Below are positions 1-64,000 of a stretch of 64,000 nucleotides of DNA, in pieces. Each line of letters opens with the position of its first letter. Positions within the stretch are counted from its first letter, which is position 1. The stretch comes from Chloroflexota bacterium (GTDB lineage: Bacteria > Chloroflexota > Anaerolineae > UBA2200). Location of the stretch: the NCBI GenBank assembly GCA_014360905.1, contig JACIWW010000010.1, positions 1 through 64,000 of the forward strand, given 5' to 3'. The position numbers and the translations under genes were made by a program. Below the pieces are notes generated by a model, which did no database searches, had not been told where the DNA came from, and was given only the letters and a program-made list of their open reading frames with translations.

Positions 1-84
1 TAGCTCCTCTTGCAAGGCAGCTACTTGTGCGCGCAAAGTATTGTTCTCAGCACGGAGGGCAACGACTTCTTCTTCCAGTGTCAT
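1..84 (-). CDS. N-terminal fragment of a coiled-coil protein, possibly an IS66-type transposase
   Basis: An ATG at 84 opens 28 sense codons that run off the left edge. The peptide begins MTLEEEVVALRAENNTLRAQ and continues in Leu/Glu/Ala heptads. That kind of short coiled coil precedes the Ser/Pro-rich segment of IS66-family transposases, but a cell-division or regulatory coiled-coil protein is equally possible from 28 residues. The start follows an extended -10 by only 6 nt with no ribosome-binding site, so the message may be leaderless. The reading frame is well supported, the family is not. Confidence 0.45.
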   Translation of the reverse strand, partial: MTLEEEVVALRAENNTLRAQVAALQEEL

Positions 85-90
85 GTGCTC

Positions 91-121
91 AGTATACCAC
101 AGCTAGCCCTAATCTGAACAA
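91..121 (-). promoter_or_regulatory. Promoter of the left-edge gene, leaderless type
   Basis: On the minus strand TGG-TATACT forms a TGn-extended -10 (91-96). TTGTTC lies 19 bp upstream (116-121). The ATG follows the -10 by 6 nt, which would put the first transcribed base at about the A of the ATG. Confidence 0.4.
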
Positions 122-163
122 TTACGTGTGCATGTGACTGCTTTTCCCTTTTGCAGTGTATTG

Positions 164-172
164 TGATAGAAT
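164..172 (+). promoter_or_regulatory. Extended -10 upstream of fmt
   Basis: TGA-TAGAAT is a TGn-extended -10 box 33 bp before the fmt start. No convincing -35 is visible. It is the only promoter-like element between the divergent left-edge gene and fmt. Confidence 0.35.
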
Positions 173-205
173 GACTTCTGGTTTCCGTTTTCTAGAAAGG
201 TTGAC

Positions 206-1135
206 ATGGAACGCATCGTCTTCATGGGCACGCCGCGCTTCGGTCAGTTGATTCTGGAAGCGCTCATTGGCCACTATGAGGTTGTGGCGGTGGTCACCCA
301 ACCAGATCGCGAAGGCGGACGTGGCCGAAAGGTAATTATCCCTCCAGTAAAGGCTCTGGCGCTGGCGCATAACTTGTCGGTGTTGCAGCCAGTTAAGGTG
401 CGGCAGCCTGAGTTCGTCCAACAATTGCACGATCTAGCACCAACGGCCATTGTGGTGGCTGCTTTTGGGCAAATCCTGCCCCCCACGATTCTATCCCTGC
501 CGCCGTATGGCTGCATCAACGTACATGCGTCCTTGCTGCCACGCCACCGTGGGGCAGCACCCATCCCGGCGGCGATATTGGCTGGTGACGCACAAACTGG
601 CGTCACGATTATGCTCATGGATGAGGGTTTGGACACTGGCCCGATTTTGGGTCAGGCAGCACTAGAGATTCTCCCTGATGACACCACCGCTTCGCTTACG
701 GAAAGATTAGGGAATCTAGGAGGGCAACTTATTCTGGATACCTTGCCCCGCTGGCTGGCAGGCGAGATCACGCCGCAAAAGCAGGATGACCGTCTAGTCA
801 CATACAGCAAACTTTTGCGTAAGGAGGATGGTCACATTCGCTGGACCGAGCCTGCGGAGTTGATTGCACGGAAATGTCGCGCTTTTTATCCCTGGCCAGG
901 GGCGTTTACTTTCTGGGGAGAGAGAGAACTCAAAGTGCTGCGCGCACGGCCTTGTTTGGCGCCTTATCCCGAAAGGATACCAGGCAAGGTAATACGAGTC
1001 AATTCTGAGATAGCCGTGGTTACAGGAGAGGGATTGCTTGTTCTGGAAGAGGTGCAACTAGCCGGGAAGCGTCCATTGACAGGTCCAGAGTTTGTCCGTG
1101 GTCAGCGAGACTTTGTAGGGTCCTTGCTGCAGTAA
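206..1135 (+). CDS. fmt: Methionyl-tRNA formyltransferase
   Basis: Formylates initiator Met-tRNA using 10-formyl-tetrahydrofolate, in the cytosol. The 309 residues match the usual length. The N-terminal formyltransferase domain has the NVHASLLPRHRGAAPI segment (catalytic Asn/His region) and the later LMDEGLDTGPIL segment with the catalytic Asp. The C-terminal half is the OB-like tRNA-binding domain. The ATG at 206 follows a weak AAAGG. It is first in a rightward run of housekeeping genes; no def (peptide deformylase) gene, its common partner, lies in the window. Confidence 0.97.
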   Translation: MERIVFMGTPRFGQLILEALIGHYEVVAVVTQPDREGGRGRKVIIPPVKALALAHNLSVLQPVKVRQPEFVQQLHDLAPTAIVVAAFGQILPPTILSLPPYGCINVHASLLPRHRGAAPIPAAILAGDAQTGVTIMLMDEGLDTGPILGQAALEILPDDTTASLTERLGNLGGQLILDTLPRWLAGEITPQKQDDRLVTYSKLLRKEDGHIRWTEPAELIARKCRAFYPWPGAFTFWGERELKVLRARPCLAPYPERIPGKVIRVNSEIAVVTGEGLLVLEEVQLAGKRPLTGPEFVRGQRDFVGSLLQ

Positions 1136-1201
1136 GGTTCTGTGTGATAGCCAACGAGCTCGATCACGCTTGGGTAGCGATAATTGGCACCCTTGGGCTA
1201 T

Positions 1202-1230
1202 TTGTCAAGAAGGCCTATTGCCTCTATAAT
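1202..1230 (+). promoter_or_regulatory. Promoter of the HPr gene
   Basis: TTGTCA (1202-1207) and TATAAT (1225-1230) are separated by 17 bp. They lie about 70 bp before the HPr ATG, so the HPr-lipB-topA stretch can be transcribed independently of fmt. Confidence 0.75.
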
Positions 1231-1301
1231 CTCTACGATGCGTAGTCTGCCAGTGATTGCGTACGCAGCATGTTTCAAGAGGAGAGATAAGACCGGTAAC
1301 T

Positions 1302-1571
1302 ATGCAAGAAGTCACATTAGTTGTTCGACACAAAGTGGGTTTGCACGCCAGACCCGCAGCCATGTTTGTCCAGACAGCGAAGCAATTCAAGTCTGAAATT
1401 CTTGTGCGAAAAGATGAGCGTGAGGCCAATGCTAAGAGCATTCTCTCCATACTTACGCTCGGAGTGAACCAGGGCTCTGTTATCACGGTCAAAGCAAATG
1501 GTGAGGATGAGGAACAAGCCCTGAAAGCCCTCCAAGAGTTGGTGGAGGCGAATTTTGGTGAAGCCGAATGA
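1302..1571 (+). CDS. HPr family phosphocarrier protein
   Basis: Small PTS phosphocarrier of 89 residues. The active-site histidine falls at residue 15 in GLHARPAA, and the regulatory serine at residue 46 in NAKSILSILTLGV, both canonical positions, so HPr kinase-type control is conceivable. I chose the ATG at 1302 because it gives canonical numbering; an in-frame TTG at 1257 would add 15 residues and sits too close to the promoter. A purine-rich GGAGAG lies 16 nt upstream, a long spacing. No enzyme I or enzyme II gene is in the window, so transport versus purely regulatory use is open. Confidence 0.93.
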   Translation: MQEVTLVVRHKVGLHARPAAMFVQTAKQFKSEILVRKDEREANAKSILSILTLGVNQGSVITVKANGEDEEQALKALQELVEANFGEAE

Positions 1572-1646
1572 GGAGCGCTGAGTAAGAAATACTCGTGATG
1601 AGGAATGAGTGTTTCATGCTCCGTTTTGTTTGCTACCTACTAGAAG

Positions 1647-2375
1647 GTGGTGGCGTATCCCTTGCTCGTCCTGAATTTGGGTTTAGAGCCTTATGAACGT
1701 GCATGGGAATTACAGCATTGTTTGGTCAAGGCCCGGCAAGAGGGGCGCATTGACGATATTCTGATACTGCTCGAGCACGAGCCTGTGATTACCCTTGGTC
1801 GCACCGGCGATCCAAGCCACATCCTGGCCTCTGCGGATGAACTGCGCGAGGCAGGCATTGTGGTACACAGGGTGGAACGCGGTGGAGATGTCACCTATCA
1901 TGGCCCAGGGCAACTGGTGGGTTATCCGATTCTACATCTGGAGGCGCATCACTTGGGTGTCTCCGATTACATGCATGCCCTTGAAGATGTATTGATTCGC
2001 ACTTTACACGACTTTGGCTTATCCGCTTACCGCCGAACAGGTATTATTGGCGTATGGGTTGGCGAAAGAAAGATCGCGGCACTGGGTGCACGGGTGGAAC
2101 GGGGAGTAACCTATCACGGTTTTGCCTTGAATGTGGCTCCTAACTTGGAACATTTTGCTCTGATTGTGCCCTGCGGACTGACGGATGCATCTGTTACCTC
2201 CATGCAACGCGAATTGGGAAAACCTGTTGAGATGCATTTTGTGCGCGAGCGAGTGATATGGAATTTTGGTCAGGTCTTTGCAGCGCCCATGAAAGAGGTG
2301 ACTCTTGCCCAACTCCCTTTATCCAACCCACGAGAGGCCGGCTTTGAGACTGGTCCGCTGGCCATAACGCACTGA
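1647..2375 (+). CDS. lipB: Octanoyl-[ACP]:protein octanoyltransferase LipB
   Basis: Transfers octanoyl groups from acyl-carrier protein to lipoyl domains, the first step of lipoate assembly. The 242 residues contain the signature RGGDVTYHGPGQLVGYP, the IAALGARVERGVTYHG segment with the catalytic Lys region, and PCGLTDASVTS with the catalytic Cys. The start is uncertain: GTG codons occur at 1647 and 1650 and a TTG at 1659. An AGAAGG at 1642-1647 overlaps the first of these and would suit the downstream choices better. The next gene, topA, follows after 44 bp. Confidence 0.95.
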   Translation: MVAYPLLVLNLGLEPYERAWELQHCLVKARQEGRIDDILILLEHEPVITLGRTGDPSHILASADELREAGIVVHRVERGGDVTYHGPGQLVGYPILHLEAHHLGVSDYMHALEDVLIRTLHDFGLSAYRRTGIIGVWVGERKIAALGARVERGVTYHGFALNVAPNLEHFALIVPCGLTDASVTSMQRELGKPVEMHFVRERVIWNFGQVFAAPMKEVTLAQLPLSNPREAGFETGPLAITH

Positions 2376-2419
2376 AGGGTACTACGCTAGATGGTGTATT
2401 CTCCAAAGGGGATTTCCTA

Positions 2420-4822
2420 ATGGAAGGGCAGGAAGTCATCGCCTACTGCCTGAAATGCCGTGAAAAAAGGATTCTGCAAAATCCTGAACCTATCTATACC
2501 GCGGCAAGGAACCCAGCAACACGCGGCAGATGTCCGGTCTGCGGCACTACTCTAGTGAAAATGGGCCGTACGGAAGCCCATGCTGCTATACCCGCACCCC
2601 CACGTACAGCCCGTACTCGCAAGGCAGAGGATACTGCAGAGAGAAAACGCAACAGTCGGTTGGTCATCGTTGAATCCCCAGCCAAAGCGAGGACTGTGGG
2701 CAGATTCCTCGGCAAGGAATACCAGGTTGAGGCTTCAGTTGGGCATGTACGGGATCTTCTGCGTTCCCGTCTGAGCGTGGACGTGGAGAACGACTTTGCC
2801 CCAACTTATCACGTGCCAAAGGAGAAGCGCGAAACCGTCCAGCGCTTGAAAAAAGTGGTTAGCCATGCCAGAGAAGTCTACCTGGCCACTGACCCCGACC
2901 GTGAAGGAGAGGCCATCGCCTGGCATTTGATTGCTGCTGCAGCCATTCCCGAAGAAATTGCCCACCGCGTTGTTTTCCATGAGATTACAGATGCAGCGGT
3001 TAAGGAAGCATTTGCGCACCCTCGGAAACTGGACATGGATCTGGTCAACGCCCAACAAGCCCGGCGCATCCTAGACCGCCTGGTAGGCTATAAAATTAGC
3101 CCGTTACTGTGGCATAAAGTGCGCAGCCGTCTTTCAGCCGGTCGGGTGCAGTCTGTAGCGGTACGCCTAATCGTGGAGCGCGAACGAGAGATACAGGCTT
3201 TCATCCCAGTCGAGTATTGGTCTATTGCGGCAGAACTAGCCAAGCAGGAGACGCGCGCACTTGAGCCGCGACCCAGTTTCATTGCGAAATTGATAAAGAT
3301 CCGCGGCGAGGAAGTTGACCTCAAGGATGAACCAGCAGCCCAGTCTATTGTGGATGACCTGGAAGGCGCCCTCTACATTGTGGGTGATGTACGCAAGTTT
3401 CAGCGGCAGCGCAAGCCGCCTGCCCCGTTCATTACTAGTAGCCTGCAGCAGGAGGCATTCCGCCATTTGGGCTTTACTGCCAAACGTACAATGGCCGTCG
3501 CTCAACAGCTCTACGAAGGCGTAGACCTAGGTCAGGGCGAGCGCGTCGGTTTGATTACCTACATGCGCACGGATTCCACCAATATTGCTCCAGAAGCAGT
3601 TGGACAAGCAAGATCTTATATCGAAAAGAAATTTGGCGGCAATTTTTTGCCGGAAAAACCGCCCTTTTACAAAACGCGCGCCGTGAAGGCGCAAGAAGCT
3701 CACGAGTGCATCCGCCCTACTTCGGTCTGGCGTGAGCCAGATGCCATCAAAAACTACTTGGATACAGATCAATATTGCCTTTATCAACTAATCTGGAAAC
3801 GGTTCATCGCCAGTCAGATGCGTCCAGCTATCTATGATGTGACCTCTGTGGATATCAAGGCTGGCCATCTGGAAGCAGAGAGGACTGTGCCTGAAGGTAA
3901 TGCTCTTCAATCGTTCCTAGATGCGCTGCCTTATCTCTTTCGTGTCACCGGTTCCACTCTTGCCTTCCCTGGCTTCCTGCTGGTGTATGAGGAGGCAAAA
4001 GATGAGGGCGTGATTGCGGAAGAAGACGCGGGTGCCCTGCCCCGGCTCGAAATTGGCGAGATTCTGGATTTGCTTCGGTTGATCCCGGAGCAGCATTTTA
4101 CTCAACCGCCTCCGCGTTATACCGAAGCCTCCCTGATACGCGAACTTGAGAAGCATGGCATTGGCCGACCCAGCACTTATGCTCCCATACTGTCCACGAT
4201 ACAGGAACGAGGTTATGTGGATCGGGCGAATAAACATTTGGTACCTACGGAACTGGGGTTCCTGGTCAATGACCTCTTGGTGGAGCATTTTCCAGATATT
4301 GTGGATGTTCAATTCACAGCGCACATGGAGGAAGACCTCGATCGCATTGCCGCAGGGGAACGAGAGTGGGTGGCTGTACTGCGCGAATTCTACGGACCTT
4401 TTGAGCGCACTTTGCAGATGGCCGAGCAAAACATGCAAAAAATAGACCTAGCCCCTGAAGAAACAGGGCTAATTTGTGAGAAGTGTGGCAGTCCTATGGT
4501 GGTCAAGTTAGGACGCTACGGAAAATTCATTGCCTGCAGCAATTTTCCTCAGTGCCGCAATACCCGACCTTACGTAGTTAAAACGGGAGCCAAATGCCCC
4601 CAGTGTGGTGGGGATTTGCTGGAGAGAAGGACTCGCAAAAAGCGCATTTTCTACGGTTGTGCCAACTACCCTACTTGCCAGTTCACCATCTGGCAACGTC
4701 CTTTGGCAAAGGCTTGCCCAAACTGTGGTGGTTTGCTCATTGAATCTGGCAAAGGGAAAGCAAAATGCTTGCGTTGCCAGCAGGTATTCAAGAGCGAGGT
4801 GGAATCTGAGAAGAGAACTTGA
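2420..4822 (+). CDS. topA: DNA topoisomerase I with extra N-terminal zinc ribbon
   Basis: Type IA topoisomerase of 800 residues that relaxes negative supercoils. The Toprim domain starts near residue 80 (LVIVESPAKA) and carries DPDREGEAIAWHL at about residue 157. The active-site tyrosine is Y381 in GLITYMRTDST. Three C-terminal zinc-binding modules (CEKCG, CPQCG, CPNCG pairs) complete the protein. Unusually, the first ~78 residues are an extra CLKC...CPVC zinc ribbon resembling DUF5679, followed by a basic linker. The 3' end overlaps the putative start of the xer gene. Confidence 0.97.
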   Translation: MEGQEVIAYCLKCREKRILQNPEPIYTAARNPATRGRCPVCGTTLVKMGRTEAHAAIPAPPRTARTRKAEDTAERKRNSRLVIVESPAKARTVGRFLGKEYQVEASVGHVRDLLRSRLSVDVENDFAPTYHVPKEKRETVQRLKKVVSHAREVYLATDPDREGEAIAWHLIAAAAIPEEIAHRVVFHEITDAAVKEAFAHPRKLDMDLVNAQQARRILDRLVGYKISPLLWHKVRSRLSAGRVQSVAVRLIVEREREIQAFIPVEYWSIAAELAKQETRALEPRPSFIAKLIKIRGEEVDLKDEPAAQSIVDDLEGALYIVGDVRKFQRQRKPPAPFITSSLQQEAFRHLGFTAKRTMAVAQQLYEGVDLGQGERVGLITYMRTDSTNIAPEAVGQARSYIEKKFGGNFLPEKPPFYKTRAVKAQEAHECIRPTSVWREPDAIKNYLDTDQYCLYQLIWKRFIASQMRPAIYDVTSVDIKAGHLEAERTVPEGNALQSFLDALPYLFRVTGSTLAFPGFLLVYEEAKDEGVIAEEDAGALPRLEIGEILDLLRLIPEQHFTQPPPRYTEASLIRELEKHGIGRPSTYAPILSTIQERGYVDRANKHLVPTELGFLVNDLLVEHFPDIVDVQFTAHMEEDLDRIAAGEREWVAVLREFYGPFERTLQMAEQNMQKIDLAPEETGLICEKCGSPMVVKLGRYGKFIACSNFPQCRNTRPYVVKTGAKCPQCGGDLLERRTRKKRIFYGCANYPTCQFTIWQRPLAKACPNCGGLLIESGKGKAKCLRCQQVFKSEVESEKRT

Positions 4823-5723
4823 ACGCTTTCTGACCTACTTGATAGCCGAGAAGAACGCCTCGATTCACACCATTGATAATTATCGGCGTGAGATTGAGGA
4901 ATGTCTGACATTTCTAGAGGAACAGGGAGTGCGCACCTGGGATAATGTAGACCGACTGGTATTGCGGCGTTATCTGGCTTGGCTGAATGCCCAAGGTTAT
5001 GCGAAAGCCAGTGTGGTGCGGCGGCTGTCGGAACTGCGCTCTTTTGGTCGTTTTCTCATGCGAGAGGGCATTGTCCCTATCAACCCATTCCGTGCCGTGT
5101 CCTCACCCAAGATGTCCAGGCATCTCCCTGTACCCCTTTCAGTGCAAGAGACGGTGGCGTTGCTCAGCGCCCCGGATGCGACCACCCCACAGGGGTTGCG
5201 CGATCGTGCTATTCTCGAAGTACTGTACAGCAGTGGATTGCGCGTCAGCGAATTAGCAGGCCTAAACATAAATGATATAGATTGGGGGCGAAGCGAACTG
5301 AGGGTATTAGGCAAGGGCGCCAAGGAGCGTATTGTATTCCTTGGACAGCCAGCTCTAGCAGCGCTGCGAGCATATCTCGAGGGAGGTCGGCCCTATCTGC
5401 TGCAGGATAAGACGAGCACCGCGCTCTTTCTGAACCGCTTGGGCAGCAGGCTTACCACACGCAGCATTATGAACTTGCTGAAAAAGTATAGTCGTATGAT
5501 CGGTTTGGAGAAGCGAGTCACGCCTCATACGTTGCGGCACACCTTTGCCACACATCTCTTGGATGGCGGTGCTGACCTGAGGTCAGTTCAGGAATTGCTA
5601 GGGCATGCTCTTCTGACCACAACACAGATCTATACTCACGTCAGCCAGAGCCGTGCTCGTGAGGTATATCTCCGCTCACATCCATTGGCTAAGGCAAGTC
5701 CAGATGGTAACATCCATGGTTAA
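4806..5723 (+). CDS. Tyrosine site-specific recombinase, XerC/XerD type
   Basis: Recombinase for chromosome-dimer resolution. From the proposed start, catalytic residues are R146 (SGLRVSE), K170 (LGKGAKER), H241 and R244 (HTLRHTFATH), H267 (LGHALL) and Y276 (IYTHVS). The N-terminal SAM-like core-binding domain starts at ELERFLTYLIAEK. There is no ATG or GTG at the expected N-terminus. A CTG at 4806 follows a GAGG at 4796-4799 by 6 nt and gives 305 residues with the right beginning; TTG at 4740 (327 aa) or TTG at 4839 (294 aa) are alternatives. The frame overlaps the last codons of topA. XerC versus XerD cannot be settled here. Confidence 0.93.
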   Translation: MRRELERFLTYLIAEKNASIHTIDNYRREIEECLTFLEEQGVRTWDNVDRLVLRRYLAWLNAQGYAKASVVRRLSELRSFGRFLMREGIVPINPFRAVSSPKMSRHLPVPLSVQETVALLSAPDATTPQGLRDRAILEVLYSSGLRVSELAGLNINDIDWGRSELRVLGKGAKERIVFLGQPALAALRAYLEGGRPYLLQDKTSTALFLNRLGSRLTTRSIMNLLKKYSRMIGLEKRVTPHTLRHTFATHLLDGGADLRSVQELLGHALLTTTQIYTHVSQSRAREVYLRSHPLAKASPDGNIHG

Positions 5724-5748
5724 ATCTTGTTACATAGGGAGGACAATA

Positions 5749-6810
5749 ATGCGCCTAGCGAAGCTACGACGAGTTCTCACGGAACAGGCATTGGATGCAA
5801 TCCTTATCACGAGGCCGGAAAACCAGCGCTATTTAAGTGGTTTCACAGGCGGAGAAGGCGCATTGGTAATCACGCAGGACGAAGCGCTATTGCTCACTGA
5901 TTTTCGTTACTTTGAGCAGGTTGCGGAAGAAGCTCCGGATTTCCAGCTCGTAAAACTAGAAGATAAGATGCCTCAAGTGCTCAAACGTCTCTTCAAGACG
6001 CGAGCAGTGAAAAACTTGGGATTTGAAAGCACACACGTGGCCTTTGCCCAATATCAGGAATGGAGAAGAGCCACACGGGGCATCAAATGGGTTCCGACCA
6101 AAGACGTGGTGGAAACCATTCGCATGATCAAGGATGAGGGCGAATTGGAGAAAATTAGGAAAGCAGTCAGTATAGCAGATATGGCATCCGATTATATCCG
6201 AGGCTTTGTCAAGCCAGGCATGACTGAGAAGCAAATTGCCTGGGAACTGGAATCCTACATGCGTACTCATGGCGCCGAAGGCATTGCCTTTCCCTTTATT
6301 GTAGGCTCTGGACCCAATGGGGCCAAACCACATGCAGTCGTTCAGGACCGGCCCGTCCAAGAGGGCGAACCAATTGTCCTGGACATGGGCGCTAAAGTAG
6401 ATGGCTACCACTCTGACCTAACCCGTACGATATGCCTTGGCAAACCAGATCAGAAGTTGCAGGAGGTGTACCAGGTTGTCTTGCGTGCGCAGTTGGCGGC
6501 TGAAGAGCAGGCCAGACCAGGCATGAAAGGGCAGGAAGTCGACGCAATCGCACGTAACATCATCGCTGAAGCTGGTTATAAGGAGTATTTTGGGCATGGA
6601 CTTGGACATGGCGTAGGATTAGCTGTGCACGAAGGCCCAGGAGTCAACATGACATCTACCACCGTTCTGGAGCCGGGCATGGTTTGCACTATAGAGCCTG
6701 GCATTTACCTCACTGGGTGGGGTGGGGTACGGATTGAGGACATGGTGCTATTCAAAGAGGATGGAATAGAGGTTCTGAGCAAGGCATGCAAGGAACTCTG
6801 TGCACAGTAA
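5749..6810 (+). CDS. M24 family aminopeptidase (Xaa-Pro peptidase type)
   Basis: Metallopeptidase of 353 residues with a creatinase-like N-terminal domain (about 1-125) and a C-terminal pita-bread domain. Metal ligands are visible: Asp in VLDMGAKVDGYHSDLTRT (two Asp), His in GHGLGHGVGLAVHE, Glu in CTIEPGIY and Glu in RIEDMV. It probably cleaves Xaa-Pro N-termini or Xaa-Pro dipeptides in the cytosol. The ATG at 5749 has a strong GGGAGGA SD 5 nt upstream; the open frame before it lacks one. It follows the xer gene by 25 bp. Confidence 0.94.
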   Translation: MRLAKLRRVLTEQALDAILITRPENQRYLSGFTGGEGALVITQDEALLLTDFRYFEQVAEEAPDFQLVKLEDKMPQVLKRLFKTRAVKNLGFESTHVAFAQYQEWRRATRGIKWVPTKDVVETIRMIKDEGELEKIRKAVSIADMASDYIRGFVKPGMTEKQIAWELESYMRTHGAEGIAFPFIVGSGPNGAKPHAVVQDRPVQEGEPIVLDMGAKVDGYHSDLTRTICLGKPDQKLQEVYQVVLRAQLAAEEQARPGMKGQEVDAIARNIIAEAGYKEYFGHGLGHGVGLAVHEGPGVNMTSTTVLEPGMVCTIEPGIYLTGWGGVRIEDMVLFKEDGIEVLSKACKELCAQ

Positions 6811-6828
6811 TTGCCCGTCATTTGCCGC

Positions 6829-6857
6829 TTGTATTTGCTGTCAAGTTGTGCTATAAT
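6829..6857 (+). promoter_or_regulatory. Promoter of the 6875 membrane-protein gene
   Basis: TTGTAT (6829-6834), 17 bp, TATAAT (6852-6857). Transcription should start near 6864, giving an 11-nt leader that still contains the GGAGGT SD. Confidence 0.75.
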
Positions 6858-6874
6858 TGTACCGGAGGTGCAAA

Positions 6875-7924
6875 ATGGCCGAAAAGGATATGAGCGCTTG
6901 GATTCGCAAAAAAATCACTATCGAAGTTGTCATTGCGTTCGTCCTAGGCCTCGTCCTGGGCCTCGTTGTGCTGGGCTGGTGGCTTTGGCCAGTGCAATGG
7001 ACGAATGCTGATCCGGCTGATCTGAGGCCGAGCCACAAGGAAACCTACCTGCAAATGATCGCCGAGTCGTATGCTCTAACTGGTAATGCTGAAGTAGCCC
7101 GCGCAAGGCTGGAAGCACTGAAGAGGCCCGGACAGAAGGATGTCGATTTATCCATCATGCTGAGCGATCTAATTCAAGCGCAGGTTAAGGCGGGCAAGCC
7201 AATGGAGGCCATGCGCCTGCAAGGACTTTTATCAGGTATGGGTTTGCCGCCAGTTCCTACTCCTGTTCCAACACCCGTGCAACCTGCTACGACCACAGGA
7301 AGGCAAATTCTGCGCATTTTTGGCATCCTGTTCTTTTTACTCCTTCTCGGTGTAGGGGCGCTACTGTTTTTGACACAGCTACAAAAAAGAGAACCCTCGC
7401 GACGCAGACGCCCATCACCGTATACAGGCGAGGCTCTAGCCAGAGTGCCAGAAGTGGAGCGCGAGGTCAGCCCGGCACCCTCGCCAGCAGAGGGCTCTTT
7501 TGGGCACTTTGAGACCACATACAAACTCGGCGATGAGGAGTATGACGTCTCCTACAGCATCGAGTCGGTTACAGGTGAGTTTCTTGGCGAGTGTGGGGTC
7601 AGCGCCATGGAGAAAGTAGGTAGCGGCGCACCTATGCGATTCACTGCCTTTGATGTCTGGCTGTTTGACAAACTGGATTCTCGCACGGTGACCAAAGTGC
7701 TAATGAGCGAGCGCGCCTTCGCCGATCAGGCGTTGCGAGAGAAGCTTGCCGACAAAGGTGAATTGATCCGCGCAGTAGAGGGCCAGGTTGTAACTCTCGA
7801 AACCGCAAATCTGCGCCTGGATGCCATGATTACTGGCCTTGAGTACGAGAGTGGCTCGAACAATGGAGTCTTTGCCAGGTTAACAACTAAACTGGAAATC
7901 TCGGCGAAAGGGGCTATTGCCTAG
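6875..7924 (+). CDS. Hypothetical bitopic membrane protein
   Basis: 349 residues, no family recognised. There is one TM helix near residues 18-38 (VVIAFVLGLVLGLVVLGWW) and a helical, TPR-like segment outside it (SYALTGNAEVARARLEAL). A Pro/Thr linker (VPTPVPTPVQP) leads to a second TM helix near residue 150 (ILRIFGILFFLLLLGVGALL). A basic patch (REPSRRRRP) and a folded C-terminal domain of about 150 residues follow. By the positive-inside rule both termini are probably cytoplasmic. The ATG at 6875 follows GGAGGT by 5 nt and the gene has its own promoter and terminator. Function unknown. Confidence 0.85.
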   Translation: MAEKDMSAWIRKKITIEVVIAFVLGLVLGLVVLGWWLWPVQWTNADPADLRPSHKETYLQMIAESYALTGNAEVARARLEALKRPGQKDVDLSIMLSDLIQAQVKAGKPMEAMRLQGLLSGMGLPPVPTPVPTPVQPATTTGRQILRIFGILFFLLLLGVGALLFLTQLQKREPSRRRRPSPYTGEALARVPEVEREVSPAPSPAEGSFGHFETTYKLGDEEYDVSYSIESVTGEFLGECGVSAMEKVGSGAPMRFTAFDVWLFDKLDSRTVTKVLMSERAFADQALREKLADKGELIRAVEGQVVTLETANLRLDAMITGLEYESGSNNGVFARLTTKLEISAKGAIA

Positions 7925-7951
7925 TTTTGGCTCTGTGCATTGGCAGTCGAA

Positions 7952-7983
7952 GGACGCAGGGTTTTTCCCTTGCGTCCTTTTTT
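7952..7983 (+). terminator. Intrinsic terminator after the 6875 gene
   Basis: GGACGCAGGG pairs with CCCTTGCGTCC (one bulge) around a T5 loop and is followed by TTTTTT. It overlaps the 3' end of the convergent dGTPase gene. Confidence 0.85.
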
Positions 7984-9130
7984 ATCCACGCACGGTGGGA
8001 TCGAACAGCTTACGGTATTCCTGAATAGCGAAGCGGTCCGTCATGCCTGCGATGTAGTCACAGATGACACGCTCTGGTTGCTCATCGGCGAATCTAGCCT
8101 GAATTTCCAGTGGAAGTTGACGGGGTTCGTGCAGATAGGCTTCGAAAAGCTGGCAAATCAGGCGTTGCGCTTTCACTTGCATGCGCATTACTCGATAATG
8201 ACAATACAGATTCGCAAACAAAAAATCCTTCAACTGGCGATTCCTACTTTGCATCTCTGCGGAAAAACCCACTAGGTTGTAAGGGGCACGGCGTACATCT
8301 TCAGGTGACTTGATGCCCAGGTCCCTTAGTTTACGCTCTACGGTCTGGATGACATCGGTTACTTCCAGATTGATCAGGTAGCGAATAACCCGACGACGAT
8401 CCATCTCAGTGAAGGGGGATTCCTGGATGCTTAATGCCTCAAGAGCCTCCCTCCACAATTGTATATCGTGCAAATCGCTCACTTGGAGCAACTCGGAGCG
8501 CAGGCCATCGTCAAGATCATGGGTGGTGTAGGCAATTTCATCCGCAGCATTGACCAGTTGGCCCTCTAAAGTTGCTCGTTTATCCGGCTCGTATTCTACG
8601 GCTTCGGCGACGTCGTATTCGGTGGTGTGCTTCACAATTCCCTCGCGTACTTCCCAAGTCAGGTTTAAACCAGGGAAATCTGGATAGCGCCGTTCGAGTT
8701 TCTCTACGATGCGCACGCTCTGATCAGTGTGATTAAACCCACCGTATTCTTTCATCACCTCATTCAGAGCCACCTCGCCTGAGTGTCCGAAAGGGGTATG
8801 TCCTAGATCATGTGCGAGGGAGATCGCCTCGGCCAAGTCTTCGTTGGCTCCCAATGCACGGGCCATCGTCCGTGCGATCTGAGCTGTCTCGATGCTATGG
8901 GTCAGCCGCGTGCGGTAGTAATCCCCCTCATAGTTGACGAAAACTTGCGTTTTGTATTCAAGCCGCCGGAACGCTGTGGTGTGAATAATGCGATCGCGGT
9001 CGCGTTGAAACGCAGTACGGTAAGGATGTTCCGGTTCGGGATAGGCCCGCCCACGCGATTCACGGCTTTTGACTGCATAAGAAGCCAAACGCTGTAACTC
9101 GATTTCTTCTAGTTCTTGACGTGCGAACAG
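7982..9130 (-). CDS. dgt: Deoxyguanosinetriphosphate triphosphohydrolase-like HD protein
   Basis: HD-domain dNTP triphosphohydrolase, 382 residues from the proposed start. Metal-binding residues are in RLTHSIE, the AHDLGHTPFGH HD box, and a later VNAADEIAYTTHDLDDG segment typical of dGTPase-like proteins. It probably hydrolyses dNTPs to the nucleoside plus tripolyphosphate. The start is odd: the frame is open to 9163, but AGGAGG (9137-9142) lies inside it and is followed after 6 nt by a CTG at 9130. That CTG gives the family-like N-terminus LFARQELEEIELQRL; no ATG or GTG is nearby. It is divergent from the ligase gene. Confidence 0.93.
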   Translation of the reverse strand: MFARQELEEIELQRLASYAVKSRESRGRAYPEPEHPYRTAFQRDRDRIIHTTAFRRLEYKTQVFVNYEGDYYRTRLTHSIETAQIARTMARALGANEDLAEAISLAHDLGHTPFGHSGEVALNEVMKEYGGFNHTDQSVRIVEKLERRYPDFPGLNLTWEVREGIVKHTTEYDVAEAVEYEPDKRATLEGQLVNAADEIAYTTHDLDDGLRSELLQVSDLHDIQLWREALEALSIQESPFTEMDRRRVIRYLINLEVTDVIQTVERKLRDLGIKSPEDVRRAPYNLVGFSAEMQSRNRQLKDFLFANLYCHYRVMRMQVKAQRLICQLFEAYLHEPRQLPLEIQARFADEQPERVICDYIAGMTDRFAIQEYRKLFDPTVRG

Positions 9131-9163
9131 GTCACACCTCCTAATCAAAATTCTAGCATACAA

Positions 9164-9192
9164 ATTATACGGTCAATATATTAGGTATCCAA
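9164..9192 (-). promoter_or_regulatory. Promoter of the dGTPase gene
   Basis: On the minus strand TTGGAT (9187-9192), 17 bp, TATAAT (9164-9169). The predicted start lies near 9157, downstream of the in-frame codon at 9163. This supports translation from the CTG at 9130 rather than from further upstream. Confidence 0.7.
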
Positions 9193-9208
9193 AGAGCGAT
9201 TTGCATTT

Positions 9209-9238
9209 TTGACGCATTTGCACAAGTCATGGTATACT
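9209..9238 (+). promoter_or_regulatory. Promoter of the acyl-CoA ligase gene
   Basis: TTGACG (9209-9214), 18 bp, TATACT (9233-9238), with a TGn extension (TGG-TATACT). The predicted leader of about 50 nt ends in the AAAGGAGGG SD. Confidence 0.75.
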
Positions 9239-9294
9239 ATGGAAGCCGCTTGTATGTATGGCACACTATTAACCCAAAGGAGGGAGTGGAAACA

Positions 9295-10983
9295 ATGGAG
9301 AAGCCCTGGTTGAAGAATTACGAGCCTCAAGTCCCGCACACGATCAAGTACCCCGAGCGTCCGCTGCATACCAACCTGGAAGAATCTGCGCGCAAGTACC
9401 CTAATGCTACTGCTACCATCTTCATGGACGCCAAGTTGACCTACGCGCAGCTCAATGCCCTGGCCGACCGCTTTGCCGCTGCCCTGCAACAACTGGGGGT
9501 CAAGAAGGGCGACCGCGTGGGCATCTATTTGGCCAACTGTCCCCAGTTCATCATCGGGTACTACGGCGCACTCAAAGCTGGAGCCATCGTTGTCTCGTTC
9601 AACCCGCTCTATGCCGCGCGCGAGGTAGAGCACCAACTCAAGGATTCGGGAGCGGAGACGATGCTGGTGATGAGCCGCTTCTATCCCATCGTCAAGCAGG
9701 TGCGTGCTCGTACTGCGCTGAAGCATGTTATTGTGACTAATATCAAGGAGTACTTCCCACCGCTGATCAAGCTGCTCTTCACGTTGGCCAAGGAGAAGCA
9801 CGAGGGGGATCGGCAGGACATCTCAGGCGATGCCAATACCTACTGGCTTCAGGATTTGCTCAGCAAGGCGCCCGCCAAGCCTACGCCGGTAGAGGTCAAG
9901 CCCAGCGATACCGCGTGTCTTCTGTACACAGGGGGTACCACGGGCGTGCCCAAGGGAGCCGAACTCAGCCATGCGAACATCATGTCCAACGCTGTCATGT
10001 GTAGGCACTGGCTTCATGACATTCAGGAAACGAAGGAAGTCATTCTGACTGCGCTGCCACTTTATCATAGCTATGGCATGACCACCTGTATGAACCTGGG
10101 CATCTATGCAGCAGCAGCCCTGCTGCTCATCCCCAATCCACGCGACATCCCGACGCTTATGCAGAACATCAACAAGCACCACCCAACTCTCTTCCCTGGT
10201 GTGCCCACCATGTACGTGGCGTTCAACAACTTCCCCGATCTCCAGAAGTACAATGTCAAGTCCATCCGCGCCTGCATCAGTGGCGCGGCAGGACTGCCGG
10301 TGGAGGTGCAGACCAAGTTCCAGGAATTGACCGGTGCTCGATTGGTAGAGGGCTATGGTCTGAGCGAGGCTTCACCGGTGACTCATGCCAACCCAATCTA
10401 CGGCAAGAACAAGATCGGCACCATCGGCCTGCCATGGCCCGATACAGATGCCAAGATCGTGGATTTGGAGACGGGCACCAAGGAGTTGCCGCCAGGTGAG
10501 ATAGGGGAACTGATCGTGCGTGGGCCACAAGTGATGAAAGGCTACTGGAACATGCCGGAGGAGACAGCGCTTGCCCTGCGCAATGGCTGGTTGTACACAG
10601 GGGACATAGCCAGGATGGATGAGGAAGGCTACTTCCAGATCGTGGACCGCAAGAAGGACATGATCATCGCTGGTGGGTTCAATATCTATCCGCGGGATGT
10701 GGAGGAAGTGCTCTACCAGCATCCTAAGGTAAAAGAGGCAGTGGTGGCAGGCATTCCTGATCCGTATCGCGGCGAGACGGTGAAGGCCTACATTGTGCTG
10801 AAGGAAGGGGAGACGGCCACAGCGGAGGAGATCATTGAATTCTGTCGTGCCAATATGGCCAAGTACAAGGTGCCGACTGCGGTGGAATTCCGCACAGAGC
10901 TGCCCAAGACGATGGTGGGCAAGGTGCTACGCCGCATGCTGGTCGAGGAAGAAAAGAAAAAACTGGCAGAGCAGGGGAAGTAG
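9295..10983 (+). CDS. fadD: Long-chain fatty acid-CoA ligase
   Basis: AMP-forming acyl-CoA synthetase, 562 residues. The adenylation P-loop is LLYTGGTTGVPKGAELSHAN, then YGLSEASPVTHANP, then the hinge/core motif GWLYTGDIARMDEEGYFQIV with DRKKDMIIAGGFNIYPRDVE, and a C-terminal catalytic Lys in LPKTMVGKVLRR. It activates fatty acids for degradation or lipid synthesis. The ATG at 9295 follows AAAGGAGGGAG. Its codons are visibly more C/G-ended than those of neighbours, suggesting high expression or a different history. It is a single-gene unit ending at a bidirectional terminator. Confidence 0.93.
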   Translation: MEKPWLKNYEPQVPHTIKYPERPLHTNLEESARKYPNATATIFMDAKLTYAQLNALADRFAAALQQLGVKKGDRVGIYLANCPQFIIGYYGALKAGAIVVSFNPLYAAREVEHQLKDSGAETMLVMSRFYPIVKQVRARTALKHVIVTNIKEYFPPLIKLLFTLAKEKHEGDRQDISGDANTYWLQDLLSKAPAKPTPVEVKPSDTACLLYTGGTTGVPKGAELSHANIMSNAVMCRHWLHDIQETKEVILTALPLYHSYGMTTCMNLGIYAAAALLLIPNPRDIPTLMQNINKHHPTLFPGVPTMYVAFNNFPDLQKYNVKSIRACISGAAGLPVEVQTKFQELTGARLVEGYGLSEASPVTHANPIYGKNKIGTIGLPWPDTDAKIVDLETGTKELPPGEIGELIVRGPQVMKGYWNMPEETALALRNGWLYTGDIARMDEEGYFQIVDRKKDMIIAGGFNIYPRDVEEVLYQHPKVKEAVVAGIPDPYRGETVKAYIVLKEGETATAEEIIEFCRANMAKYKVPTAVEFRTELPKTMVGKVLRRMLVEEEKKKLAEQGK

Positions 10984-11050
10984 CAGATTGAGAGTGTTTT
11001 GCGTCGTGATTTAGCCGTCCCTTATTTACTGCGCGATGTTCTGAACAAAA

Positions 11051-11101
11051 GGCGTTCGCAGCGTAGAGTTTTTAGATCTCTGGCCTGCGAACGCCTTTCT
11101 T
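11051..11101. terminator. Bidirectional terminator between convergent genes
   Basis: GGCGTTCGCAG (11051-11061) pairs perfectly with CTGCGAACGCC (11085-11095). TTTCTT follows on the plus strand and CCTTTTG on the minus strand, so it can serve both the ligase gene and the convergent beta-propeller gene. Confidence 0.8.
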
Positions 11102-13145
11102 ATTCGCTACCTACCCCCTGCTGATAGCGATAGATGCCTTTATCCGTGCCAACCAGGATGAGATTAGTGTCATCGGGGCTCAGTGCTAATGCGCGCAATT
11201 CACGCCCTTCCAATCCCGAGCCCAGCGGTCTCCAAGATTTACCGCCATCTTCGCTCAACAGTACACCCTTGTGCTTGACCAAGGCATAGACAAAGGGTGG
11301 CATGGCCTGGCTTACAGTCAATTGTGTCAGTTCTGCACTCGGAGCTACATAATTCTGTGGTACTAAGATGGCCTCGTTGCGACCCTCCCCCTGGGCTTCG
11401 CTTACCTCGACTTGGGTCACAGCCAATAGTTGCACGCTGCCTTTGATAGGTGGAGCGATATCAGATACACCCAACAACCACTGTCGCCAGCTTTCTCCGT
11501 TGTCGTTGCTTTTGAATGCGCCCTCTTCTGTGACAGCATAAACGATCGTTTGCGCTCCTCTTGGATCAAGTACAATGCGTTGTACATTGCTGCCGATGAT
11601 ACCCTGGCTCTTATGCACCCAGGTCATGCCTCCATCATCGGAGCGGTAAAGGCCTTTTCCCTGCGTGCCAGCGTAAATGCGCGTAGTGTGTTCTGGATCA
11701 ACTACAAGAGCATTGATGAGAGCTTCGGTGACCATCCCTGTTGGCATCCAGGTCATCCCACTATCCGTGCTTCTGAACACCAAGCCTTCAGATACGCCTA
11801 TATATACAGTCTTGGTGTCAAGCGGGTCTACTTCTATGGCTGTTATTTGCGAGAAAGAGCGAATGAGTGCAAACGGATCTATTTCTCCGATATGCTGCCA
11901 TTCATCACCACCATTAGTGGTTTTGTACAACCCTCCACCTGCTACACTGGCATAGAAGGTGCGTCCATCCTTAGGATCCGCTTTCAATGCCAGGATGCTG
12001 GCTTCGTTGCTGGCTGTTATGCTTGAACTCCATGCCCAGGTTTCTCCTGAGTCGCTGCTGACAAACAGCGTGTTGCCCGAGCAGGCATAAATGGTGCTGG
12101 TCACGATTGGGTCTACCACGATGATGTGTACATCTACCGGTTGCCCATCAGATCCCTGTAGTCCTGTATTGCTTTTGAACCAAGTCTTGCGGCCGTCCAC
12201 GCTCTTGTATATGCCATCCTGTCCTCCGACATAGACCTCCTGTGGATTCCTGGGATTGACGGCCAGGCAACGTGCTACAGGGGGTTCGCGGTACGAGTCC
12301 ACATATCTCCAGAAGAGCCCTGCCTCTTCGGTCTTCCAAACCTTTCCCTTAGAGATGGCATAGACAGTGTTTGGTGTCCGAGGCACTATGGCCAGTTCAG
12401 AAACGTCGTCAGGATCGTTGAATGGCAAGGGGTCCCACCGTAGTTCCCCACTGACAACGCGGCTCTTGTAGATGCCATACGCAGAAGTACCTACATAAAG
12501 GGTATCTGGCTGTTCTGGATGCATCGCCATACATTGCAAGGTGCTGGTAAAATCACCGGCGGGGTACCAGTTCAGACCACGGTCAGGGCTGGTAAAGACG
12601 CCCGTTTGGACAGCGGCATACAGTTTTTGAGGGTTGAAGGTGTGCACATACAGAGACCGGATTTCGTAAGGGGGCAATTGATCCGCGCTTTCACTGTACT
12701 GACTGCATTGCTTCCAGTTTGTCCCCCCATCCATGCTGACATAGACTTTGCCATTCCAGGTGCCGGCATAGAGTATACGCGGATCATCCGGGTCAATGGC
12801 CAAGGCACGGATGAGGCGTTCATTCAGACCATTGTTGCAGGCAGTCCATGTCTTGCCCTGATCATCGCTTTTGAATACGCCGCCATCGGTAGCGGCATAG
12901 AGCAGGCGCACGCCGTTGGGGTCCTCGACTAACAAGGCGTTGATTTTGCCATCGAAGGGGCTGCTGAGTGGCACCCAGCGCTGTAGTGCTTCGGCGGGAG
13001 CAGCGGGGATTAAAGTCGGAAAGGAGAGAATAACGCGCTGCTTCCAGATCCAAAACGCGAGCAGCGCCAGAGCCAATGTGGCCAAGACGGGCACGATTCT
13101 TTTTTGCAACCACAGGGTTCGACCTGCAGCGGACCCACTGCCCAT
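11100..13145 (-). CDS. Membrane-anchored beta-propeller protein with sortilin/BNR-type repeats
   Basis: 681 residues. A basic N-terminus and one TM helix near residues 17-33 (IVPVLATLALALLAFWIW) anchor an extracytoplasmic domain. That domain is built from about 13 repeats of the form (I/L)YAGT..GGVYKS.DGG.(T/S)W, the Asp-box/VPS10-sortilin pattern also seen in Ycf48-like and glycosidase-associated propellers. Repeats begin near residue 70 and run to the C-terminus. I chose the ATG at 13145, with GAGGTG 7-12 nt upstream, over the longer open frame to 13208. The role is probably protein or polysaccharide binding at the cell surface; the partner is unknown. Confidence 0.85.
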   Translation of the reverse strand: MGSGSAAGRTLWLQKRIVPVLATLALALLAFWIWKQRVILSFPTLIPAAPAEALQRWVPLSSPFDGKINALLVEDPNGVRLLYAATDGGVFKSDDQGKTWTACNNGLNERLIRALAIDPDDPRILYAGTWNGKVYVSMDGGTNWKQCSQYSESADQLPPYEIRSLYVHTFNPQKLYAAVQTGVFTSPDRGLNWYPAGDFTSTLQCMAMHPEQPDTLYVGTSAYGIYKSRVVSGELRWDPLPFNDPDDVSELAIVPRTPNTVYAISKGKVWKTEEAGLFWRYVDSYREPPVARCLAVNPRNPQEVYVGGQDGIYKSVDGRKTWFKSNTGLQGSDGQPVDVHIIVVDPIVTSTIYACSGNTLFVSSDSGETWAWSSSITASNEASILALKADPKDGRTFYASVAGGGLYKTTNGGDEWQHIGEIDPFALIRSFSQITAIEVDPLDTKTVYIGVSEGLVFRSTDSGMTWMPTGMVTEALINALVVDPEHTTRIYAGTQGKGLYRSDDGGMTWVHKSQGIIGSNVQRIVLDPRGAQTIVYAVTEEGAFKSNDNGESWRQWLLGVSDIAPPIKGSVQLLAVTQVEVSEAQGEGRNEAILVPQNYVAPSAELTQLTVSQAMPPFVYALVKHKGVLLSEDGGKSWRPLGSGLEGRELRALALSPDDTNLILVGTDKGIYRYQQGVGSE

Positions 13146-13178
13146 GCTGGAGCACCTCGTGTGATAAACGTACTGTCC

Positions 13179-13208
13179 ATTATAGCATCGAAGTTGACGA
13201 AAAGCCAA
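13179..13208 (-). promoter_or_regulatory. Promoter of the beta-propeller gene
   Basis: On the minus strand TATAAT (13179-13184) has TTGGCT 18 bp upstream (13203-13208). The -35 is weak; the -10 is perfect. Confidence 0.55.
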
Positions 13209-13276
13209 CAGTCATGTGCTTGCTTCTTGGTTGTGAAGGGGAACGCAGTACAAAGGCTTCGTGTACCTGCTAAATC

Positions 13277-13305
13277 TTGTCATGTTTCCCTAATCCAAGT
13301 ATAAT
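13277..13305 (+). promoter_or_regulatory. Promoter of the PEGA/DUF5107 gene, near-leaderless
   Basis: TTGTCA (13277-13282), 17 bp, TATAAT (13300-13305). The ATG at 13318 is only 12 nt past the -10, which predicts a leader of about 5-7 nt with no room for an SD. Confidence 0.75.
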
Positions 13306-13317
13306 GACGGTCAACAG

Positions 13318-15312
13318 ATGAAATGGGTTACGGGTTATCGGTCCAGAACTGAGCTGCGGTGGGGCATTTTGGTATTTTGTATAGCAGCATTATGGCTGTT
13401 GTATGCCATTATGGCTTGTAAATCACCTTCTCTCAATCCAACACCTGTCCCTTCTGCCACGCCCGCTCTGGCCCATCTACATGTCGAAGTGTTGCCAGTT
13501 GGCTCGAAGGTTTATCTCAATGGTGAGCAGAAGGGCTGTACTCCATTGAAACTGGATGTTTTAGCAGGGCAATACACCCTCCTCATCCAGCACGATGGTT
13601 ACGAGATCTTGCAGCGCGAGGTTTCGCCTATACCAGGGCAGGAGTTGCACATTAGCGCTGCGCTACGTGATGTCGTTCCACCTGTGGTGGGATTCGATCT
13701 GGTGACAACTTCTGTGCAAGTTGGACAGCCTGTGCATATCCGTGCCCAGGCCTCGGATAACGAAGCTGTGGCTATCCTACGCCTCTCTATTGGTAGGAAT
13801 CTGATAACTGAGGCGAATGACGAACTTCTGGATTATGTTTGGGACACCAAGGATGCTGCTGTTGGCTTTTATATGGTTGAGATCGAGGCGCGAGACATGG
13901 CTGGCAATGTGGGACGTGCTACAAGCACCGTCCAGGTTCACGCTGTACCAACGCCATTGCCATCTCCCACCCCGCGAGAGGTTGTTACTGTGCAGCCGGA
14001 AGTGAAAGTGTACGAGACTAAAATCACTCTACCTGCTTACCCTTATGAGCCTTACTTGAAAGAGAAGCTGGATATTCGCTACAACTTCAAGGTCGTCTGG
14101 TTGGATCGTGCTGCATATGAAGCGTCAAATCCACAGCCGCAACCACGAGCTTTTACCGCCATTGTTTTGGAGAACCCATATCTGAGGTTGACCTTCCTGC
14201 CAGAACTAGGCGGACGGCTTTATCAATGCGTTTTCAAGCCTACTGGGAAAAAGGTTTTCTACGAGAATGCAGTCCTGAAGCCATCCTACTGGGGACCGCT
14301 CAGCCGCGCTGAGAATTGGTGGCTAGCCGTCGGTGGCATGGAATGGGCTCTGCCTGTGCACGAGCATGGTTACGAATGGGGACTGCCCTGGACCTATCGT
14401 GTCGAGCGGCGAAGCGATGGCGCTTCTATACTCCTGCGTGATTACAATGAAAATGACCGACTACGTGCTGAGATCCGGGTCACACTGCCCACTGATCGCG
14501 CTTACTTTGTGGTTGAACCGCGCTTAGTGAATCCGACTTCTCAACCGATTGCCTGTCAGTTCTGGCTCAATGCTGCGTTGACCTTGGGTTCGGCGAGTGT
14601 ATCACCGAACACGGAATTCATCTATCCCACCGAGCACGTGATCGTGCACAGCACTGGCGACAACGCGCTGCCCGGTGAGCACCAGATAATGCCCTGGCCT
14701 ATCTACGATGGGCGAGATTTTTCCTTTTACAGGAACTGGCACAACTGGCTGGGCGTCTTTGTTCCAGATATACAGCAAGGCTATGCAGGTGCTTATAACC
14801 ATGATACGGATCTAGGCATTGTGCGGATATTCGCTGCCCAAGCCGTACCCGGGCTGAAGCTTTTTGCATTTGGCAAAGATTTTCCCGCTCATGGGGAGTA
14901 TACGGATGATGGGTCGGAATACTTTGAGATGTGGGCCGGCCCTTGCAAAACCTTCTGGCCGGAGGATGACGTGCTCGTTGGAGCAGGCCAGGCTATTAGT
15001 TGGAGTGAAATCTGGCTGCCATTCAGTTACATCGGCGGTCTGGATCAGGCCAGTGCAGAAGCCGTGGGCAAGGTCAGCGTGCAAGGCAACCAGGTGCACG
15101 TAGGGATTGCGGTTAGCAAGGCACGGTTGGGGCAGTTGCTGTTGAGGTGGAACGAGCAAGTGTTTTACGAGAAAGCAGTACAGCTTGCTCCAGAGAGGCC
15201 ACTTCTACTCGAGGTGCCTCTTCCTGCAGACGCAAATTTGCCTGGTAAATTGAGTGTACAATTGCACGATCAGGGCGGAGCAACCCTGCTAGAATTTACG
15301 AGTACATTTTAG
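13318..15312 (+). CDS. Lipoprotein-like PEGA + DUF5107 surface protein
   Basis: 664 residues. An N-terminal hydrophobic helix (GILVFCIAALWLLYAIMAC) ends at a possible lipobox with Cys34. A Pro/Thr linker leads to a PEGA domain (about 50-110: VEVLPVGSKVYLNGEQKGCT), an Ig-like domain (about 125-215, with a DMAGNVG motif) and a second Pro/Thr linker. Then comes a DUF5107-type beta-sandwich from about residue 240 (LENPYLRLTFLPELGGRLY), the fold of many carbohydrate-active enzymes, and a small C-terminal beta domain. I infer a cell-surface carbohydrate-related role. It precedes the zinc-ribbon/TPR gene by 16 bp. Confidence 0.8.
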   Translation: MKWVTGYRSRTELRWGILVFCIAALWLLYAIMACKSPSLNPTPVPSATPALAHLHVEVLPVGSKVYLNGEQKGCTPLKLDVLAGQYTLLIQHDGYEILQREVSPIPGQELHISAALRDVVPPVVGFDLVTTSVQVGQPVHIRAQASDNEAVAILRLSIGRNLITEANDELLDYVWDTKDAAVGFYMVEIEARDMAGNVGRATSTVQVHAVPTPLPSPTPREVVTVQPEVKVYETKITLPAYPYEPYLKEKLDIRYNFKVVWLDRAAYEASNPQPQPRAFTAIVLENPYLRLTFLPELGGRLYQCVFKPTGKKVFYENAVLKPSYWGPLSRAENWWLAVGGMEWALPVHEHGYEWGLPWTYRVERRSDGASILLRDYNENDRLRAEIRVTLPTDRAYFVVEPRLVNPTSQPIACQFWLNAALTLGSASVSPNTEFIYPTEHVIVHSTGDNALPGEHQIMPWPIYDGRDFSFYRNWHNWLGVFVPDIQQGYAGAYNHDTDLGIVRIFAAQAVPGLKLFAFGKDFPAHGEYTDDGSEYFEMWAGPCKTFWPEDDVLVGAGQAISWSEIWLPFSYIGGLDQASAEAVGKVSVQGNQVHVGIAVSKARLGQLLLRWNEQVFYEKAVQLAPERPLLLEVPLPADANLPGKLSVQLHDQGGATLLEFTSTF

Positions 15313-15328
15313 ATGTGGAGGCAATTTC

Positions 15329-16645
15329 ATGTATTGCAACCAATGTGGGGCTAAAGTAGAAGGCGATGCGCTGGTTTGCCCCAACTGTGGGCATTATCTG
15401 GCGACTGAGGTTAGGGCTTCAGAAGAGCAGGAGACAATCCCTGAAGAGGCAGAGCTCACAGAGCCTGAACCGCGGCCAAGAGGCTGTGGTTGGGCCATGA
15501 TCGCGGGCATGCTGGCAGGTTGCGCTATCCTGCTGATCCTAGGTATAGGGCTTTTTGGTGTCTATCAAGGGATACAGGAGCGTACACGCTTGAACCGTGC
15601 CGCTGCCTCGGAGCATTATCACAAAGGGCTAGAATATTTCATTGCTGAGAACTACGAACTTGCTCGGGCAGAATTCGCTCTGACCTTGCAACTCGACCCC
15701 AAGAATAGCGATGCAGAAGCCAAATTGGCCGAGGTAGAAGCCTTGCTGAGCAAGCGACCCACGCCTACCTCAGCTTTGCGTTATCAAACAGCTGTATTGC
15801 TGTACAACGAGGCTCGTGAGCTTTACAACAAGGGCAATTGGGAGGGTGTTATCGCCAAGCTAGAACAAGTCCAGGCTCTCGATCCTGAATATGAACGAGA
15901 ACAGGTCTCTATGCTGTTGGTCGAAGCCTATTACAAGGTGGGATTGAAATTCGTGGAAGAAAACCGTCTGGAAGAGGCAATTCGTTATTTTGACCGTGCG
16001 CTTGAATTGCGTCCCGCAGAGCAGGCAATCCGCGAGCAGAAGACCTTGGCCTCTCTTTACCTTGTTGGTCTAGGCTATTGGGGGGCCAATTGGCAGGAGG
16101 CAATTGAGGTTTTTTACGCGCTCTACCAACTGCAACCTGATTATAAAGACACGCGGCAGCGGTTGTACGATGCGTATGTATCCTATGCCAAGACCTTATC
16201 TGCGAAAGGTGAATGGTGTGCAGCTCGAGAACAATATGATCGTGCCCTGGCGATGAGCTTCAGTGAGGAACTGAAAGCGGAGCGAGAAGAGGCAGCACAG
16301 TCCTGTGCCGTTGCCTCTCTACCAACTAGCACACCTCCTCCTCGTGGGACATTCGTAGGCAAGGTGGTCAAGATCGAGGACGTTGGCCTGCAAACAGCAA
16401 TGATGATCCGAGGGCGAGTGCTGAATGCAGAGGGTGGACCCGTCGCTGGCGTCAAGGTTGGCCTATCTGCTTGGGACTGGTCTGCGCCTCCTGCTACCAC
16501 GAACGAGGACGGCATCTTTGCTTTTGATGGCTTGGGCAACCCGGTTACCTACACAGTCACGCTGGTTGATTTGCCCACCATCCCTCTGCCGGTGAAAGCC
16601 GATTGGAGCAAGCTCGTGTGGGTGGAATTTCGTCCACAACCATAG
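15329..16645 (+). CDS. Zinc-ribbon, membrane-anchored TPR protein
   Basis: 438 residues. An N-terminal zinc ribbon (CNQCG...CPNCG, residues 3-21) is probably cytoplasmic. After an acidic linker comes a TM helix near residues 56-78 (AMIAGMLAGCAILLILGIGLFG). The outside part contains at least five TPR-like helical repeats (HYHKGLEYFIAENYELARAE and similar, residues 95-325). A Pro-rich linker leads to a C-terminal carboxypeptidase-regulatory-like beta domain (RGRVLNAEGGPVAGVKVGLS). The ATG follows GGAGG by 7 nt. It probably forms an operon with the PEGA/DUF5107 gene and the DUF3467 gene. Function unknown. Confidence 0.82.
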   Translation: MYCNQCGAKVEGDALVCPNCGHYLATEVRASEEQETIPEEAELTEPEPRPRGCGWAMIAGMLAGCAILLILGIGLFGVYQGIQERTRLNRAAASEHYHKGLEYFIAENYELARAEFALTLQLDPKNSDAEAKLAEVEALLSKRPTPTSALRYQTAVLLYNEARELYNKGNWEGVIAKLEQVQALDPEYEREQVSMLLVEAYYKVGLKFVEENRLEEAIRYFDRALELRPAEQAIREQKTLASLYLVGLGYWGANWQEAIEVFYALYQLQPDYKDTRQRLYDAYVSYAKTLSAKGEWCAAREQYDRALAMSFSEELKAEREEAAQSCAVASLPTSTPPPRGTFVGKVVKIEDVGLQTAMMIRGRVLNAEGGPVAGVKVGLSAWDWSAPPATTNEDGIFAFDGLGNPVTYTVTLVDLPTIPLPVKADWSKLVWVEFRPQP

Positions 16646-16670
16646 TGGGAATCAAGAATAGGAGAGCAAC

Positions 16671-16982
16671 ATGAACAGAGAAAAAACACCACCACAGCCA
16701 ATGCAAATCAGCATTGAACTGCCAGCAGAACTAGAGGCTGTTTACGCGAATTTCGCCATGATCACCCACTCCCCATCGGAACTCGTAATTGACTTTGCCC
16801 GCGTACTGCCGAATGTGCCCAAAGCCAAAATCTATGCACGGGTGATCATGACGCCCATGAACGCCAAGCTGCTGCATCGTGCGTTAGGGGATAACTTGGC
16901 CAAATACGAAGCGCAGTTCGGGGAGATCAAGACCCCCGAACATGGATTTGGTGAGGAGCGCCCCATCGGGTTTAAGCACTGA
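16671..16982 (+). CDS. DUF3467 family protein
   Basis: 103 residues matching the pattern of DUF3467: PELEAVYANFAMITHSPSEL-like core, then VIDFARVLPN and ARVIMTPMNAKLLHRAL. The family is a small cytosolic protein of unknown function found near surface or secretion genes in several phyla. It lies 25 bp after the TPR gene with AGGAGAG before its ATG. Its 3' end overlaps the convergent DUF362 gene by 11 bp. Confidence 0.8.
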   Translation: MNREKTPPQPMQISIELPAELEAVYANFAMITHSPSELVIDFARVLPNVPKAKIYARVIMTPMNAKLLHRALGDNLAKYEAQFGEIKTPEHGFGEERPIGFKH

Positions 16983-18126
16983 AGAACCGGTTAATGAGCC
17001 TAGCCAATGGAGGCAGGTGCAGTTCGACTGCATTCTCAGGGCATAGTTCATGGCAGCAGTAGCAGCGAATACAGTGGTCGAGGTCCATCCGCGCCCTTCT
17101 GTCCACAATAGTGATCGCCTTTACAGGGCAGTTTTCGACGCAAGTGCCACAAGCAGTACATTTTGGCCCGGCCTGTGGCTTGGCCAGCATCTGGTCCGTG
17201 ATCCAAGCAGGCACAAAACTGGGAATCATGCGCATATTTTGGCCGCTAGTACGAGGGAGCCTGAACCCAGATACTTTCACTGCCTCGATGGGATTTCCTA
17301 GTACCTCGATATCCTCAAGATGCCCCGTAGTAAGTCCCCTGCGCATTGCTGCAGCAATAGGGGGCACACTGCGAGGTGGTATGCCTACGATGGCGGTGGC
17401 CACGACATCCAAAGCCACTCCGTCCGTGCTTGTCAGTATTAAGCCGATGTGGCGTGGTGTCCCCGCAGAGGGCCCATCTCCTTCCATGCCCACTACAGCA
17501 TCCATAATCGTCAGGACCGGTTTGTAATAGCTGAGAATGTCTACCAGCATGGCGGCGAATTGGTCCACCGAGGGGAAGCGGGCATGATAGCTTGATTTGA
17601 CAATGCCAGGCACGGTGCCAAAGAGGTTTTTGATTGCCCCAGTGAACAGAGTCAAATCGTGAGTCTTGAGCTTGGGTAGGGAGATAATGGCATCCGCTTC
17701 CACCGCCATCTTGATTGCATCCAGGGTCTTGGCCGCACGGCCCTCTGGGTAAGCCACTTGCACTGTGCGCACATCATAGTTGAGGATGGCGTCTCCCTCT
17801 TCTGCAGCAGCGGCCATGCCGGTAATTTGGTACACATGGCGCAACGCGCGAGGATTAAACAGGGTGCCTGGTCCAGGGCTATCGGCAATAATAGGTATTG
17901 CGCCGAGCTTTCGCACCCATTTCGCAACTGCTACCACAAGCGCTGGATGCGTTGTGATCGCCTTTTCTGGCGGTTTGGCTTGCAGCAGGTTAGCCTTCAG
18001 CACGACTTTATGGCCTGGCTTGATCCGTTTCGTTGCTTCTGGGAATGCCTGCAGGCTCTCATGTAGTGCAGTCTCGACCGCTTGCTGATCATAGCTTGGG
18101 CACTTGGCGATATAAACTCGGCTCAA
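16972..18126 (-). CDS. DUF362 protein with two [4Fe-4S] ferredoxin motifs
   Basis: 384 residues. The N-terminal DUF362 domain spans about residues 30-250 (KANLLQAKPPEKAITTHP start, PKLKTHDLTLFTGAIKNLFG centre). The C-terminus carries two ferredoxin-type clusters, CTACGTCVENCP and CIRCYCCHELCP. Such proteins are putative redox enzymes or electron carriers of unestablished function. Translation starts at a TTG (18126) behind a GAGGAGAG purine tract. It is monocistronic and convergent with DUF3467, with 11 bp of overlap and no terminator between them. Confidence 0.85.
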   Translation of the reverse strand: MSRVYIAKCPSYDQQAVETALHESLQAFPEATKRIKPGHKVVLKANLLQAKPPEKAITTHPALVVAVAKWVRKLGAIPIIADSPGPGTLFNPRALRHVYQITGMAAAAEEGDAILNYDVRTVQVAYPEGRAAKTLDAIKMAVEADAIISLPKLKTHDLTLFTGAIKNLFGTVPGIVKSSYHARFPSVDQFAAMLVDILSYYKPVLTIMDAVVGMEGDGPSAGTPRHIGLILTSTDGVALDVVATAIVGIPPRSVPPIAAAMRRGLTTGHLEDIEVLGNPIEAVKVSGFRLPRTSGQNMRMIPSFVPAWITDQMLAKPQAGPKCTACGTCVENCPVKAITIVDRRARMDLDHCIRCYCCHELCPENAVELHLPPLARLINRFFSA

Positions 18127-18384
18127 GTTTCTCTCCTCGTGTATTCATGTTGCTCATCCTCTTGATCTCTGGGGGCGCTTGGATGCAATACGGCTTTTCT
18201 CAGGCGTCTTCATTATTCTTTATGATATTGGCTTCTGGGAACCATATGCCGCAAGTCCCACAACCACGTAGTATCTTGACCTCAGAGTACAAACTAGCCG
18301 CTCTGGCTATAGAGAATGCAATGGAATGCTCGATTGTGCAGCCACATAACTTTCAGACGTCGAGAACACAAGCGCACGCATCGT
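18127..18384. other. Intergenic region upstream of DUF362 and the thiamine locus
   Basis: About 260 bp between the divergent DUF362 gene and the thiamine promoter. It contains an open frame starting with an ATG at 18147 that reads about 86 codons into the thiamine promoter; its composition is not protein-like and I do not call it. No confident promoter for DUF362 was found. Confidence 0.5.
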
Positions 18385-18413
18385 TTGACATTCTCTTTTC
18401 TTTATGATATAAT
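18385..18413 (+). promoter_or_regulatory. Consensus promoter of the thiamine operon
   Basis: TTGACA (18385-18390), 17 bp, TATAAT (18408-18413): a perfect sigma-70 consensus, the strongest promoter in the window. Transcription should begin near 18420, just ahead of the TPP riboswitch, so expression is probably set by the riboswitch rather than by promoter strength. Confidence 0.92.
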
Positions 18414-18442
18414 TATAACTGCAACGGAATAAATGTGAACGC

Positions 18443-18533
18443 CGTGGGGAGCTCGGTGAGCCGGGCTGAGAGGATGGCCGTAAGCCATCGACCCCTTGAA
18501 CCTGACCTAGGTAATGCTAGCGTAGGGAGGGAT
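18443..18533 (+). ncRNA. TPP (THI-element) riboswitch
   Basis: Conserved elements are in order: GTGGGGAGC at the 5' side of P1/P2, GGCTGAGA in the pyrimidine-sensing helix, a P3 hairpin GATGGC-CGTAA-GCCATC, then CCCTTGAACCTGA, the P4/P5 part CCTAGGTAATGCTAGCG, and the closing TAGGGAGGG. It binds thiamine pyrophosphate. It lies between a consensus promoter and a terminator hairpin, which fits transcriptional attenuation of the downstream salvage genes. Confidence 0.97.
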
Positions 18534-18547
18534 TATCTGTGCTGTCA

Positions 18548-18583
18548 TGCCGCTGGCCTTGTCTGGGTCAGCGGTATTGTTTT
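18548..18583 (+). terminator. Riboswitch-controlled intrinsic terminator
   Basis: An 11-bp stem (18548-18558 with 18566-18576, two G-U pairs, 7-nt loop) is followed by TTGTTTT. It starts 14 nt after the riboswitch and ends before the first gene's SD, so ligand binding probably allows it to form. An upstream ATG at 18547 lies in this stem and is unlikely to be a start. Confidence 0.85.
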
Positions 18584-18600
18584 ATGGAGGCTCAGAGCAA

Positions 18601-19305
18601 GTGAGTAGCATGCAACCAATATCAAGGCCGCCATCAGAGCACGCTTTTGACAACGTGGCTTCGCTTTACGATTCGTGGTTTGAGGTTCCGCTCGGGCAGA
18701 CCGTAGACGAACTGGAGAAGGATCTGCTCTATCGTCTTGCCGGGCTACAAAGCGGACAACGTGCGTTGGACGTTGGCACGGGCACAGGACATTTTGCGGT
18801 TGATTTGGCCTCTTGCGGATTGATCGTGGTAGGCGTGGATCTGTCAGCGCCAATGCTGGGCGTGGCAAAGGGCAAAGGCGTTGATGTGCATCTTGTTCGG
18901 GGGGACGCAGCGGCATTGCCACTGGCGTCAGAATCATTCGATTTGGTGCTTTCCGTCACGGCACTGGAGTTTGTGGCTCTCCCGGAGCGGGCCATCCGCG
19001 AGATGTGGCGGGCAGTGCGACCCGGTGGACGACTGGTCGTGGGAGTGCTCAATGCGCTCAGTCCTTGGGCGTGGGCGCGCCGACGAGAGAGCAGGAAACA
19101 GGAGACACCATTCTCCCACGCGCATTTTTTCTATCCCTGGGAGTTCGTTAAGTTGCTGAGTGGGTTGGGTGTGGTGACCTGGAGCAGTTCTGTTTTTATC
19201 GGTCCGCATGGTGCCGGGTTGAGCCGAGCTTGGGGTTTGGAAAGAATAGGGCGTGCTCTATTCCGACCATTTGGCGCCTTGCTAGTGGGGAGGGTGATGA
19301 AATGA
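18601..19305 (+). CDS. SAM-dependent methyltransferase in the TPP-controlled operon
   Basis: Class I methyltransferase of 234 residues. Motif I is ALDVGTGTGHFAVDLA, with GVDLSAPML after it, motif II-like RGDAAALPLASESFDLV, and a post-motif EMWRAVRPGGRLVVGVLN: the Methyltransf_11/UbiE-like pattern. The substrate is unknown. It is the first gene behind the TPP riboswitch. The GTG at 18601 is preferred because GGAGG lies 10 nt upstream; the ATG at 18610 is the alternative. It overlaps the next gene by 4 nt (ATGA), so co-translation with the thiamine-binding protein is likely. Confidence 0.9.
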   Translation: MSSMQPISRPPSEHAFDNVASLYDSWFEVPLGQTVDELEKDLLYRLAGLQSGQRALDVGTGTGHFAVDLASCGLIVVGVDLSAPMLGVAKGKGVDVHLVRGDAAALPLASESFDLVLSVTALEFVALPERAIREMWRAVRPGGRLVVGVLNALSPWAWARRRESRKQETPFSHAHFFYPWEFVKLLSGLGVVTWSSSVFIGPHGAGLSRAWGLERIGRALFRPFGALLVGRVMK

Positions 19306-19577
19306 GCACCAGTGCACAAGTAAGCATCTATCCGCTTGGTCAGCCTGATCTTTCTCCTGCCATCGAGGCAGTGTGGCAGGTGTTTCAGGAGCACGGGCTG
19401 CACTACGAGCCCGGGCCGATGAGCACGCTGGTGCAGGGTGAAGAAGAAGCACTGTTTGCGGCATTGCGCAGTGCTTTCCACGCTGCAAGCCAACATGGAG
19501 CGACTGTGATGGTTGCTACCGTATCCAATGCCTGTCCGCACTTGCCATCGCAAAAGGAGAAGATAGACCATGCCTAA
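19302..19577 (+). CDS. Thiamine-binding family protein (MTH1187/YkoF-like)
   Basis: 91 residues with the ferredoxin-like pattern of PF01910: QVSIYPLG..DLSPAIEAVWQVFQEHGL, then YEPGPMSTLVQGEEEALFAAL and a closing beta strand ATVMVATVS. Members bind thiamine or related pyrimidines and often sit in TPP-regulated transporter operons. ATGA overlap with the methyltransferase and 8-nt overlap with the permease indicate tight translational coupling. Confidence 0.88.
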   Translation: MSTSAQVSIYPLGQPDLSPAIEAVWQVFQEHGLHYEPGPMSTLVQGEEEALFAALRSAFHAASQHGATVMVATVSNACPHLPSQKEKIDHA

Positions 19578-20382
19578 AGGGTTCAAACGGCTTTTTACAC
19601 AGGCTTTTCAGGAGTACCTTCCGCCAACGATCTTGATCGCACTGTTCTTAGTGGTATGGCAATGTGCTACCTGGCTGTGGCGCATCGAGGCATACTTGTT
19701 GCCCTCGCCAGTGCGCATTGTTCAGGCAGGTGTGCAAGCGCAGGGTTTGCTCAGCGACCATATACAGCAAACGTTGCGAGAAACGTTGCTGGGCTTTGCT
19801 CTTGCACTGGTCGGTGGGTTGCTCCTAGCCCTAGCCATTGACCTCTCTGCCTTCCTCCGTCGTGCGTTGTACCCACTACTGGTGGTGACACAGACCGTCC
19901 CGATCATGGCCATTGCACCACTGCTGGTCATCTGGCTGGGTTACACCATCTGGCCTAAAATCATTGTCGTTGCTCTAGTGTGCTTTTTCCCCATTGTCGT
20001 GACTACAGCCGATGGTCTGCGCTCGGCTGATCCGGAGTTGCTGGCACTGTTGCAAGCTATGGGTGCTACACGTCGGCAAGTGTTTTTGAAAGTACGCGTG
20101 CCTGGAGCTTTGCCCGCGGTATTCTCTGGTATCAAGATCGCTATCACCTACAGCGTGATCGGCGCCATCATTGGCGAATGGGTAGGCGCCAGCAAAGGCT
20201 TGGGTGTGTTCATGTTGCGTGCTTCCAATTCTTTCCGTACGGATTGGGTTTTTGTTGCCATTGCCATTAGCTCTTTGCTCAGCATTCTGCTTTTCTTGGC
20301 AGTAGCGATGATCGAGCGTTTGGCTCTGCCCTGGTACTATACATCCGCGCGTGCGGAACGTTGGGAAGAGATGCAGGCATGA
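19570..20382 (+). CDS. thiX: ABC transporter permease for a thiamine precursor (ThiX type)
   Basis: 270 residues with five or six TM helices and the SsuC/TauC-type permease signature. The EAA coupling loop is LLALLQAMGATRRQVFLKVRVPGALPAV (EAA equivalent near residues 155-180). It forms the membrane channel for the ThiY/ThiZ partners downstream. In ThiXYZ systems the substrate is a formylaminopyrimidine, a breakdown product of thiamine. The ATG follows GGAGAAG. Confidence 0.88.
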   Translation: MPKGFKRLFTQAFQEYLPPTILIALFLVVWQCATWLWRIEAYLLPSPVRIVQAGVQAQGLLSDHIQQTLRETLLGFALALVGGLLLALAIDLSAFLRRALYPLLVVTQTVPIMAIAPLLVIWLGYTIWPKIIVVALVCFFPIVVTTADGLRSADPELLALLQAMGATRRQVFLKVRVPGALPAVFSGIKIAITYSVIGAIIGEWVGASKGLGVFMLRASNSFRTDWVFVAIAISSLLSILLFLAVAMIERLALPWYYTSARAERWEEMQA

Positions 20383-20481
20383 ATGTAACTCCGAGTAGAA
20401 AAAGTTCGTAGTAAGCACTTGAGTGTCAAAAGCAAGGTTTAATCAACCGGCTACTGAAATTTACTCAAAGGGAGGGTGAGT

Positions 20482-21477
20482 ATGTTGACGAGATGGGTGC
20501 ACATGACGGCGATCTTGCTCATCGTGGGAATGGTCGTTGGCTGTGCCGGAGCACAACCAGCTCCACAACCCACGGCGACGAAGCCAATCAAAGCAGTCCT
20601 GTCCCTCGACTGGGTACCCAATACCAATCACACAGGTTTTTACGTGGCTCTGGAGAAGGGCTGGTATGCCGAGGAGGGAATTGACCTGGAAATCCAAATT
20701 CCTTCCGACCCTGCTGCTGCGCTCAAGCAGGTCGCTTATGGCAATACGGAATTTGGGGTCAGTTTCCAGGAAGAGGTGACCATCGCCCGCTCCAATGACA
20801 TCCCGGTTGTGTCGCTGGCTGCGATCATCCAGCACAACACATCTGCCTTTGCCTCATTGGCCGAAACAGGCATCCAGAGGGCAAAGGATATCGAAGGCAA
20901 GCGCTACGCTTCGTATGGCTTGCCCATCGAGCGTCCCATCCTAGGTCAGTTGATGGCTTGCGATGGCGGCGACATTAACAAAGTTGAATTCATTGACGTA
21001 GGCTTTGATGCCTTCCCTGCTTTGATTGGCAAGCGGGTTGACCTGGCGTGGATTTTCATGGCTTGGGATGGCGTGCAAGCAGAGATCAAGGGAATCCAGT
21101 TGAATTTCCTGCCTTTGTATGGCAGCTGTGTGCCGGATTACTACACACCGTTGATCATCGCCGGGGAGACTACTATTGCCAACAAACCGGATTTGGTGCG
21201 GCGGTTCATAAGGGCAACTGCGCGCGGCTACGAGTATGCCATCGCCCACCCAGAGGAATCGGCTGAAATCCTGCTGAAAGCCTCACCGGAGACCGATCCT
21301 GACCTAGCCCGGCGCAGCCAAAAATGGCTCAGCCCGCGCTATCAGGACGATGCACCGCGCTGGGGCGTGCAAAAACTCGAAATCTGGCAGAACTTTGCCC
21401 AGTTCATGTACGAGAATAATCTCATCGCCAAGCCCATTGACCCGCAGAAAGCCTTTACCAACGACTTTTTACCGTGA
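20482..21477 (+). CDS. thiY: Substrate-binding lipoprotein of the thiamine-precursor transporter (ThiY type)
   Basis: 331 residues of the NMT1/THI5-like family. The lipobox is GMVVGC with Cys19, followed by a Pro/Thr linker. The ligand domain opens with LDWVPNTNHTGFYVALEKGWY, a hallmark of ThiY proteins, and has GVSFQEEV and LDWLPLYG-like parts (LNFLPLYGSCVPDYYTP). It delivers the pyrimidine to the ThiX/ThiZ pair. The ATG at 20482 is 5 nt after AGGGAGGG; a GTG at 20476 overlaps that SD and is less likely. Confidence 0.92.
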   Translation: MLTRWVHMTAILLIVGMVVGCAGAQPAPQPTATKPIKAVLSLDWVPNTNHTGFYVALEKGWYAEEGIDLEIQIPSDPAAALKQVAYGNTEFGVSFQEEVTIARSNDIPVVSLAAIIQHNTSAFASLAETGIQRAKDIEGKRYASYGLPIERPILGQLMACDGGDINKVEFIDVGFDAFPALIGKRVDLAWIFMAWDGVQAEIKGIQLNFLPLYGSCVPDYYTPLIIAGETTIANKPDLVRRFIRATARGYEYAIAHPEESAEILLKASPETDPDLARRSQKWLSPRYQDDAPRWGVQKLEIWQNFAQFMYENNLIAKPIDPQKAFTNDFLP

Positions 21478-21496
21478 CAAACACGGCTTGTTAACC

Positions 21497-21528
21497 CACT
21501 TGGGCTGGGCTACAGTCCAGCCCAAGTG
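21497..21528 (+). repeat. Perfect 12-bp hairpin between thiY and thiZ
   Basis: CACTTGGGCTGG (21497-21508) is perfectly complementary to CCAGCCCAAGTG (21517-21528) around an 8-nt loop. There is no T-run, so it is more likely an mRNA-stabilising or processing hairpin protecting the upstream thiY message than a terminator. It lies in a 151-bp gap inside the operon. Confidence 0.75.
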
Positions 21529-21628
21529 CGGACTGGTGGTCTGAGCGAAGCGTCAGCAAGAGATAGCATACGTGCCTGTGGTTTTGCCATCGGGCTTTGC
21601 CCTATCCTGAAGAAAAGAGCGATATTCC

Positions 21629-22423
21629 GTGAACGATGAGATGACCTGCAAAGTAGAGATACGCGATATTTACAAGGCGTATCAGGTGGACGGACAGCCT
21701 ACAGAGGTATTGGCTGGAGTGAGCCTTTGCGCGTCCACTGGCACCTTCGTGACCATTATTGGTCCCAGTGGCTGTGGTAAGAGCACCTTGTTCAGTATTA
21801 TTTGTGGCTTGCAGCAGCCAGACCGCGGTGAAATTTTCTTCGATGGTGTGGCAGTCAGGCAGCGCCTGGGAGCAGTGGGCTATATGCCGCAACGCGATTT
21901 GCTGCTGCCCTGGCGAAAGGTGCTCGATAATGTCATCCTGGGGCCAGAGATACATGGTGAGGATGTAGCAAAAGCCCGGCGCGAGGCAAGCGATCTCTTG
22001 CCCCTCTTTGGCTTGGATGGCTTTGGCGATAGCTACCCCGCCTCACTCTCGGGCGGCATGCGCCAGCGTGCCGCACTGCTCCGCACATTCCTGTGCCGCA
22101 AGGACATCCTACTCTTGGATGAGCCATTTGGTGCTCTGGACGCTATCACGCGCAATGGGCTCCAGGAATGGCTGCTGGAGGTATGGCAGCGCTTTCGCTA
22201 CACCATCCTGTTCATCACCCATGACGTCGAGGAAGCGGTTTTTCTATCGGACAAAGTCTATGTGCTGACCGCGCGTCCTGCGCGTGTGCGCAAGGAATTG
22301 TTGATCCCTCTGCCGCGCCCCCGTCAGCGTGCCATGACCCTGACACCAGAGTTTGCAGCGCTCAAACAGCAATTGCTCGAGGCCTTGCAGGATAGCCCCA
22401 ACGCTCTGCCTACCGCTACTTGA
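21629..22423 (+). CDS. thiZ: ABC transporter ATP-binding protein (ThiZ type)
   Basis: 264 residues. Walker A GPSGCGKST, Q-loop in VGYMPQRDLLLPWRK, signature LSGGMRQRAALLR, Walker B ILLLDEPFGALD and switch His in ITHDVEEAVFLSD are all intact: the SsuB/TauB/ThiZ subfamily. It energises the ThiX permease. Start GTG at 21629 has only a weak AGAAAAGAG; ATG at 21641 is possible. Confidence 0.92.
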   Translation: MNDEMTCKVEIRDIYKAYQVDGQPTEVLAGVSLCASTGTFVTIIGPSGCGKSTLFSIICGLQQPDRGEIFFDGVAVRQRLGAVGYMPQRDLLLPWRKVLDNVILGPEIHGEDVAKARREASDLLPLFGLDGFGDSYPASLSGGMRQRAALLRTFLCRKDILLLDEPFGALDAITRNGLQEWLLEVWQRFRYTILFITHDVEEAVFLSDKVYVLTARPARVRKELLIPLPRPRQRAMTLTPEFAALKQQLLEALQDSPNALPTAT

Positions 22424-22522
22424 TGAATCAATCCATTTGAGGTACAGTACTGCTAGGCAGGCTTTTCTTGAGCGCGTATTGTAACCTGTTTCGCCCAGCC
22501 GATATTTCATATTGGAGGGGAT

Positions 22523-23416
22523 ATGCGTGCCATCATTGTAGCCAATGGACGTATTGAAGAGGGCGAGAATTACCGAAGCCTGGCTCGTGCTGACGATTGG
22601 GTCATCGCTGCAAACGGGGGAGCAATGGTCGCGCTCCAATTGGGGCTTGAACCTCGTGTAGTCGTCGGCGACCTGGACTCGTTGCCACTAGAGGTTCGTA
22701 TCCGATTGGAGGAGCACGGGTGCCAGTTTGTAGGTCACCCTGCGCGCAAAGACGAGACGGACACAGAATTGGCCATTCGCTATGCCTTGGAACAGGGAGC
22801 GGACGAAATTGTGCTCCTCGCTGCCACTGGCGATCGCTTGGATCACACACTGGCCAATGTTTTTTTGCTGGGCATGCCCCGACTTGAAGGCAAGAAGGCC
22901 AAGATTATAGCAGGTCATACTGAAGTCTGGCTGCTGCGCGGTGGGAACGAGTTGGAAATCCAAGGTCGGCCAGGCGATATTGTAACCTTGCTGCCTCTAG
23001 GTCAGGATGCGGTGGGCATCGACAGCAGTGGCCTGGAGTGGGTGTTGTGCGACGACACCTTGCGCTTTGGCCCGGCGCGTGGGGTGAGCAATGTCATGAC
23101 TGCGGAGAGAGCGCGAGTCTCGCTGCGCACGGGTCTGCTGCTGGTATTCCGGGTTAGAGAGGAGATAGCAGAGATAGCCGGGGGACAGGAAACGAGCGAA
23201 TTGGTTGAGGTATGCAAAGAACAAGGGCACTTGCGGGCAAACGTGATCAAAGCCAAGTTGGAGGCAGCAGGCATTCCAGCCATCCTGTCCTATGATGCAG
23301 CCAGCCTCGTCTTCGGCCTCACCGTGGACGGCATTGGCGAAGTGCGCATCCTGGTGCGTGCGAAGGATGTGGAGGAGGCGCGGAGGGTATTGAGTGAGGC
23401 GAACGAAGATCGGTGA
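22523..23416 (+). CDS. thiN: Thiamine pyrophosphokinase fused to a DUF2007 domain
   Basis: 297 residues. Residues 1-210 form a thiamine pyrophosphokinase: AANGGAMVALQLGLEPRVVVG, the GDLDS motif, DETDTELAIRYAL, and GDRLDHTLANVFLL. It makes TPP from thiamine and ATP, the ligand of the upstream riboswitch. Residues 220-290 match DUF2007 (LVEVCKEQGHLRANVIKAKL, then the DVEEARRVL end), a small ferredoxin-like domain proposed to act in signalling or protein turnover. The fusion is unusual. The ATG follows GGAGGGG by 4 nt. The 99-bp gap before it could hold its own promoter. Confidence 0.93.
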   Translation: MRAIIVANGRIEEGENYRSLARADDWVIAANGGAMVALQLGLEPRVVVGDLDSLPLEVRIRLEEHGCQFVGHPARKDETDTELAIRYALEQGADEIVLLAATGDRLDHTLANVFLLGMPRLEGKKAKIIAGHTEVWLLRGGNELEIQGRPGDIVTLLPLGQDAVGIDSSGLEWVLCDDTLRFGPARGVSNVMTAERARVSLRTGLLLVFRVREEIAEIAGGQETSELVEVCKEQGHLRANVIKAKLEAAGIPAILSYDAASLVFGLTVDGIGEVRILVRAKDVEEARRVLSEANEDR

Positions 23417-23682
23417 ATTTGCAAAGGCTAAACATCATATTACCCCGCTACGCGCGCAATATCATTTGCTCCGCATAACGAGATTCACGTAATCATTAGG
23501 CCTTTCTATTGCAGGTCATACAGAAAGGAATTCACAGTGTAAAAACACCTCTGTACCTAGGCCCGGTTACCGGGCGCACGGAACGCAAAGCCAACTTTTA
23601 CACGCAGAGGAGTGAGCGCTGACTATCATTTTACATAAATAATTTAATCACATATAGCAAATTTATCGGTGCGAGTGTCTTG
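23417..23682. other. Intergenic region with short palindromes
   Basis: Nothing coding was recognised. It contains a perfect 7-bp palindrome GCCCGGT-T-ACCGGGC (23561-23575), and GTGTAAAA near 23537 matched by an inverted TTTTACAC near 23594. CCTCTG and CAGAGG flank the palindrome too. The order of these arms is not nested, so a simple long hairpin does not form. An unidentified small RNA cannot be excluded. Confidence 0.4.
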
Positions 23683-23711
23683 TTGACCACCGCCTATTCT
23701 CCCAGTATAAT
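23683..23711 (+). promoter_or_regulatory. Promoter of the YfhO-flippase fusion gene
   Basis: TTGACC (23683-23688), 17 bp, TATAAT (23706-23711), about 36 bp before the TTG start codon. Confidence 0.8.
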
Positions 23712-23747
23712 CACCGTCAGCCAGTTACGCGAAAGGCGGTTGGTTAT

Positions 23748-26700
23748 TTGACGAGAAAGCATGTGCTCATCAACCTGTCCATCATCTTGGGACTGTTGGT
23801 TCTGCTGGTCATCTTCTTCTGGCCGGTAATCCTGGGCGGCAAGACACTCTTGCCATTGGATAACCTGTTCGCTTTCCCACCATGGCAGAGCTTTGCCGCG
23901 CAGTTCCAGATTGACATCCCACATAACGAGTTGCTCAGCGACCTCATCCTGGAAAACTATGTATGGAAGCGCTTTATCGTCCAGGCGCTGAAGAACAGGC
24001 AGCTCCCCCTGTGGAATCCGTACATCCTGTCGGGTCAGCCATTCCTGGCGGCAGGACAACATTCGGCACTGTATCCGTTGAGCGCGCTGTTCTATGTCTT
24101 GCCATTGGTGAAGGCGTATGGATATTTCATCGTCCTGCAGCTGCTCTTGGCAGGCGGGTTCATGTACTTCTATACCCGCACCATTGGGCTGGAGCGGATA
24201 GGCAGCGTAGTCGCTGCGATCGTTTTCCCGTTCAGCGGTTTCATGATCGTCAGTGTCGTTCATCCCATGATCATTGCAGCTGCTTCCTGGCTGCCTCTGC
24301 TGTTGGCCATCGTGGAACGGTTGATTCAGACCCAGGAGATACAAGTAGCAGGGCAAAACCCCAAACCGGTAGCCTATATCCCATGGATTGCTCTGGGAGC
24401 GCTGGCCATGGGCTTGATGTTCCTGGCTGGCCATGTGGAGATTGCCTACTACGTGGTGTTGGTGACCGCTTTCTATGCCCTTTGCCGTCTGGCTATGCTA
24501 TGGTGGCAGACGCGCAATGGCATGCAGGTAGGCAAACTCGCGGCAGGCGTCGTGCTTATTGTCGCGATTGGCGTTGGCTTGGCGGCGATCCAGGTCGTGC
24601 CATTGTACGAGGTGGTTACGCAGAACTTTCGCCAGGAATCGGCTACCTACCAACAGATCATCGGATGGGCCTATCCTTGGCGGCGGTTGATCGCTTTCTT
24701 GATCCCCGATTTCTTTGGCAATCCGGCTCATCATAGTTACATGGATGTCTTCACTTGGCAGACGGTGACCGCGTTGCGCAATGCACGGGGTGAACCCATT
24801 CGCACCATCTACTGGGATGTGAAAAACTATGTAGAAGGTGGCAGCTATGTCGGTGTCCTGCCATTGTTGCTGGCTCTGGTTGCCGTGTGGAAGTCGAGGA
24901 CGAGGTACGTCTGGATCTTTCTGACGCTAGCGGTTGTCTCACTGTGCTTTGTCTTTGGCACGCCCTTGTATGCCGTGCTCTACTATCTGTTGCCGGGCAT
25001 CAAACAACTCCACTCGCCATTCCGCTGGATATTCCCTTATACTTTGAGCATGGCTATCCTCGCTGGTTATGGGGCGTCGTGGCTAGCCAGCGCGTTCCCT
25101 GGTAGTAGGCTTCGTTTCGTCCGCATCCTTGGCGCGCTTGCGCTCATTTTAGGGGTATTAGGACTGAGCGCACTGGCAATTAGCCTGCGTTTCCCCCAAC
25201 CAGTGATCGCACTGGCAGAGCGGGTTATGCTTTCTCTAGCACAGGCTCCCGAAGCCTTTGCCGATGGACGCGCATTTTACTCTTACCAGTTTCGCAATTT
25301 CCTGATCTTTTTCCTGGCATTATCTGGTGCTGGCCTGACTCTGATAGTGAGCGCGACCCGTTTGTGCATAGGGCGAATCCCATTGTGGCCATTGCTAGCG
25401 CTTGTGGTCATCCTGGCTGAGCTGTTCACCATCGGTATGCCCTTTAACCCTGCCGCAGACCCGGCTATCCTCGAGTTTACTCCACCAGTCGTGACCTTTC
25501 TTCGCCAAGACAAGGAATTATGGCGCTTTACCACACTCAATGCGCCCGGCGAAAAGACCTTGAATGCTAATGCGGGCATGTTTTACGATTTGTCCGATGT
25601 GCGCGGTTATGACTCGATCATTATGCAGCAGTATGTAGATTACATGCAACTAATCGAGCCACAAGGAGAGTTGCTCTACAACCGCATTGCGCCGCTGGGC
25701 ACGGAACATGCTCTGGATTCTCCTCTGCTGGACCTGCTGAACGTCAAATATGTAGTCACAACAGCTACCATTGACCGGCCGAACTACACGCTCGTCTACG
25801 ACAATGAGGTGCGCGTCTACCGCAATGAGGATTATCTGCCGCGTGCTTTTGTGGTCTATCAGGCTCAGGTCATCCCTAATGCAGGGGCGCGCAGACAAGT
25901 CTTGCAGCAATTCAACCCACGACAGACGGTGATCCTGGAAGAGGAGCCATTAGGAGGCGCCTTCAGCAGCGAAGGCAGCGGTTGGATGCCAGCTACTATT
26001 ACCACTTATGGCTTGAACGAAGTAATAATCGAGGTGAACCTGCCAGACAATGGCTACTTGGTGCTGACAGACAACTGGTTCCCCGGTTGGAAAGCCTATG
26101 ATACCCAGCCTGGTCAGATGGAACAAGAGATACCTCTCTATCGGGCGAATGGCACTTTCCGCGCCGTAGCTCTGGGGCCTGGCCAGCATTCCGTGCGTTT
26201 CAAATATACGCCGTTGTCGTTCAAACTAGGTTTGTTCATAAGCTTCATGGCAGGCGTCACTTTGCTGTTGCTGGTGGGCTACTGGCTGTGGCGGCGTCTG
26301 TACCGGAGCACACAGGATGAATTGGATGTGCAACGTGTGGCGAAAAACGCATTGACGCCCATGGTGTTGTCCTTGCTCAATCGCGTGATTGACATGGTTT
26401 TCGCTATGCTTTATCTGCGCGTCCTTGCTCCCGAAGGGACTGGCCGTTATCAGTTTGCTACAAACTTCATTGGCTACTTCGAAACCGCACTTCTTTTTGG
26501 CTTGGGCACGTTGATCACCAGGGAAATGGCTAAACATCGTGAGCAGACAAACCGTTATGTGAGCAATAGCGTGGTGTTGCGCATGCTCTTTTGGCTGGTT
26601 TTGCTGCCCGTGTTGGGCATGATCGTCTACGGCTATGTGCGCTTTTTCGACCTGCCCTTGGATACGGTTGTAGCCATCCTCTTTTTCTTCGTCGCTCTGA

Positions 26701-27800
26701 TTCCCTCCCTGATAGCAGATTCCTTCACCGCCGTCTTTCATGCCCATGAGAAGATGGAGTACCCGGCAGCAATCACTTCGGTAACCACAATCATGCGCGT
26801 GACGTTGGGCACGCTGGCGCTGCTGCTGGGCTATGGCTTTGTGGGGATGGCGGCTACGACCTTGCTGGTCAATGTTGGCACGGCGTTGATCCTAGGTTTC
26901 CTGGCAACTCGCATGTTCTTCCGCCCGAAGTTGGAATTCGACCCTCCATTTGCACGCACCATGGCCAGCGAATCCCTGCCGTTGGTGGTGAACAATTTGC
27001 TATCCAGGATCTTTTTCCAAGTGGACGTGCTCCTTCTGCGACCGTTGAGAGGCGATGTCGAAGTTGGCTACTATGGTGCTGCCTATCGCTACATTCGTGC
27101 GCTGGACATCATCCCCTCGTACTTTACTTTGGCTATTTTCCCCTTGATTTCGCGTTTCGCTGAGTCAAGTCGCGAGTCCCTGGTTCGTGCTTATATCCTG
27201 TCGGTCAAGCTGTTGGTCATGGTTGCCTTGCCTATCGCTGTTGGCACTACATTTATTGCGCGTGAATTAATGCTTGTCTTGGCAGGAGCAGATTACCTGC
27301 CGCATTCCATGATTGCCTTGCAATTTCTCATCTGGTACATGCCCGTTGGTTTCATCAACAGCGTCACCCATTATGTGCTCATCGCCATTAATCAACAGCG
27401 CTTCTTGACCAAAGCGTTCGTGTTTGGTGCGAGTTTCAATATCCTGACCAACTTGCTTTTGATTCCACGCTATGGCTATGTCGCGGCGGCGATCGTTACT
27501 GCTTTGTCGGAAGTGGCATTGTTCCTTCCCTTCTATTATTGTGTGCGGAAGAACCTCACCACATTGCCGTGGGTGGACGTATTCTGGCAGCCGACTGCAG
27601 CCGCAGCGCTGATGGCTGCGGTCATGTGGCTGTTACGTGGTGCGACGGTTTTGTTAACCATTCCGGCAGCAGCCATTACCTACTTCGGGATACTTGTAGC
27701 ATTGGGCACTTTCCGCCAGCCCGATGTGGCGCTGGTCATGCAGTTGTTGCCGGCTGGTGTAAGGAGGCGGTTGACATTATTAGGTATAGGAGGTATGTGA
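23748..27800 (+). CDS. Giant membrane protein: YfhO-family domain fused to an oligosaccharide flippase
   Basis: 1350 residues. Residues 1-855 look like the YfhO family (GT-C-like multi-TM core with [16 protein letters not shown] and [14 protein letters not shown], then a soluble domain and the closing [13 protein letters not shown] segment). Residues ~858-1350 form a complete Wzx/MATE-like flippase of 12-14 helices ([20 protein letters not shown], then [19 protein letters not shown]). The DNA runs through the junction near 26320 without a stop. A fused glycosyltransferase-like and flippase unit suggests coupled modification and export of a lipid-linked glycan. Start TTG at 23748 follows AAAGGCGG. 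The stop overlaps the asnS ATG by one base. Confidence 0.85.
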
Positions 27801-29095
27801 TGAGTGAATGGGCATACATAGAAAAGATCGCAGATTTTGTCGGCCGAGCAGTGACTATCAAAGGATGGCTCTATAATCGCACGGACAAGGGTAAATTGCA
27901 ATTTCTTCTGGTGCGCGACGGCACGGGCATTATCCAGTGCGTGGCTTCTCAAAAGGACTTGCCTCCGGATGTGTTTGCTGCAGCACAAAGAGTCACGCAG
28001 GAATCATCCGTTATCGTCACGGGTCAAGTCCGCGCTGATCCACGTGCGCCAGGTGGCTATGAACTTCTGTTGACTGACCTGCAGATTGTCCAACTGACGC
28101 AGGATTATCCCATCACTCCCAAGGAGCACGGGATAGAATTCTTGATGAAGCATCGCCATCTTTGGATTCGCTCCTCTCGACAACATGCGATCCTGCGCAT
28201 TCGTGCGGAGGTGATCAAAGCCATTCGTGAGTGGCTGGACAGCCACGGATTTGTAAATGTGGATACTCCTATTCTGACTCCCTCCTCTTGTGAGGATACC
28301 ACCACATTGTTTGAAACGGACTATTTTGGCGAGCCGGCTTACCTTACTCAAAGCGGCCAGCTCTACAATGAGGCAACTATTGGTGCGTTTGGGAGAGTAT
28401 ATTGTTTTGGGCCGACGTTCCGCGCCGAAAAATCCAAGACGCGCCGTCATTTGACCGAGTTCTGGATGGTAGAACCCGAGATGGCCTATGTCGATCTGGA
28501 AGGATGCATGGAGATAGAAGAACAGTTCGTTAGCTATATTGTGCAGACTGTGCTCCAGAGGCGTGCTGCGGAACTGCGCACCTTGGAGAGGGATACCACA
28601 CGGCTGGAGAAGGTGGTGCCGCCCTTCCCGCGTATCAGTTACGATGAGGCCGTGAAGTTGCTGCAGGAAAAAGGCTTTGATTTCAGGTGGGGCGATGACT
28701 TTGGCGCACCACATGAAACGGCGATTGGCGAGCACTTTGATCGTCCCGTGTTCGTGCATCATTATCCGACAGCGATTAAGGCTTTCTATATGGAAGAGGA
28801 TCCTGCACGCCCAGAAGTATGTCTATCGGTGGATTTGCTGGCTTCGGAAGGCTATGGCGAAATTATCGGTGGGGGACAACGTACAGCTAGCTACGAATTG
28901 CTGGAGCGACGCATTAAGGAGCACAATTTGCCACGTGAAGCATACGAATGGTATCTCGATTTGCGTCGCTACGGTTCCGTACCGCACTCAGGTTTTGGTT
29001 TGGGTGTGGAGCGTACGGTAGCTTGGGTCTGTGGCATTCAGCATATCCGCGAGACGATCGCTTTCCCACGTATGTTGGAGAGGATATATCCATAA
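27800..29095 (+). CDS. asnS: Asparaginyl-tRNA synthetase
   Basis: Class IIb synthetase of 431 residues charging tRNA-Asn. The N-terminal OB-fold spans residues 1-105. Motif 2 is [20 protein letters not shown], preceded by [12 protein letters not shown], the asparagine-type signature. Motif 3 is [15 protein letters not shown]. It starts at ATG 27800, sharing a base with the stop codon of the flippase fusion (TGATG), with AGGAGG 4-9 nt upstream, so it is translationally coupled to the membrane protein. Confidence 0.95.
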
Positions 29096-29135
29096 AGTGT
29101 AAAACGTAAAGCGTAAGGTGGTAAGGCGTAAAAGG
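29096..29135 (+). repeat. Short degenerate GTAA repeats
   Basis: The 48-bp gap before the GH1 gene is made of about six copies of a (C/T)GTAA(A/G) motif in direct orientation. It may be slipped-strand repeat DNA; no promoter was found here. Confidence 0.5.
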
Positions 29136-29143
29136 TGAAAAGG

Positions 29144-30478
29144 ATGGCTACAGAATCATTGCAGTTTCCGGCTGATTTTCGCTGGGGTACGGCTACGGCT
29201 GCACACCAGGTGGAGGGTGAGCCAGCGAACAGCGATTGGTGGGCTTGGGAGCAGGTTCCCGGGCATGTTAAAGATGGCACGGACGCGAGCCGTGCCTGTG
29301 AGTGGTGGGCAGGTCGCTATTTGGAGGATTTCGACCTTGCTCTGGCCATGGGTCAAAATGCGCTGCGGCTCTCGGTTGATTGGAGCCGCATTGAACCTCG
29401 CGAGGGGGAATGGGACAAGCAAGCGCTTGCCCGCTACCGCCACATGTTGGGCGCTCTGCGCGAACGGGGCATCGAGCCCATGGTGACATTGTTCCACTTT
29501 GTCAGCCCCCTGTGGTTGGTTGAAAAGGGTGGATGGGAAAACGAGAGCGTTGTGCGCTATTTTGAGCGCTTTGCAACCCGAGTAGTAGAAGAATGCGGTG
29601 ATTTGGTCAGCCTGTGGTGCACGATCAACGAGCCAAATGTCTATGGCGTGTATTCCTATCTGCTGGGCAATTGGCCGCCGCAGAAGCGCAATATCAGGCT
29701 CGCCTTCCGCGTCATATGCCATCAACTGTTGGCACATGCTTTCGCTTACCGCGCTATTCACCGATTGCAGCCCACAGCCAAGGTAGGGCTAGCGCAGCAT
29801 CTGCGCGTTTTCGACCCTATGCGTCCGCACTCCATCCTGGATCGTTGGGCGGCATGGTTGCAGGATTATCTCTTCAATGGAATTGTGCTGGAACCGCCAG
29901 TAGATGGAGTGCTCCGTCTTCCCCTAGGTTGGAACACCAAGATCCCGGAACTGGTGGATTCGCAGGACTATATCGGACTGAACTATTATTCCCGCGATAT
30001 GGTCAGCTTTGACATCACCAGGCCGCAGTTACTCTTTGGACGGCGCTCGGTCATGCCGGGTACAGAGTTCAGCATGGAGGGCTGGGGCGAAATCTACCCC
30101 GAAGGACTGTACCGCCTGCTCAAGCGCCTGCAGCAGTATGGTAAGCCCATCTATGTGACAGAATTCGGTGTGCCGGATAACGATGATTCCAAGCGGCCAC
30201 GCTTTCTCATTACTCATCTTTCTGCGGTCTATCGCGCAATTGCCGAAGACGTGCCAGTTAAAGGCGTTTATTTCTGGTCCTTGGTGGATAATTTCGAGTG
30301 GGCGGAGGGATTCAGCGCTCGGTTTGGACTGATTGGCCTTGACCTGCAAACTGGAAAGCGCACCGTAAAGGATAGCGGCAAATTGTATGGCGAAATCTGC
30401 CGGAATGGTGCCATCACGCGGGAAATGGTTGAGCGCTATGCCCCCGAGCTCAAAACACAGCTTTTTGTCAGCCCCTAG
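29144..30478 (+). CDS. Glycoside hydrolase family 1 (beta-glucosidase type)
   Basis: 444 residues with a GH1 (beta/alpha)8 barrel. N-terminal signature FPADFRWGTATAAHQVEG, acid/base Glu163 in CTINEPNVYG, and nucleophile Glu340 in YVTEFGVPDN. The nucleophile motif is TEFG rather than the common TENG. No signal peptide, so it acts in the cytosol on beta-glucosides, beta-galactosides or phosphorylated forms. The ATG is preferred over a GTG three codons earlier (AAAGGTGAAAAGG precedes it). Its stop overlaps the stop of the convergent GHMP kinase gene. Confidence 0.9.
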   Translation: MATESLQFPADFRWGTATAAHQVEGEPANSDWWAWEQVPGHVKDGTDASRACEWWAGRYLEDFDLALAMGQNALRLSVDWSRIEPREGEWDKQALARYRHMLGALRERGIEPMVTLFHFVSPLWLVEKGGWENESVVRYFERFATRVVEECGDLVSLWCTINEPNVYGVYSYLLGNWPPQKRNIRLAFRVICHQLLAHAFAYRAIHRLQPTAKVGLAQHLRVFDPMRPHSILDRWAAWLQDYLFNGIVLEPPVDGVLRLPLGWNTKIPELVDSQDYIGLNYYSRDMVSFDITRPQLLFGRRSVMPGTEFSMEGWGEIYPEGLYRLLKRLQQYGKPIYVTEFGVPDNDDSKRPRFLITHLSAVYRAIAEDVPVKGVYFWSLVDNFEWAEGFSARFGLIGLDLQTGKRTVKDSGKLYGEICRNGAITREMVERYAPELKTQLFVSP

Positions 30479-31551
30479 TGGGTCTCATGGTGATGTTCTT
30501 CTTGCTCCCAGATCCTTAGCCCATACCGGCTCAGATGAATGGGTATGTGCCTGAAAAGTGGATTGGCTGCTTCAATTGCCTGAACTATTTCCCTTTTGAC
30601 ATAGGAAAGCTCAGGACAGAGAATGGTGATGGAGCCACCCTCGCCGCCAGCGCCATTCACTTTCCAGCCGATGGCCCCGCATTCGTTGGCAATTTGGATC
30701 ACTTGCTGCGCATCCCGGCTGATCAGATATGGATGTAATCGCCCCTGTGCTTCTGTGTTCTCGATCATCGCCCGACCTAGTGCAACGAAGTCACCAGCAT
30801 ATAGCGCATCCCGCGATTTAGCTGCTGTCATGCGCAAATCCTGTAGATGTTTGCAGTCTGGGCCTTCGTGCTGCAGTTCGGCGATGACCTTCTCGTGGAC
30901 TGCCGAAGAATCATGGGTTCTGCCGAGGTAAATCAGAATCAACCGCCGTTCCAATTCCCACCAGATTGAATCTGGTACATGAATCGGGGAGACAATGGCG
31001 TGGGGATATTGGGGAATCTCGATGTAATTGATGCCACCATAGGCCGCACATAACTGATCCTGGATACCCGATTGTTGTTTGAGCATTTCCACCTCTACCG
31101 CATGAGCGGTGTAGGCCACTTCGTGAGGGCTTAACCGCCCCGGCGTAAGGCGATCCAGTGCCCCAATGAGCGCCACAGAAACGGCTGCCGATGTTCCCGT
31201 GGAGCAGCCGCTGGGGACTGCGGAGTAGATGGAAACCTCGATGGCACAATGTTCTGGCACACCCATGCGCGCGATGGCTGCCTCGAGCAGTGGATGATGC
31301 ATCCACTTGGGCTGTCCGGAGGGTATGGCATAGCGGTCACCATAGTTCTCAGCGTAGAGGATGATGCGATCCTGACCAGGCGTGTAGGGATAGACTGCGA
31401 TCTGTACCTCGACACAGGGTGAAACAGCGATATTAAAGACCTTGCCGTACTGAGCAAACCAGGTATCGGTCCAGCCACCGTTATCGCAGATGCGGATGGG
31501 TGCAACGCTGGTGATGATGCGGGTCGGTTTTCGCCCGTTTAGGTTGTTCAT
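30475..31551 (-). CDS. GHMP family sugar kinase
   Basis: 358 residues of the GHMP superfamily. An N-terminal substrate segment APIRICDNGGWTDTW, the ATP-binding loop PSGCSTGTSAAVSVA near residue 115, and the C-terminal GAGGEGGS motif are present. The NGGWTD start resembles D-glycero-D-manno-heptose 7-phosphate kinase and L-fucokinase/GDP-fucose pathway kinases, but the substrate is not settled. It lies 49 bp after dnaN in the same direction and may share its transcript. Confidence 0.85.
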   Translation of the reverse strand: MNNLNGRKPTRIITSVAPIRICDNGGWTDTWFAQYGKVFNIAVSPCVEVQIAVYPYTPGQDRIILYAENYGDRYAIPSGQPKWMHHPLLEAAIARMGVPEHCAIEVSIYSAVPSGCSTGTSAAVSVALIGALDRLTPGRLSPHEVAYTAHAVEVEMLKQQSGIQDQLCAAYGGINYIEIPQYPHAIVSPIHVPDSIWWELERRLILIYLGRTHDSSAVHEKVIAELQHEGPDCKHLQDLRMTAAKSRDALYAGDFVALGRAMIENTEAQGRLHPYLISRDAQQVIQIANECGAIGWKVNGAGGEGGSITILCPELSYVKREIVQAIEAANPLFRHIPIHLSRYGLRIWEQEEHHHETH

Positions 31552-31600
31552 TGCTCATCTCGAGTCCAGGGACCTGGTAGGTTCCCAGGAGACTGTTTCG

Positions 31601-32734
31601 TTAGCGTGCGATGTGCATGGGCATGACGACGTGTACGAAGGTCTCGTCACCCACTGGCCTGATCACGCCAGGGCTTGAAGGAGTGGAGGTTTCCAGTGCC
31701 ACTTGTGGCTTGGTAATCACGCTGAGCACATCAATGAGGTATTTGGCATTGAAGGCAATCTCGATGGGCGCGCCTTCCACTGCAGCGTCCAGTTCCGTTA
31801 CATTATCACCCAGCTCCACGCTAGTGGCCATAACGGTCATCCGTCCACCTAGACCTGCTTCCCCAGGCACAATACGCAGTCGGATGATATTCGCTGCATC
31901 GCGAGCGAAGAAGGAGGCAATCTTCACTGCCTTCAAGAATTCGGCTGCATCTACCACAGTGCGCGTCGTGTAGCTCTTAGGTATGATCTGCTTATAATCT
32001 GGGAAATTGCCCTCTATGAGCTGCGATATCAGATCAATATTGGTCATACGGAAGAAGACCTGGCTGCGGTTGGGCGCTATGGTCATGCGGATAGGATTCT
32101 CCTCATCCGCACTAATGCGGGCCAGTTCCTGCAATGCACGAGCTGGGATAATCACAGTAACTGATGCAGGGGCTGTTCCCGACAATTCCGTGTGACGTAC
32201 TGAGAGTCGGAAGCCATCTGCTGCAGCCATTGTCAACCGGGTGCCAGAGAGCTCAGCCAACACGCCTGTTAACACTGGGCGGCTTTCATCCACCGCAGCG
32301 GCAAAAGAGACTTGATTGATCATTTCACGCAATGTAGGTGGCTCAAGGCTGACTCCAGTATCCTCACTTAAGGCCAGAATCAGAGGGAATTCCTGCGCAT
32401 CAATGCCCTTGATATTTGCTTCGAAGTTGGCACATTTCAGGTTGAGCGTCTGAGTGCGCGTTACCAACTGCATGTCAATGCGGTCCGGAGGCAAGGAATT
32501 GATAAAGTCGGTGAGCAGGCGCGCAGGCACAGTAACAGCTCCATCCTCCTCTACTTTAGCCCCAATCCAACAATTGATGCCAATTTCCAGGTTAGTTGCG
32601 GATAATTTCAGCCGTCCTTCGTCCGTGGCCATCAGGACGTTAGAAAGCACAGGCAATGTGCTGCGGGTGGCTACAGCACGGCTAGCGATAGCCAGGCCCT
32701 TGGCCAAGTTCTCTTGCAGACAGGAAACTTTCAT
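31601..32734 (-). CDS. dnaN: DNA polymerase III beta sliding clamp
   Basis: 377 residues, three-domain clamp. The start MKVSCLQENLAKGLAIASRAV and the STLPVLSNVLM motif are typical, as is the C-terminal VVMPMHIAR (usual VMPMRL end, with R replaced by H). It tethers the replicative polymerase to DNA. The ATG at 32734 follows AAGGAGG by 5 nt. It is not next to dnaA or recF here. Confidence 0.97.
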   Translation of the reverse strand: MKVSCLQENLAKGLAIASRAVATRSTLPVLSNVLMATDEGRLKLSATNLEIGINCWIGAKVEEDGAVTVPARLLTDFINSLPPDRIDMQLVTRTQTLNLKCANFEANIKGIDAQEFPLILALSEDTGVSLEPPTLREMINQVSFAAAVDESRPVLTGVLAELSGTRLTMAAADGFRLSVRHTELSGTAPASVTVIIPARALQELARISADEENPIRMTIAPNRSQVFFRMTNIDLISQLIEGNFPDYKQIIPKSYTTRTVVDAAEFLKAVKIASFFARDAANIIRLRIVPGEAGLGGRMTVMATSVELGDNVTELDAAVEGAPIEIAFNAKYLIDVLSVITKPQVALETSTPSSPGVIRPVGDETFVHVVMPMHIAR

Positions 32735-32768
32735 CGGGACCTCCTTGCTCTCAGTATCGGATGATAAT

Positions 32769-32797
32769 AGTATACAGCAAATTTCAGATTGCTTCAA
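32769..32797 (-). promoter_or_regulatory. Promoter of dnaN
   Basis: On the minus strand TTGAAG (32792-32797), 17 bp, TATACT (32769-32774), about 34 bp before the dnaN ATG. Confidence 0.7.
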
Positions 32798-32861
32798 ATA
32801 CAGGGTGAAAATTGATGCCTTTTTCGGAACTCCCGGATAAACAGTAGGGGTGGGTCTAGCC

Positions 32862-33599
32862 TCAGAGATGGGATATGGGAAAGACAGACGCAAGTATGTG
32901 TCGCAGCAAAGCGAGGCTGCCTACTTCTATGACAGAGAGCACCAGCCCCAGGGCAAGAGAAAGCCATGCTTCCCTCCAACTCCGGGCCTGCTGCTCGCGG
33001 TGGAGCAGGAGAACAAGAATAGCCGCGTTTACCAAGGTAAGCAGGGATAGAACGCTTAACACACTTGCCAGAAGCAAGGGATAAAGTAAAGCCGAAATGT
33101 CAGTCTGTAACAACCATCCGAGTGCGAGGGCTTGCAGCAAGATCACAGCCAGTTCTCCTGCAGTACTGACGATGCGTTGCTTTTCGGGTTCTCGCCATAG
33201 AGTAGAATTAAACAGGGGCAAAACCAAAAAACTCAGGGACAGGCCGCTGGCCATCCCCGCAGCCAGGCGCAGGGAATTGTTGGGAATGTAGAGCGCTGGC
33301 CTGCCAGTGAGGAAGTAAAAATAAGAATTCAGTCCATCTATGGCCCAAAAGACGAGGAAAACGAGCAACAAAATCAACAACTTTCCTGGCGGCAACTTGC
33401 TAGCATGAAAATGCCCCCTCCACCAAGCAGAGCATAATCCCAGCGTGGCTCCTAAGTACAAGCCCATGCACCGTGCGCACAACGGCATCTGGATGCCTGC
33501 GACAAAAAGAGAGTGGTCTGGAAGTTGATGGCAGACACCGCTCAAGAACAGCCCAATGTATTTCAAAAGCCCCGCTGCTTGCAGAAAAGGAGATTGCAT
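32862..33599 (-). CDS. DUF2085 membrane protein
   Basis: 245 residues and about six TM helices. The DUF2085 signature CHQLPDHSLFVAGIQMPLCA plus RCMGLYLG (Cys, His and Arg in fixed positions) lies near residues 23-50. The family is an uncharacterised membrane protein, possibly metal binding through the Cys/His pair. The ATG at 33599 is only 9 nt past a strong promoter -10 and has no SD, so its message is predicted to be leaderless. It is transcribed in the same direction as dnaN, 127 bp upstream. Confidence 0.87.
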   Translation of the reverse strand: MQSPFLQAAGLLKYIGLFLSGVCHQLPDHSLFVAGIQMPLCARCMGLYLGATLGLCSAWWRGHFHASKLPPGKLLILLLVFLVFWAIDGLNSYFYFLTGRPALYIPNNSLRLAAGMASGLSLSFLVLPLFNSTLWREPEKQRIVSTAGELAVILLQALALGWLLQTDISALLYPLLLASVLSVLSLLTLVNAAILVLLLHREQQARSWREAWLSLALGLVLSVIEVGSLALLRHILASVFPISHL

Positions 33600-33608
33600 A
33601 TCGTTGCA

Positions 33609-33636
33609 ATTATAGGGCGATGCTATGGACTGTCAA
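33609..33636 (-). promoter_or_regulatory. Promoter of the DUF2085 gene, leaderless type
   Basis: On the minus strand TTGACA (33631-33636), 16 bp, TATAAT (33609-33614). The -10 ends 9 nt before the ATG at 33599, predicting a leader of about 3 nt. Confidence 0.8.
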
Positions 33637-33663
33637 TTTTTCAGGCAAAGGTTGGTGCTGGTA

Positions 33664-33688
33664 TTTTGTTCTCACAATGTGTTATAAT
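33664..33688 (+). promoter_or_regulatory. Extended -10 promoter and operator-like site of the BTAD regulator
   Basis: TGT-TATAAT (33680-33688) is a TGn-extended -10. Immediately upstream TTTTGTTCTCAC (33664-33675) matches TTTTGTAAGCAC, the direct repeat at 37090-37113, in 9 of 12 positions. It lies the same 7 nt from its -10 as the inner repeat there. This suggests autoregulation by the downstream regulator. Confidence 0.55.
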
Positions 33689-33718
33689 TTGTGATAAGTA
33701 CGAACAAGGAGTTGGAAC

Positions 33719-33736
33719 GTGAACAACTTACACTAG
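33719..33736 (+). CDS. Possible 5-codon leader ORF before the regulator
   Basis: GTG-AAC-AAC-TTA-CAC-TAG encodes MNNLH. It follows a good AAGGAG SD (33706-33711) with 7-nt spacing and ends 12 nt before the regulator's ATG. It may be a translated leader affecting initiation of the regulator gene, or a chance match. Confidence 0.3.
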   Translation: MNNLH

Positions 33737-33748
33737 AGTGGCAGAGGC

Positions 33749-36700
33749 ATGGTTAGTTCTTCGCCGTTGATCGTTACTCAGATACTAACGCCCAAGAAGC
33801 GTCCCGATTTGCTGCACCGGCCGCGGCTCGTTGACTTTATCCACGAGCATATTGACCGCAAGTTGCTGCTCATCTCCGCCTCGGCGGGCTATGGCAAGAC
33901 CTCATTGCTCATTGATTATGCTCATGATACCGATTTGCCGGTTTGCTGGCTATCCATAGTGGAGTCAGCACGCGACCCTCGTGTATTTCTGGATTATCTG
34001 ATTGCTGCGATCAATCACCATTTCCCTGGATTTGGGGAGAACTCGCGCAACTTGCTGCAATCTAGCGAAACGCTCTCTGATCCCACATTGTTTGTTGGCA
34101 CATTGGTCAATGAGATCTATGAGAAAATCCCCGATTACTTCGTCGTGATCATAGACGACTATCACCTCGTTGACGAGAGCCGTGCGGTTAACCATATCGT
34201 GGATGCTCTGATTCAGCACTTGCCTGAGAACTGCCATTTCATCATTTCTAGCCGTAGCATCCCTGTGTTGACTCCTCGTGGCTTGGCCTTGCTCACTGCT
34301 CGTCAACAGATCGCTGGTCTCGGCGTGAAAGATCTGCGTTTCACACCCGAGGAAATTCAAGCACTTCTTTGGCAGAACTATGGACAACGACTTTCTGACG
34401 CAGCGGCGCAAGAACTGGCCGAGAAGTCAGAGGGCTGGATTACGGGCATATTGTTGACCACGCACACGATGTGGAAAGGACTTTTCGAAGGCATGGTCCG
34501 CATCCAGGGGTCTGACAGCAGGGTCTACGAGTACTTGGTCAACGAGGTGTTCAATCTCCAACCCCCCCAGGTGCAAGATTTTTTGCTTTCCACATCCATC
34601 CTGGATGAAATGAGTCCCCTACTCTGCGATGAGCTACTTGAGGTCAGCAACTCTCGCGATATGCTCAAGTCACTAGAGGAGAAGAACCTGTTTCTGATCC
34701 GCCTGGAACGGGGAGAGGAAAGATGGTATCGGTACCATCATTTATTCCGGGAATTTCTGCAGACCAAGTTCCAGGAGGAAAAGCCCGAACGGGTCCGCGC
34801 ATTGCATGCGCGCGCTGCTAGAATACTTTGGGAAAGCGGGGCGATAGAGCAGGCGATTCACCATTATTTGCTCGCCCAGGACTATCACAGTGCCGTGGAA
34901 GCCATTCTCCAGATAGCCCGCGAAACCTTTGATGCTGGCAAGCTCGAAACCCTGACGCGTTGGATTGATGCTCTGCCTCCGAACATGCTCCAAGATAGAC
35001 CTCGCTTGTTGTGGTTTCGGGCCAAGATACATGCTGACATGGGACAATTGGAGCAGGCGACCGAACTTTTTGAGCAGGCATATGCCGGATTTGCTCGCTC
35101 TGAGGATTTGCTGGGTCAGGCGCTCACATTGGTACACAAGAGCACCGTTTTGCGCTTTCAGGGCGAGTTCAGGGAGGCCATAGAAGCCTGTAAGCAAGCC
35201 ATTTCTTTGGCGCAGGGAATTGGGCAGCGGGATGATGCGCTGCGCGTTATTGCGGATGCCCATCGGCAGATTGGCACCTGCCAGGCGAACCTGGGCAATC
35301 TGTCGCAAGGCGAAGAAGAATTACGTCAGGCCCTTGATATCTATGAGCAATTACGTTCAACGACCAATATCGCCTATGTACACAATGACCTGGGGGCTAT
35401 CCTGCGGCGTGCAGGCAATCTGACAGGGTCTGAGCTGCACTTCCGACAAGCGCTCGAGATTTGGGAAAAATTGGGGAATGTGGGCATGGCCGCTCTGACT
35501 ATCAACAACATAGCCGTTGGCCATTATTATCGTGGGGAATACGCTGAAGCACTTCAGCTCTATGAAATGGGCTTGCAACAGGCGCGCAAAGCAGGCTTGG
35601 ATCGCCCGATGGCTTTCATTCTAGCTGGTATGGGGGATGTGTATAAGGACCAGGGTGCATACGCAGAAGCATTGAAAGCCTATGAAGAGGGATTACAAGC
35701 AGCGCGCCAATCTAGGGAAAGCTTTATCATTAGCTATTTGTTGGATGCTATTGGCAACACCCATCGCCTGATGGGCAACTTTGCCCAAGCAATAGCTCTC
35801 ATACGCCAAGCCTATGAGCGAGCACAGGAACGAGATTCTACTTATGAGATAGCATTGTATCAGATTTCATTGGGTGCGCTCCACTGCCAGCAAGGCAGCA
35901 TTCGCCAAGCGGAGGCATATCTTGGACAAGCGCGCACCGTCTTCATGCGTAGCAATGCAAAAAGGGAATTGGCTAAAGCAAGCCTCTACCTTGCACACGC
36001 TTATTATATTGGCGGCCGTTTCCAAGAGGCTTTAGACTGCATACAGACCGTATTGGATTGCTTATTGACGTTGGGTTATGACCAGTTTCTCTTGCCCGTT
36101 GCCAGGGAAACCAAACGGGTGATTCAATACGCTGTAGCCAATGGCATGGCAGACACCTTGATCAGTGAGTTGCTAAAGAAAGTGGATGCAGCTACAATGC
36201 CGGCCATGGAGGTCGCTGTTACACCGGAACCTGTTGCTCAACCCATCTTATGTATTTACGCCTTTGGCGAGAGCAAGGTTTTAAGAGGTGATCGACTCAT
36301 TCCGAACTCCGAATGGGGCACGACCAAGGCAAAGGAACTCTTGTTTTATCTGCTATGTCATAAACAACGACGCAAAGATCAGATCGCTAGCGATCTTTGG
36401 CCAGAATCATCTACAGCCAAGGTACGTGCTTCCTTTCACGTTACCCTTTACCGCCTGCGTCGTGCTTTAGCACAGCACGATTGTGTGAAATATGAGGAGG
36501 ATCGGTATTTCTTCAACCGACGCATCAACTACTGGTTTGATGTAGAGGAATTTGAGCATGCTATTCAGAACGCGGCTTCGGTCTGGGCTACGAACCGAGC
36601 TAGGGCAGCTCAATACTACCATGCAGCTATTGCTCTGTATCACGGCGACTTCCTGGAGGATCTTTCATCTGCTCAAGAATGGTGCCTTTTCAAGAGGGAA

Positions 36701-36997
36701 GAACTTCGTCAGCAGTATTATATCGCCTTACACCGCCTGGGGCAATATCACGCTGATCAAAGCAACTATAAGGCGGCAATTGACTTCTATGAAAAAGCGC
36801 TAGAAGTAGATAACTATCAGGAGAATACATATTGGGAAATGATGCGATGCCAAGCACTGTTGGGTGAACGTAGTGCCGCACTGAGGACCTACCATCGCCT
36901 GGCCAAGGTATTGGAAGAGGAGCTCGATGCCAAACCTGCACGCGAGACAACCGAACTCTATGAGCAGATCCTGCGCGGGGAAATCGGCCCAGGTTGA
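33749..36997 (+). CDS. MalT-like STAND regulator with TPRs and C-terminal winged-helix/BTAD domain
   Basis: 1082 residues. An N-terminal STAND NTPase has Walker A SASAGYGKTSLL (about 44-55) and Walker B FVVIIDDYHLV (about 131). A winged-helix segment and many TPR repeats fill residues 350-800. The C-terminus (from about 830) has a wHTH with a typical WGTTKAKELLFYLL helix and a BTAD domain (EWCLFKREELRQQYYIALHR, then YHRLAKVLEEELDAKP). Such proteins are ATP-dependent transcription activators switched by a ligand bound in the TPR part. It precedes a small-peptide locus whose promoter carries direct repeats, a binding pattern known for BTAD/SARP regulators. Start ATG 33749 with a modest GAGG. 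Confidence 0.9.
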   Translation: MVSSSPLIVTQILTPKKRPDLLHRPRLVDFIHEHIDRKLLLISASAGYGKTSLLIDYAHDTDLPVCWLSIVESARDPRVFLDYLIAAINHHFPGFGENSRNLLQSSETLSDPTLFVGTLVNEIYEKIPDYFVVIIDDYHLVDESRAVNHIVDALIQHLPENCHFIISSRSIPVLTPRGLALLTARQQIAGLGVKDLRFTPEEIQALLWQNYGQRLSDAAAQELAEKSEGWITGILLTTHTMWKGLFEGMVRIQGSDSRVYEYLVNEVFNLQPPQVQDFLLSTSILDEMSPLLCDELLEVSNSRDMLKSLEEKNLFLIRLERGEERWYRYHHLFREFLQTKFQEEKPERVRALHARAARILWESGAIEQAIHHYLLAQDYHSAVEAILQIARETFDAGKLETLTRWIDALPPNMLQDRPRLLWFRAKIHADMGQLEQATELFEQAYAGFARSEDLLGQALTLVHKSTVLRFQGEFREAIEACKQAISLAQGIGQRDDALRVIADAHRQIGTCQANLGNLSQGEEELRQALDIYEQLRSTTNIAYVHNDLGAILRRAGNLTGSELHFRQALEIWEKLGNVGMAALTINNIAVGHYYRGEYAEALQLYEMGLQQARKAGLDRPMAFILAGMGDVYKDQGAYAEALKAYEEGLQAARQSRESFIISYLLDAIGNTHRLMGNFAQAIALIRQAYERAQERDSTYEIALYQISLGALHCQQGSIRQAEAYLGQARTVFMRSNAKRELAKASLYLAHAYYIGGRFQEALDCIQTVLDCLLTLGYDQFLLPVARETKRVIQYAVANGMADTLISELLKKVDAATMPAMEVAVTPEPVAQPILCIYAFGESKVLRGDRLIPNSEWGTTKAKELLFYLLCHKQRRKDQIASDLWPESSTAKVRASFHVTLYRLRRALAQHDCVKYEEDRYFFNRRINYWFDVEEFEHAIQNAASVWATNRARAAQYYHAAIALYHGDFLEDLSSAQEWCLFKREELRQQYYIALHRLGQYHADQSNYKAAIDFYEKALEVDNYQENTYWEMMRCQALLGERSAALRTYHRLAKVLEEELDAKPARETTELYEQILRGEIGPG

Positions 36998-37041
36998 ACA
37001 GTGACATAGTCGCATTCGCATAGTTGGATTTGCACGAAAAT

Positions 37042-37063
37042 GGGGCTGGGAAAGCCCCTTTTT
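37042..37063 (+). terminator. Intrinsic terminator after the BTAD regulator
   Basis: GGGGCT and AGCCCC form a 6-bp GC stem with a 5-nt loop, followed by TTTTT. It separates the regulator transcript from the small-peptide promoter. Confidence 0.8.
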
Positions 37064-37089
37064 CATCACTAGCAGCCTGTTTTGGGCCT

Positions 37090-37126
37090 TTTTGTAAGCA
37101 CTTTTGTAAGCACCCTCCGCTACAAT
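37090..37126 (+). promoter_or_regulatory. Activator-type promoter with two perfect 12-bp direct repeats
   Basis: TTTTGTAAGCAC occurs twice back to back (37090-37101 and 37102-37113). Seven bases later comes a -10 box TACAAT (37121-37126), and there is no -35 at normal spacing. Direct repeats ending 7-8 bp before the -10 are how SARP/BTAD activators bind. An ATG follows the -10 by 10 nt. Confidence 0.7.
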
Positions 37127-37136
37127 GGATACAGAA

Positions 37137-37208
37137 ATGAGCATTGCGGAACTTATTCTTGAGAGCGGCAATGCTGTGCGCAAACTTGAGAGGAGGATAA
37201 AGAAATGA
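37137..37208 (+). CDS. 23-residue ORF coupled to the exported peptide
   Basis: The ATG at 37137 is 10 nt after the -10, so it would be near-leaderless. The product, MSIAELILESGNAVRKLERR plus three residues, is basic and helical. Its TGA overlaps the next ATG (ATGA, 37205-37208). Its 3' part supplies the GAGGAGG SD of the next gene, so it could act as a translated leader controlling that gene. Part of it (GNAVR) resembles SNTVR of the next peptide. Supported by context only. Confidence 0.45.
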   Translation: MSIAELILESGNAVRKLERRIKK

Positions 37209-37342
37209 GGAAGTGGTTGCCAACTATCTACAAACTCGCGAACAGCAATACCGTGCGCCTAGTGTGGATCTTGCTGGTTATCAGTGCATTGGTGCTAGGC
37301 AGCGGTGCTCCTGAAGCTTTTGGTGGCACTGGCGGTGGATGA
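37205..37342 (+). CDS. 45-residue exported peptide with glycine-rich tail (candidate signalling peptide)
   Basis: The strong SD GAGGAGG lies 6 nt before the ATG. The product has a basic start (MRKWLPTIYK), a hydrophobic helix (residues 19-32, LVWILLVISALVLG) and a short tail SGAPEAFGGTGGG. This is the layout of a secretion leader plus a small mature peptide of about 7-10 residues, or of a tiny membrane peptide. No homologous family is recognised with certainty. The promoter with direct repeats, the upstream TPR-type regulator and the downstream membrane protein make a pheromone-like role plausible, which is inference. Confidence 0.6.
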   Translation: MRKWLPTIYKLANSNTVRLVWILLVISALVLGSGAPEAFGGTGGG

Positions 37343-37412
37343 TTGTGGTCTAGGCTGCATGACCAGTGTATAGACTCTTGTGCTACATATTGCCTAGCGC
37401 GTTTCTCTTGAC

Positions 37413-38006
37413 ATGATCCTTATAGCTGCGATTGTGGCTTCCATTGTCGTTGCGCTGCTACGAGGGGGACGGTTTACTAATCTAATTAACATTCCGTTAC
37501 GATGGGGGCTTCTGGCAGTGACAGCGTTTGCCATTCAAGCCCTCTTTATTTACCAAAAGCCGATACACAAAAGCATTGGCGTCTGGGGATGGCAAGAGAT
37601 ACTCTTTATGGTGTCGCATCTATTGTTGCTGGCGACTGTTTGGGCAAACCGCCATCTGCCCGGAGTCAAACTAATCGGACTGGGTTTGCTGCTGAACTTT
37701 ATCGTGATGGTTGTTAACGGGGGCTGGATGCCGGTTACTCCTGAGGCAGTGGTTAAGGTAGGACATACTGGACTTGTCCCTTCCTTGGAATCTGGTACAC
37801 GCGTATATAGCAGCAAGAACATTATCTTGCCAAGGGAGCGGACGAAATTGCAGTTTCTATCTGATGTCTTGGTCTTGGCCAGGCCCTTCCCAATCCCAAC
37901 GGTTTTCAGCATCGGGGATATATTGGTTGCAGCGGGTGTCTTTTTGCTCATACAAGGAGCGATGTTGGGACATGTGGGAAGCGCTGGCGCCGATAAAACG
38001 GTTTAG
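37413..38006 (+). CDS. DUF5317 membrane protein
   Basis: 197 residues matching DUF5317: start MILIAAIVASIVVALLRGGRF, middle LLLNFIVMVVNGGWMPVTPEA, end FPIPTVFSIGDILVAAGVFLL. About five TM helices; function unknown. There is no clear SD before the ATG at 37413, but it lies 70 bp after the exported peptide in the same direction. Its stop overlaps the SD of the next small gene. A sensor, processing or immunity role for the peptide is conceivable. Confidence 0.85.
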   Translation: MILIAAIVASIVVALLRGGRFTNLINIPLRWGLLAVTAFAIQALFIYQKPIHKSIGVWGWQEILFMVSHLLLLATVWANRHLPGVKLIGLGLLLNFIVMVVNGGWMPVTPEAVVKVGHTGLVPSLESGTRVYSSKNIILPRERTKLQFLSDVLVLARPFPIPTVFSIGDILVAAGVFLLIQGAMLGHVGSAGADKTV

Positions 38007-38015
38007 GAGGGAATG

Positions 38016-38231
38016 ATGACGACAGCATCTCTTTCTCAAATTATTGGCACAGCCGTTATTGATGACGGTTTTCGGAGCGCTCTCTTGAGCAATCCCAAGC
38101 GCGCTCTAGCCCAGTTCAATCTGGAGGCCAATGAACTGCGCAGCATCGCGTCCATCCGCGCTAACACAATCGAGCAGTTCGCTGAGCAATTGATTGTATG
38201 GATGAACGATCACGAACCAGAGTGGGCATAG
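38016..38231 (+). CDS. NHLP-like small protein (Os1348/Franean1_4349 type)
   Basis: 71 residues. The pattern LSQIIGTAVIDDGFRSALLS followed by NPKRALAQFNLEANELRSI matches nitrile-hydratase-leader-like (NHLP) small proteins, which are annotated as RiPP precursor leaders or standalone proteins of unknown role. No clear core peptide follows; the end is NDHEPEWA. Start ATG 38016 is 5 nt after AGGAGG; the ATG at 38013 is too close to it. No RiPP maturase is in the window. Confidence 0.75.
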   Translation: MTTASLSQIIGTAVIDDGFRSALLSNPKRALAQFNLEANELRSIASIRANTIEQFAEQLIVWMNDHEPEWA

Positions 38232-38260
38232 TTTAGGATAGAATAGCGGGAATTTACTTC

Positions 38261-38722
38261 ATGAACCAATCTTCTCGTGCTTTGATGCCATGCAGGATAT
38301 TGCTCGTTGATGATGAGCAGGAGATCCTCGATATCTTGGTACGAGTGCTGAGACCGGCAGGGTACGAAGTGGACACGGCTAGCAATGGGCAGGCGGCCCT
38401 GCAAAGGATAGCGTATCAGGATTATGACCTGATCATTACCAACATTAGGATGCCCGTTCTGGATGGGCGGGCATTCTATCGCCAATTGTGTGCTTTGTAT
38501 CCCCACTTGAGCCAGCGCGTCGTCTTCTGTACCGGTGATACAGCTGATGTGGCCACGCAAAGCTTTTTGAACTGCACCGGCGCCCCGGTAATCTTCAAGC
38601 CGTTCCAACTGAGCACCGTGTTGGAAATGGTATCGTACAAGTTGGCTGTATGCCGCGCCCCGATTCCAGTCCCGCCCTCACAGCGGTCTCAAACAGAGGC
38701 AGTCGTTTTGCCAACGACTTGA
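38261..38722 (+). CDS. Stand-alone receiver domain lacking the phospho-acceptor Asp
   Basis: 153 residues, a CheY-like receiver with no output domain. Acidic pocket D17, D18 and E19 (LLVDDEQE), Thr91 (FCTGDT) and Lys113 (FKPF) are conserved. The residue that should be the phospho-Asp is Asn61 (DLIITNIRMPVLDG, codon AAC at 38441). It is therefore an atypical receiver that probably acts through protein binding rather than phosphorylation. A 40-residue C-terminal tail is low-complexity. It follows the NHLP-like gene by 29 bp. No histidine kinase is nearby. Confidence 0.88.
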   Translation: MNQSSRALMPCRILLVDDEQEILDILVRVLRPAGYEVDTASNGQAALQRIAYQDYDLIITNIRMPVLDGRAFYRQLCALYPHLSQRVVFCTGDTADVATQSFLNCTGAPVIFKPFQLSTVLEMVSYKLAVCRAPIPVPPSQRSQTEAVVLPTT

Positions 38723-38736
38723 GAAATCTGCTGTCC

Positions 38737-41604
38737 CTATTTGGCCAATTCGCTATCCTGATTGGCCTGAATCCAAAGCGCAGCCTTGTTAGGCAGCTCG
38801 CTGAGCGGACCACGGCACACGGTGCAATCTGGCAATGAATCTAAAAAAGATGAACCGTAGCTTTTGCTAAGAATTCGTTTGTCAAGCACGATGACGACAC
38901 CGCGATCGGTATAACTACGGATCAGACGGCCAAATCCTTGCCGAAAGCGCAGTACTGCCTCAGGTACCGCGTATTGTCCAAAAGGATCTTCGAAGGTGCG
39001 ACTGCGTGCTGAGAATACCGGGTCTGATGGTACAGAGAAGGGCAGACGTACGATGACCAGGCAACTAAGTGCAGGTCCTACCACGTCTATGCCTTCCCAG
39101 AAACTCCTTGTGCCTAGCAATACCGAATGAGGAGTGGTCTTAAAGTTCTCGAGCAATTGCCGGCGCGAGCCATCAATGCCCTGTCCATAGACAATGATGC
39201 CTGCTTCCTCCAATGGTCTGGCGATGGCGTAGTAGGTATTCCGCAACTGATGGTGGGAAGTGAATAGAATGAGAGTACGTCCTCTAGTCGCCAAGCATAA
39301 CTCGGTGATCGCTTTGGATACGATATTCTGGTAGTTTGGTTGGGCTGGCTCTGGAATATCAGTGGGCAGGTAAAGCAGGGTGGAGTTTGCATAGTCAAAG
39401 GGCGATTCGACAGCAAACTCTTCTGCGTCCTGCAGTCCCAGACGTTCACGGATGTAGGCGAAATCCTTCGCTGTGCGCAGCGTTGCTGAGGTCAGAACTA
39501 CGCTCTCCAGTTTGGAAAACAGATGCTGCACCAGCAATGAACTCACATGTAGGGGAGCCGAGTGCAAGGTGATGTCCTCATCTTTGGCCCCAATGCTAAG
39601 CCAGTAGATGCCCCCGGACACTGGCTGACTGATGATGGCGCGCAATTGCTCGCGTATCTCTCGCATGTGCTCAAGTCGGGCCCAAATTTCCTGCAGCAAG
39701 TCCTCATAATTCAGGATATTCTGGCCCTCTAAATTGGAGAAGCCGTGATGTAATCCTTGCAGGCCTTGTTCTACTTTGAGCAAGTCATTGTCTAGTTCAT
39801 CGGCTACGATCTCGATTTGAGACCAACCAGGCTGTTTTCTGATCCCGCTAGTCAATTCAATCTGGCGGTCATAGTTTTCATTCGGACGTTCGAACTCCGG
39901 AGACAAAGTATCCTTGACAAAAGTGTGCAGAGTGGTGAAAAAGTTATCCAAGGATAAGAGCGCCTGTTCCACTTGGCCCTGCATGTTAACCAGATAAGCG
40001 TTGACTTGTTGTTGCACTACTGCACTTATTGTGCTGCCGCGCAAATGCTGTGGAATCTCGTGCAAGAAGCCTCGGTACTGTCCCGTGATGGTCTGTTGGC
40101 TCAGCCCCCTTAGAAAAGAAGCAGCCTGGCTATAGTTTACGGCAAAGCCCAATTGCTCCGTAGCGCGAGCTTCCAGGTGGTGCGCTTCATCAATCACCAG
40201 GTGATGATACTCGGGCAGCACCCTGTTTGAGACCACCATATCGGATAGCAGCAAGGCGTGGTTGATCACAACGATATGAGCTGCTTCCGCATTGCGGCGT
40301 GCCCTGTGCAGAAAACAGCGTCCTCTGCGGAAATGGGGGCAGCGATCGCCCAGGCAGCTTTCCTGCTCAGCCTGCACCTGGCTCCATACGGCAAGCTCCT
40401 GATCCCGTAGCGATAGTTCAGCCAAATCGCCGGTCTCGGTAACCGGGAGCCAAGCGAGGATTTTAGCCAGTACCTGTACCTCTTCTGTTTCCAGCGATTC
40501 GCTGCGCCGAAAGAGAGCCAAACGACGCAGACAGATATAATTATTGCGTCCCTTTAGCAAGGCAGCCTTGAATTCAAAGGGCAAAATTTTCTGCAAGTCT
40601 GGAATATCCTTATTGCAAAGTTGATCCTGCAGATTAATCGTGTTGGTCGAGACAACCACGGGACGGCCATTGCTCACTGCGAAGTAAATAGCTGGCAGCA
40701 GGTAAGCCAGAGATTTGCCAGTTCCTGTACCTGCTTCTGCGAGGAGCTGGCCGCCTTCGTTAAGGACTCGGGTAACGGCGCGGAGCATCTCGATCTGCTG
40801 TGGACGGTGCTCGTATCCCTGAAATCGTTGGGATAGCAATCCCCCTGGTGAAAGTATGGCAACCAGTTCTTGCTCGTCGAGCAGGCTCTTGCTAGCCGAA
40901 GGGCGTAAAGGCTCCGGCTGTTCGCGACGGTCCAGCACAAGCCCCAGTGTATCGCTATCCAGGCTCCCCTTGGCAAGCAGTTGCTCGCGTATATTGCTCG
41001 CGAAAGCGGTGTGCACCCGTTCATGTTCCAGGTCTAAGAAGAATTGTCGCAGTGGCCAATAGCTGCGTGCAGCGGTGCGGTTGATCTCCTGCAAGACAGC
41101 CAGATCCATCTGCAGCCCCCGCTCGACCAAAGCGAGAAACAGATCCTTGGCGGCTATGGCATCGGGTAGAGCGCGGTGATGCTCTTGGGGCGCAATGCCG
41201 AGGATAGCCGCTAGCGTAGCCAGATTATAGGTAGGCAATTTGGGCAATAGGATACGTGCCAATTCGAAGGTATCAATCAGTGGATTGCGCAACAAAAGAC
41301 CATGCTTGCGGAGAAAAGCAGCATCAAACCCCACCGTGTGACCCACAACTGGGTAGTCACCAATGAAACTGGCTAGGCGCGCGATAACAGAGGCAAGGCC
41401 AGGCGCCTGTTGTACCTCCTGTGGAGTGATGCCGGTCAGCTTCTGCACCTTGTATGGGATAGGTCGTTGCGGATTGACCAGCGTAGACCAAGTATTCAGC
41501 ACTTGGTGGTCGCGGAACTTGACTGCGCCGATTTCTATGATGTCATCCCGTTCGGGATCCAGACCGGTGGTTTCGAGATCGAGGGCTACGTAAATACGGC
41601 CCAT
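38737..41604 (-). CDS. DinG-type helicase with N-terminal DnaQ-like exonuclease
   Basis: 955 residues. Residues 1-165 are a DEDDh 3'-5' exonuclease (ALDLETTGLD, VGHTVGFDAAFL, HHRALPDAIAAKDLF). Then comes an XPD/DinG helicase with Walker A AEAGTGTGKSLAYL, DEAH box VIDEAHHLE, and a Cys cluster (C...CLGDRCPHFRRGRCFL) typical of a [4Fe-4S] site. Late motifs include FWEGIDVVG and RQGFGRLIRS. It probably acts on structured DNA in repair. The ATG follows GGAGTCTG. It is downstream of rsmE. Confidence 0.93.
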   Translation of the reverse strand: MGRIYVALDLETTGLDPERDDIIEIGAVKFRDHQVLNTWSTLVNPQRPIPYKVQKLTGITPQEVQQAPGLASVIARLASFIGDYPVVGHTVGFDAAFLRKHGLLLRNPLIDTFELARILLPKLPTYNLATLAAILGIAPQEHHRALPDAIAAKDLFLALVERGLQMDLAVLQEINRTAARSYWPLRQFFLDLEHERVHTAFASNIREQLLAKGSLDSDTLGLVLDRREQPEPLRPSASKSLLDEQELVAILSPGGLLSQRFQGYEHRPQQIEMLRAVTRVLNEGGQLLAEAGTGTGKSLAYLLPAIYFAVSNGRPVVVSTNTINLQDQLCNKDIPDLQKILPFEFKAALLKGRNNYICLRRLALFRRSESLETEEVQVLAKILAWLPVTETGDLAELSLRDQELAVWSQVQAEQESCLGDRCPHFRRGRCFLHRARRNAEAAHIVVINHALLLSDMVVSNRVLPEYHHLVIDEAHHLEARATEQLGFAVNYSQAASFLRGLSQQTITGQYRGFLHEIPQHLRGSTISAVVQQQVNAYLVNMQGQVEQALLSLDNFFTTLHTFVKDTLSPEFERPNENYDRQIELTSGIRKQPGWSQIEIVADELDNDLLKVEQGLQGLHHGFSNLEGQNILNYEDLLQEIWARLEHMREIREQLRAIISQPVSGGIYWLSIGAKDEDITLHSAPLHVSSLLVQHLFSKLESVVLTSATLRTAKDFAYIRERLGLQDAEEFAVESPFDYANSTLLYLPTDIPEPAQPNYQNIVSKAITELCLATRGRTLILFTSHHQLRNTYYAIARPLEEAGIIVYGQGIDGSRRQLLENFKTTPHSVLLGTRSFWEGIDVVGPALSCLVIVRLPFSVPSDPVFSARSRTFEDPFGQYAVPEAVLRFRQGFGRLIRSYTDRGVVIVLDKRILSKSYGSSFLDSLPDCTVCRGPLSELPNKAALWIQANQDSELAK

Positions 41605-41663
41605 CAGACTCCAATCTAGGGGGCAAATGCCCCATCAAAACAATGAAAACTTGTTACTGGACA

Positions 41664-42443
41664 CTACATGTCCTCAAGTTGGTATAGGATAATCGTAACT
41701 GCAGCCAAAGCAGCAGTCTCGGCACGCAGGATGCGTGGGCCCAGGGTGACCGGAGCAATGCCGTAGCGACGAGCTTGGTCAATTTCCCGCGCCGTAAAAC
41801 CTCCTTCAGGGCCCACAATTATGCTAATGGAAAATGGCTTGCGAATGATCACATTCTTACCCTGTACTTTGATAGATGCAGGGTCCGAGGCAGTTAACAT
41901 GGAGCGCAGCGTTCGTGTTTTCTCCTCTTCCCAAGGCAACACCGCCAGATCGGTTCGCCGAGCTCGTTCACAGGCCTGGGGAAAGAGCAATGGCGTGTGC
42001 AATCGCGGCAGACGAGCACGCCGCGATTGCTCTGCTGCTTCCAAGGTGATCCTCTGCCAGCGCTCGAACTTGGCCTTGCTCACTTCCTCTACACTACCAA
42101 TCACACAGCGATCTGAGACCATTGGCACGAATTCGACCACGCCCAGTTCTGTGCCCTTTTGGAGCACCCATTCGAATTTATCGCCCTTGAGCAGGCTCTG
42201 ATACAGGGTGATCTTGGTCCTGGGCTCTGTGCGTGTGAGCACTTTTCGTTCGATCAGGCCAGTTATTTGTGCCTGCTCGACCTCGGTCAAGCGCACTTCA
42301 TATTCCCAGCCCGAATCATCCAGGACTGTGATGACGTCGCCTGGCCTGAGGCGCAAGACATCACGGATTTGGTGCACTACTGAGCCGCTAAGGGTAACCT
42401 TATTACCCTGTAGCCAGGTGGGAGGTATAAAAAAGCGGTGCAT
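41664..42443 (-). CDS. rsmE: 16S rRNA (uracil-1498-N3)-methyltransferase
   Basis: SPOUT methyltransferase of 259 residues. The start MHRFFIPPTWL suits the family. The N-terminal PUA-like domain is followed by the knot with IVGPEGGFTAREID and LGPRILRAETAALAAV, which bind SAM. It methylates U1498 of 16S rRNA. ATG 42443 is chosen for homology; it has no SD, and ATG 42464 or GTG 42479 in frame are alternatives. Coding may overlap prmA, suggesting coupling. The order dnaJ-prmA-rsmE also occurs in Firmicutes. Confidence 0.93.
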   Translation of the reverse strand: MHRFFIPPTWLQGNKVTLSGSVVHQIRDVLRLRPGDVITVLDDSGWEYEVRLTEVEQAQITGLIERKVLTRTEPRTKITLYQSLLKGDKFEWVLQKGTELGVVEFVPMVSDRCVIGSVEEVSKAKFERWQRITLEAAEQSRRARLPRLHTPLLFPQACERARRTDLAVLPWEEEKTRTLRSMLTASDPASIKVQGKNVIIRKPFSISIIVGPEGGFTAREIDQARRYGIAPVTLGPRILRAETAALAAVTIILYQLEDM

Positions 42444-42480
42444 GTGAAAAGGGCAGAGAAGCATTGCCGAGTGTCGCACG

Positions 42481-43542
42481 TCATCGGACTGTGCCGCTCT
42501 GCTTTCCCTCCTTTCTACCTCGTCTTGACCCGTTGTGTGGGCGTTGTCCAATCAGCGCAACCCAGTCTTTCTTCATGCGACGTTTACGCACCACCAGATT
42601 CGCTGCCGATAGAGCTTTGCATACCGCATCTTCTTGTGGCTGAATGATTCCTGAAACGATGAATGTACCGCCCATGGCCAGGCATTGTGCCATTACATGG
42701 GCTGACCTGGCAATGACATCGGCGGTGATATTCATGACGCACACATCAAAGACTCCATTCCAAAGCCCAGATGCATTGAAAATCTTTGGTATGTGGTTCG
42801 CTTCCTTCGTTGTCGGACCTGCCATGAGGCAGACGAGGCTTTCTACTTCTTCAGAAGCGGAACAGGCTGGTAATACGCTTGACCCGTCCAAAGAAGATGT
42901 GAGGATTAGGGAAGCTTTTTGTAGCGATACGATTTCCTGTACTGAATTGCGAGCAAGGTTCTCACGTGCTACCTGTAGAGCCATGTCATCAATATCCAAA
43001 GCCACGACGTGGCCTGCTCCCAGCTTAGCCGCAGCAATTGCCAAGATGCCCGAACCAGTGCCTACATCCAGCACTTGTTGACCAGGCTGCAGATGCTGCT
43101 CGAGAGCCTCCAGGCTCAAACGTGTGGAAGGGTGAAGGCCAGTTCCAAAGGCCAGGCCGGGGTCGAGTTCAATGACTATTTGACCTGGAGTGGCCGTATA
43201 CGAAAGCCAAGAAGGCTTGACCACGATGCGTTTTCCGATACGCTGTACCTTGTAGTCGGATTTCCAAGCTTCTGCCCAGTCTGTTTGGGAGAGCCAACGT
43301 GTAGCGGGGGATGGAATGGGGTAAATTTGTCCTAGGTGCCACAGAGCTTCTTCGATCTTTGGTAGGATGACATCGCTTTGCTCGGTTGAGAGGAATGTTT
43401 TCACCCTGACTGTAGGAGATTTGCGTGTTCCCAGCCACACTTCTTCGATCACTGCACCGCTTGGGTTATATTGGTTGAATAGGGCACTCACTGCCTCTGC
43501 CGCCTCGCTATCTGTTTCCACGCTAATCTCAAACAACTTCAT
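42481..43542 (-). CDS. prmA: Ribosomal protein L11 methyltransferase with an insertion
   Basis: 353 residues, about 60 longer than the typical PrmA. The N-terminal substrate domain is followed by DPGLAFGTGLHPSTRLSLEAL, SAM motif VLDVGTGSGILAIAAAKLG, and VALDIDDMALQVAREN. Between SLQKASL and the motif VMNITADVI there is an extra ~45 residues with several Ser/Cys (ILTSSLDGSSVLPACSAS region). The C-terminus has a basic tail. It trimethylates L11. ATG 43542 fits the family start MKLFEIS; the frame runs to 43557. Confidence 0.92.
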   Translation of the reverse strand: MKLFEISVETDSEAAEAVSALFNQYNPSGAVIEEVWLGTRKSPTVRVKTFLSTEQSDVILPKIEEALWHLGQIYPIPSPATRWLSQTDWAEAWKSDYKVQRIGKRIVVKPSWLSYTATPGQIVIELDPGLAFGTGLHPSTRLSLEALEQHLQPGQQVLDVGTGSGILAIAAAKLGAGHVVALDIDDMALQVARENLARNSVQEIVSLQKASLILTSSLDGSSVLPACSASEEVESLVCLMAGPTTKEANHIPKIFNASGLWNGVFDVCVMNITADVIARSAHVMAQCLAMGGTFIVSGIIQPQEDAVCKALSAANLVVRKRRMKKDWVALIGQRPHNGSRRGRKEGKQSGTVR

Positions 43543-43560
43543 AACGGCAATTAACACAGG

Positions 43561-44673
43561 TTAGATGCGAAACGCATCTTTGAGCTTTTCAAACACGTTG
43601 CGGTTGTCTTGGAGGATAGCCTCCTTGCCCATGGTTTTGGAAAGTTCACGCAACAACCGTTTCTGTTCTGCGGTCAAGTTGGTGGGAGTGGCCACAAAGA
43701 CGGTCACCACTTGATCTCCCCGACCATTACGACGTAAATACGGTACACCTCTTTCCTTGATGATAAAAGACTGTCCTGTTTGAGTACCTGCCGGGATGGT
43801 CAGTTTCACATCACCATCGAGGGTGGGAACGGTGATTTCATCGCCCAAAGCAGCCTGAACCATGTTGATGGTGATGTTCAGATGGATGTCATTTTCTTTC
43901 CGCCGGAAGTAGCGATGAGGTTTTACCGAGACAAAAACATAGAGATGACCCGGAGGACCTCCATTGATGCCTGCGTTGCCTTCGCCAGCGAGGCGAATGC
44001 GCATGCCATCATCTACACCTGGTGGGATCGTTACCGTGATGCGTTTTCTGCGACGAACCCGCTGTTGTCCGCGACATTCAGGACAAGGATTAGAGATGAC
44101 TTTTCCCTCTCCTTGGCAAATTGGGCATGTGGAAACGTTGACGAATGAGCCGAAAATGGACGAACGCACTCGACGTACTTGGCCTGTCCCCCCGCATTCG
44201 GGACAACGGGTGGGACGGGAGCCTGGCTCGGCACCAGTGCCATTGCATGTCGGGCAGAGCGCGAGCTGCTCGATTTCCAGCTCCTTCTCGACGCCGAACA
44301 CGGCTTCCTCGAAGGACAAGGACAAGTCAGCGCGGAGGTCCTCGCCCGCGCGAGGCCCCTTTTGGGTACGCGTGCCAGCAAAGCCACCGAAGAAGCTCTC
44401 GAAGATATCGCTCAGGTCGGGGAAGCCAGCGAAATCGCCCAAGCCGCCCTCTACCCCGCTATGTCCAAAGCGGTCATAAGCCAGCCGTTTCTGCTCATCG
44501 CTGAGAACTTCGTATGCTTCGTTGATCTCTTTGAAGCGCTCTTCGGCTTCGGGGCTTTTGTTCACATCAGGATGATACATGCGGGCAAGTCGACGGTAAG
44601 CCTTACGGATATCGTCCGTGCTGGCATTGCGATCTACGCCCAATATATCATAATAGTCACGCTTTGTACCCAT
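43561..44673 (-). CDS. dnaJ: Chaperone DnaJ
   Basis: 370 residues. J domain with HPD (YHPDVN, residues 33-35), Gly/Phe-rich linker, four zinc CXXCXGXG-type repeats ([32 protein letters not shown], the last degenerate), then the client-binding domain. It stimulates DnaK. It has its own promoter after a terminator that follows dnaK, so it is not simply the last gene of the hrcA operon. Confidence 0.97.
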
Positions 44674-44703
44674 ATCGGTCTTTCAGCATCCGCATTTGGA
44701 TGA

Positions 44704-44732
44704 TAGTATACACCAATGCTTGATGAGGAACA
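44704..44732 (-). promoter_or_regulatory. Promoter of dnaJ
   Basis: On the minus strand TTGTTC (44727-44732), 17 bp, TATACT (44704-44709), about 30 bp before the dnaJ ATG. No CIRCE element is seen here. Confidence 0.65.
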
Positions 44733-44735
44733 AAC

Positions 44736-44766
44736 GAAAAGGGGGATTGCCCCCTAATCCCCCTTT
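44736..44766 (-). terminator. Terminator after dnaK
   Basis: A perfect inverted repeat AAAAGGGGGATT (44736-44747) and AATCCCCCTTTT (44755-44766), with flanking T tracts on both strands. It ends the hrcA-grpE-dnaK transcript on the minus strand. Confidence 0.85.
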
Positions 44767-44790
44767 TGCTGCTACGACGTACTACTTGCC

Positions 44791-46683
44791 TTATACTTCT
44801 CGAAATTCTCCTTCGACTGTGCCTTCATCCGGTGGCTCTTGCCGGCTTTCTCCACCAGGTGGGGGCGAAGTAGGGCCAGTACGTTGGTACATCGCTGCCC
44901 CGATACGCTGTAAAGCCTCGCTCAATTCCTGCGTGGTACTGCGGATACGGTAGATATCCTGGCCTTGCAGGGCGGAGCGCACAGCGGCGATTTTGCCTTC
45001 TACCTCGCTGCGTATATTGGCTGGCACCTTATCGCCCAGTTCCCGCAGCGTCTTCTCTGCGGTATAAGCCATTGAGTCGGCATTGTTGCGCGCTTCGGCC
45101 TCTTCTTTGCGCCGACGGTCTTCCTCCGCGTGGCGCTCGGCTTCGCGTACCATGCGCTCCACTTCTTCCTTGGTGAGTCCGCTAGATGCAGTGATGGTAA
45201 TCTTCTGCTCGCGGCCAGTCGCCTTGTCCTGCGCGCTAACATGCAAGATGCCATCGGCATCAATGTCAAATGTTACCTCGATCTGCGGGATGCCGCGCGG
45301 CGCTGGCGGGATGCCATCTAGGATAAAGCGGCCAAGGGTTTTGTTGTCAGCCGCCATTGGGCGCTCACCCTGTACCACATGGATCTCCACACTGGTTTGG
45401 CCATCGGCCGCTGTGGAGAAAATCTGACTCTTCCTCGTGGGGATGGTGGTATTGCGCTCGATAATGGGGGTGGCAACGCCGCCCAGGGTCTCGATGCCCA
45501 AGGTCAATGGCGTGACGTCGAGCAGCAATACATCCCTGACCTCACCACCTAGCACAGCAGCCTGGATAGCCGCACCCACCGCCACCACTTCATCTGGGTT
45601 GACGCTCTTATTGGGCTCTTTGCCGAAGAACCTGCGTACGGTCTCTTGTACCAGTGGCATGCGTGTCTGGCCACCGACTAGCACGACCTCATCAATATCT
45701 GCCGGAGTGAGCTTTGCATCCTTCAACGCCTGCTCGACTGGTCCAATAGTCTTTTCCACCAAGTCCCCCACCAATTGTTCCAGTTTGGAACGGGTCAGGG
45801 TCATGACTAAGTGTTTGGGACCAGTCTGGTCCGCAGTGATGAAGGGCAGGTTGATCTCCGTTTGCATCACGGTAGACAATTCTTTCTTGGCTTTTTCGGC
45901 CGCTTCCTTAAGGCGTTGCAGAGCCATGCGATCTTGGCGTAGATCAATGCCATGTTCCTTTTTGAACTCGTCTGCAATCCAATCGATGATGCGCATATCA
46001 AAATCATCGCCACCAAGGAAGGTGTCACCGTTGGTGGAGATCACCTCAAATACACCCTCGCCGATGCTCAGAATGGAGATGTCAAAGGTGCCACCTCCCA
46101 AGTCGTAAACCGCAATCTGTTCATCTTTTTTCTTGTCCAGCCCATAGGCCAGCGAGGATGCTGTAGGCTCGTTGATGATGCGTAGCACTTCCAAACCAGC
46201 GATCTTGCCTGCGTCCTTTGTAGCCTGGCGCTGTGAGTCGTTGAAGTAGGCCGGAACGGTAATGACGGCCTGTGTGACTGGTTCGCCCAAGTATGCTTCC
46301 GCATCAGCCTTGAGCTTTTGTAGGATCATCGCCGAAATCTCGGGTGGTGAATACGATTTGCCACCCATGACGACCCATGCATCTCCATTCGGTGCTTCAA
46401 TGATCTTATAAGGTAAGCGCTTCATTGCCTTTTGCACTTCGGGGTCTCTGAACTTTCGCCCCATAAGGCGTTTGATGGAGAAAATTGTATTCTCGGGATT
46501 GGTGACGGCTTGGCGGCGAGCTACCCAACCCACCAAGCGTTCACCGGTCTTGGGATTGATGGCTACCACTGAAGGGCAGAGCCTTTCCCCTTCCGAGGTG
46601 GGAATAACTACCGGCTCGCCTCCTTCCATCACCGCAACTACAGAAAATGTTGTTCCTAAGTCAATACCTACTATCTTGCCCAT
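44791..46683 (-). CDS. dnaK: Chaperone DnaK (Hsp70)
   Basis: 630 residues. Nucleotide-binding domain signatures [41 protein letters not shown] and [11 protein letters not shown], the substrate-binding domain with its [15 protein letters not shown] strand region, and a helical lid ending in a charged tail. Central Hsp70 of the cell. It follows grpE by 21 bp, and the whole operon is controlled by CIRCE. Confidence 0.98.
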
Positions 46684-46704
46684 ATGTTTCCTCCTGGGAA
46701 TGAA

Positions 46705-47361
46705 TTACTTGGTTGTACTATGTTCCTCTTGGTTGTCTGCCTGCTCAGCAGCACGGGTTTCTTCTGCTGCTTTGTTGTTCTGTGTGTTTTTGGATACTAC
46801 TACCATGGCCGGGCGGAGCACTCGATCGTGTAGAGTGTAACCTCTTTGTACGATAGCAATCACCTGGCCATCTGGGTAGGTAGTGTTTTCCTCCTGTTTG
46901 ACTGCTTGATGCACAGAAGGATCGAAGGGCTTGCCCACCGCCTCGATTTCTTTGAGGCCCTGTTGCTCCATGATGAGGCGCAACTTGCGCTCGATGAGAG
47001 CCAAGCCCTCGATCCAGGTAAGGCTATTCAACGCAGCAGGCATTGTCTGGAATGCGCGCTCAAAGTCGTCCAGTATCGCGAGTAGCTTAGTGATCAGGTC
47101 AGCCTGACCAAACTTGAGCCATTCTGCCCGCTCCCTATCCACGCGCTTGCGATAATTCTCCAGATCCGCTGCCGTGCGTTTCCATTGCGTTAGATGATAC
47201 TCAGCCAGTTTCTTTTGTTTCTCCATTTCCTGCTGAAGCGACTCGATATCCCGAGTTTGTTCCTCAGCCGGTGCAGTTGTCTCCGTTGCGTCTGCTTTGA
47301 ATTCTGAGGGCTGATTCTGTTCAGCAGTTTTTTCTACTTGGCTTTTCTCTTCTTCAGACAT
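46705..47361 (-). CDS. grpE: Nucleotide exchange factor GrpE
   Basis: 218 residues. An acidic, Gln/Glu-rich disordered start, a long coiled coil (RDIESLQQEMEKQKKLAEYH), then the beta-wing domain ending VVQRGYTLHDRVLRPAMVVV-like (AIVQRGYTLHDRVLRPAMVV). It exchanges ADP on DnaK. The ATG follows GGAGGG. Operon with hrcA and dnaK. Confidence 0.95.
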   Translation of the reverse strand: MSEEEKSQVEKTAEQNQPSEFKADATETTAPAEEQTRDIESLQQEMEKQKKLAEYHLTQWKRTAADLENYRKRVDRERAEWLKFGQADLITKLLAILDDFERAFQTMPAALNSLTWIEGLALIERKLRLIMEQQGLKEIEAVGKPFDPSVHQAVKQEENTTYPDGQVIAIVQRGYTLHDRVLRPAMVVVSKNTQNNKAAEETRAAEQADNQEEHSTTK

Positions 47362-47444
47362 GATGCTTACCCTCCTGTAACGTTGTTCTCTACCTGTGCT
47401 GCAATGAGCTAGGATTCGTGTCTAGGTCATTGCCTCAAACGAGG

Positions 47445-48488
47445 TCATGCTCCGTACAGACGGTGCAGCAAGTCGTTCATCAGGCTAGCAACATAACGCA
47501 CTACAGAGACGGCTCGCCCATACGGCATGCGCATGGGACCCAACACGCCTAGAATGCCATTCGCTTCGCCAGGCAAGCCATATCCAGACAAGACCAGACT
47601 GCAATCCCTAAGCTCCGCCCATTTGCTTTCGTTGCCAATGATTACCTGAATGCCATTGGCCAATTGGGCTTCGCTCAAAATAGCCTGTAGTGTATTATCC
47701 TGTTCCAGGATTTGCAGGACCTGTCGCGCTCGTTCGATCTCGACAAACTCGGGTTGACGCAGGATGTGCACCAGGCCATCGCGGTAGATCTCACGAGTGC
47801 CTTGGGCTTCATGGGATTGCATCAGTTCCACAATGCGTTTGCTGACTTCGGCCTCGAGAGTCTCTTCTTCGGGATAAATCTTGGCCTGTATTGTTGCCTG
47901 TGCCTGATGTGCATCGAGATTGGCAAACTGTTGATTCAGTTTGTTCGAGACGCGACTCAAATCCTCCTGAGCTACAGGTTTGCTGAACACCATCATTTGC
48001 TGGTGTACGGAGCTATCTTGCAGCACCAAGATCATCAAGCCCGTCAGTTCACTAATAGAGATGAGTTCGACATGGCGGAAGCGCGCTTGCCGGGCCTGCG
48101 GCACGGCGATCAGAGAGGCGCTCTGGGCCGTGCGGGCTAGTACGGCAGCAGCCAGTCTCATCCATTGGTCCAGATCGAGACTAATCTGGTGAAATTGATG
48201 TCGGATCATGAGTTGCTCCGACAAGGGCAATTCTGACTCTTCCATGAGCTTCTCAACGAAATAACGATAGCCCTTTGCCGTCGGCACGCGGCCGGCTGAG
48301 GTATGAGGCTGCATGAGATAGCCCAATTCGGTCAGTTCGGCAAACTCATTGCGGATTGTCGCAGGGCTTACGCCCAAGCTATAACGCTGGCAAATAATCT
48401 CGGAACCGACCGGTCTGGCCATCGCAATATATTCGCGCACAACAACGCCCAAAATTTCTTGTTGTCTTTGAGATAGTTCTTCCATCAT
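47445..48488 (-). CDS. hrcA: Heat-inducible transcription repressor HrcA
   Basis: 347 residues. N-terminal winged helix (RQQEILGVVVREYIAMARPV, then SPATIRNEFAELTELGYL and PHTSAGRVPTAKGYRYFV), a central GAF-like domain, and the C-terminal YGLPGEANGILGVLGPMRMPY segment. It represses its own operon by binding CIRCE; GroE-assisted folding is the known sensing mechanism in other bacteria. It is the first gene of the operon. Confidence 0.97.
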   Translation of the reverse strand: MMEELSQRQQEILGVVVREYIAMARPVGSEIICQRYSLGVSPATIRNEFAELTELGYLMQPHTSAGRVPTAKGYRYFVEKLMEESELPLSEQLMIRHQFHQISLDLDQWMRLAAAVLARTAQSASLIAVPQARQARFRHVELISISELTGLMILVLQDSSVHQQMMVFSKPVAQEDLSRVSNKLNQQFANLDAHQAQATIQAKIYPEEETLEAEVSKRIVELMQSHEAQGTREIYRDGLVHILRQPEFVEIERARQVLQILEQDNTLQAILSEAQLANGIQVIIGNESKWAELRDCSLVLSGYGLPGEANGILGVLGPMRMPYGRAVSVVRYVASLMNDLLHRLYGA

Positions 48489-48525
48489 TTTCTAATTAGC
48501 CTTCCCAGCAGCAACGCTCGCTTTG

Positions 48526-48552
48526 TTAGCACTCATCTCTATTGAGTGCTAA
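48526..48552. promoter_or_regulatory. CIRCE operator
   Basis: TTAGCACTC, 9-bp spacer, GAGTGCTAA: a perfect CIRCE inverted repeat. It begins two bases downstream of the hrcA -10 box, so HrcA binding should block transcription initiation. Confidence 0.98.
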
Positions 48553-48553
48553 A

Positions 48554-48582
48554 ATCATACCACGAGATGTCATTCTTGTCAA
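48554..48582 (-). promoter_or_regulatory. Promoter of hrcA-grpE-dnaK
   Basis: On the minus strand TTGACA (48577-48582), 17 bp, TATGAT (48554-48559), abutting CIRCE. Confidence 0.9.
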
Positions 48583-48616
48583 TATCTTTGAGCCAATTCA
48601 TATAAAAGTCTAATAG

Positions 48617-48649
48617 TAAAAAGAGCCTTTGTTAATCGCCAAAGGCTCT
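48617..48649 (-). terminator. Terminator after the sugar transferase gene
   Basis: AGAGCCTTTG and CAAAGGCTCT form a perfect 10-bp stem (48622-48631 with 48640-48649), followed on the minus strand by TTTTT. Confidence 0.88.
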
Positions 48650-48687
48650 CTTGTGCGATGCCCAATCTCAACTTAGGCATTGGCTGC

Positions 48688-50082
48688 TTAGTAAGCGTTC
48701 TTATCGCGAAAGATGTTGAAGAAGGTCTTGATCAAAATTTTGATATCCAGAAGCAAAGACCAGTTTTCAATGTACCACAGGTCGTATTTGGTGCGCTCTA
48801 CGATGGAGGTGTCGCCACGTAAACCATTCACTTGAGCCCACCCAGTCATGCCGGCTTTTTCTTTGTGGCGCTCCATATAACGCGGCACAATCTGACGGAA
48901 CTGCTCGACAAATATAGGACGCTCTGGACGGGGTCCTACCAGGCTCATATCCCCTAGCAATACATTGATGAATTGTGGTAATTCATCCAGAGAATGGCGG
49001 CGGATAAAGGTGCCCAGACGGGTGACTCGTGGATCATTTCTGGTGGCCCAAACTGGGCCAGTTTGTTTTTCTGCATCCACGCGCATGGAGCGGAACTTGA
49101 GCATCTGAAAAGGCTTTGCATCCAATCCCATGCGTTCCTGGGCGTAGAATACTGGTCCAGGCGAATCGAGTTTAATCAAAAGCGCGATGAGCAACATTAA
49201 CGGCGAGAGAAGAATCAGCATAGCAGCACTGACGACAATGTCCATGGCGCGTTTTAATGCCAGACGCCAACCACGCAAGGCCACGTCACGGACAGTGAGC
49301 AGCGGCAGCCCGTTCAGGTCATCAATACTGATCTCAGAAGCAATGATCTGAAACACGTCAGGGAAAACTCGCACAGCTGCTTTTTCGCGTTCGGCCTGTG
49401 AGATGAGATCCAGTATCTCCTCATGGCTAGCCTCGGGCAGGCCAATGATTACTTCCTGTATGTTGTGCTCGCGGATAAGAAAGCCTAGTTGCTGACGAGA
49501 GCCAAGAACAGGCAACCCGCTTACCTCTTTGCGCCCTGGTGAGTCGTCTGCAAATCCAACCGGTTGATAGCCTAGGTTGGGTGATTGGTTGATCTTTTGC
49601 AAAATCATCCGCCCTACATCACCGGCACCTACAATGAGCACTTTGGTAGGATGAGCAATGCGGTACCTGGCGTGCAAGTAATCGGTGAAAAGCCGCCCTA
49701 TCATGACCAAAGGGATGCTTAAGAGCCAGGCATAGATGACCATGGCGCGAGGGTAGTCCAACTCGTTTTTGTACACAAAGGAAGTCAAGGCAACTGAAGC
49801 AATGGTACCGAACGAGACGGCAGCCATAATGGAGTAAGATTTATCAATACGCGAGAGACCGGGCTTGAAATGATATAGTCGGTAGAAGAAGAAAGTGGCC
49901 AACAGAGTCACAATGTGGATGAACAGCATGCCGCCATAATAGCTGAACGGACGTGGGACGAGCGGACGCGGGTATTCCGTAACTCGTCGCAGCAGGTAGG
50001 CGCCAGCAAAGGATACGGCGCTCATAGCAGCATCCACAGCTACTGTGAAGAGGCCTAAAAACCAACTAGTTCTGCGCTGCAC
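48688..50082 (-). CDS. Polyprenyl-phosphate sugar-1-phosphate transferase (WcaJ/CpsE type)
   Basis: 464 residues. Four or five N-terminal TM helices, a central nucleotide-fold domain ([17 protein letters not shown], about residue 145-260), then the bacterial sugar transferase domain: [58 protein letters not shown], then [16 protein letters not shown]. It starts exopolysaccharide or glycan repeat-unit assembly by loading undecaprenyl phosphate. The start is a GTG (50082) behind GGAGATGGGAAG. Confidence 0.93.
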
Positions 50083-50187
50083 CTTCCCATCTCCACAGAA
50101 TAGGCTTACCCCGAAGGAACAAAGATGTTAAGAACGCATATTGCTGCTTTTTGGACCACGTTGACTTCTCAGACATTGATATCTATC

Positions 50188-50217
50188 ATTTTAGCACTGC
50201 AAGGCAGTCTGCGTCAA
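50188..50217 (-). promoter_or_regulatory. Promoter of the sugar transferase gene
   Basis: On the minus strand TTGACG (50212-50217), 18 bp, TAAAAT (50188-50193). It lies in the last codons of rimI and predicts a leader of about 100 nt. Confidence 0.55.
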
Positions 50218-50796
50218 CTGCGCAGCCAGCTTTTGTTGCAGAGAGGATTTCAGGGCTCGAAAGCGCCTCTGAAAAGAGAGCGAGGTAACCAACTCGGTGG
50301 TCATGATCAAAGCATCTTCGTTGTTATCCGAATAGTATCTCTTGCGCAGGCCGGCAGCCATGAAACCGTACTTCTGATAGAGCTTCTGCGCTGGGGAATT
50401 CGAGACCCTTACCTCCAAGGTGAGAACGGCTGCATTCAGCGCTATGGCGTGGTCAATCAGGTGCGTGAGCAGTAGCTCGCCAATACCTCGGCCGCGCCAG
50501 TTGGGATGTACAGCCAGAGTACAAATGTGTGCCTCATCCAGGATAAGCCAAAAGCCGCCATAGCCAATTATTTTGCCCTGTTGGCGAGTTTTGTTTGCGT
50601 TGTTTTGCTCGCCATGACTTGTGCTCGTCCGTGCAGGGCGGGCGACGAAAAAGTGGGCCATTGGATTGTAGTGCAGTTCGTACTCAAAGGCATGAGCCGA
50701 CCAAGGCAAACTGAAAATCATCCTCTCGAGGGCTGCTACTTCTGGCACGTCGGCAAGAGTCATTTTCTCCACGGTGTAGGGGATGTGATTGCCCAT
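50191..50796 (-). CDS. rimI: Ribosomal protein alanine N-acetyltransferase RimI
   Basis: 201 residues, a GNAT acetyltransferase. The acetyl-CoA loop is VHPNWRGRGIGELLLTHLI, then LEVRVSNSPAQKLYQKYGF and RKRYYSDNNEDALIM, typical of RimI. A ~20-residue hydrophilic insertion (RTSTSHGEQNNANKT region) interrupts the N-terminal half. It acetylates the N-terminus of S18 in other bacteria. ATG 50796 has GAGGG 10 nt upstream; the frame is open further upstream but overlaps tsaB. It follows tsaB by 13 bp. Confidence 0.92.
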   Translation of the reverse strand: MGNHIPYTVEKMTLADVPEVAALERMIFSLPWSAHAFEYELHYNPMAHFFVARPARTSTSHGEQNNANKTRQQGKIIGYGGFWLILDEAHICTLAVHPNWRGRGIGELLLTHLIDHAIALNAAVLTLEVRVSNSPAQKLYQKYGFMAAGLRKRYYSDNNEDALIMTTELVTSLSFQRRFRALKSSLQQKLAAQLTQTALQC

Positions 50797-50809
50797 TACA
50801 GACCAACCC

Positions 50810-51466
50810 TCACGCGTGCTGCAGATAGATAGGGGAAAGCAAGGACAAGTCATCCCTTTCCCCTGCAACAAATCGCTGCCAAGCAAGTTCAGCGAGATAG
50901 CCTGTGCGCCGCATGGCCAAAGCCGGGCTAACAATGATAGCTTGTCTGGGCACTGCCTCGCGCAATGCTTGGCCCAAACGCGGGTCAATTTCCCCGCAGA
51001 TTAGTGTCGGTTCTTTGAGGTAGGCAATGAGTTCGTCTACGTTAATAAGCATGTACTCGCTACGACGTTGCCAGGTACCAGCAAGTGCCTGATAGAAAGC
51101 GATGCACCATCTCCCCCGACCAGCAGGAATGACGGCACACACAGGCAAAGGCTGATGGGAATAAGCGTAGGCTGTGGCATCTAGGGTGGGCACTCCCAGC
51201 AAGGGGATGTCCAGAGCCAAAGCCAATCCCTTAGCCACGCTCATGCCAACGCGCAATCCAGTGAAGGAGCCAGGCCCTAGTGAAACGGCCACCGCGCCAA
51301 GATCGGATGGTGCTATTGCCTGTTGTTCACAAGCACACACAACATAGGTCATCAATTCCACTGTGTGGTTATCGCTTGTCCTCCACATCTGCTCGACCTG
51401 CAAGCCGTCTTGGTTGTATAGGGCAAGGCCTGCTATACGCGTAGCTGTGTCAATTGCCAGCAGCAC
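50810..51466 (-). CDS. tsaB: tRNA t6A biosynthesis protein TsaB
   Basis: 218 residues. N-terminal ASKHA fold start LLAIDTATRIAGLALY and the motif VSLGPGSFTGLRVGMSVAKG are diagnostic. It partners TsaD and TsaE to make threonylcarbamoyl-adenosine at tRNA position 37. It lies between tsaE and rimI. Confidence 0.95.
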   Translation of the reverse strand: MLLAIDTATRIAGLALYNQDGLQVEQMWRTSDNHTVELMTYVVCACEQQAIAPSDLGAVAVSLGPGSFTGLRVGMSVAKGLALALDIPLLGVPTLDATAYAYSHQPLPVCAVIPAGRGRWCIAFYQALAGTWQRRSEYMLINVDELIAYLKEPTLICGEIDPRLGQALREAVPRQAIIVSPALAMRRTGYLAELAWQRFVAGERDDLSLLSPIYLQHA

Positions 51467-51529
51467 GAGGAACTCCTTTGGTACATAATGCGTAGTGGGT
51501 GAGATTGCAGAGGGTTGTATACCAGGAGA

Positions 51530-52036
51530 CTATTCGCCTCCAAAGGCCTCCTGACGGAAGCGTTGTAATAATTCCTCATAACGTTTTCCCTGTGGTTCGA
51601 ACAACAACCCCCTTTTGGTATCCCCCAAATAATGTAAGGTGACCCATAGTCTTTCCTCGGGTAGCATTTGGCGCACGCGCTCAGCCCATTCAATAACACA
51701 GATGCCATCTCCATAGAGATAGTCTTCCAGCCCTAAAGTGCGTGCTTCGGCGATTGTTTCAATACGGTATAGGTCTATGTGGTAAAATTTGTGTCTGCGA
51801 TTGGGCACGCGATACTCGTTGACCATGATGAACGTGGGACTGGCGATAGCGGAAGTCACTCCTAGCCCGCGGCCAATGCCCTGCACTAGACAAGTTTTGC
51901 CTGTGCCCAATGCTCCCTCTAGGCAGACTAGGTCACCTCCTTGTAGCAAACGCCCAAGACGCTCGCCAACGCGTCGCGTTTGTTCCGTGCTATGGCTGAT
52001 AAAATCTAAACTATGGGCGGTGAGAATTGGCGTCAC
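51530..52036 (-). CDS. tsaE: tRNA t6A biosynthesis ATPase TsaE
   Basis: 168 residues. Walker A LEGALGTGKTCLVQGIGRGLG, then SPTFIMVNEY, HIDLYRI and the Walker-B like ICVIEWAERV. P-loop ATPase of the t6A complex. Its start overlaps the stop region of the upstream kinase-like gene by 4 nt; tsaB follows after 63 bp. Confidence 0.95.
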   Translation of the reverse strand: MTPILTAHSLDFISHSTEQTRRVGERLGRLLQGGDLVCLEGALGTGKTCLVQGIGRGLGVTSAIASPTFIMVNEYRVPNRRHKFYHIDLYRIETIAEARTLGLEDYLYGDGICVIEWAERVRQMLPEERLWVTLHYLGDTKRGLLFEPQGKRYEELLQRFRQEAFGGE

Positions 52037-54705
52037 CTGCTGCGCTCCTTGTCCGGTATTATACTCTGGTGTGAGGTGATTGGGAAGTGAGTCCGATCGG
52101 CTTCCTTGGTCACAGTCCCGTTCAGGCCATCCACAACCACGATGTCGCCATCCTGCAGCAATTTTGTGATGCCTGGAATGCCGGCCACAGCAGGCAAGCC
52201 ATATTCTCTGGCGACCACTGACGCATGGGAAAGTTGCCCACCATATTCGATTACCAGGGCATTTAATAAACTGAAAATGGGCGTCCAGCCTGGATCTACC
52301 CCACGGGCCACCAAGATGTCACCAGGTTTTACTTTGTTGAACTCGGTGGGAGATAACAACACAACGACAGGACCCTTTGCCAGGCCCGGGCTCACCGCTT
52401 GTCCGCGAAATTGTACGCCACATGTCGCGGTTTCAGTTGCCAGCGGTTGATTGCCGTGCAGAAAGGGTGGATAAGCCTGTTCAGCGGCCACTTCAAACTC
52501 TTTGCACAAACGGGCAAATTGCTGTTGCCTAGTGGCGGCCAATGCGGCATAGGCACACTTTGTGGGATTCCGTACATACGCCTCAACTTCTGCTTTGGTC
52601 AGAAAGAAAATGTGGGTATCCTGATAAAGAAAGCCAATCTCTGCCATGCGCTTGCCAAGCAGCAGAAAAAGCTTACGCATGAGAGCCAATGTCCTTTGCC
52701 AGTAGAAGCGCTGGTCTTCGCGCAACGGCAAGTAGCGGCGTGACAGGAAGAGGACGTGCGCAAAGATTCCCCGTTTTAACCACGCTAGGGGGCCATTGCC
52801 CAAAAGTGGGAACACGATATTCCACGCTTGCTCAGGGCTAACGGGTTGCTTCTCGTTCCGAGCGCTCGCCTCGTGCTTGAGACGTTGCACTAGCTCAATA
52901 ACTTGAGTTGGTTGGGCTGCAAAAGATGGGTGGTAGATGTCCAGGTAGAAAGAACGATGTCCGTAGCGTCTCAAGAAGTCATCAAGTGCGCAACGGAACG
53001 CGGTTGTATCCTCGATCTGGGCCAAGTCCCGAAGAGCATGATCAATCTCCAAAGTCTTGTTCGGCAAGCCGGTTACCAGGACGCGGCATAGTTCGTGCGC
53101 ATCTTCTCGCTTGATCCATGCTCTAGCCAGGCGACGCAACAGCGTATAGGCCAGGTCTGCACAAGTCAAGCTCCAGCGGTGCAGGGACAGCAATTGGGCA
53201 TTGAGCTGCTGAGCTTGGTCAATGATCCCCCAGATAGATTCGAATGTTGCTGGAGCATTGCACAGAGCTCTGTATTGCTCTTCGAGCTGCTGGCTGCATT
53301 TCTCGTGCTGGGCAGCAAAGGCTGCCCAGGTGCGGTAATGATGCCAGGGCGACCAAACGGTAGGCTGGTGCAGAAAGTGCCAAAGCATGGAAAGCAAAAA
53401 GCGCGGGTCAAACAGCGAACGAGGGTATTTCACCAGGCGACGAAGTTCCGTTTTGCCCCATGGAAAATAACGATAGGCATCCTCGGGCAGCAGAAAGTCT
53501 GGAAAAACCTTGTAGATGGTCTGAAAAACAAAGAGGTTTACGTATGGATGGCCGCGATATAGTTTGGTCAGACGCAGTTGTTCCACGCCCTTCAGACCCA
53601 AGTACCGCAGCGGATCGCGGAAAGCCAATTTCTCCAATAACTCATTGATGATGGACCAACCAAGGGGTGAAACAGGCAGCGGGAAGCGTTCGTTGAGGAA
53701 ACCCGATGTCCAGAAGTGGTCATCCCCAGGGATGACATCGGTGAAGAAAGAACGAGGGCTGGTAGTAATGGGACGGGACTGTAGGATATAGAGTTGTCCC
53801 TGCGCAAAGGCCCACTCTATGTCTTGGGGAGAGCCAAAGTACTGCTCCAAAGCGAGCACAGCCTCCGCTACCTGTCTGACCTGTTCTAGCGTCAGAACAC
53901 GGATGTTGCGCTTCTGCACAGGCACTTCTACGCGCTGCAATCCGCCCTGGGATGTCATAACTTGCTTGTGCAATTTCTGTGCGATAACAGGCGGCTCAAC
54001 CTCTGCCAGTGAATCGCGGTCCACAACATAGCGGTCAGCATCACCTTCTCCATTGACTACGGTCACCCCCAGGCCAAAGGCTGCTTCTATGAGCACTTGC
54101 TCCTCGCCTGTGACTGGATGCAGTGAGAAAGCCACACCAGCCGAGTCAGCCTCCACCATTTGTTGCACCAGCACTGCCATTGTAGGAGCGTCTTCCGCTG
54201 ACCCGTGCTTTGCACGATAGAGGACTACTTGTGGTGACCAGAGTGAAGCCCAGCATTCCACAATGGCTGACAGCAACTGTGCTTCGTCGCGTACATTCAG
54301 AAAGGTCGCTTGTTGCCCAGCAAAGGAGGTGCTTGGCAAATCTTCCGTGCTGGCTGAGGAACGAACGGCTACCGGCAGATCCATTCGCCCTGCCCTGACT
54401 GCCAGTCCGCGGTAGGCATTCACGATAGCCTCGCGCATTGGAGCACTCAGATGCACTGCACGGATTCTTTGCTGTAGTTCCCGAGCTGCCGTCTCCACCT
54501 GGTTGGGTGGCAGTGCCGACAGAGCCTGTAGGGCTGGTTGCAGTGCGTTTTCTGCGATCATGTCCTGGTAGGCGATAGTTGTGACACAGAAAGCGGCTGG
54601 CACAGGGAAACCTGCCTGTGCCATGCGGGCTAGGTTGAACGCTTTGCTGCCAACCAGAGATCTGTCTTCTGAGGTGATTTCCTCAAGCCAGCGTATTGGA
54701 TACAT
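52033..54705 (-). CDS. PEP synthase-family enzyme resembling rifampin phosphotransferase
   Basis: 890 residues. The N-terminal ATP-grasp domain starts VGSKAFNLARMAQAGFPVP, with VAVRSSASTEDLPSTSFAGQ and EWAFAQGQLYILQSRPI. A ~450-residue helical middle follows, then a C-terminal swivelling phosphohistidine domain with GGQLSHASVVAREYGLPAV (His827). The PEP/pyruvate TIM barrel of true PEP synthase is absent. This order, length and His position match rifampin phosphotransferases, which use ATP to inactivate rifamycins; other phosphotransfer substrates are possible. It is first in an operon with tsaE, tsaB and rimI. Confidence 0.82.
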   Translation of the reverse strand: MYPIRWLEEITSEDRSLVGSKAFNLARMAQAGFPVPAAFCVTTIAYQDMIAENALQPALQALSALPPNQVETAARELQQRIRAVHLSAPMREAIVNAYRGLAVRAGRMDLPVAVRSSASTEDLPSTSFAGQQATFLNVRDEAQLLSAIVECWASLWSPQVVLYRAKHGSAEDAPTMAVLVQQMVEADSAGVAFSLHPVTGEEQVLIEAAFGLGVTVVNGEGDADRYVVDRDSLAEVEPPVIAQKLHKQVMTSQGGLQRVEVPVQKRNIRVLTLEQVRQVAEAVLALEQYFGSPQDIEWAFAQGQLYILQSRPITTSPRSFFTDVIPGDDHFWTSGFLNERFPLPVSPLGWSIINELLEKLAFRDPLRYLGLKGVEQLRLTKLYRGHPYVNLFVFQTIYKVFPDFLLPEDAYRYFPWGKTELRRLVKYPRSLFDPRFLLSMLWHFLHQPTVWSPWHHYRTWAAFAAQHEKCSQQLEEQYRALCNAPATFESIWGIIDQAQQLNAQLLSLHRWSLTCADLAYTLLRRLARAWIKREDAHELCRVLVTGLPNKTLEIDHALRDLAQIEDTTAFRCALDDFLRRYGHRSFYLDIYHPSFAAQPTQVIELVQRLKHEASARNEKQPVSPEQAWNIVFPLLGNGPLAWLKRGIFAHVLFLSRRYLPLREDQRFYWQRTLALMRKLFLLLGKRMAEIGFLYQDTHIFFLTKAEVEAYVRNPTKCAYAALAATRQQQFARLCKEFEVAAEQAYPPFLHGNQPLATETATCGVQFRGQAVSPGLAKGPVVVLLSPTEFNKVKPGDILVARGVDPGWTPIFSLLNALVIEYGGQLSHASVVAREYGLPAVAGIPGITKLLQDGDIVVVDGLNGTVTKEADRTHFPITSHQSIIPDKERSR

Positions 54706-54726
54706 GACTACCCATGTTAGATGATA

Positions 54727-54735
54727 TGGTAGAAT
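54727..54735 (+). promoter_or_regulatory. Extended -10 of the 54747 gene, leaderless type
   Basis: TGG-TAGAAT is a TGn-extended -10 ending 11 nt before the ATG at 54747. The earlier ATG at 54714 is only 8 bp from the divergent start codon at 54705 and leaves no room for a promoter. Confidence 0.4.
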
Positions 54736-54746
54736 ATGAACTGCCT

Positions 54747-55586
54747 ATGTTCCAAGTAAGCGATCCCAAAGTGAACAGCACGTTGCGCCTGCTCGACTTT
54801 TCACTTCACAGTATCTTGCAGGCTTATGGCCGTGCATTCCTATTCCATGCTGTCCTGCGACACCCGCTGCGCACGCTGCGTGGACTATGGACTTATCGCC
54901 AGGTTTTTGAAACGGATCAGCCAGAGACGCGGCCGCTCTTCCGTGGCACGGAAGATGCATTTGTACGCCGTGCTGCGCTTGCCGGAGAGCGGCTGCTGGT
55001 GGGCACAGGGTTTTGTCAGAAGCCCCTCCGCGTCACCCAATCCGATGAACGGCAAGGCATCAAGGTAAGCGCACAGGAATGTCCCGCAGGGCGCTTTAAC
55101 CACGACTGCCTGTACCTTTTGCAGTTGAACTTGAACTTGCCCAGTGACGCACCGTTTCATCCCACCTGTACGGATTGCTCGGTGCGCATTCTTGGTCATG
55201 CAGCGCTGCAAGCGGGGGCTAGTTTTGCTGTGCTGACCTCAGCGATGGACATCGCGCATGACATCCTGTTCCCAGCGTTGGAAAAGCAACGCTTCACTTG
55301 CATCCTCTTCGCCATCTGCCCCTATTCGGTGGAGCCGATGAGCCTCGCACTGCTCATCTCTGGCTTGGAAGGTTACCTTTTTCGCTATCACAGCGGTTCC
55401 TGTGTCAGCTATCAGCAGTGGCTCCGCGCGGATAGAGGAGATAAACCTGAGCGTACCGTGCTATCCCAGCCGAGCATGGTCCACTTGCTCCATTTGCTGA
55501 AGTCTATCGCGGCTTTTCGTGCATCATCCTTCAGTGTGAATCCTACTCATTACAAGCAAGTAGGGCATATCTTTTGCCCCTGTTGA
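54747..55586 (+). CDS. Unknown cysteine-containing protein
   Basis: 279 residues from the proposed start; family not recognised. Features are Cys pairs scattered along the protein: GFCQKPL, QECPAGRFNHDC, PTCTDCSV, AICPYS, GSCVS and a terminal FCPC. They hint at metal or Fe-S binding. A central AVLTSAMDIAHDILFPAL segment is helical. The ATG at 54714 would add 11 residues. It is divergent from the rifampin-phosphotransferase-like gene and stands alone. No function is proposed. Confidence 0.7.
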   Translation: MFQVSDPKVNSTLRLLDFSLHSILQAYGRAFLFHAVLRHPLRTLRGLWTYRQVFETDQPETRPLFRGTEDAFVRRAALAGERLLVGTGFCQKPLRVTQSDERQGIKVSAQECPAGRFNHDCLYLLQLNLNLPSDAPFHPTCTDCSVRILGHAALQAGASFAVLTSAMDIAHDILFPALEKQRFTCILFAICPYSVEPMSLALLISGLEGYLFRYHSGSCVSYQQWLRADRGDKPERTVLSQPSMVHLLHLLKSIAAFRASSFSVNPTHYKQVGHIFCPC

Positions 55587-55690
55587 GCATTGCGTCTACA
55601 TTGTAACGCGGAATTCAAGGCAGGGCAATCCAGGGCATCCTTAACTTTGCAAACGAGTTGGGACAACCTTGCTCGTCCTTTGTTCTTTGG

Positions 55691-55750
55691 TCATTCTAAG
55701 CGGAAGTCTACAGGAAATGGGATTCCTCGCTGCTTTGCCGCTCGGAATGA
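55691..55750. repeat. Imperfect palindromic element in the 55587-55923 gap
   Basis: TCATTCTAAGCGG (55691-55703) and CCGCTCGGAATGA (55738-55750) are inverted with 2 mismatches in 13. Between them AGGAA and TTCCT form a second small stem. The TCATTC(T/C)(G/A)AGCG arm resembles widespread REP-like palindromes of environmental genomes. The rest of this 337-bp gap holds only the promoter at 55847. Confidence 0.55.
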
Positions 55751-55846
55751 ATTTGGGTTAGCATAGAAATTTAGGCGGAGGAACAAAGTTACTCGGATTG
55801 ACTCAGGCTGGACCATGAGCCACGTGGAGCAGAAATGCCGGCCTGT

Positions 55847-55875
55847 TTGACGAAAACTACAAGATAGGATATAAT
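55847..55875 (+). promoter_or_regulatory. Promoter of the nitrilase-fold gene
   Basis: TTGACG (55847-55852), 17 bp, TATAAT (55870-55875), about 48 bp before the ATG, which has an AGGAGGAG SD. Confidence 0.85.
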
Positions 55876-55923
55876 GAAGGCTGATTAGCACAATTGTTCT
55901 ATTACCACGACATAGGAGGAGCA

Positions 55924-56736
55924 ATGAGACAAATTACCGTGGCAACCGTTCAAATGGCCCCTCGGTTGGCTGACGTTGAAGCCAATCTCGAGCGCATGGG
56001 TAAGTGGGTGGAAAACATCTGCCATGATCAAAAAGTGGATTTGATTGTCTTTCCCGAACTGGTCACCACTGGTTATGAATGTGGTGTGCGCTTTGCCGAC
56101 CTGGCTGAACCAGTTCCAGGCCACGTTGTGAATTATATGGCGGAACGGGCTGCTGATTTCAGGGTGCATTTGGCTTTTGGCTTGGTAGAGAAGCAGAAGA
56201 TAGAGAGCGTTATTTACGATGCCGCAGTGCTCATTGACCAAGATGGCGAGGTAAGCACCACTTATCGCAAAGTCCACCTGCGCGGCGAAGAACGACTCGC
56301 TTTCCGACCCGGGTATCGTTTCCCCGTTGCGGAAACGTCATTCGGCATGGTAGGCCTGCTGCTTGGCTGGGATCTGGCTTTCCCAGAGGCGGCACGTTGC
56401 TTAACCTTGCAAGGCGCCGAGCTGTTATGCGTCTGTGCAAACTGGGAACGACCCAACTCAAGTGCCTGGCGTAACTATATTCTCACGCGGGCATTGGAGA
56501 ATTCGCTTTTCGTCATCGCAGCAAACCGCATCGGTGAGGAATACACTTACAACTTCTTCGGCAACAGTTTGACTGTCGGCCCTCGAGGCGAGGTATACAA
56601 TACGCTGGATGAAGATATAGAGGGTTACGGTTTGGCTACAATTGACTTGGATGAAGTGCGGAAAAACCGTGAGGACTCGCAGTTATTTCAGGTACGCCAG
56701 CCACGTAGCTATCGCGAAATTGTGCGCATGTACTAA
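55924..56736 (+). CDS. Nitrilase-superfamily protein lacking the catalytic cysteine
   Basis: 270 residues of the carbon-nitrogen hydrolase fold. Glu45 (FPELVTTGY) and Lys116 (TTYRKVHL) of the triad are present. The nucleophile position is Gly148 in VGLLLGWDLAFPE, where active members have Cys (ICYD motif); the codon is GGC at 56365. Cys160 nearby in AARCLTLQGAE does not align with it. It is either a pseudoenzyme or a divergent enzyme. The ATG at 55924 follows AGGAGGAG; the gene has a strong promoter of its own. Confidence 0.9.
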   Translation: MRQITVATVQMAPRLADVEANLERMGKWVENICHDQKVDLIVFPELVTTGYECGVRFADLAEPVPGHVVNYMAERAADFRVHLAFGLVEKQKIESVIYDAAVLIDQDGEVSTTYRKVHLRGEERLAFRPGYRFPVAETSFGMVGLLLGWDLAFPEAARCLTLQGAELLCVCANWERPNSSAWRNYILTRALENSLFVIAANRIGEEYTYNFFGNSLTVGPRGEVYNTLDEDIEGYGLATIDLDEVRKNREDSQLFQVRQPRSYREIVRMY

Positions 56737-56761
56737 GCTCTCACTTATCACTCATCACTCG

Positions 56762-57610
56762 TCAGAAATGATACATCTCAATCAGCTTTTTCTCCGCACC
56801 CTCGATGCGTGCCTCGACTTCGATGTATGGCTCCAATCCTGAACCTTGCAACTTTTCTTTCAGCAACTCATCGAGCTGAAATATGCCCGCTGAATTGCTC
56901 ATTAGCACACGCAGTCGCACCGGCTTTTGTTCCCCATGTTCGATCTCCAAGCTCTCGATGGCCGCAGCGGAGACTGAATGGATATTGATTACACCGGCTT
57001 CAAAGGGTATGCGCGAACGTCCCTTGGCCATATCCAAGGCATCGGCTACCCGTACAATCCCTGCCTCAAGGGTCAAAGGACGTCCTCCAGCGCGATGGGC
57101 AATAATGGCATGCAGCGTTTCGGACAGCAACACTGTCCGCACAGGAACTTCGTATAGCCCATTGAGCAGTTCTTTTATTAGAGGTGCGGCGATGAATAGA
57201 CTATAGCGTTCGTGATCGTCACGGTGAATGGACATCCCCACATCGTGCAACAGCGCTGCTAATACGACAATGATTTCCGCGTCCTCGTTCTGCAGTCCAT
57301 AATCACGCACGACGCTGGGTTGTACCCCACTTTCTACAAGCAACCTCAGCAGTTTGAGTGCAATGTTGGTGATGATCTGCACGTGCACAGGACCATGGTC
57401 AGTCATGCGCAAGCGATCCACTGCAGTAACATTGCATGCTCGCCATAACGTATGCAGTTCGCTGTGCGCGTTAATCCGGGCCACTAGTTCCTGCAATTTG
57501 AGGTTATGCTTTGTTGGTAAGTGCAACTCCACCGGTTTCTGCAAAAGCGCTTTTGCCGTAAGAGGTGCTTCTGCCTGTGTCTGTGAAACCTGGTCATTTT
57601 CCTTCAACAT
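56762..57610 (-). CDS. HD-domain phosphohydrolase
   Basis: 282 residues. HD-type metal site: H in DHGPVHVQIITNIAL, HD in LAALLHDVGMSIHRDDHERYS, and D in VRVADALDMAKGRSR. A small C-terminal domain (VEARIEGAEKKLIEMYHF) follows. It probably cleaves a phosphoester of a nucleotide. ATG 57610 has AGGAG 7 nt upstream; ATG 57616 is too close to it. It is last in a four-gene operon. Confidence 0.87.
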   Translation of the reverse strand: MLKENDQVSQTQAEAPLTAKALLQKPVELHLPTKHNLKLQELVARINAHSELHTLWRACNVTAVDRLRMTDHGPVHVQIITNIALKLLRLLVESGVQPSVVRDYGLQNEDAEIIVVLAALLHDVGMSIHRDDHERYSLFIAAPLIKELLNGLYEVPVRTVLLSETLHAIIAHRAGGRPLTLEAGIVRVADALDMAKGRSRIPFEAGVINIHSVSAAAIESLEIEHGEQKPVRLRVLMSNSAGIFQLDELLKEKLQGSGLEPYIEVEARIEGAEKKLIEMYHF

Positions 57611-57665
57611 GTGCATGCTCCTGATCTCTTCGCGATGGTGCGCTCTCACATCTTTGTCCAGAGGA

Positions 57666-58112
57666 TCAAGTATGGCTATCACGGGGGATTGCCCGATAAG
57701 CCAGGCGATTTACTCGCTCATTCTGTGGATCATTGCAGTGACCACGGACCCAGTGCCAGTGTATCTCATGTTGCAAGGTCAAGGCATGGAGTTTCTGCCA
57801 CAGATCAGCGTTCAAAACGGGCTTGCGGTCGCTCTTGCGCCATCCACGCTCAATCCAACGAGGCAGCCATACAGTGATGCCTTGCTGTAGGTACTGGGAA
57901 TCCGTGTAGAATTCAACCTGGCAGGGCTGCTTTAGTGCTTCCAGTGCAGCAATCGCTGCCTGAAGTTCCATGCGGTTATTTGTAGTTTGTGGTTCACCGC
58001 CGCTAAGTATCTTTTCGTGGTTGCCGCAATGCAAAATCGCTGCCCAGCCTCCTGGGCCAGGATTTGGCTCACAAGCCCCATCCGTATAGATGATCACTTC
58101 TGGGCGAGTCAT
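57666..58112 (-). CDS. rnhA: Ribonuclease HI with Asn at the fourth carboxylate
   Basis: 148 residues. Asp11 ([15 protein letters not shown]), Glu49 ([10 protein letters not shown]) and Asp71 (YTDSQYL) are conserved. The fourth acidic residue (NERxDELA in E. coli) is Asn135 in [11 protein letters not shown]. In E. coli the equivalent change reduces but does not abolish activity. His125 of the GHxxxPxN loop is present. It degrades RNA in RNA-DNA hybrids. Three bp after the HAD gene in the same operon. Confidence 0.93.
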
Positions 58113-58115
58113 CCT

Positions 58116-58787
58116 TTATGCTCCCATGACAAAAGGGATCACTTCCTGCAATGAGTAAATTTGGGTGAGATGGCGGTAGGCTGCGGGGACATTATCCATG
58201 GGCAGCGGTGTCCGTACAAGCCACAGCCCTTTGAGCCCTACATGCTCGGCGGCCAATACGTTTTTAGGAATGTCGTCTACAAAAATAGCCTGCTCTGCTG
58301 GGATGTGAAATAACCGCAGAGCAAGTTCGTAGATAGCCGGGTTTGGTTTGCTTATGCCAACTTTAGCAGAAATAACCACGCTTTCAAAGTAAGGCCAAAG
58401 GCCGAGAAAATGCAGCAGTGATTCCAAATAGGGCCAAGCATTGGAAATAATTCCCAACTTGCAAGTCTCGCTCAACACCTGCAATGTATACAAAGCATCA
58501 GAATAAACGCGAAACCAACTAAGCACCGCGGTTTCATTCCGCCTAAGCAATGCCAATGGCCCGGTTTTTGCCATGCCTGACCAATCAGCAAAGGCAGCAA
58601 ATATGCGAGCGGGGATACCCGCTTCACCAGTACGAGCGCGGCCATAAGTCGCTTGCAGGCTCGCATCGAGGTTATGTAGAAAATGTTTCACAGTCCGTTG
58701 CAGTGGGAGTCGCTTGGTAGCAGTATCTTTTGCCCAGCGCGTGCCAAAGAGCGTATTAAAAGCATCAAAGAATACAGCTTGGTACAT
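58116..58787 (-). CDS. HAD-family hydrolase
   Basis: 223 residues. Motif I FFDAFNTLFG (nucleophile Asp8; the second Asp is Phe, as in dehalogenase-like members), motif II IISNAWPYL, motif III Lys in GISKPNPAIYELAL, motif IV FVDDIPKNVLAAEHVGL. Subclass with an alpha-helical cap. It could be a phosphatase for a small sugar or nucleotide, or a dehalogenase-like enzyme. 12 bp after the phosphatase gene. Confidence 0.88.
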   Translation of the reverse strand: MYQAVFFDAFNTLFGTRWAKDTATKRLPLQRTVKHFLHNLDASLQATYGRARTGEAGIPARIFAAFADWSGMAKTGPLALLRRNETAVLSWFRVYSDALYTLQVLSETCKLGIISNAWPYLESLLHFLGLWPYFESVVISAKVGISKPNPAIYELALRLFHIPAEQAIFVDDIPKNVLAAEHVGLKGLWLVRTPLPMDNVPAAYRHLTQIYSLQEVIPFVMGA

Positions 58788-58799
58788 GAATGTCTCCTA

Positions 58800-59447
58800 T
58801 TATTTTGGTAATGACTCCGCACAATGAGAAAGCACTTGCTTACGCAGGTGACAGGTGTCATTCAAAGAATGAATAAAGAATTTGCCCTTGCGCCATTCAA
58901 TGACATTGATCGCGCAAGTGTCCTGCCCAATGCGCCAATAATCGGAGTTATCCAGCCCCAATACAGCGCACAACAGGACACGATTTACCACAGTGTGTGC
59001 AACGATGGCGATTACATCGTTTGGGTGACACTCGATGAGCTGGTTGAGCGCGTTCATAGAGCGTTGACGTACCATCGCCAAGTTCTCCCCATCTGGGAAG
59101 GTAACGGTATGGGGTTCTTTCAACCAGGCGCGCGCCAGCTCTGGCCAGCGTTGTTCTACTTCGTCGTAGGGTAGGCCTTGCCATTGTCCAAAATTCATAT
59201 CGTTTATACCGGACACAAGCTGTACATCTAGATTGAATTTCTGGGCAATAGCCTGGGCAGTTTGCACCGCACGTAATAGAGGACTGCTATAAATGGCAAC
59301 AGGCTTCCATTCCTCTGCGATCCGAGCAGCGGTGGCCTCTGCTTGCATCAACCCAACTTCATCCAAGGGTATATCCACTTGGCCCCGGATGCGCTCTTCC
59401 TTATTCCACGCCGTTTGTCCGTGTCGGATGAGAATAATGCGCGTCAT
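58800..59447 (-). CDS. Histidine phosphatase family protein
   Basis: 215 residues. Active-site RHG motif in IILIRHGQTAWNKEERIRGQ, Arg/His downstream in IYSSPLLRAVQTA and IVAHTVVNR. Family members include alpha-ribazole phosphatase CobC and phosphoglycerate mutase-like enzymes; the real substrate is unknown. It is first in the operon and has its own promoter and a GGGGGG SD. Confidence 0.9.
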   Translation of the reverse strand: MTRIILIRHGQTAWNKEERIRGQVDIPLDEVGLMQAEATAARIAEEWKPVAIYSSPLLRAVQTAQAIAQKFNLDVQLVSGINDMNFGQWQGLPYDEVEQRWPELARAWLKEPHTVTFPDGENLAMVRQRSMNALNQLIECHPNDVIAIVAHTVVNRVLLCAVLGLDNSDYWRIGQDTCAINVIEWRKGKFFIHSLNDTCHLRKQVLSHCAESLPK

Positions 59448-59495
59448 TCGCCCCCCATATGGCTATAGGCTTCTTTTTCACATACTAGATGAAAA

Positions 59496-59523
59496 ATTAT
59501 AATTCCGAATGGCAAATTCGCAA
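59496..59523 (-). promoter_or_regulatory. Promoter of the phosphatase operon
   Basis: On the minus strand TTGCGA (59518-59523), 16 bp, TATAAT (59496-59501), about 48 bp before the ATG. Confidence 0.6.
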
Positions 59524-59570
59524 AGTAACCTGCTTGCGCCCATGCAAGGCTGAACAATGGCTGAGGCAAG

Positions 59571-59599
59571 TTGGCAGCAGAATGACAACGATGTATCAT
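59571..59599 (+). promoter_or_regulatory. Promoter of birA
   Basis: TTGGCA (59571-59576), 17 bp, TATCAT (59594-59599), giving a leader of about 20 nt that contains the AAGGAG SD. Confidence 0.6.
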
Positions 59600-59625
59600 A
59601 TCTGAGCAAACAAGGAGAGTATGCA

Positions 59626-60402
59626 GTGGATTATCTATCTGCACATCTTATCCTAGATGGTTTGCGCACCCAATTCATTGGTCGTCAAATCATCTACTAT
59701 CAGATTATTGACTCCACTAATACTGTAGCTAAATCCCTGGCCAATGAAGGCGCGGCAGAAGGGACGATGGTCATCGCGGATGAGCAGTCCATGGGCAGAG
59801 GACGGCTCGGGCGACAATGGCTAGCACCGAGTGGTACCTCTTTGTTATTCTCCCTCATCTTCCGTCCCAATCTCGTGGCTGAGCGGGTGCAAGGTTTGAC
59901 CATGATCTGTGGATTGGGGATCAGACAAGCCATCCGCGAACTCACCTGCCTTCCCGCACAACTGAAGTGGCCCAACGATATCATGGTGCGTGGTCGAAAA
60001 GCAGGGGGCATCTTGACAGAAATGTGCAGTACAGGTCAGCATCTAGACTACGTGGTGGTTGGGATAGGCCTGAACGTGAATCTGAAAGCCGATTTATTGC
60101 CCGCCGAGTTCAATGCCACCAGCCTCAGCCAGGAATGGGGGCGAACCATGTCGCGGGTGAAGTTGCTCCAAGAAGCTCTTTGGCACATTGAAGAGCGCTA
60201 CCTGGCTTTATGCGCTGGCTACTGGCCGGTAACAGAATGGGCAAGTGCTTTGGAGACCCTGGGACAAAGGGTTACGCTGCATACGGCTCATGGTACGTGG
60301 CAGGGGATAGCAGAGGCAGTTGACAACGAGGGTGCTCTGATGTTGCGCTTGGATAATGGCGAGGTCAAAAGGGTGCTGGAAGGGGATGTTGCTCCTCTAT
60401 GA
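59626..60402 (+). CDS. birA: Biotin-[acetyl-CoA carboxylase] ligase
   Basis: 258 residues, catalytic domain without the DNA-binding HTH, so ligase only. The biotin loop is GRGRLGRQWLAPSGTSLLFS, then KWPNDIMVRGRKAGGIL, VVVGIGLNVNL, and a C-terminal SH3-like domain (TLHTAHGTWQGIAEAVDNEG). The GTG at 59626 follows AAGGAG by 8 nt; longer open frame upstream would overlap the promoter. It attaches biotin to BCCP. Confidence 0.93.
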   Translation: MDYLSAHLILDGLRTQFIGRQIIYYQIIDSTNTVAKSLANEGAAEGTMVIADEQSMGRGRLGRQWLAPSGTSLLFSLIFRPNLVAERVQGLTMICGLGIRQAIRELTCLPAQLKWPNDIMVRGRKAGGILTEMCSTGQHLDYVVVGIGLNVNLKADLLPAEFNATSLSQEWGRTMSRVKLLQEALWHIEERYLALCAGYWPVTEWASALETLGQRVTLHTAHGTWQGIAEAVDNEGALMLRLDNGEVKRVLEGDVAPL

Positions 60403-60471
60403 AGCCCTGTCAGGGAGCTGTGATCTGCTGGTTTCTCATGCGGGCTTAGGTGATAGCTACTTAGTCACAGA

Positions 60472-60495
60472 CGGGCTAAAATGCCCGCCTTTATT
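60472..60495. terminator. Terminator after birA
   Basis: CGGGC-TAAAAT-GCCCG followed by CCTTTATTT, where birA converges with the 60491 gene. A GCGGGC further upstream could lengthen the hairpin. Confidence 0.5.
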
Positions 60496-61585
60496 TCCAG
60501 GGAATGAACGAAGTCTGCGCTGTTATCGTCCGTCCGGCGTAAGTTACATGTACATCAATAAGCACTGTGTAGCCGGCTGGTTGATTGCCGATACCAAACG
60601 TGAATGAGCTGTACCCAGAGGCATCGGTAACACCGCCGCTAAAGCTCTGATCACCGCTGCGGAAGTGGACGACGGCTGCCACAGTTGCATTTGGCACCCC
60701 GTTCCCCCAGTTATCCATGACCCGCACGTAGACAGTCTGGGTTCCACCTTGCCATGGGAGAGGATACTTGACCCACGCTGAAACAGCAAAATCAACGGCT
60801 GGAATCGGTGTTGGTTGGATAAAAACGGGAGGAGACGGTTGCTGCTCTTCCGCAGGGGGAGTGGGCTGTGCCTGATCAAAGAAAGGCCAGCTGCTCGCTG
60901 TAGGTGTCGGCTGAATCGGTGTCTGTCCCCCTGACTGAGCGGACATGGGTGCGACCGGCGCCAGATAAGATGAAGGCAGACCGATACGGCTGATGTACTC
61001 ATCTCCCAAGTTCCCCAGCATCACCTGATAAGGAATGGGGTTCTCGGGATGCCACTCCATTTTGCCACGCTGGAAGTACTGTACGACTATTCCACCCTCC
61101 ACCATCAATTCGGTAATCGGATAACCGAATACATCCAGACCGCCATGGCGGTCAAAGTACTCTAGGAAAGTGTAAGAAAGTGTATGCCCGGTCTGAGGGT
61201 AGTAGCGCCGCTGCGGGTGATTGGCTGGGGGAATGCTCGAAGAGGAAATGGGGGGCGAACGGTATCCCAGCAGGTCCCCTAGCAGCGTGAGCTGTACCTG
61301 ATAAGGCAAAGGGTTGTAGGGATGATACTCCATCCTTGCACGTTGGAAGTACTGGACCTTCAAACCATCCTGGATGAATTCTTCCGTGCGAGGCAATCCA
61401 AAGATTGTCTCCCCTCCGTATTTATCAAAAAAAGCCAGGAATTCGCCTTGGACGTTATGACCGGTCGCCTGGAAATAGCGCACGTTAGTCCCTATACCGA
61501 CCTGGGATAAGGCTGTACCTACGACCAAGGCTCCTAGCCCCAGCGATAACGCAATAATGATAATGACTCTTAGCAGCCTATTCAT
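60491..61585 (-). CDS. Secreted repeat protein with C-terminal Ig-like domain
   Basis: 364 residues. A signal-anchor (VIIIIALSLGLGALVVGTAL, cleavage possible after ALS) is followed by two ~75-residue copies of a repeat whose markers are YFQ.TGH, FL.(F/Y)FD..GG, FG.P.TE, VQYFQR..ME.HP.NP.PYQV and L..LGD (residues 35-110, 125-200). Next come a Pro/Thr-rich linker and a big_1/Ig-like domain (TVYVRVMDNWGNGVPNATVA). It is surface or secreted; function unknown. The ATG follows GGGGGTGA. Confidence 0.82.
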   Translation of the reverse strand: MNRLLRVIIIIALSLGLGALVVGTALSQVGIGTNVRYFQATGHNVQGEFLAFFDKYGGETIFGLPRTEEFIQDGLKVQYFQRARMEYHPYNPLPYQVQLTLLGDLLGYRSPPISSSSIPPANHPQRRYYPQTGHTLSYTFLEYFDRHGGLDVFGYPITELMVEGGIVVQYFQRGKMEWHPENPIPYQVMLGNLGDEYISRIGLPSSYLAPVAPMSAQSGGQTPIQPTPTASSWPFFDQAQPTPPAEEQQPSPPVFIQPTPIPAVDFAVSAWVKYPLPWQGGTQTVYVRVMDNWGNGVPNATVAAVVHFRSGDQSFSGGVTDASGYSSFTFGIGNQPAGYTVLIDVHVTYAGRTITAQTSFIPWK

Positions 61586-62050
61586 GCTGGGTCACCCCCT
61601 GCATCCGCAAGCACCGATGCCATTGCTTCTATCGTGATGAGTTCGCATTGTTGACATTCGCTGTTAGAAAAGGATGCACAAATTCACTCCCAAGCCCGTT
61701 TATTATCTAGCTGCATGTATCTACTTACCAATTTACATCAATATTGAAATTGTGTCAAATCAATAAACCTATGGTATAGCACTGCATATTTTTGCGGTCA
61801 ATGTAGCTGTGCTAACGCCTTCGCTGGTACAACTTTATATCAAATCTCAATTTGTGTCAAATTTGTAACATATGCGTATACATACTGTTGCGAAGGGATA
61901 TTTCTATTCGATTTGCTGACAAGCCATTGTTGTGACGCTACCAGTTAGTTAATTGGTTAGAATGTGATCCATGCGCTAGCATTCACCCAATAGGCATGTT
62001 TTGACACCCTGAGCTGTCTACTTCCATTGATGAAAATAATCCTGGATTAT
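61586..62050. other. AT-rich intergenic region with repeated TTGTGTCAAAT
   Basis: About 465 bp without a gene between divergent units. TTGTGTCAAAT occurs at 61750-61760 and 61852-61862, 102 bp apart, and related TTGACAC/TTGACA words occur near 62013 and 62051. This may be a regulatory region, possibly for the DUF2089 protein next door. No tRNA, sRNA or further promoter is obvious. Confidence 0.5.
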
Positions 62051-62079
62051 TTGACAAAAATCCGTTATCAATTTATAAA
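62051..62079 (+). promoter_or_regulatory. Promoter of the DUF2089-GNAT-PF04020 operon
   Basis: TTGACA (62051-62056), 17 bp, TATAAA (62074-62079), 28 bp before the first candidate start codon. Confidence 0.75.
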
Positions 62080-62106
62080 TATTTTGAACGTTCTTTACAA
62101 AAATTT

Positions 62107-62433
62107 GTGGTGATCGAAGTGATAAGAGACGAAATGCATCGTGTACCAGGGAAGTGTCCTATCTGTGGTGGAGAATTGGCTGTGACGCATCTTCATTGCC
62201 CAAGCTGTGGCTTGACTCTGGGGGGTCAATTTAGTTTGGCTCGATTCTACCGGCTTGATGCAGAACAAATGCATTTTCTCGAAACATTCATTCGCTGTGA
62301 AGGCAAGCTAAACAGGGTCGGGAAAGTGCTGAATATGTCGTACCCCACGGCACGCGGCAGATTACTTGACCTGATTCGAGCTCTCGGCTACGAGGACAAG
62401 GAGAAATTCTCTCCTTCCCCCGCGGACGAATAG
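62107..62433 (+). CDS. DUF2089 protein (zinc ribbon plus sigma-like HTH)
   Basis: 108 residues. An N-terminal zinc ribbon, CPICGGELAVTHLHCPSCGL (residues 17-36), then an HTH-like region (FYRLDAEQMHFLETFIRCEG, KLNRVGKVLNMSYPTARGRL). DUF2089 proteins are thought to be transcription regulators. Candidate starts are GTG at 62107, 62110 or 62119 and ATG 62134; none has a good SD. It is first in an operon with a GNAT protein and a membrane protein. Confidence 0.85.
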   Translation: MVIEVIRDEMHRVPGKCPICGGELAVTHLHCPSCGLTLGGQFSLARFYRLDAEQMHFLETFIRCEGKLNRVGKVLNMSYPTARGRLLDLIRALGYEDKEKFSPSPADE

Positions 62434-62464
62434 CCATGCCGCCTGCTTGCGACTAGGAGTTACC

Positions 62465-63484
62465 ATGATCGTCCGAGCCAATGCCTGCAGAAATCCAGAA
62501 GAGGGATTGCGCCCTTTTGACATGCGGCGTGACCTGCTACCTTTGGCAAATCTGATTGAACTGTCTTTCCAATCCGAACTGGATCAGACTGCCAACCCTA
62601 TCGTAACAGAGATGAGGCGGCTGGCGAGATCTGGCCCTTTGTTATGGCTCTTCGACGCAACCTCTCGGTTGCTCTCCTCCCTTCTTCGTGGCTATGTATG
62701 GATTGCCAATGGGCAACTGGTGGGGAATGTCTCTCTGGGTCGCGAAAGTGAGCAACCCAATCTCTGGAGCATCAGCAATGTAGCTGTACATCCGGACTTT
62801 CGTGGACGTGGTATTGGACGCCAACTTATGAAAGCGGCTATACAAGAAGCACGCCACCATGGCGCCTGCCTGGTTATACTCGAGGTGCAGAAGGAAAATG
62901 CCCCAGCCCACCAGTTGTACGAAGAACTAGGTTTTCAAATCTACGACACCGTAGAGGAGCTCACTCTGCCTGAAGGCAAGGATATGAAGCGGCAGTTGAC
63001 GTCTACCCTACCGCTTCGTGAGTGTCGTCCTAAAGACTGGCAAGGTATTGTCGCTCTGCTGCATGCTGCGACACCCAAGGCAGTGCAAGAAGTAAAGCCT
63101 ATTCTCAGTAGCCGCTACCGACCCAGCATAAAACGCAGGCTTGGGCGTTTGTTTGATGATCTGTCGTATCTCCGTCAAAGCCAGGATTGGCTATTGGAAG
63201 AGAAGGGCCAAGTTATTGCACTATTGCAAATCACCGGTCAATACACCAAGACAGCGCATCGTTTACAGATCGCTGTGCACCCAGACCATCGTGGGACTAT
63301 CGAGGAAAGACTAGTAGCCGCAGGGCTAAACCGACTAGCCCATTTCCCAGATCGTGAGGTGGCATCAACGGTCTCTTCTTCTCATGTTGAGGCGTTACAG
63401 GCGTTCCATAAGAACGGGTTCCGCACCATCCGCATCTTGGATTTGATGAGATTGAATCTGCGTGATAGCAAGGAGAGAACATGA
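62465..63484 (+). CDS. Tandem GNAT acetyltransferase
   Basis: 339 residues. The first GNAT domain (about 10-175) has the acetyl-CoA loop VAVHPDFRGRGIGRQLMKAA and ends in APAHQLYEELGFQIY. The second (about 185-335) is degenerate: IAVHPDHRGTIEERLVAAGL lacks the usual glycine pattern. The substrate is unknown. ATG 62465 follows AGGAG by 5 nt. Its stop overlaps the next ATG by 4 nt. Confidence 0.87.
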   Translation: MIVRANACRNPEEGLRPFDMRRDLLPLANLIELSFQSELDQTANPIVTEMRRLARSGPLLWLFDATSRLLSSLLRGYVWIANGQLVGNVSLGRESEQPNLWSISNVAVHPDFRGRGIGRQLMKAAIQEARHHGACLVILEVQKENAPAHQLYEELGFQIYDTVEELTLPEGKDMKRQLTSTLPLRECRPKDWQGIVALLHAATPKAVQEVKPILSSRYRPSIKRRLGRLFDDLSYLRQSQDWLLEEKGQVIALLQITGQYTKTAHRLQIAVHPDHRGTIEERLVAAGLNRLAHFPDREVASTVSSSHVEALQAFHKNGFRTIRILDLMRLNLRDSKERT

Positions 63485-63855
63485 AGCGATTTCTATTGCG
63501 TTGGTTGATCACCGGCATTGCCTTGTACGCAGCCGTTCGTTTGGTACCAGGCATCACCTATGAAGGCGGTTGGCAAACGTTAGCAGGCATGGCGCTCATC
63601 TTTGGCCTGGTGAACGCAACCGTGCGCCCTATCTTGACCTTGCTGAGCTGTCCGCTAATCATCCTGACTATGGGTCTGTTTATCTTGGTGATTAACGGGG
63701 CTATGTTGCTGCTCGCCACTTGGCTAGCGGATCTCTTCGGGGTCACCTTCTATGTACAGGGGTTCGGCTCGGCTTTCGTGGGTGCACTAGTCATTAGTAT
63801 CGTGAGCTTCCTCATGAGCCTGTTTATTGGAGAAGAGAATACACACAGATCCTGA
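63481..63855 (+). CDS. Phage-holin-like membrane protein of the YvlD family (PF04020)
   Basis: 124 residues, four TM helices. Pattern FGLVNATVRPILTLLSCPLI and TMGLFILVINGAMLLLATWL is typical of PF04020 (named phage holin family 4, but chromosomal members are ordinary membrane proteins). ATGA overlap with the GNAT gene. Function unknown. Confidence 0.88.
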   Translation: MKRFLLRWLITGIALYAAVRLVPGITYEGGWQTLAGMALIFGLVNATVRPILTLLSCPLIILTMGLFILVINGAMLLLATWLADLFGVTFYVQGFGSAFVGALVISIVSFLMSLFIGEENTHRS

Positions 63856-63911
63856 GTTCCCCACCGCGGAACGCCGAGTATAGAGCACCGGATTCTACGG
63901 GGAACCCTTTT
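63856..63911 (+). terminator. Possible terminator between PF04020 gene and parB
   Basis: GTTCCCC and GGGGAAC are inverted around a ~34-nt loop, followed by CCTTTTTGG on the plus strand. Several shorter alternatives compete, so confidence is low. Confidence 0.4.
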
Positions 63912-63914
63912 TGG

Positions 63915-64000
63915 TTATTCTTCGCCCACAATCCGATCGTAAAGAGCCTGCAACTCTTCTTCGGAAAAGAAGTGAATCACTAGTTTTCCACCGTGCTTGC
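63915..64000 (-). CDS. parB: C-terminal end of ParB
   Basis: The last 28 codons of a minus-strand gene running off the right edge. The peptide, KHGGKLVIHFFSEEELQALY with DRIVGEE after it, matches the C-terminal dimerisation domain of ParB/Spo0J chromosome-partition proteins. Partial gene; parA presumably lies outside. Confidence 0.8.
   Translation of the reverse strand, partial: KHGGKLVIHFFSEEELQALYDRIVGEE

Follow-up and report, generated by a model that had tools for sequence, protein, structure and literature searches.

In Streptomyces, afsS adjoins afsR and encodes a protein of 63 amino acids; we know of no export of AfsS and of no DUF5317 or NHLP genes in this system. AfsR itself, a SARP that also contains NOD and TPR domains, activates the small-protein gene afsS via direct repeats, and SARP promoters carry 11-bp direct repeats, the 3′ repeat lying approximately 8 bp from the −10 element (PMC10936776). 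SARP-LAL proteins of the PimR type combine a SARP domain with a STAND-type ATPase, the associated sites being heptameric direct repeats (PMC5930380). RRNPP receptors, in turn, have 250 to 500 residues and an N-terminal HTH_3 DNA-binding domain, and Firmicutes, with their mobile elements, are the reported source of the known systems (PMC10075063). In the open-access literature searched, neither DUF5317 nor a peptide system of the BTAD/STAND kind was found to be described, nor was any system of peptide signalling in Chloroflexota.

The locus considered here lies in a window of 64,000 nucleotides (contig JACIWW010000010.1 of the Chloroflexota assembly GCA_014360905.1), i.e., the whole stretch of DNA that was analysed, and comprises the following features:

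33749..36997, + strand: transcriptional activator with the order STAND (MalT-like ATPase), TPR, C-terminal SARP (winged HTH plus BTAD), 1082 aa (Pfam, PDB search, AlphaFold model)
37042..37058, + strand: intrinsic terminator 3′ of the regulator gene, GGGGCTGGGAAAGCCCC TTTTT (terminator scan)
37090..37113, + strand: predicted SARP-type operator formed by two identical copies of TTTTGTAAGCAC (repeat search)
37121..37126, + strand: −10 element TACAAT, 7 bp past the second repeat (sequence reading)
37191..37196, + strand: Shine-Dalgarno sequence AGGAGG of the peptide gene (sequence reading)
37205..37342, + strand: GAP-family peptide, 45 aa, MRKWLPTIYKLANSNTVRLVWILLVISALVLGSGAPEAFGGTGGG (ORF, Shine-Dalgarno, dN/dS, family alignment)
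37413..38006, + strand: DUF5317 membrane protein, 197 aa (PF17248, E 5.2e-39)
38013..38231, + strand: small protein of the NHLP clan, Os1348 family, 72 aa (above the cut-off of NCBIfam NF038399, E 2.4e-14)
38261..38722, + strand: stand-alone receiver, Asn in place of the phospho-Asp (LIITNIRMP) (PF00072, E 5.2e-21)

Pfam, PDB and model matches confirmed the STAND/TPR/BTAD architecture that a sequence-only reading had assigned to the regulator at 33749, and the coordinates given there for all parts of the module proved correct. Specifically, residues 11 to 419 match MalT (PDB 8bob, E 4.6e-38), with a target TM-score of 0.85 for the N-terminal ATPase plus winged-helix part, and the Walker A motif SAGYGKTS and the DDxH Walker B motif IIDDYH can be read in the sequence, as expected for a STAND NOD such as that of MalT. 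In the AlphaFold model (pLDDT 85), for which MalT is the top PDB fold match, helical repeats extend from about residue 410 to 815; Pfam recognizes the TPR domain as TPR_12 (E 2.9e-40), and among generic TPR matches in the PDB search, residues 588 to 771 match NprR, an RRNPP receptor. The MalT-type C-terminal LuxR HTH is missing, its place being taken by a BTAD domain (PF03704, residues 930 to 1075, E 6.7e-24), and the MalT equivalog score reaches 274 versus a cut-off of 537. The Pfam scan returned no match to Trans_reg_C or HTH_3 in the regulator; for residues 834 to 922, the predicted order of strands and helices is compatible with a winged HTH, and the BagI/FevR SARP model of NCBIfam matches residues 873 to 1080 at 2e-6, below its cut-off.

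Like AfsR-AfsS, the module combines a SARP activator containing an ATPase and TPRs with a small-protein gene as its target; in AfsR, however, an N-terminal SARP is followed by NOD and TPR, whereas the SARP domain here is C-terminal, after a MalT-type STAND. In the PimR-type SARP-LAL proteins, which likewise join a SARP DNA-binding domain to a STAND-type ATPase and for which no peptide partner is known, the domain order is reversed relative to the regulator. The MalT family shares the homologous N-terminal ATPase and winged helix followed by a TPR sensor, but its output is a LuxR-type HTH instead of a SARP. The analogy to RRNPP/RRNPPA systems (NprR, PlcR, Rap, Rgg), which had been drawn earlier, holds for the TPR domain and for the adjacent short peptide with its predicted export signal and C-terminal tail; it does not extend to the size of the regulator, which is twice that of RRNPP receptors, to the STAND ATPase, or to the type and location of the DNA-binding domain, a SARP at the opposite end from HTH_3. 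Consequently, "RRNPP-like" can be taken to mean only "might work like".

Within Chloroflexota, the peptide gene was found directly downstream of the regulator gene and on the same strand in 82 of 83 loci that contain the regulator C terminus, a count in which approximately 10 loci were fetched twice. In G077 the two genes are divergent, yet adjacent, and in locus L177, which contains two different regulators, the peptides that follow them differ in their tails; a few GAP peptides (G045, L147) have no SARP regulator nearby. Judging by these loci, the genes for regulator and peptide are a conserved pair. Behind them usually come DUF5317, an NHLP-clan protein and a gene for signalling, be it HD-GYP, histidine kinase or receiver, and the earlier view of the gene set as a conserved module is thereby upheld. 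The module is spread over many families of Anaerolineae, and its carriers include at least one isolated strain, Bellilinea caldifistulae GOMI-1 (L169).

The peptide family, which has no match in Pfam or NCBIfam, features a positive N-terminus, a hydrophobic helix, an invariant G-A-P motif and a short Gly-rich tail; the Thermotoga TM0504 peptide might be related to it. The reading frame is under purifying selection (dN/dS of 0.17, compared with 1.23 in the +1 frame; 20 pairs). The sequence-only reading had named a lack of conservation of this frame in relatives as a refutation, and the frame is conserved; the dN/dS ratio, the Shine-Dalgarno sequences and the invariant GAP together rule out a chance small ORF. 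Export, as claimed for this peptide and judged here from sequence features, is plausible: the N-region is net positive in 98% of the family and the tail neutral or acidic in 96%, small residues of the (−3,−1) type precede the G↓AP position in a cleavage-like motif A/G/S-x-G↓A-P, and the genome encodes one signal peptidase I and gives nine to ten matches to SBP_bac_5 (Opp-type binding protein). Cleavage is predicted between G34 and A35, which would yield APEAFGGTGGG. The Gly-rich short tail and the Os1348-family match of the NHLP-clan protein (NCBIfam NF038399, 53 bits versus a cut-off of 40) might instead suggest that one of the two is the precursor in a RiPP or bacteriocin operon. This reading was rejected as highly improbable, since no modifying enzyme or peptidase-ABC transporter family occurs among the recurrent downstream clusters, representatives of which were domain-scanned; in addition, the NHLP-clan proteins have no repeated or cysteine-rich core, and it is GAP that precedes the tail, a PCAT-type double-Gly leader motif not being recognized.

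Regulator gene and peptide operon are set apart by the terminator at 37042 to 37058. Beyond it, the two 12-bp copies of the repeat (37090 to 37101 and 37102 to 37113) have no further matches in the window; the operator is the sole site at ≤3 mismatches in its own genome, and the repeats were found nowhere else in either of the two genomes checked. No −35 consensus paired with TACAAT was found, and the sigma-70 scan did not list this element. Among 70 loci, perfect 8/8 repeats occur at period 11 in 23% and at period 12 in 43%, compared with 0.3% in shuffles, an excess that excludes chance; other periods are at or near chance level. The second repeat usually lies 7 to 10 bp, most often 8 to 9 bp, from the −10 element. 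With a period of 11 to 12 and 7 bp to the −10 element at this locus, the arrangement has the geometry of a SARP operator (11-bp period, about 8 bp to −10) and resembles the paired 11-bp direct repeats near −10 in the AfsR-AfsS system (PMC10936776). Across loci, the operator tracks the DNA-binding domain of the regulator more than the TPRs (partial Mantel 0.461 versus 0.145); the former value falls to 0.298 once the STAND domain is controlled for, indicating that part of the covariation is shared ancestry. From SARP geometry, covariation and the genome-unique operator, it is very probable that the regulator binds the repeats at 37090 to 37113, in line with the original claim, and with the conserved pairing added, control of the peptide operon by the regulator is well supported computationally. 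The peptide-gene promoter appears to be its exclusive target. Autoregulation of the regulator gene, also raised as a possibility, is unsupported, because no operator at ≤3 mismatches lies upstream of that gene and both genomes checked have the operator only before the peptide operon.

We propose, at a probability just short of even, a self-contained peptide-signalling circuit in which the STAND-TPR-SARP protein would be the dedicated activator of a single operon headed by an exported small peptide. The peptide would be inserted N-in/C-out, and signal peptidase would cleave the GAP motif after its G, releasing an Ala-Pro...Gly-Gly peptide of approximately 10 residues. Opp-type permeases, which are present, would re-import this product, and the TPR superhelix would bind it. 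Bound peptide and ATP would then relieve STAND autoinhibition, allowing the SARP domain to bind the direct repeat and recruit RNA polymerase. The outcome would be positive feedback together with expression of DUF5317 as the membrane partner of the peptide, of the NHLP-clan protein and of a signalling output, i.e., an HD-GYP c-di-GMP phosphodiesterase, a histidine kinase or, as here, a degenerate receiver. Consistent with the earlier description of a receiver without phospho-Asp, this position is occupied by Asn here and in three same-family relatives, and by Asp in a fourth.

We infer that the TPR domain may read the re-imported peptide. Peptide copies within the same genome hardly differ in their tails (0.06 on average, and 0.02 if each locus contributes one pair) although their helices have diverged; in species pairs at equal helix divergence, the tails differ by 0.36 to 0.40. 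This counts for such reading. Covariation between tail and TPRs was weak and vanished after control for the STAND domain or DUF5317, and counts neither for nor against recognition. Between species, the helix and the GAP motif are more constrained than the tail, which is unlike a pheromone that is read strictly and whose leader is disposable.

This lower conservation of the tail fits the main rival, a circuit modelled on AfsR-AfsS, which we consider a serious but distinctly less probable explanation. Here the TPRs would sense some other ligand (compare MalT and maltotriose) and the peptide would be the output, a single-pass membrane microprotein that steers the HD-GYP protein, kinase or receiver together with DUF5317; the activation of a small-protein gene by AfsR via direct repeats offers a precedent. 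The retention of tails within genomes and their change between species, however, suit a soluble signal better, the signal-peptidase-like motif is located just before the tail, and up to four tandem peptide genes accompany one DUF5317 gene, an odd ratio if the peptide were a stoichiometric subunit. RRNPP systems, too, have duplicated pheromone sequences, there within a propeptide (PMC11343458). The helix covaries more than the tail with the STAND and TPR domains (TM~STAND 0.65, TM~TPR 0.60), which might point to membrane-proximal negative feedback, the membrane-retained peptide binding or tethering the regulator as a small anti-activator. We regard this as improbable: the helix correlation may be mere phylogeny, GAP, the most conserved part, would face outwards, and in some families (e.g., MKRIYFTVV) no more than about 4 N-terminal residues would lie in the cytoplasm, leaving little to contact a cytosolic regulator.

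Concerning DUF5317, the structural model (pLDDT 89.8) has no PDB fold match at E ≤ 0.001. A role as an intramembrane protease (invariant D151, S-x-G-D169) was set aside, as the two Asp are separated by only 18 positions and the model places no helix between them. DUF5317 and the peptide occur in 22 and 21 of 60 genomes, respectively, co-occurring even when unlinked (Fisher 3e-15) and sharing the same 16 genomes in the class; the peptide is associated as tightly with DUF5317 as with the regulator, so that its partner may be DUF5317. This co-occurrence favours the AfsR-AfsS-like circuit, as do the ties of DUF5317 to c-di-GMP genes: in Euzebya an EAL protein encoded next to GGDEF/EAL genes has DUF5317 as its N-terminal part, and HD-GYP genes neighbour it in the Chloroflexota loci. 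The notion that the peptide is a DUF5317 subunit merely riding along is weakened by four genomes (G007, G011, G012, G033) in which regulator and peptide are adjacent with no DUF5317 gene beside them.

Returning to the peptide-signalling circuit, its broader form, to which we assign somewhat less than an even chance, would be a type of peptide quorum sensing common in Anaerolineae and absent from the literature searched, in which STAND-TPR-SARP receptors read self-induced GAP peptides and cell-cell communication is coupled via DUF5317 to c-di-GMP or two-component signalling. Chloroflexota are a large phylum for which metagenomes are the main source of knowledge, and the module offers a defined peptide family, operator and activator; its presence in the isolate B. 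caldifistulae makes it testable. If true, peptide sensing would take in STAND ATPases in addition to the small RRNPP receptors, SARP regulators would gain a peptide ligand, and DUF5317 would obtain its first functional handle.

The genome that holds the window (2.83 Mb in 49 contigs) belongs to a member of the Chloroflexota, and sequence and domain-family scans recovered in the window every element listed by the sequence-only reading; with two additions, the terminator and the -10 element, they are arranged as follows.

33749-36997, + strand: regulator, 1082 aa
37042-37058: terminator (terminator scan), closing the transcription unit of the regulator
37090-37113: direct repeat of 12 bp, exact copies
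7 bases after the second repeat: -10 element TACAAT
37205-37342, + strand: peptide, 45 aa, with Gly-Ala-Pro (GAP) before a short Gly-rich tail
37413-38006, + strand: DUF5317 membrane protein
38013-38231, + strand: NHLP-clan protein
38261-38722, + strand: receiver with Asn replacing the phosphorylated Asp

The promoter scan listed no consensus -35 partner for TACAAT, which fits the expectation for an activator-dependent promoter. The whole module is also present in the nearest relative found, MAG JACIWX010000001, where the regulator is 83% identical.

In the regulator, residues 11 to 419 match the STAND part of MalT (8bob; E = 5e-38, target TM-score 0.85), with SAGYGKTS as the Walker A motif and IIDDYH as the Walker B motif. 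A TPR superhelix is modeled at approximately residues 410 to 815, and sequence matches of this region in the PDB include, among other TPR proteins, the peptide receptor NprR at 2.5e-7. Residues 830 to 1080 constitute a SARP, i.e., a predicted winged HTH followed by BTAD; the resulting order STAND-TPR-SARP is the reverse of that in AfsR.

For comparison across genomes, loci were collected using DUF5317 as a hook, and short ORFs were sought between DUF5317 and the regulator. In the alignment, these ORFs open with a basic N-terminus, continue with a hydrophobic stretch, and end in a short Gly-rich tail behind an invariant Gly-Ala-Pro; searched with a profile made from them, a genome yields essentially a single strong locus or else a tandem cluster. 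Among 90 distinct sequences, 86 start with ATG, 88 are preceded by at least 4/6 matches to AGGAGG, 98% have a positive N-region net charge, and just 4% have a net positive tail, for which eight residues is the commonest length. Position -2 from the GAP glycine is A, G, or S in 96%, whereas position -1 is freer, corresponding to the (-3,-1) signal-peptidase pattern with a cut at G|AP. Export is thus predicted, solely from the N-terminus, the hydrophobic stretch, and this cleavage-like motif. The sequence-only reading had staked its proposal partly on conservation of the peptide frame, which is indeed conserved (dN/dS of 0.17 in frame versus 1.23 in the +1 frame, disjoint close pairs); at the sequence level, the peptide is real and a member of a family. 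Tandem genes in two to four copies with nearly identical tails occur at L138, L139, L140, L153, L159, and L088, some copies at L139 and L140 carrying long C-terminal extensions. A second subfamily with a similar helix and the tail GA[TD].KWH (L092, 6016-6111, - strand; L224, about 4560-4650, - strand) has DUF5317 nearby but no SARP regulator, and at L092 it adjoins a MASE9-like HD-GYP protein. Given this subfamily, the peptide may have other regulators.

Regulator and peptide proved syntenic in other Chloroflexota: the peptide lies directly 3′ of the regulator on the same strand in 82 of 83 loci holding the regulator C-terminus, about 10 of which are contigs fetched twice, leaving near 70 independent loci. 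The lone exception, L161, retains the regulator and repeat promoter; its region 1800-2640 holds no GAP peptide, and the downstream ORF opens with a different hydrophobic segment, making loss or replacement possible. The pair is kept in four genomes with DUF5317 elsewhere (G007, G011, G012, and G033) and, in divergent orientation, in G077. The latter has a second peptide copy 3.5 kb on, before DUF5317 (L216, 5640 and 9117), the tails differing by one residue (NDWPGG/NDWPGP). A SARP regulator near the GAP peptide is absent in G045 and L147. Beyond the class, GAP peptides occur in G077, G087, G221, G348, and G406; the regulator adjoins the peptide in the first four, and the G406 contig begins just upstream of it. 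The non-Chloroflexota DUF5317 loci found (L162, L170, L205, and L207, some on contigs short upstream) contain neither.

Between the regulator stop and the peptide, perfect 8/8 direct repeats occur with period 11 in 23% and period 12 in 43% of 70 loci, compared with 0.3% in shuffles; periods 8 to 10 and 13 to 16 stay at the chance level or close to it. A TAnnnT comes no more than 30 bases later in 46/56 loci (38% in shuffles), most commonly 8 or 9 bases from the second copy. The SARP rule is a spacing of 11 or 22 bp, with 8 bp to the -10 (AfsR paper, PMC10936776). Repeat sequences vary from lineage to lineage (GTAAGCAC, CGTGAGT, TGAAGCC, AGCTAAAC), and this variation tracks the DNA-binding domain more closely than the TPRs (partial Mantel, 0.461 versus 0.145) or BTAD (0.412 versus 0.182); the margin over the STAND domain is small (0.298 versus 0.231), so this signal is partly shared ancestry. 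Since the 24-bp site occurs once in its own genome at ≤3 mismatches, and only before the peptide in the sister genome, the regulator appears dedicated to the peptide operon. Its putative action on the promoter at 37090, as proposed from the sequence, is backed by repeat enrichment, covariation, and site uniqueness.

Downstream of the peptide, by approximate counts from greedy ORF calling, DUF5317 recurs in 60 loci and an NHLP-clan protein and a signaling protein in 52 each. As the signaling protein, several Anaerolineae, Bellilinea among them, have HD-GYP; elsewhere it is a histidine kinase or, in the window, a receiver. Among genomes of the family, the phospho-Asp position of that receiver is Asn in four and Asp in G003, from the sequences a lineage-specific loss. 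On a Euzebya pacifica plasmid (L232, 2950-5490), an EAL-domain protein with GGDEF/EAL genes alongside has DUF5317 as its N-terminal part; in other Chloroflexota, MFS_3-type transporters carry DUF5317 fused to their N-terminus (L211, 2094-4031; L214, 2212-4317). These fusions, together with the HD-GYP, kinase, and receiver context, suggest a membrane module around c-di-GMP signaling or transport. For the predicted fold of DUF5317, the PDB gave no match at E ≤ 0.001.

As to whether the TPR part reads the re-imported peptide, same-genome copies differ in the tail by 0.06 (0.02 with one pair per locus) despite helix divergence, compared with 0.36 to 0.40 for species pairs matched for helix divergence, and 0 of 5000 resamplings were as low, the within-genome comparison comprising only six independent loci. 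The tail is kept as if constrained by one receptor, which counts for TPR reading, as do the two regulators of L177, each preceding a peptide with a different tail. Against it, or neutral, are the greater variability of tail than helix between species and a tail-TPR correlation no higher than that of the tail with STAND or DUF5317. DUF5317 as the partner is favored by co-occurrence: of the same 60 genomes, 22 carry DUF5317 and 21 the peptide, linked or not (Fisher, 3e-15), and in a wider set both occur in the identical 16 genomes of the class. Both may hold, DUF5317 handling or sensing the peptide at the membrane and the TPRs reading it inside.

Each component type is already known; their combination was not described in the literature searched, in line with the sequence-only reading, which knew of no system with this exact gene set. 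RRNPP_detector restricts receptors to 250 to 500 aa (PMC10075063) and would therefore miss the module. There is a fair chance that the module represents a new class of peptide signaling.
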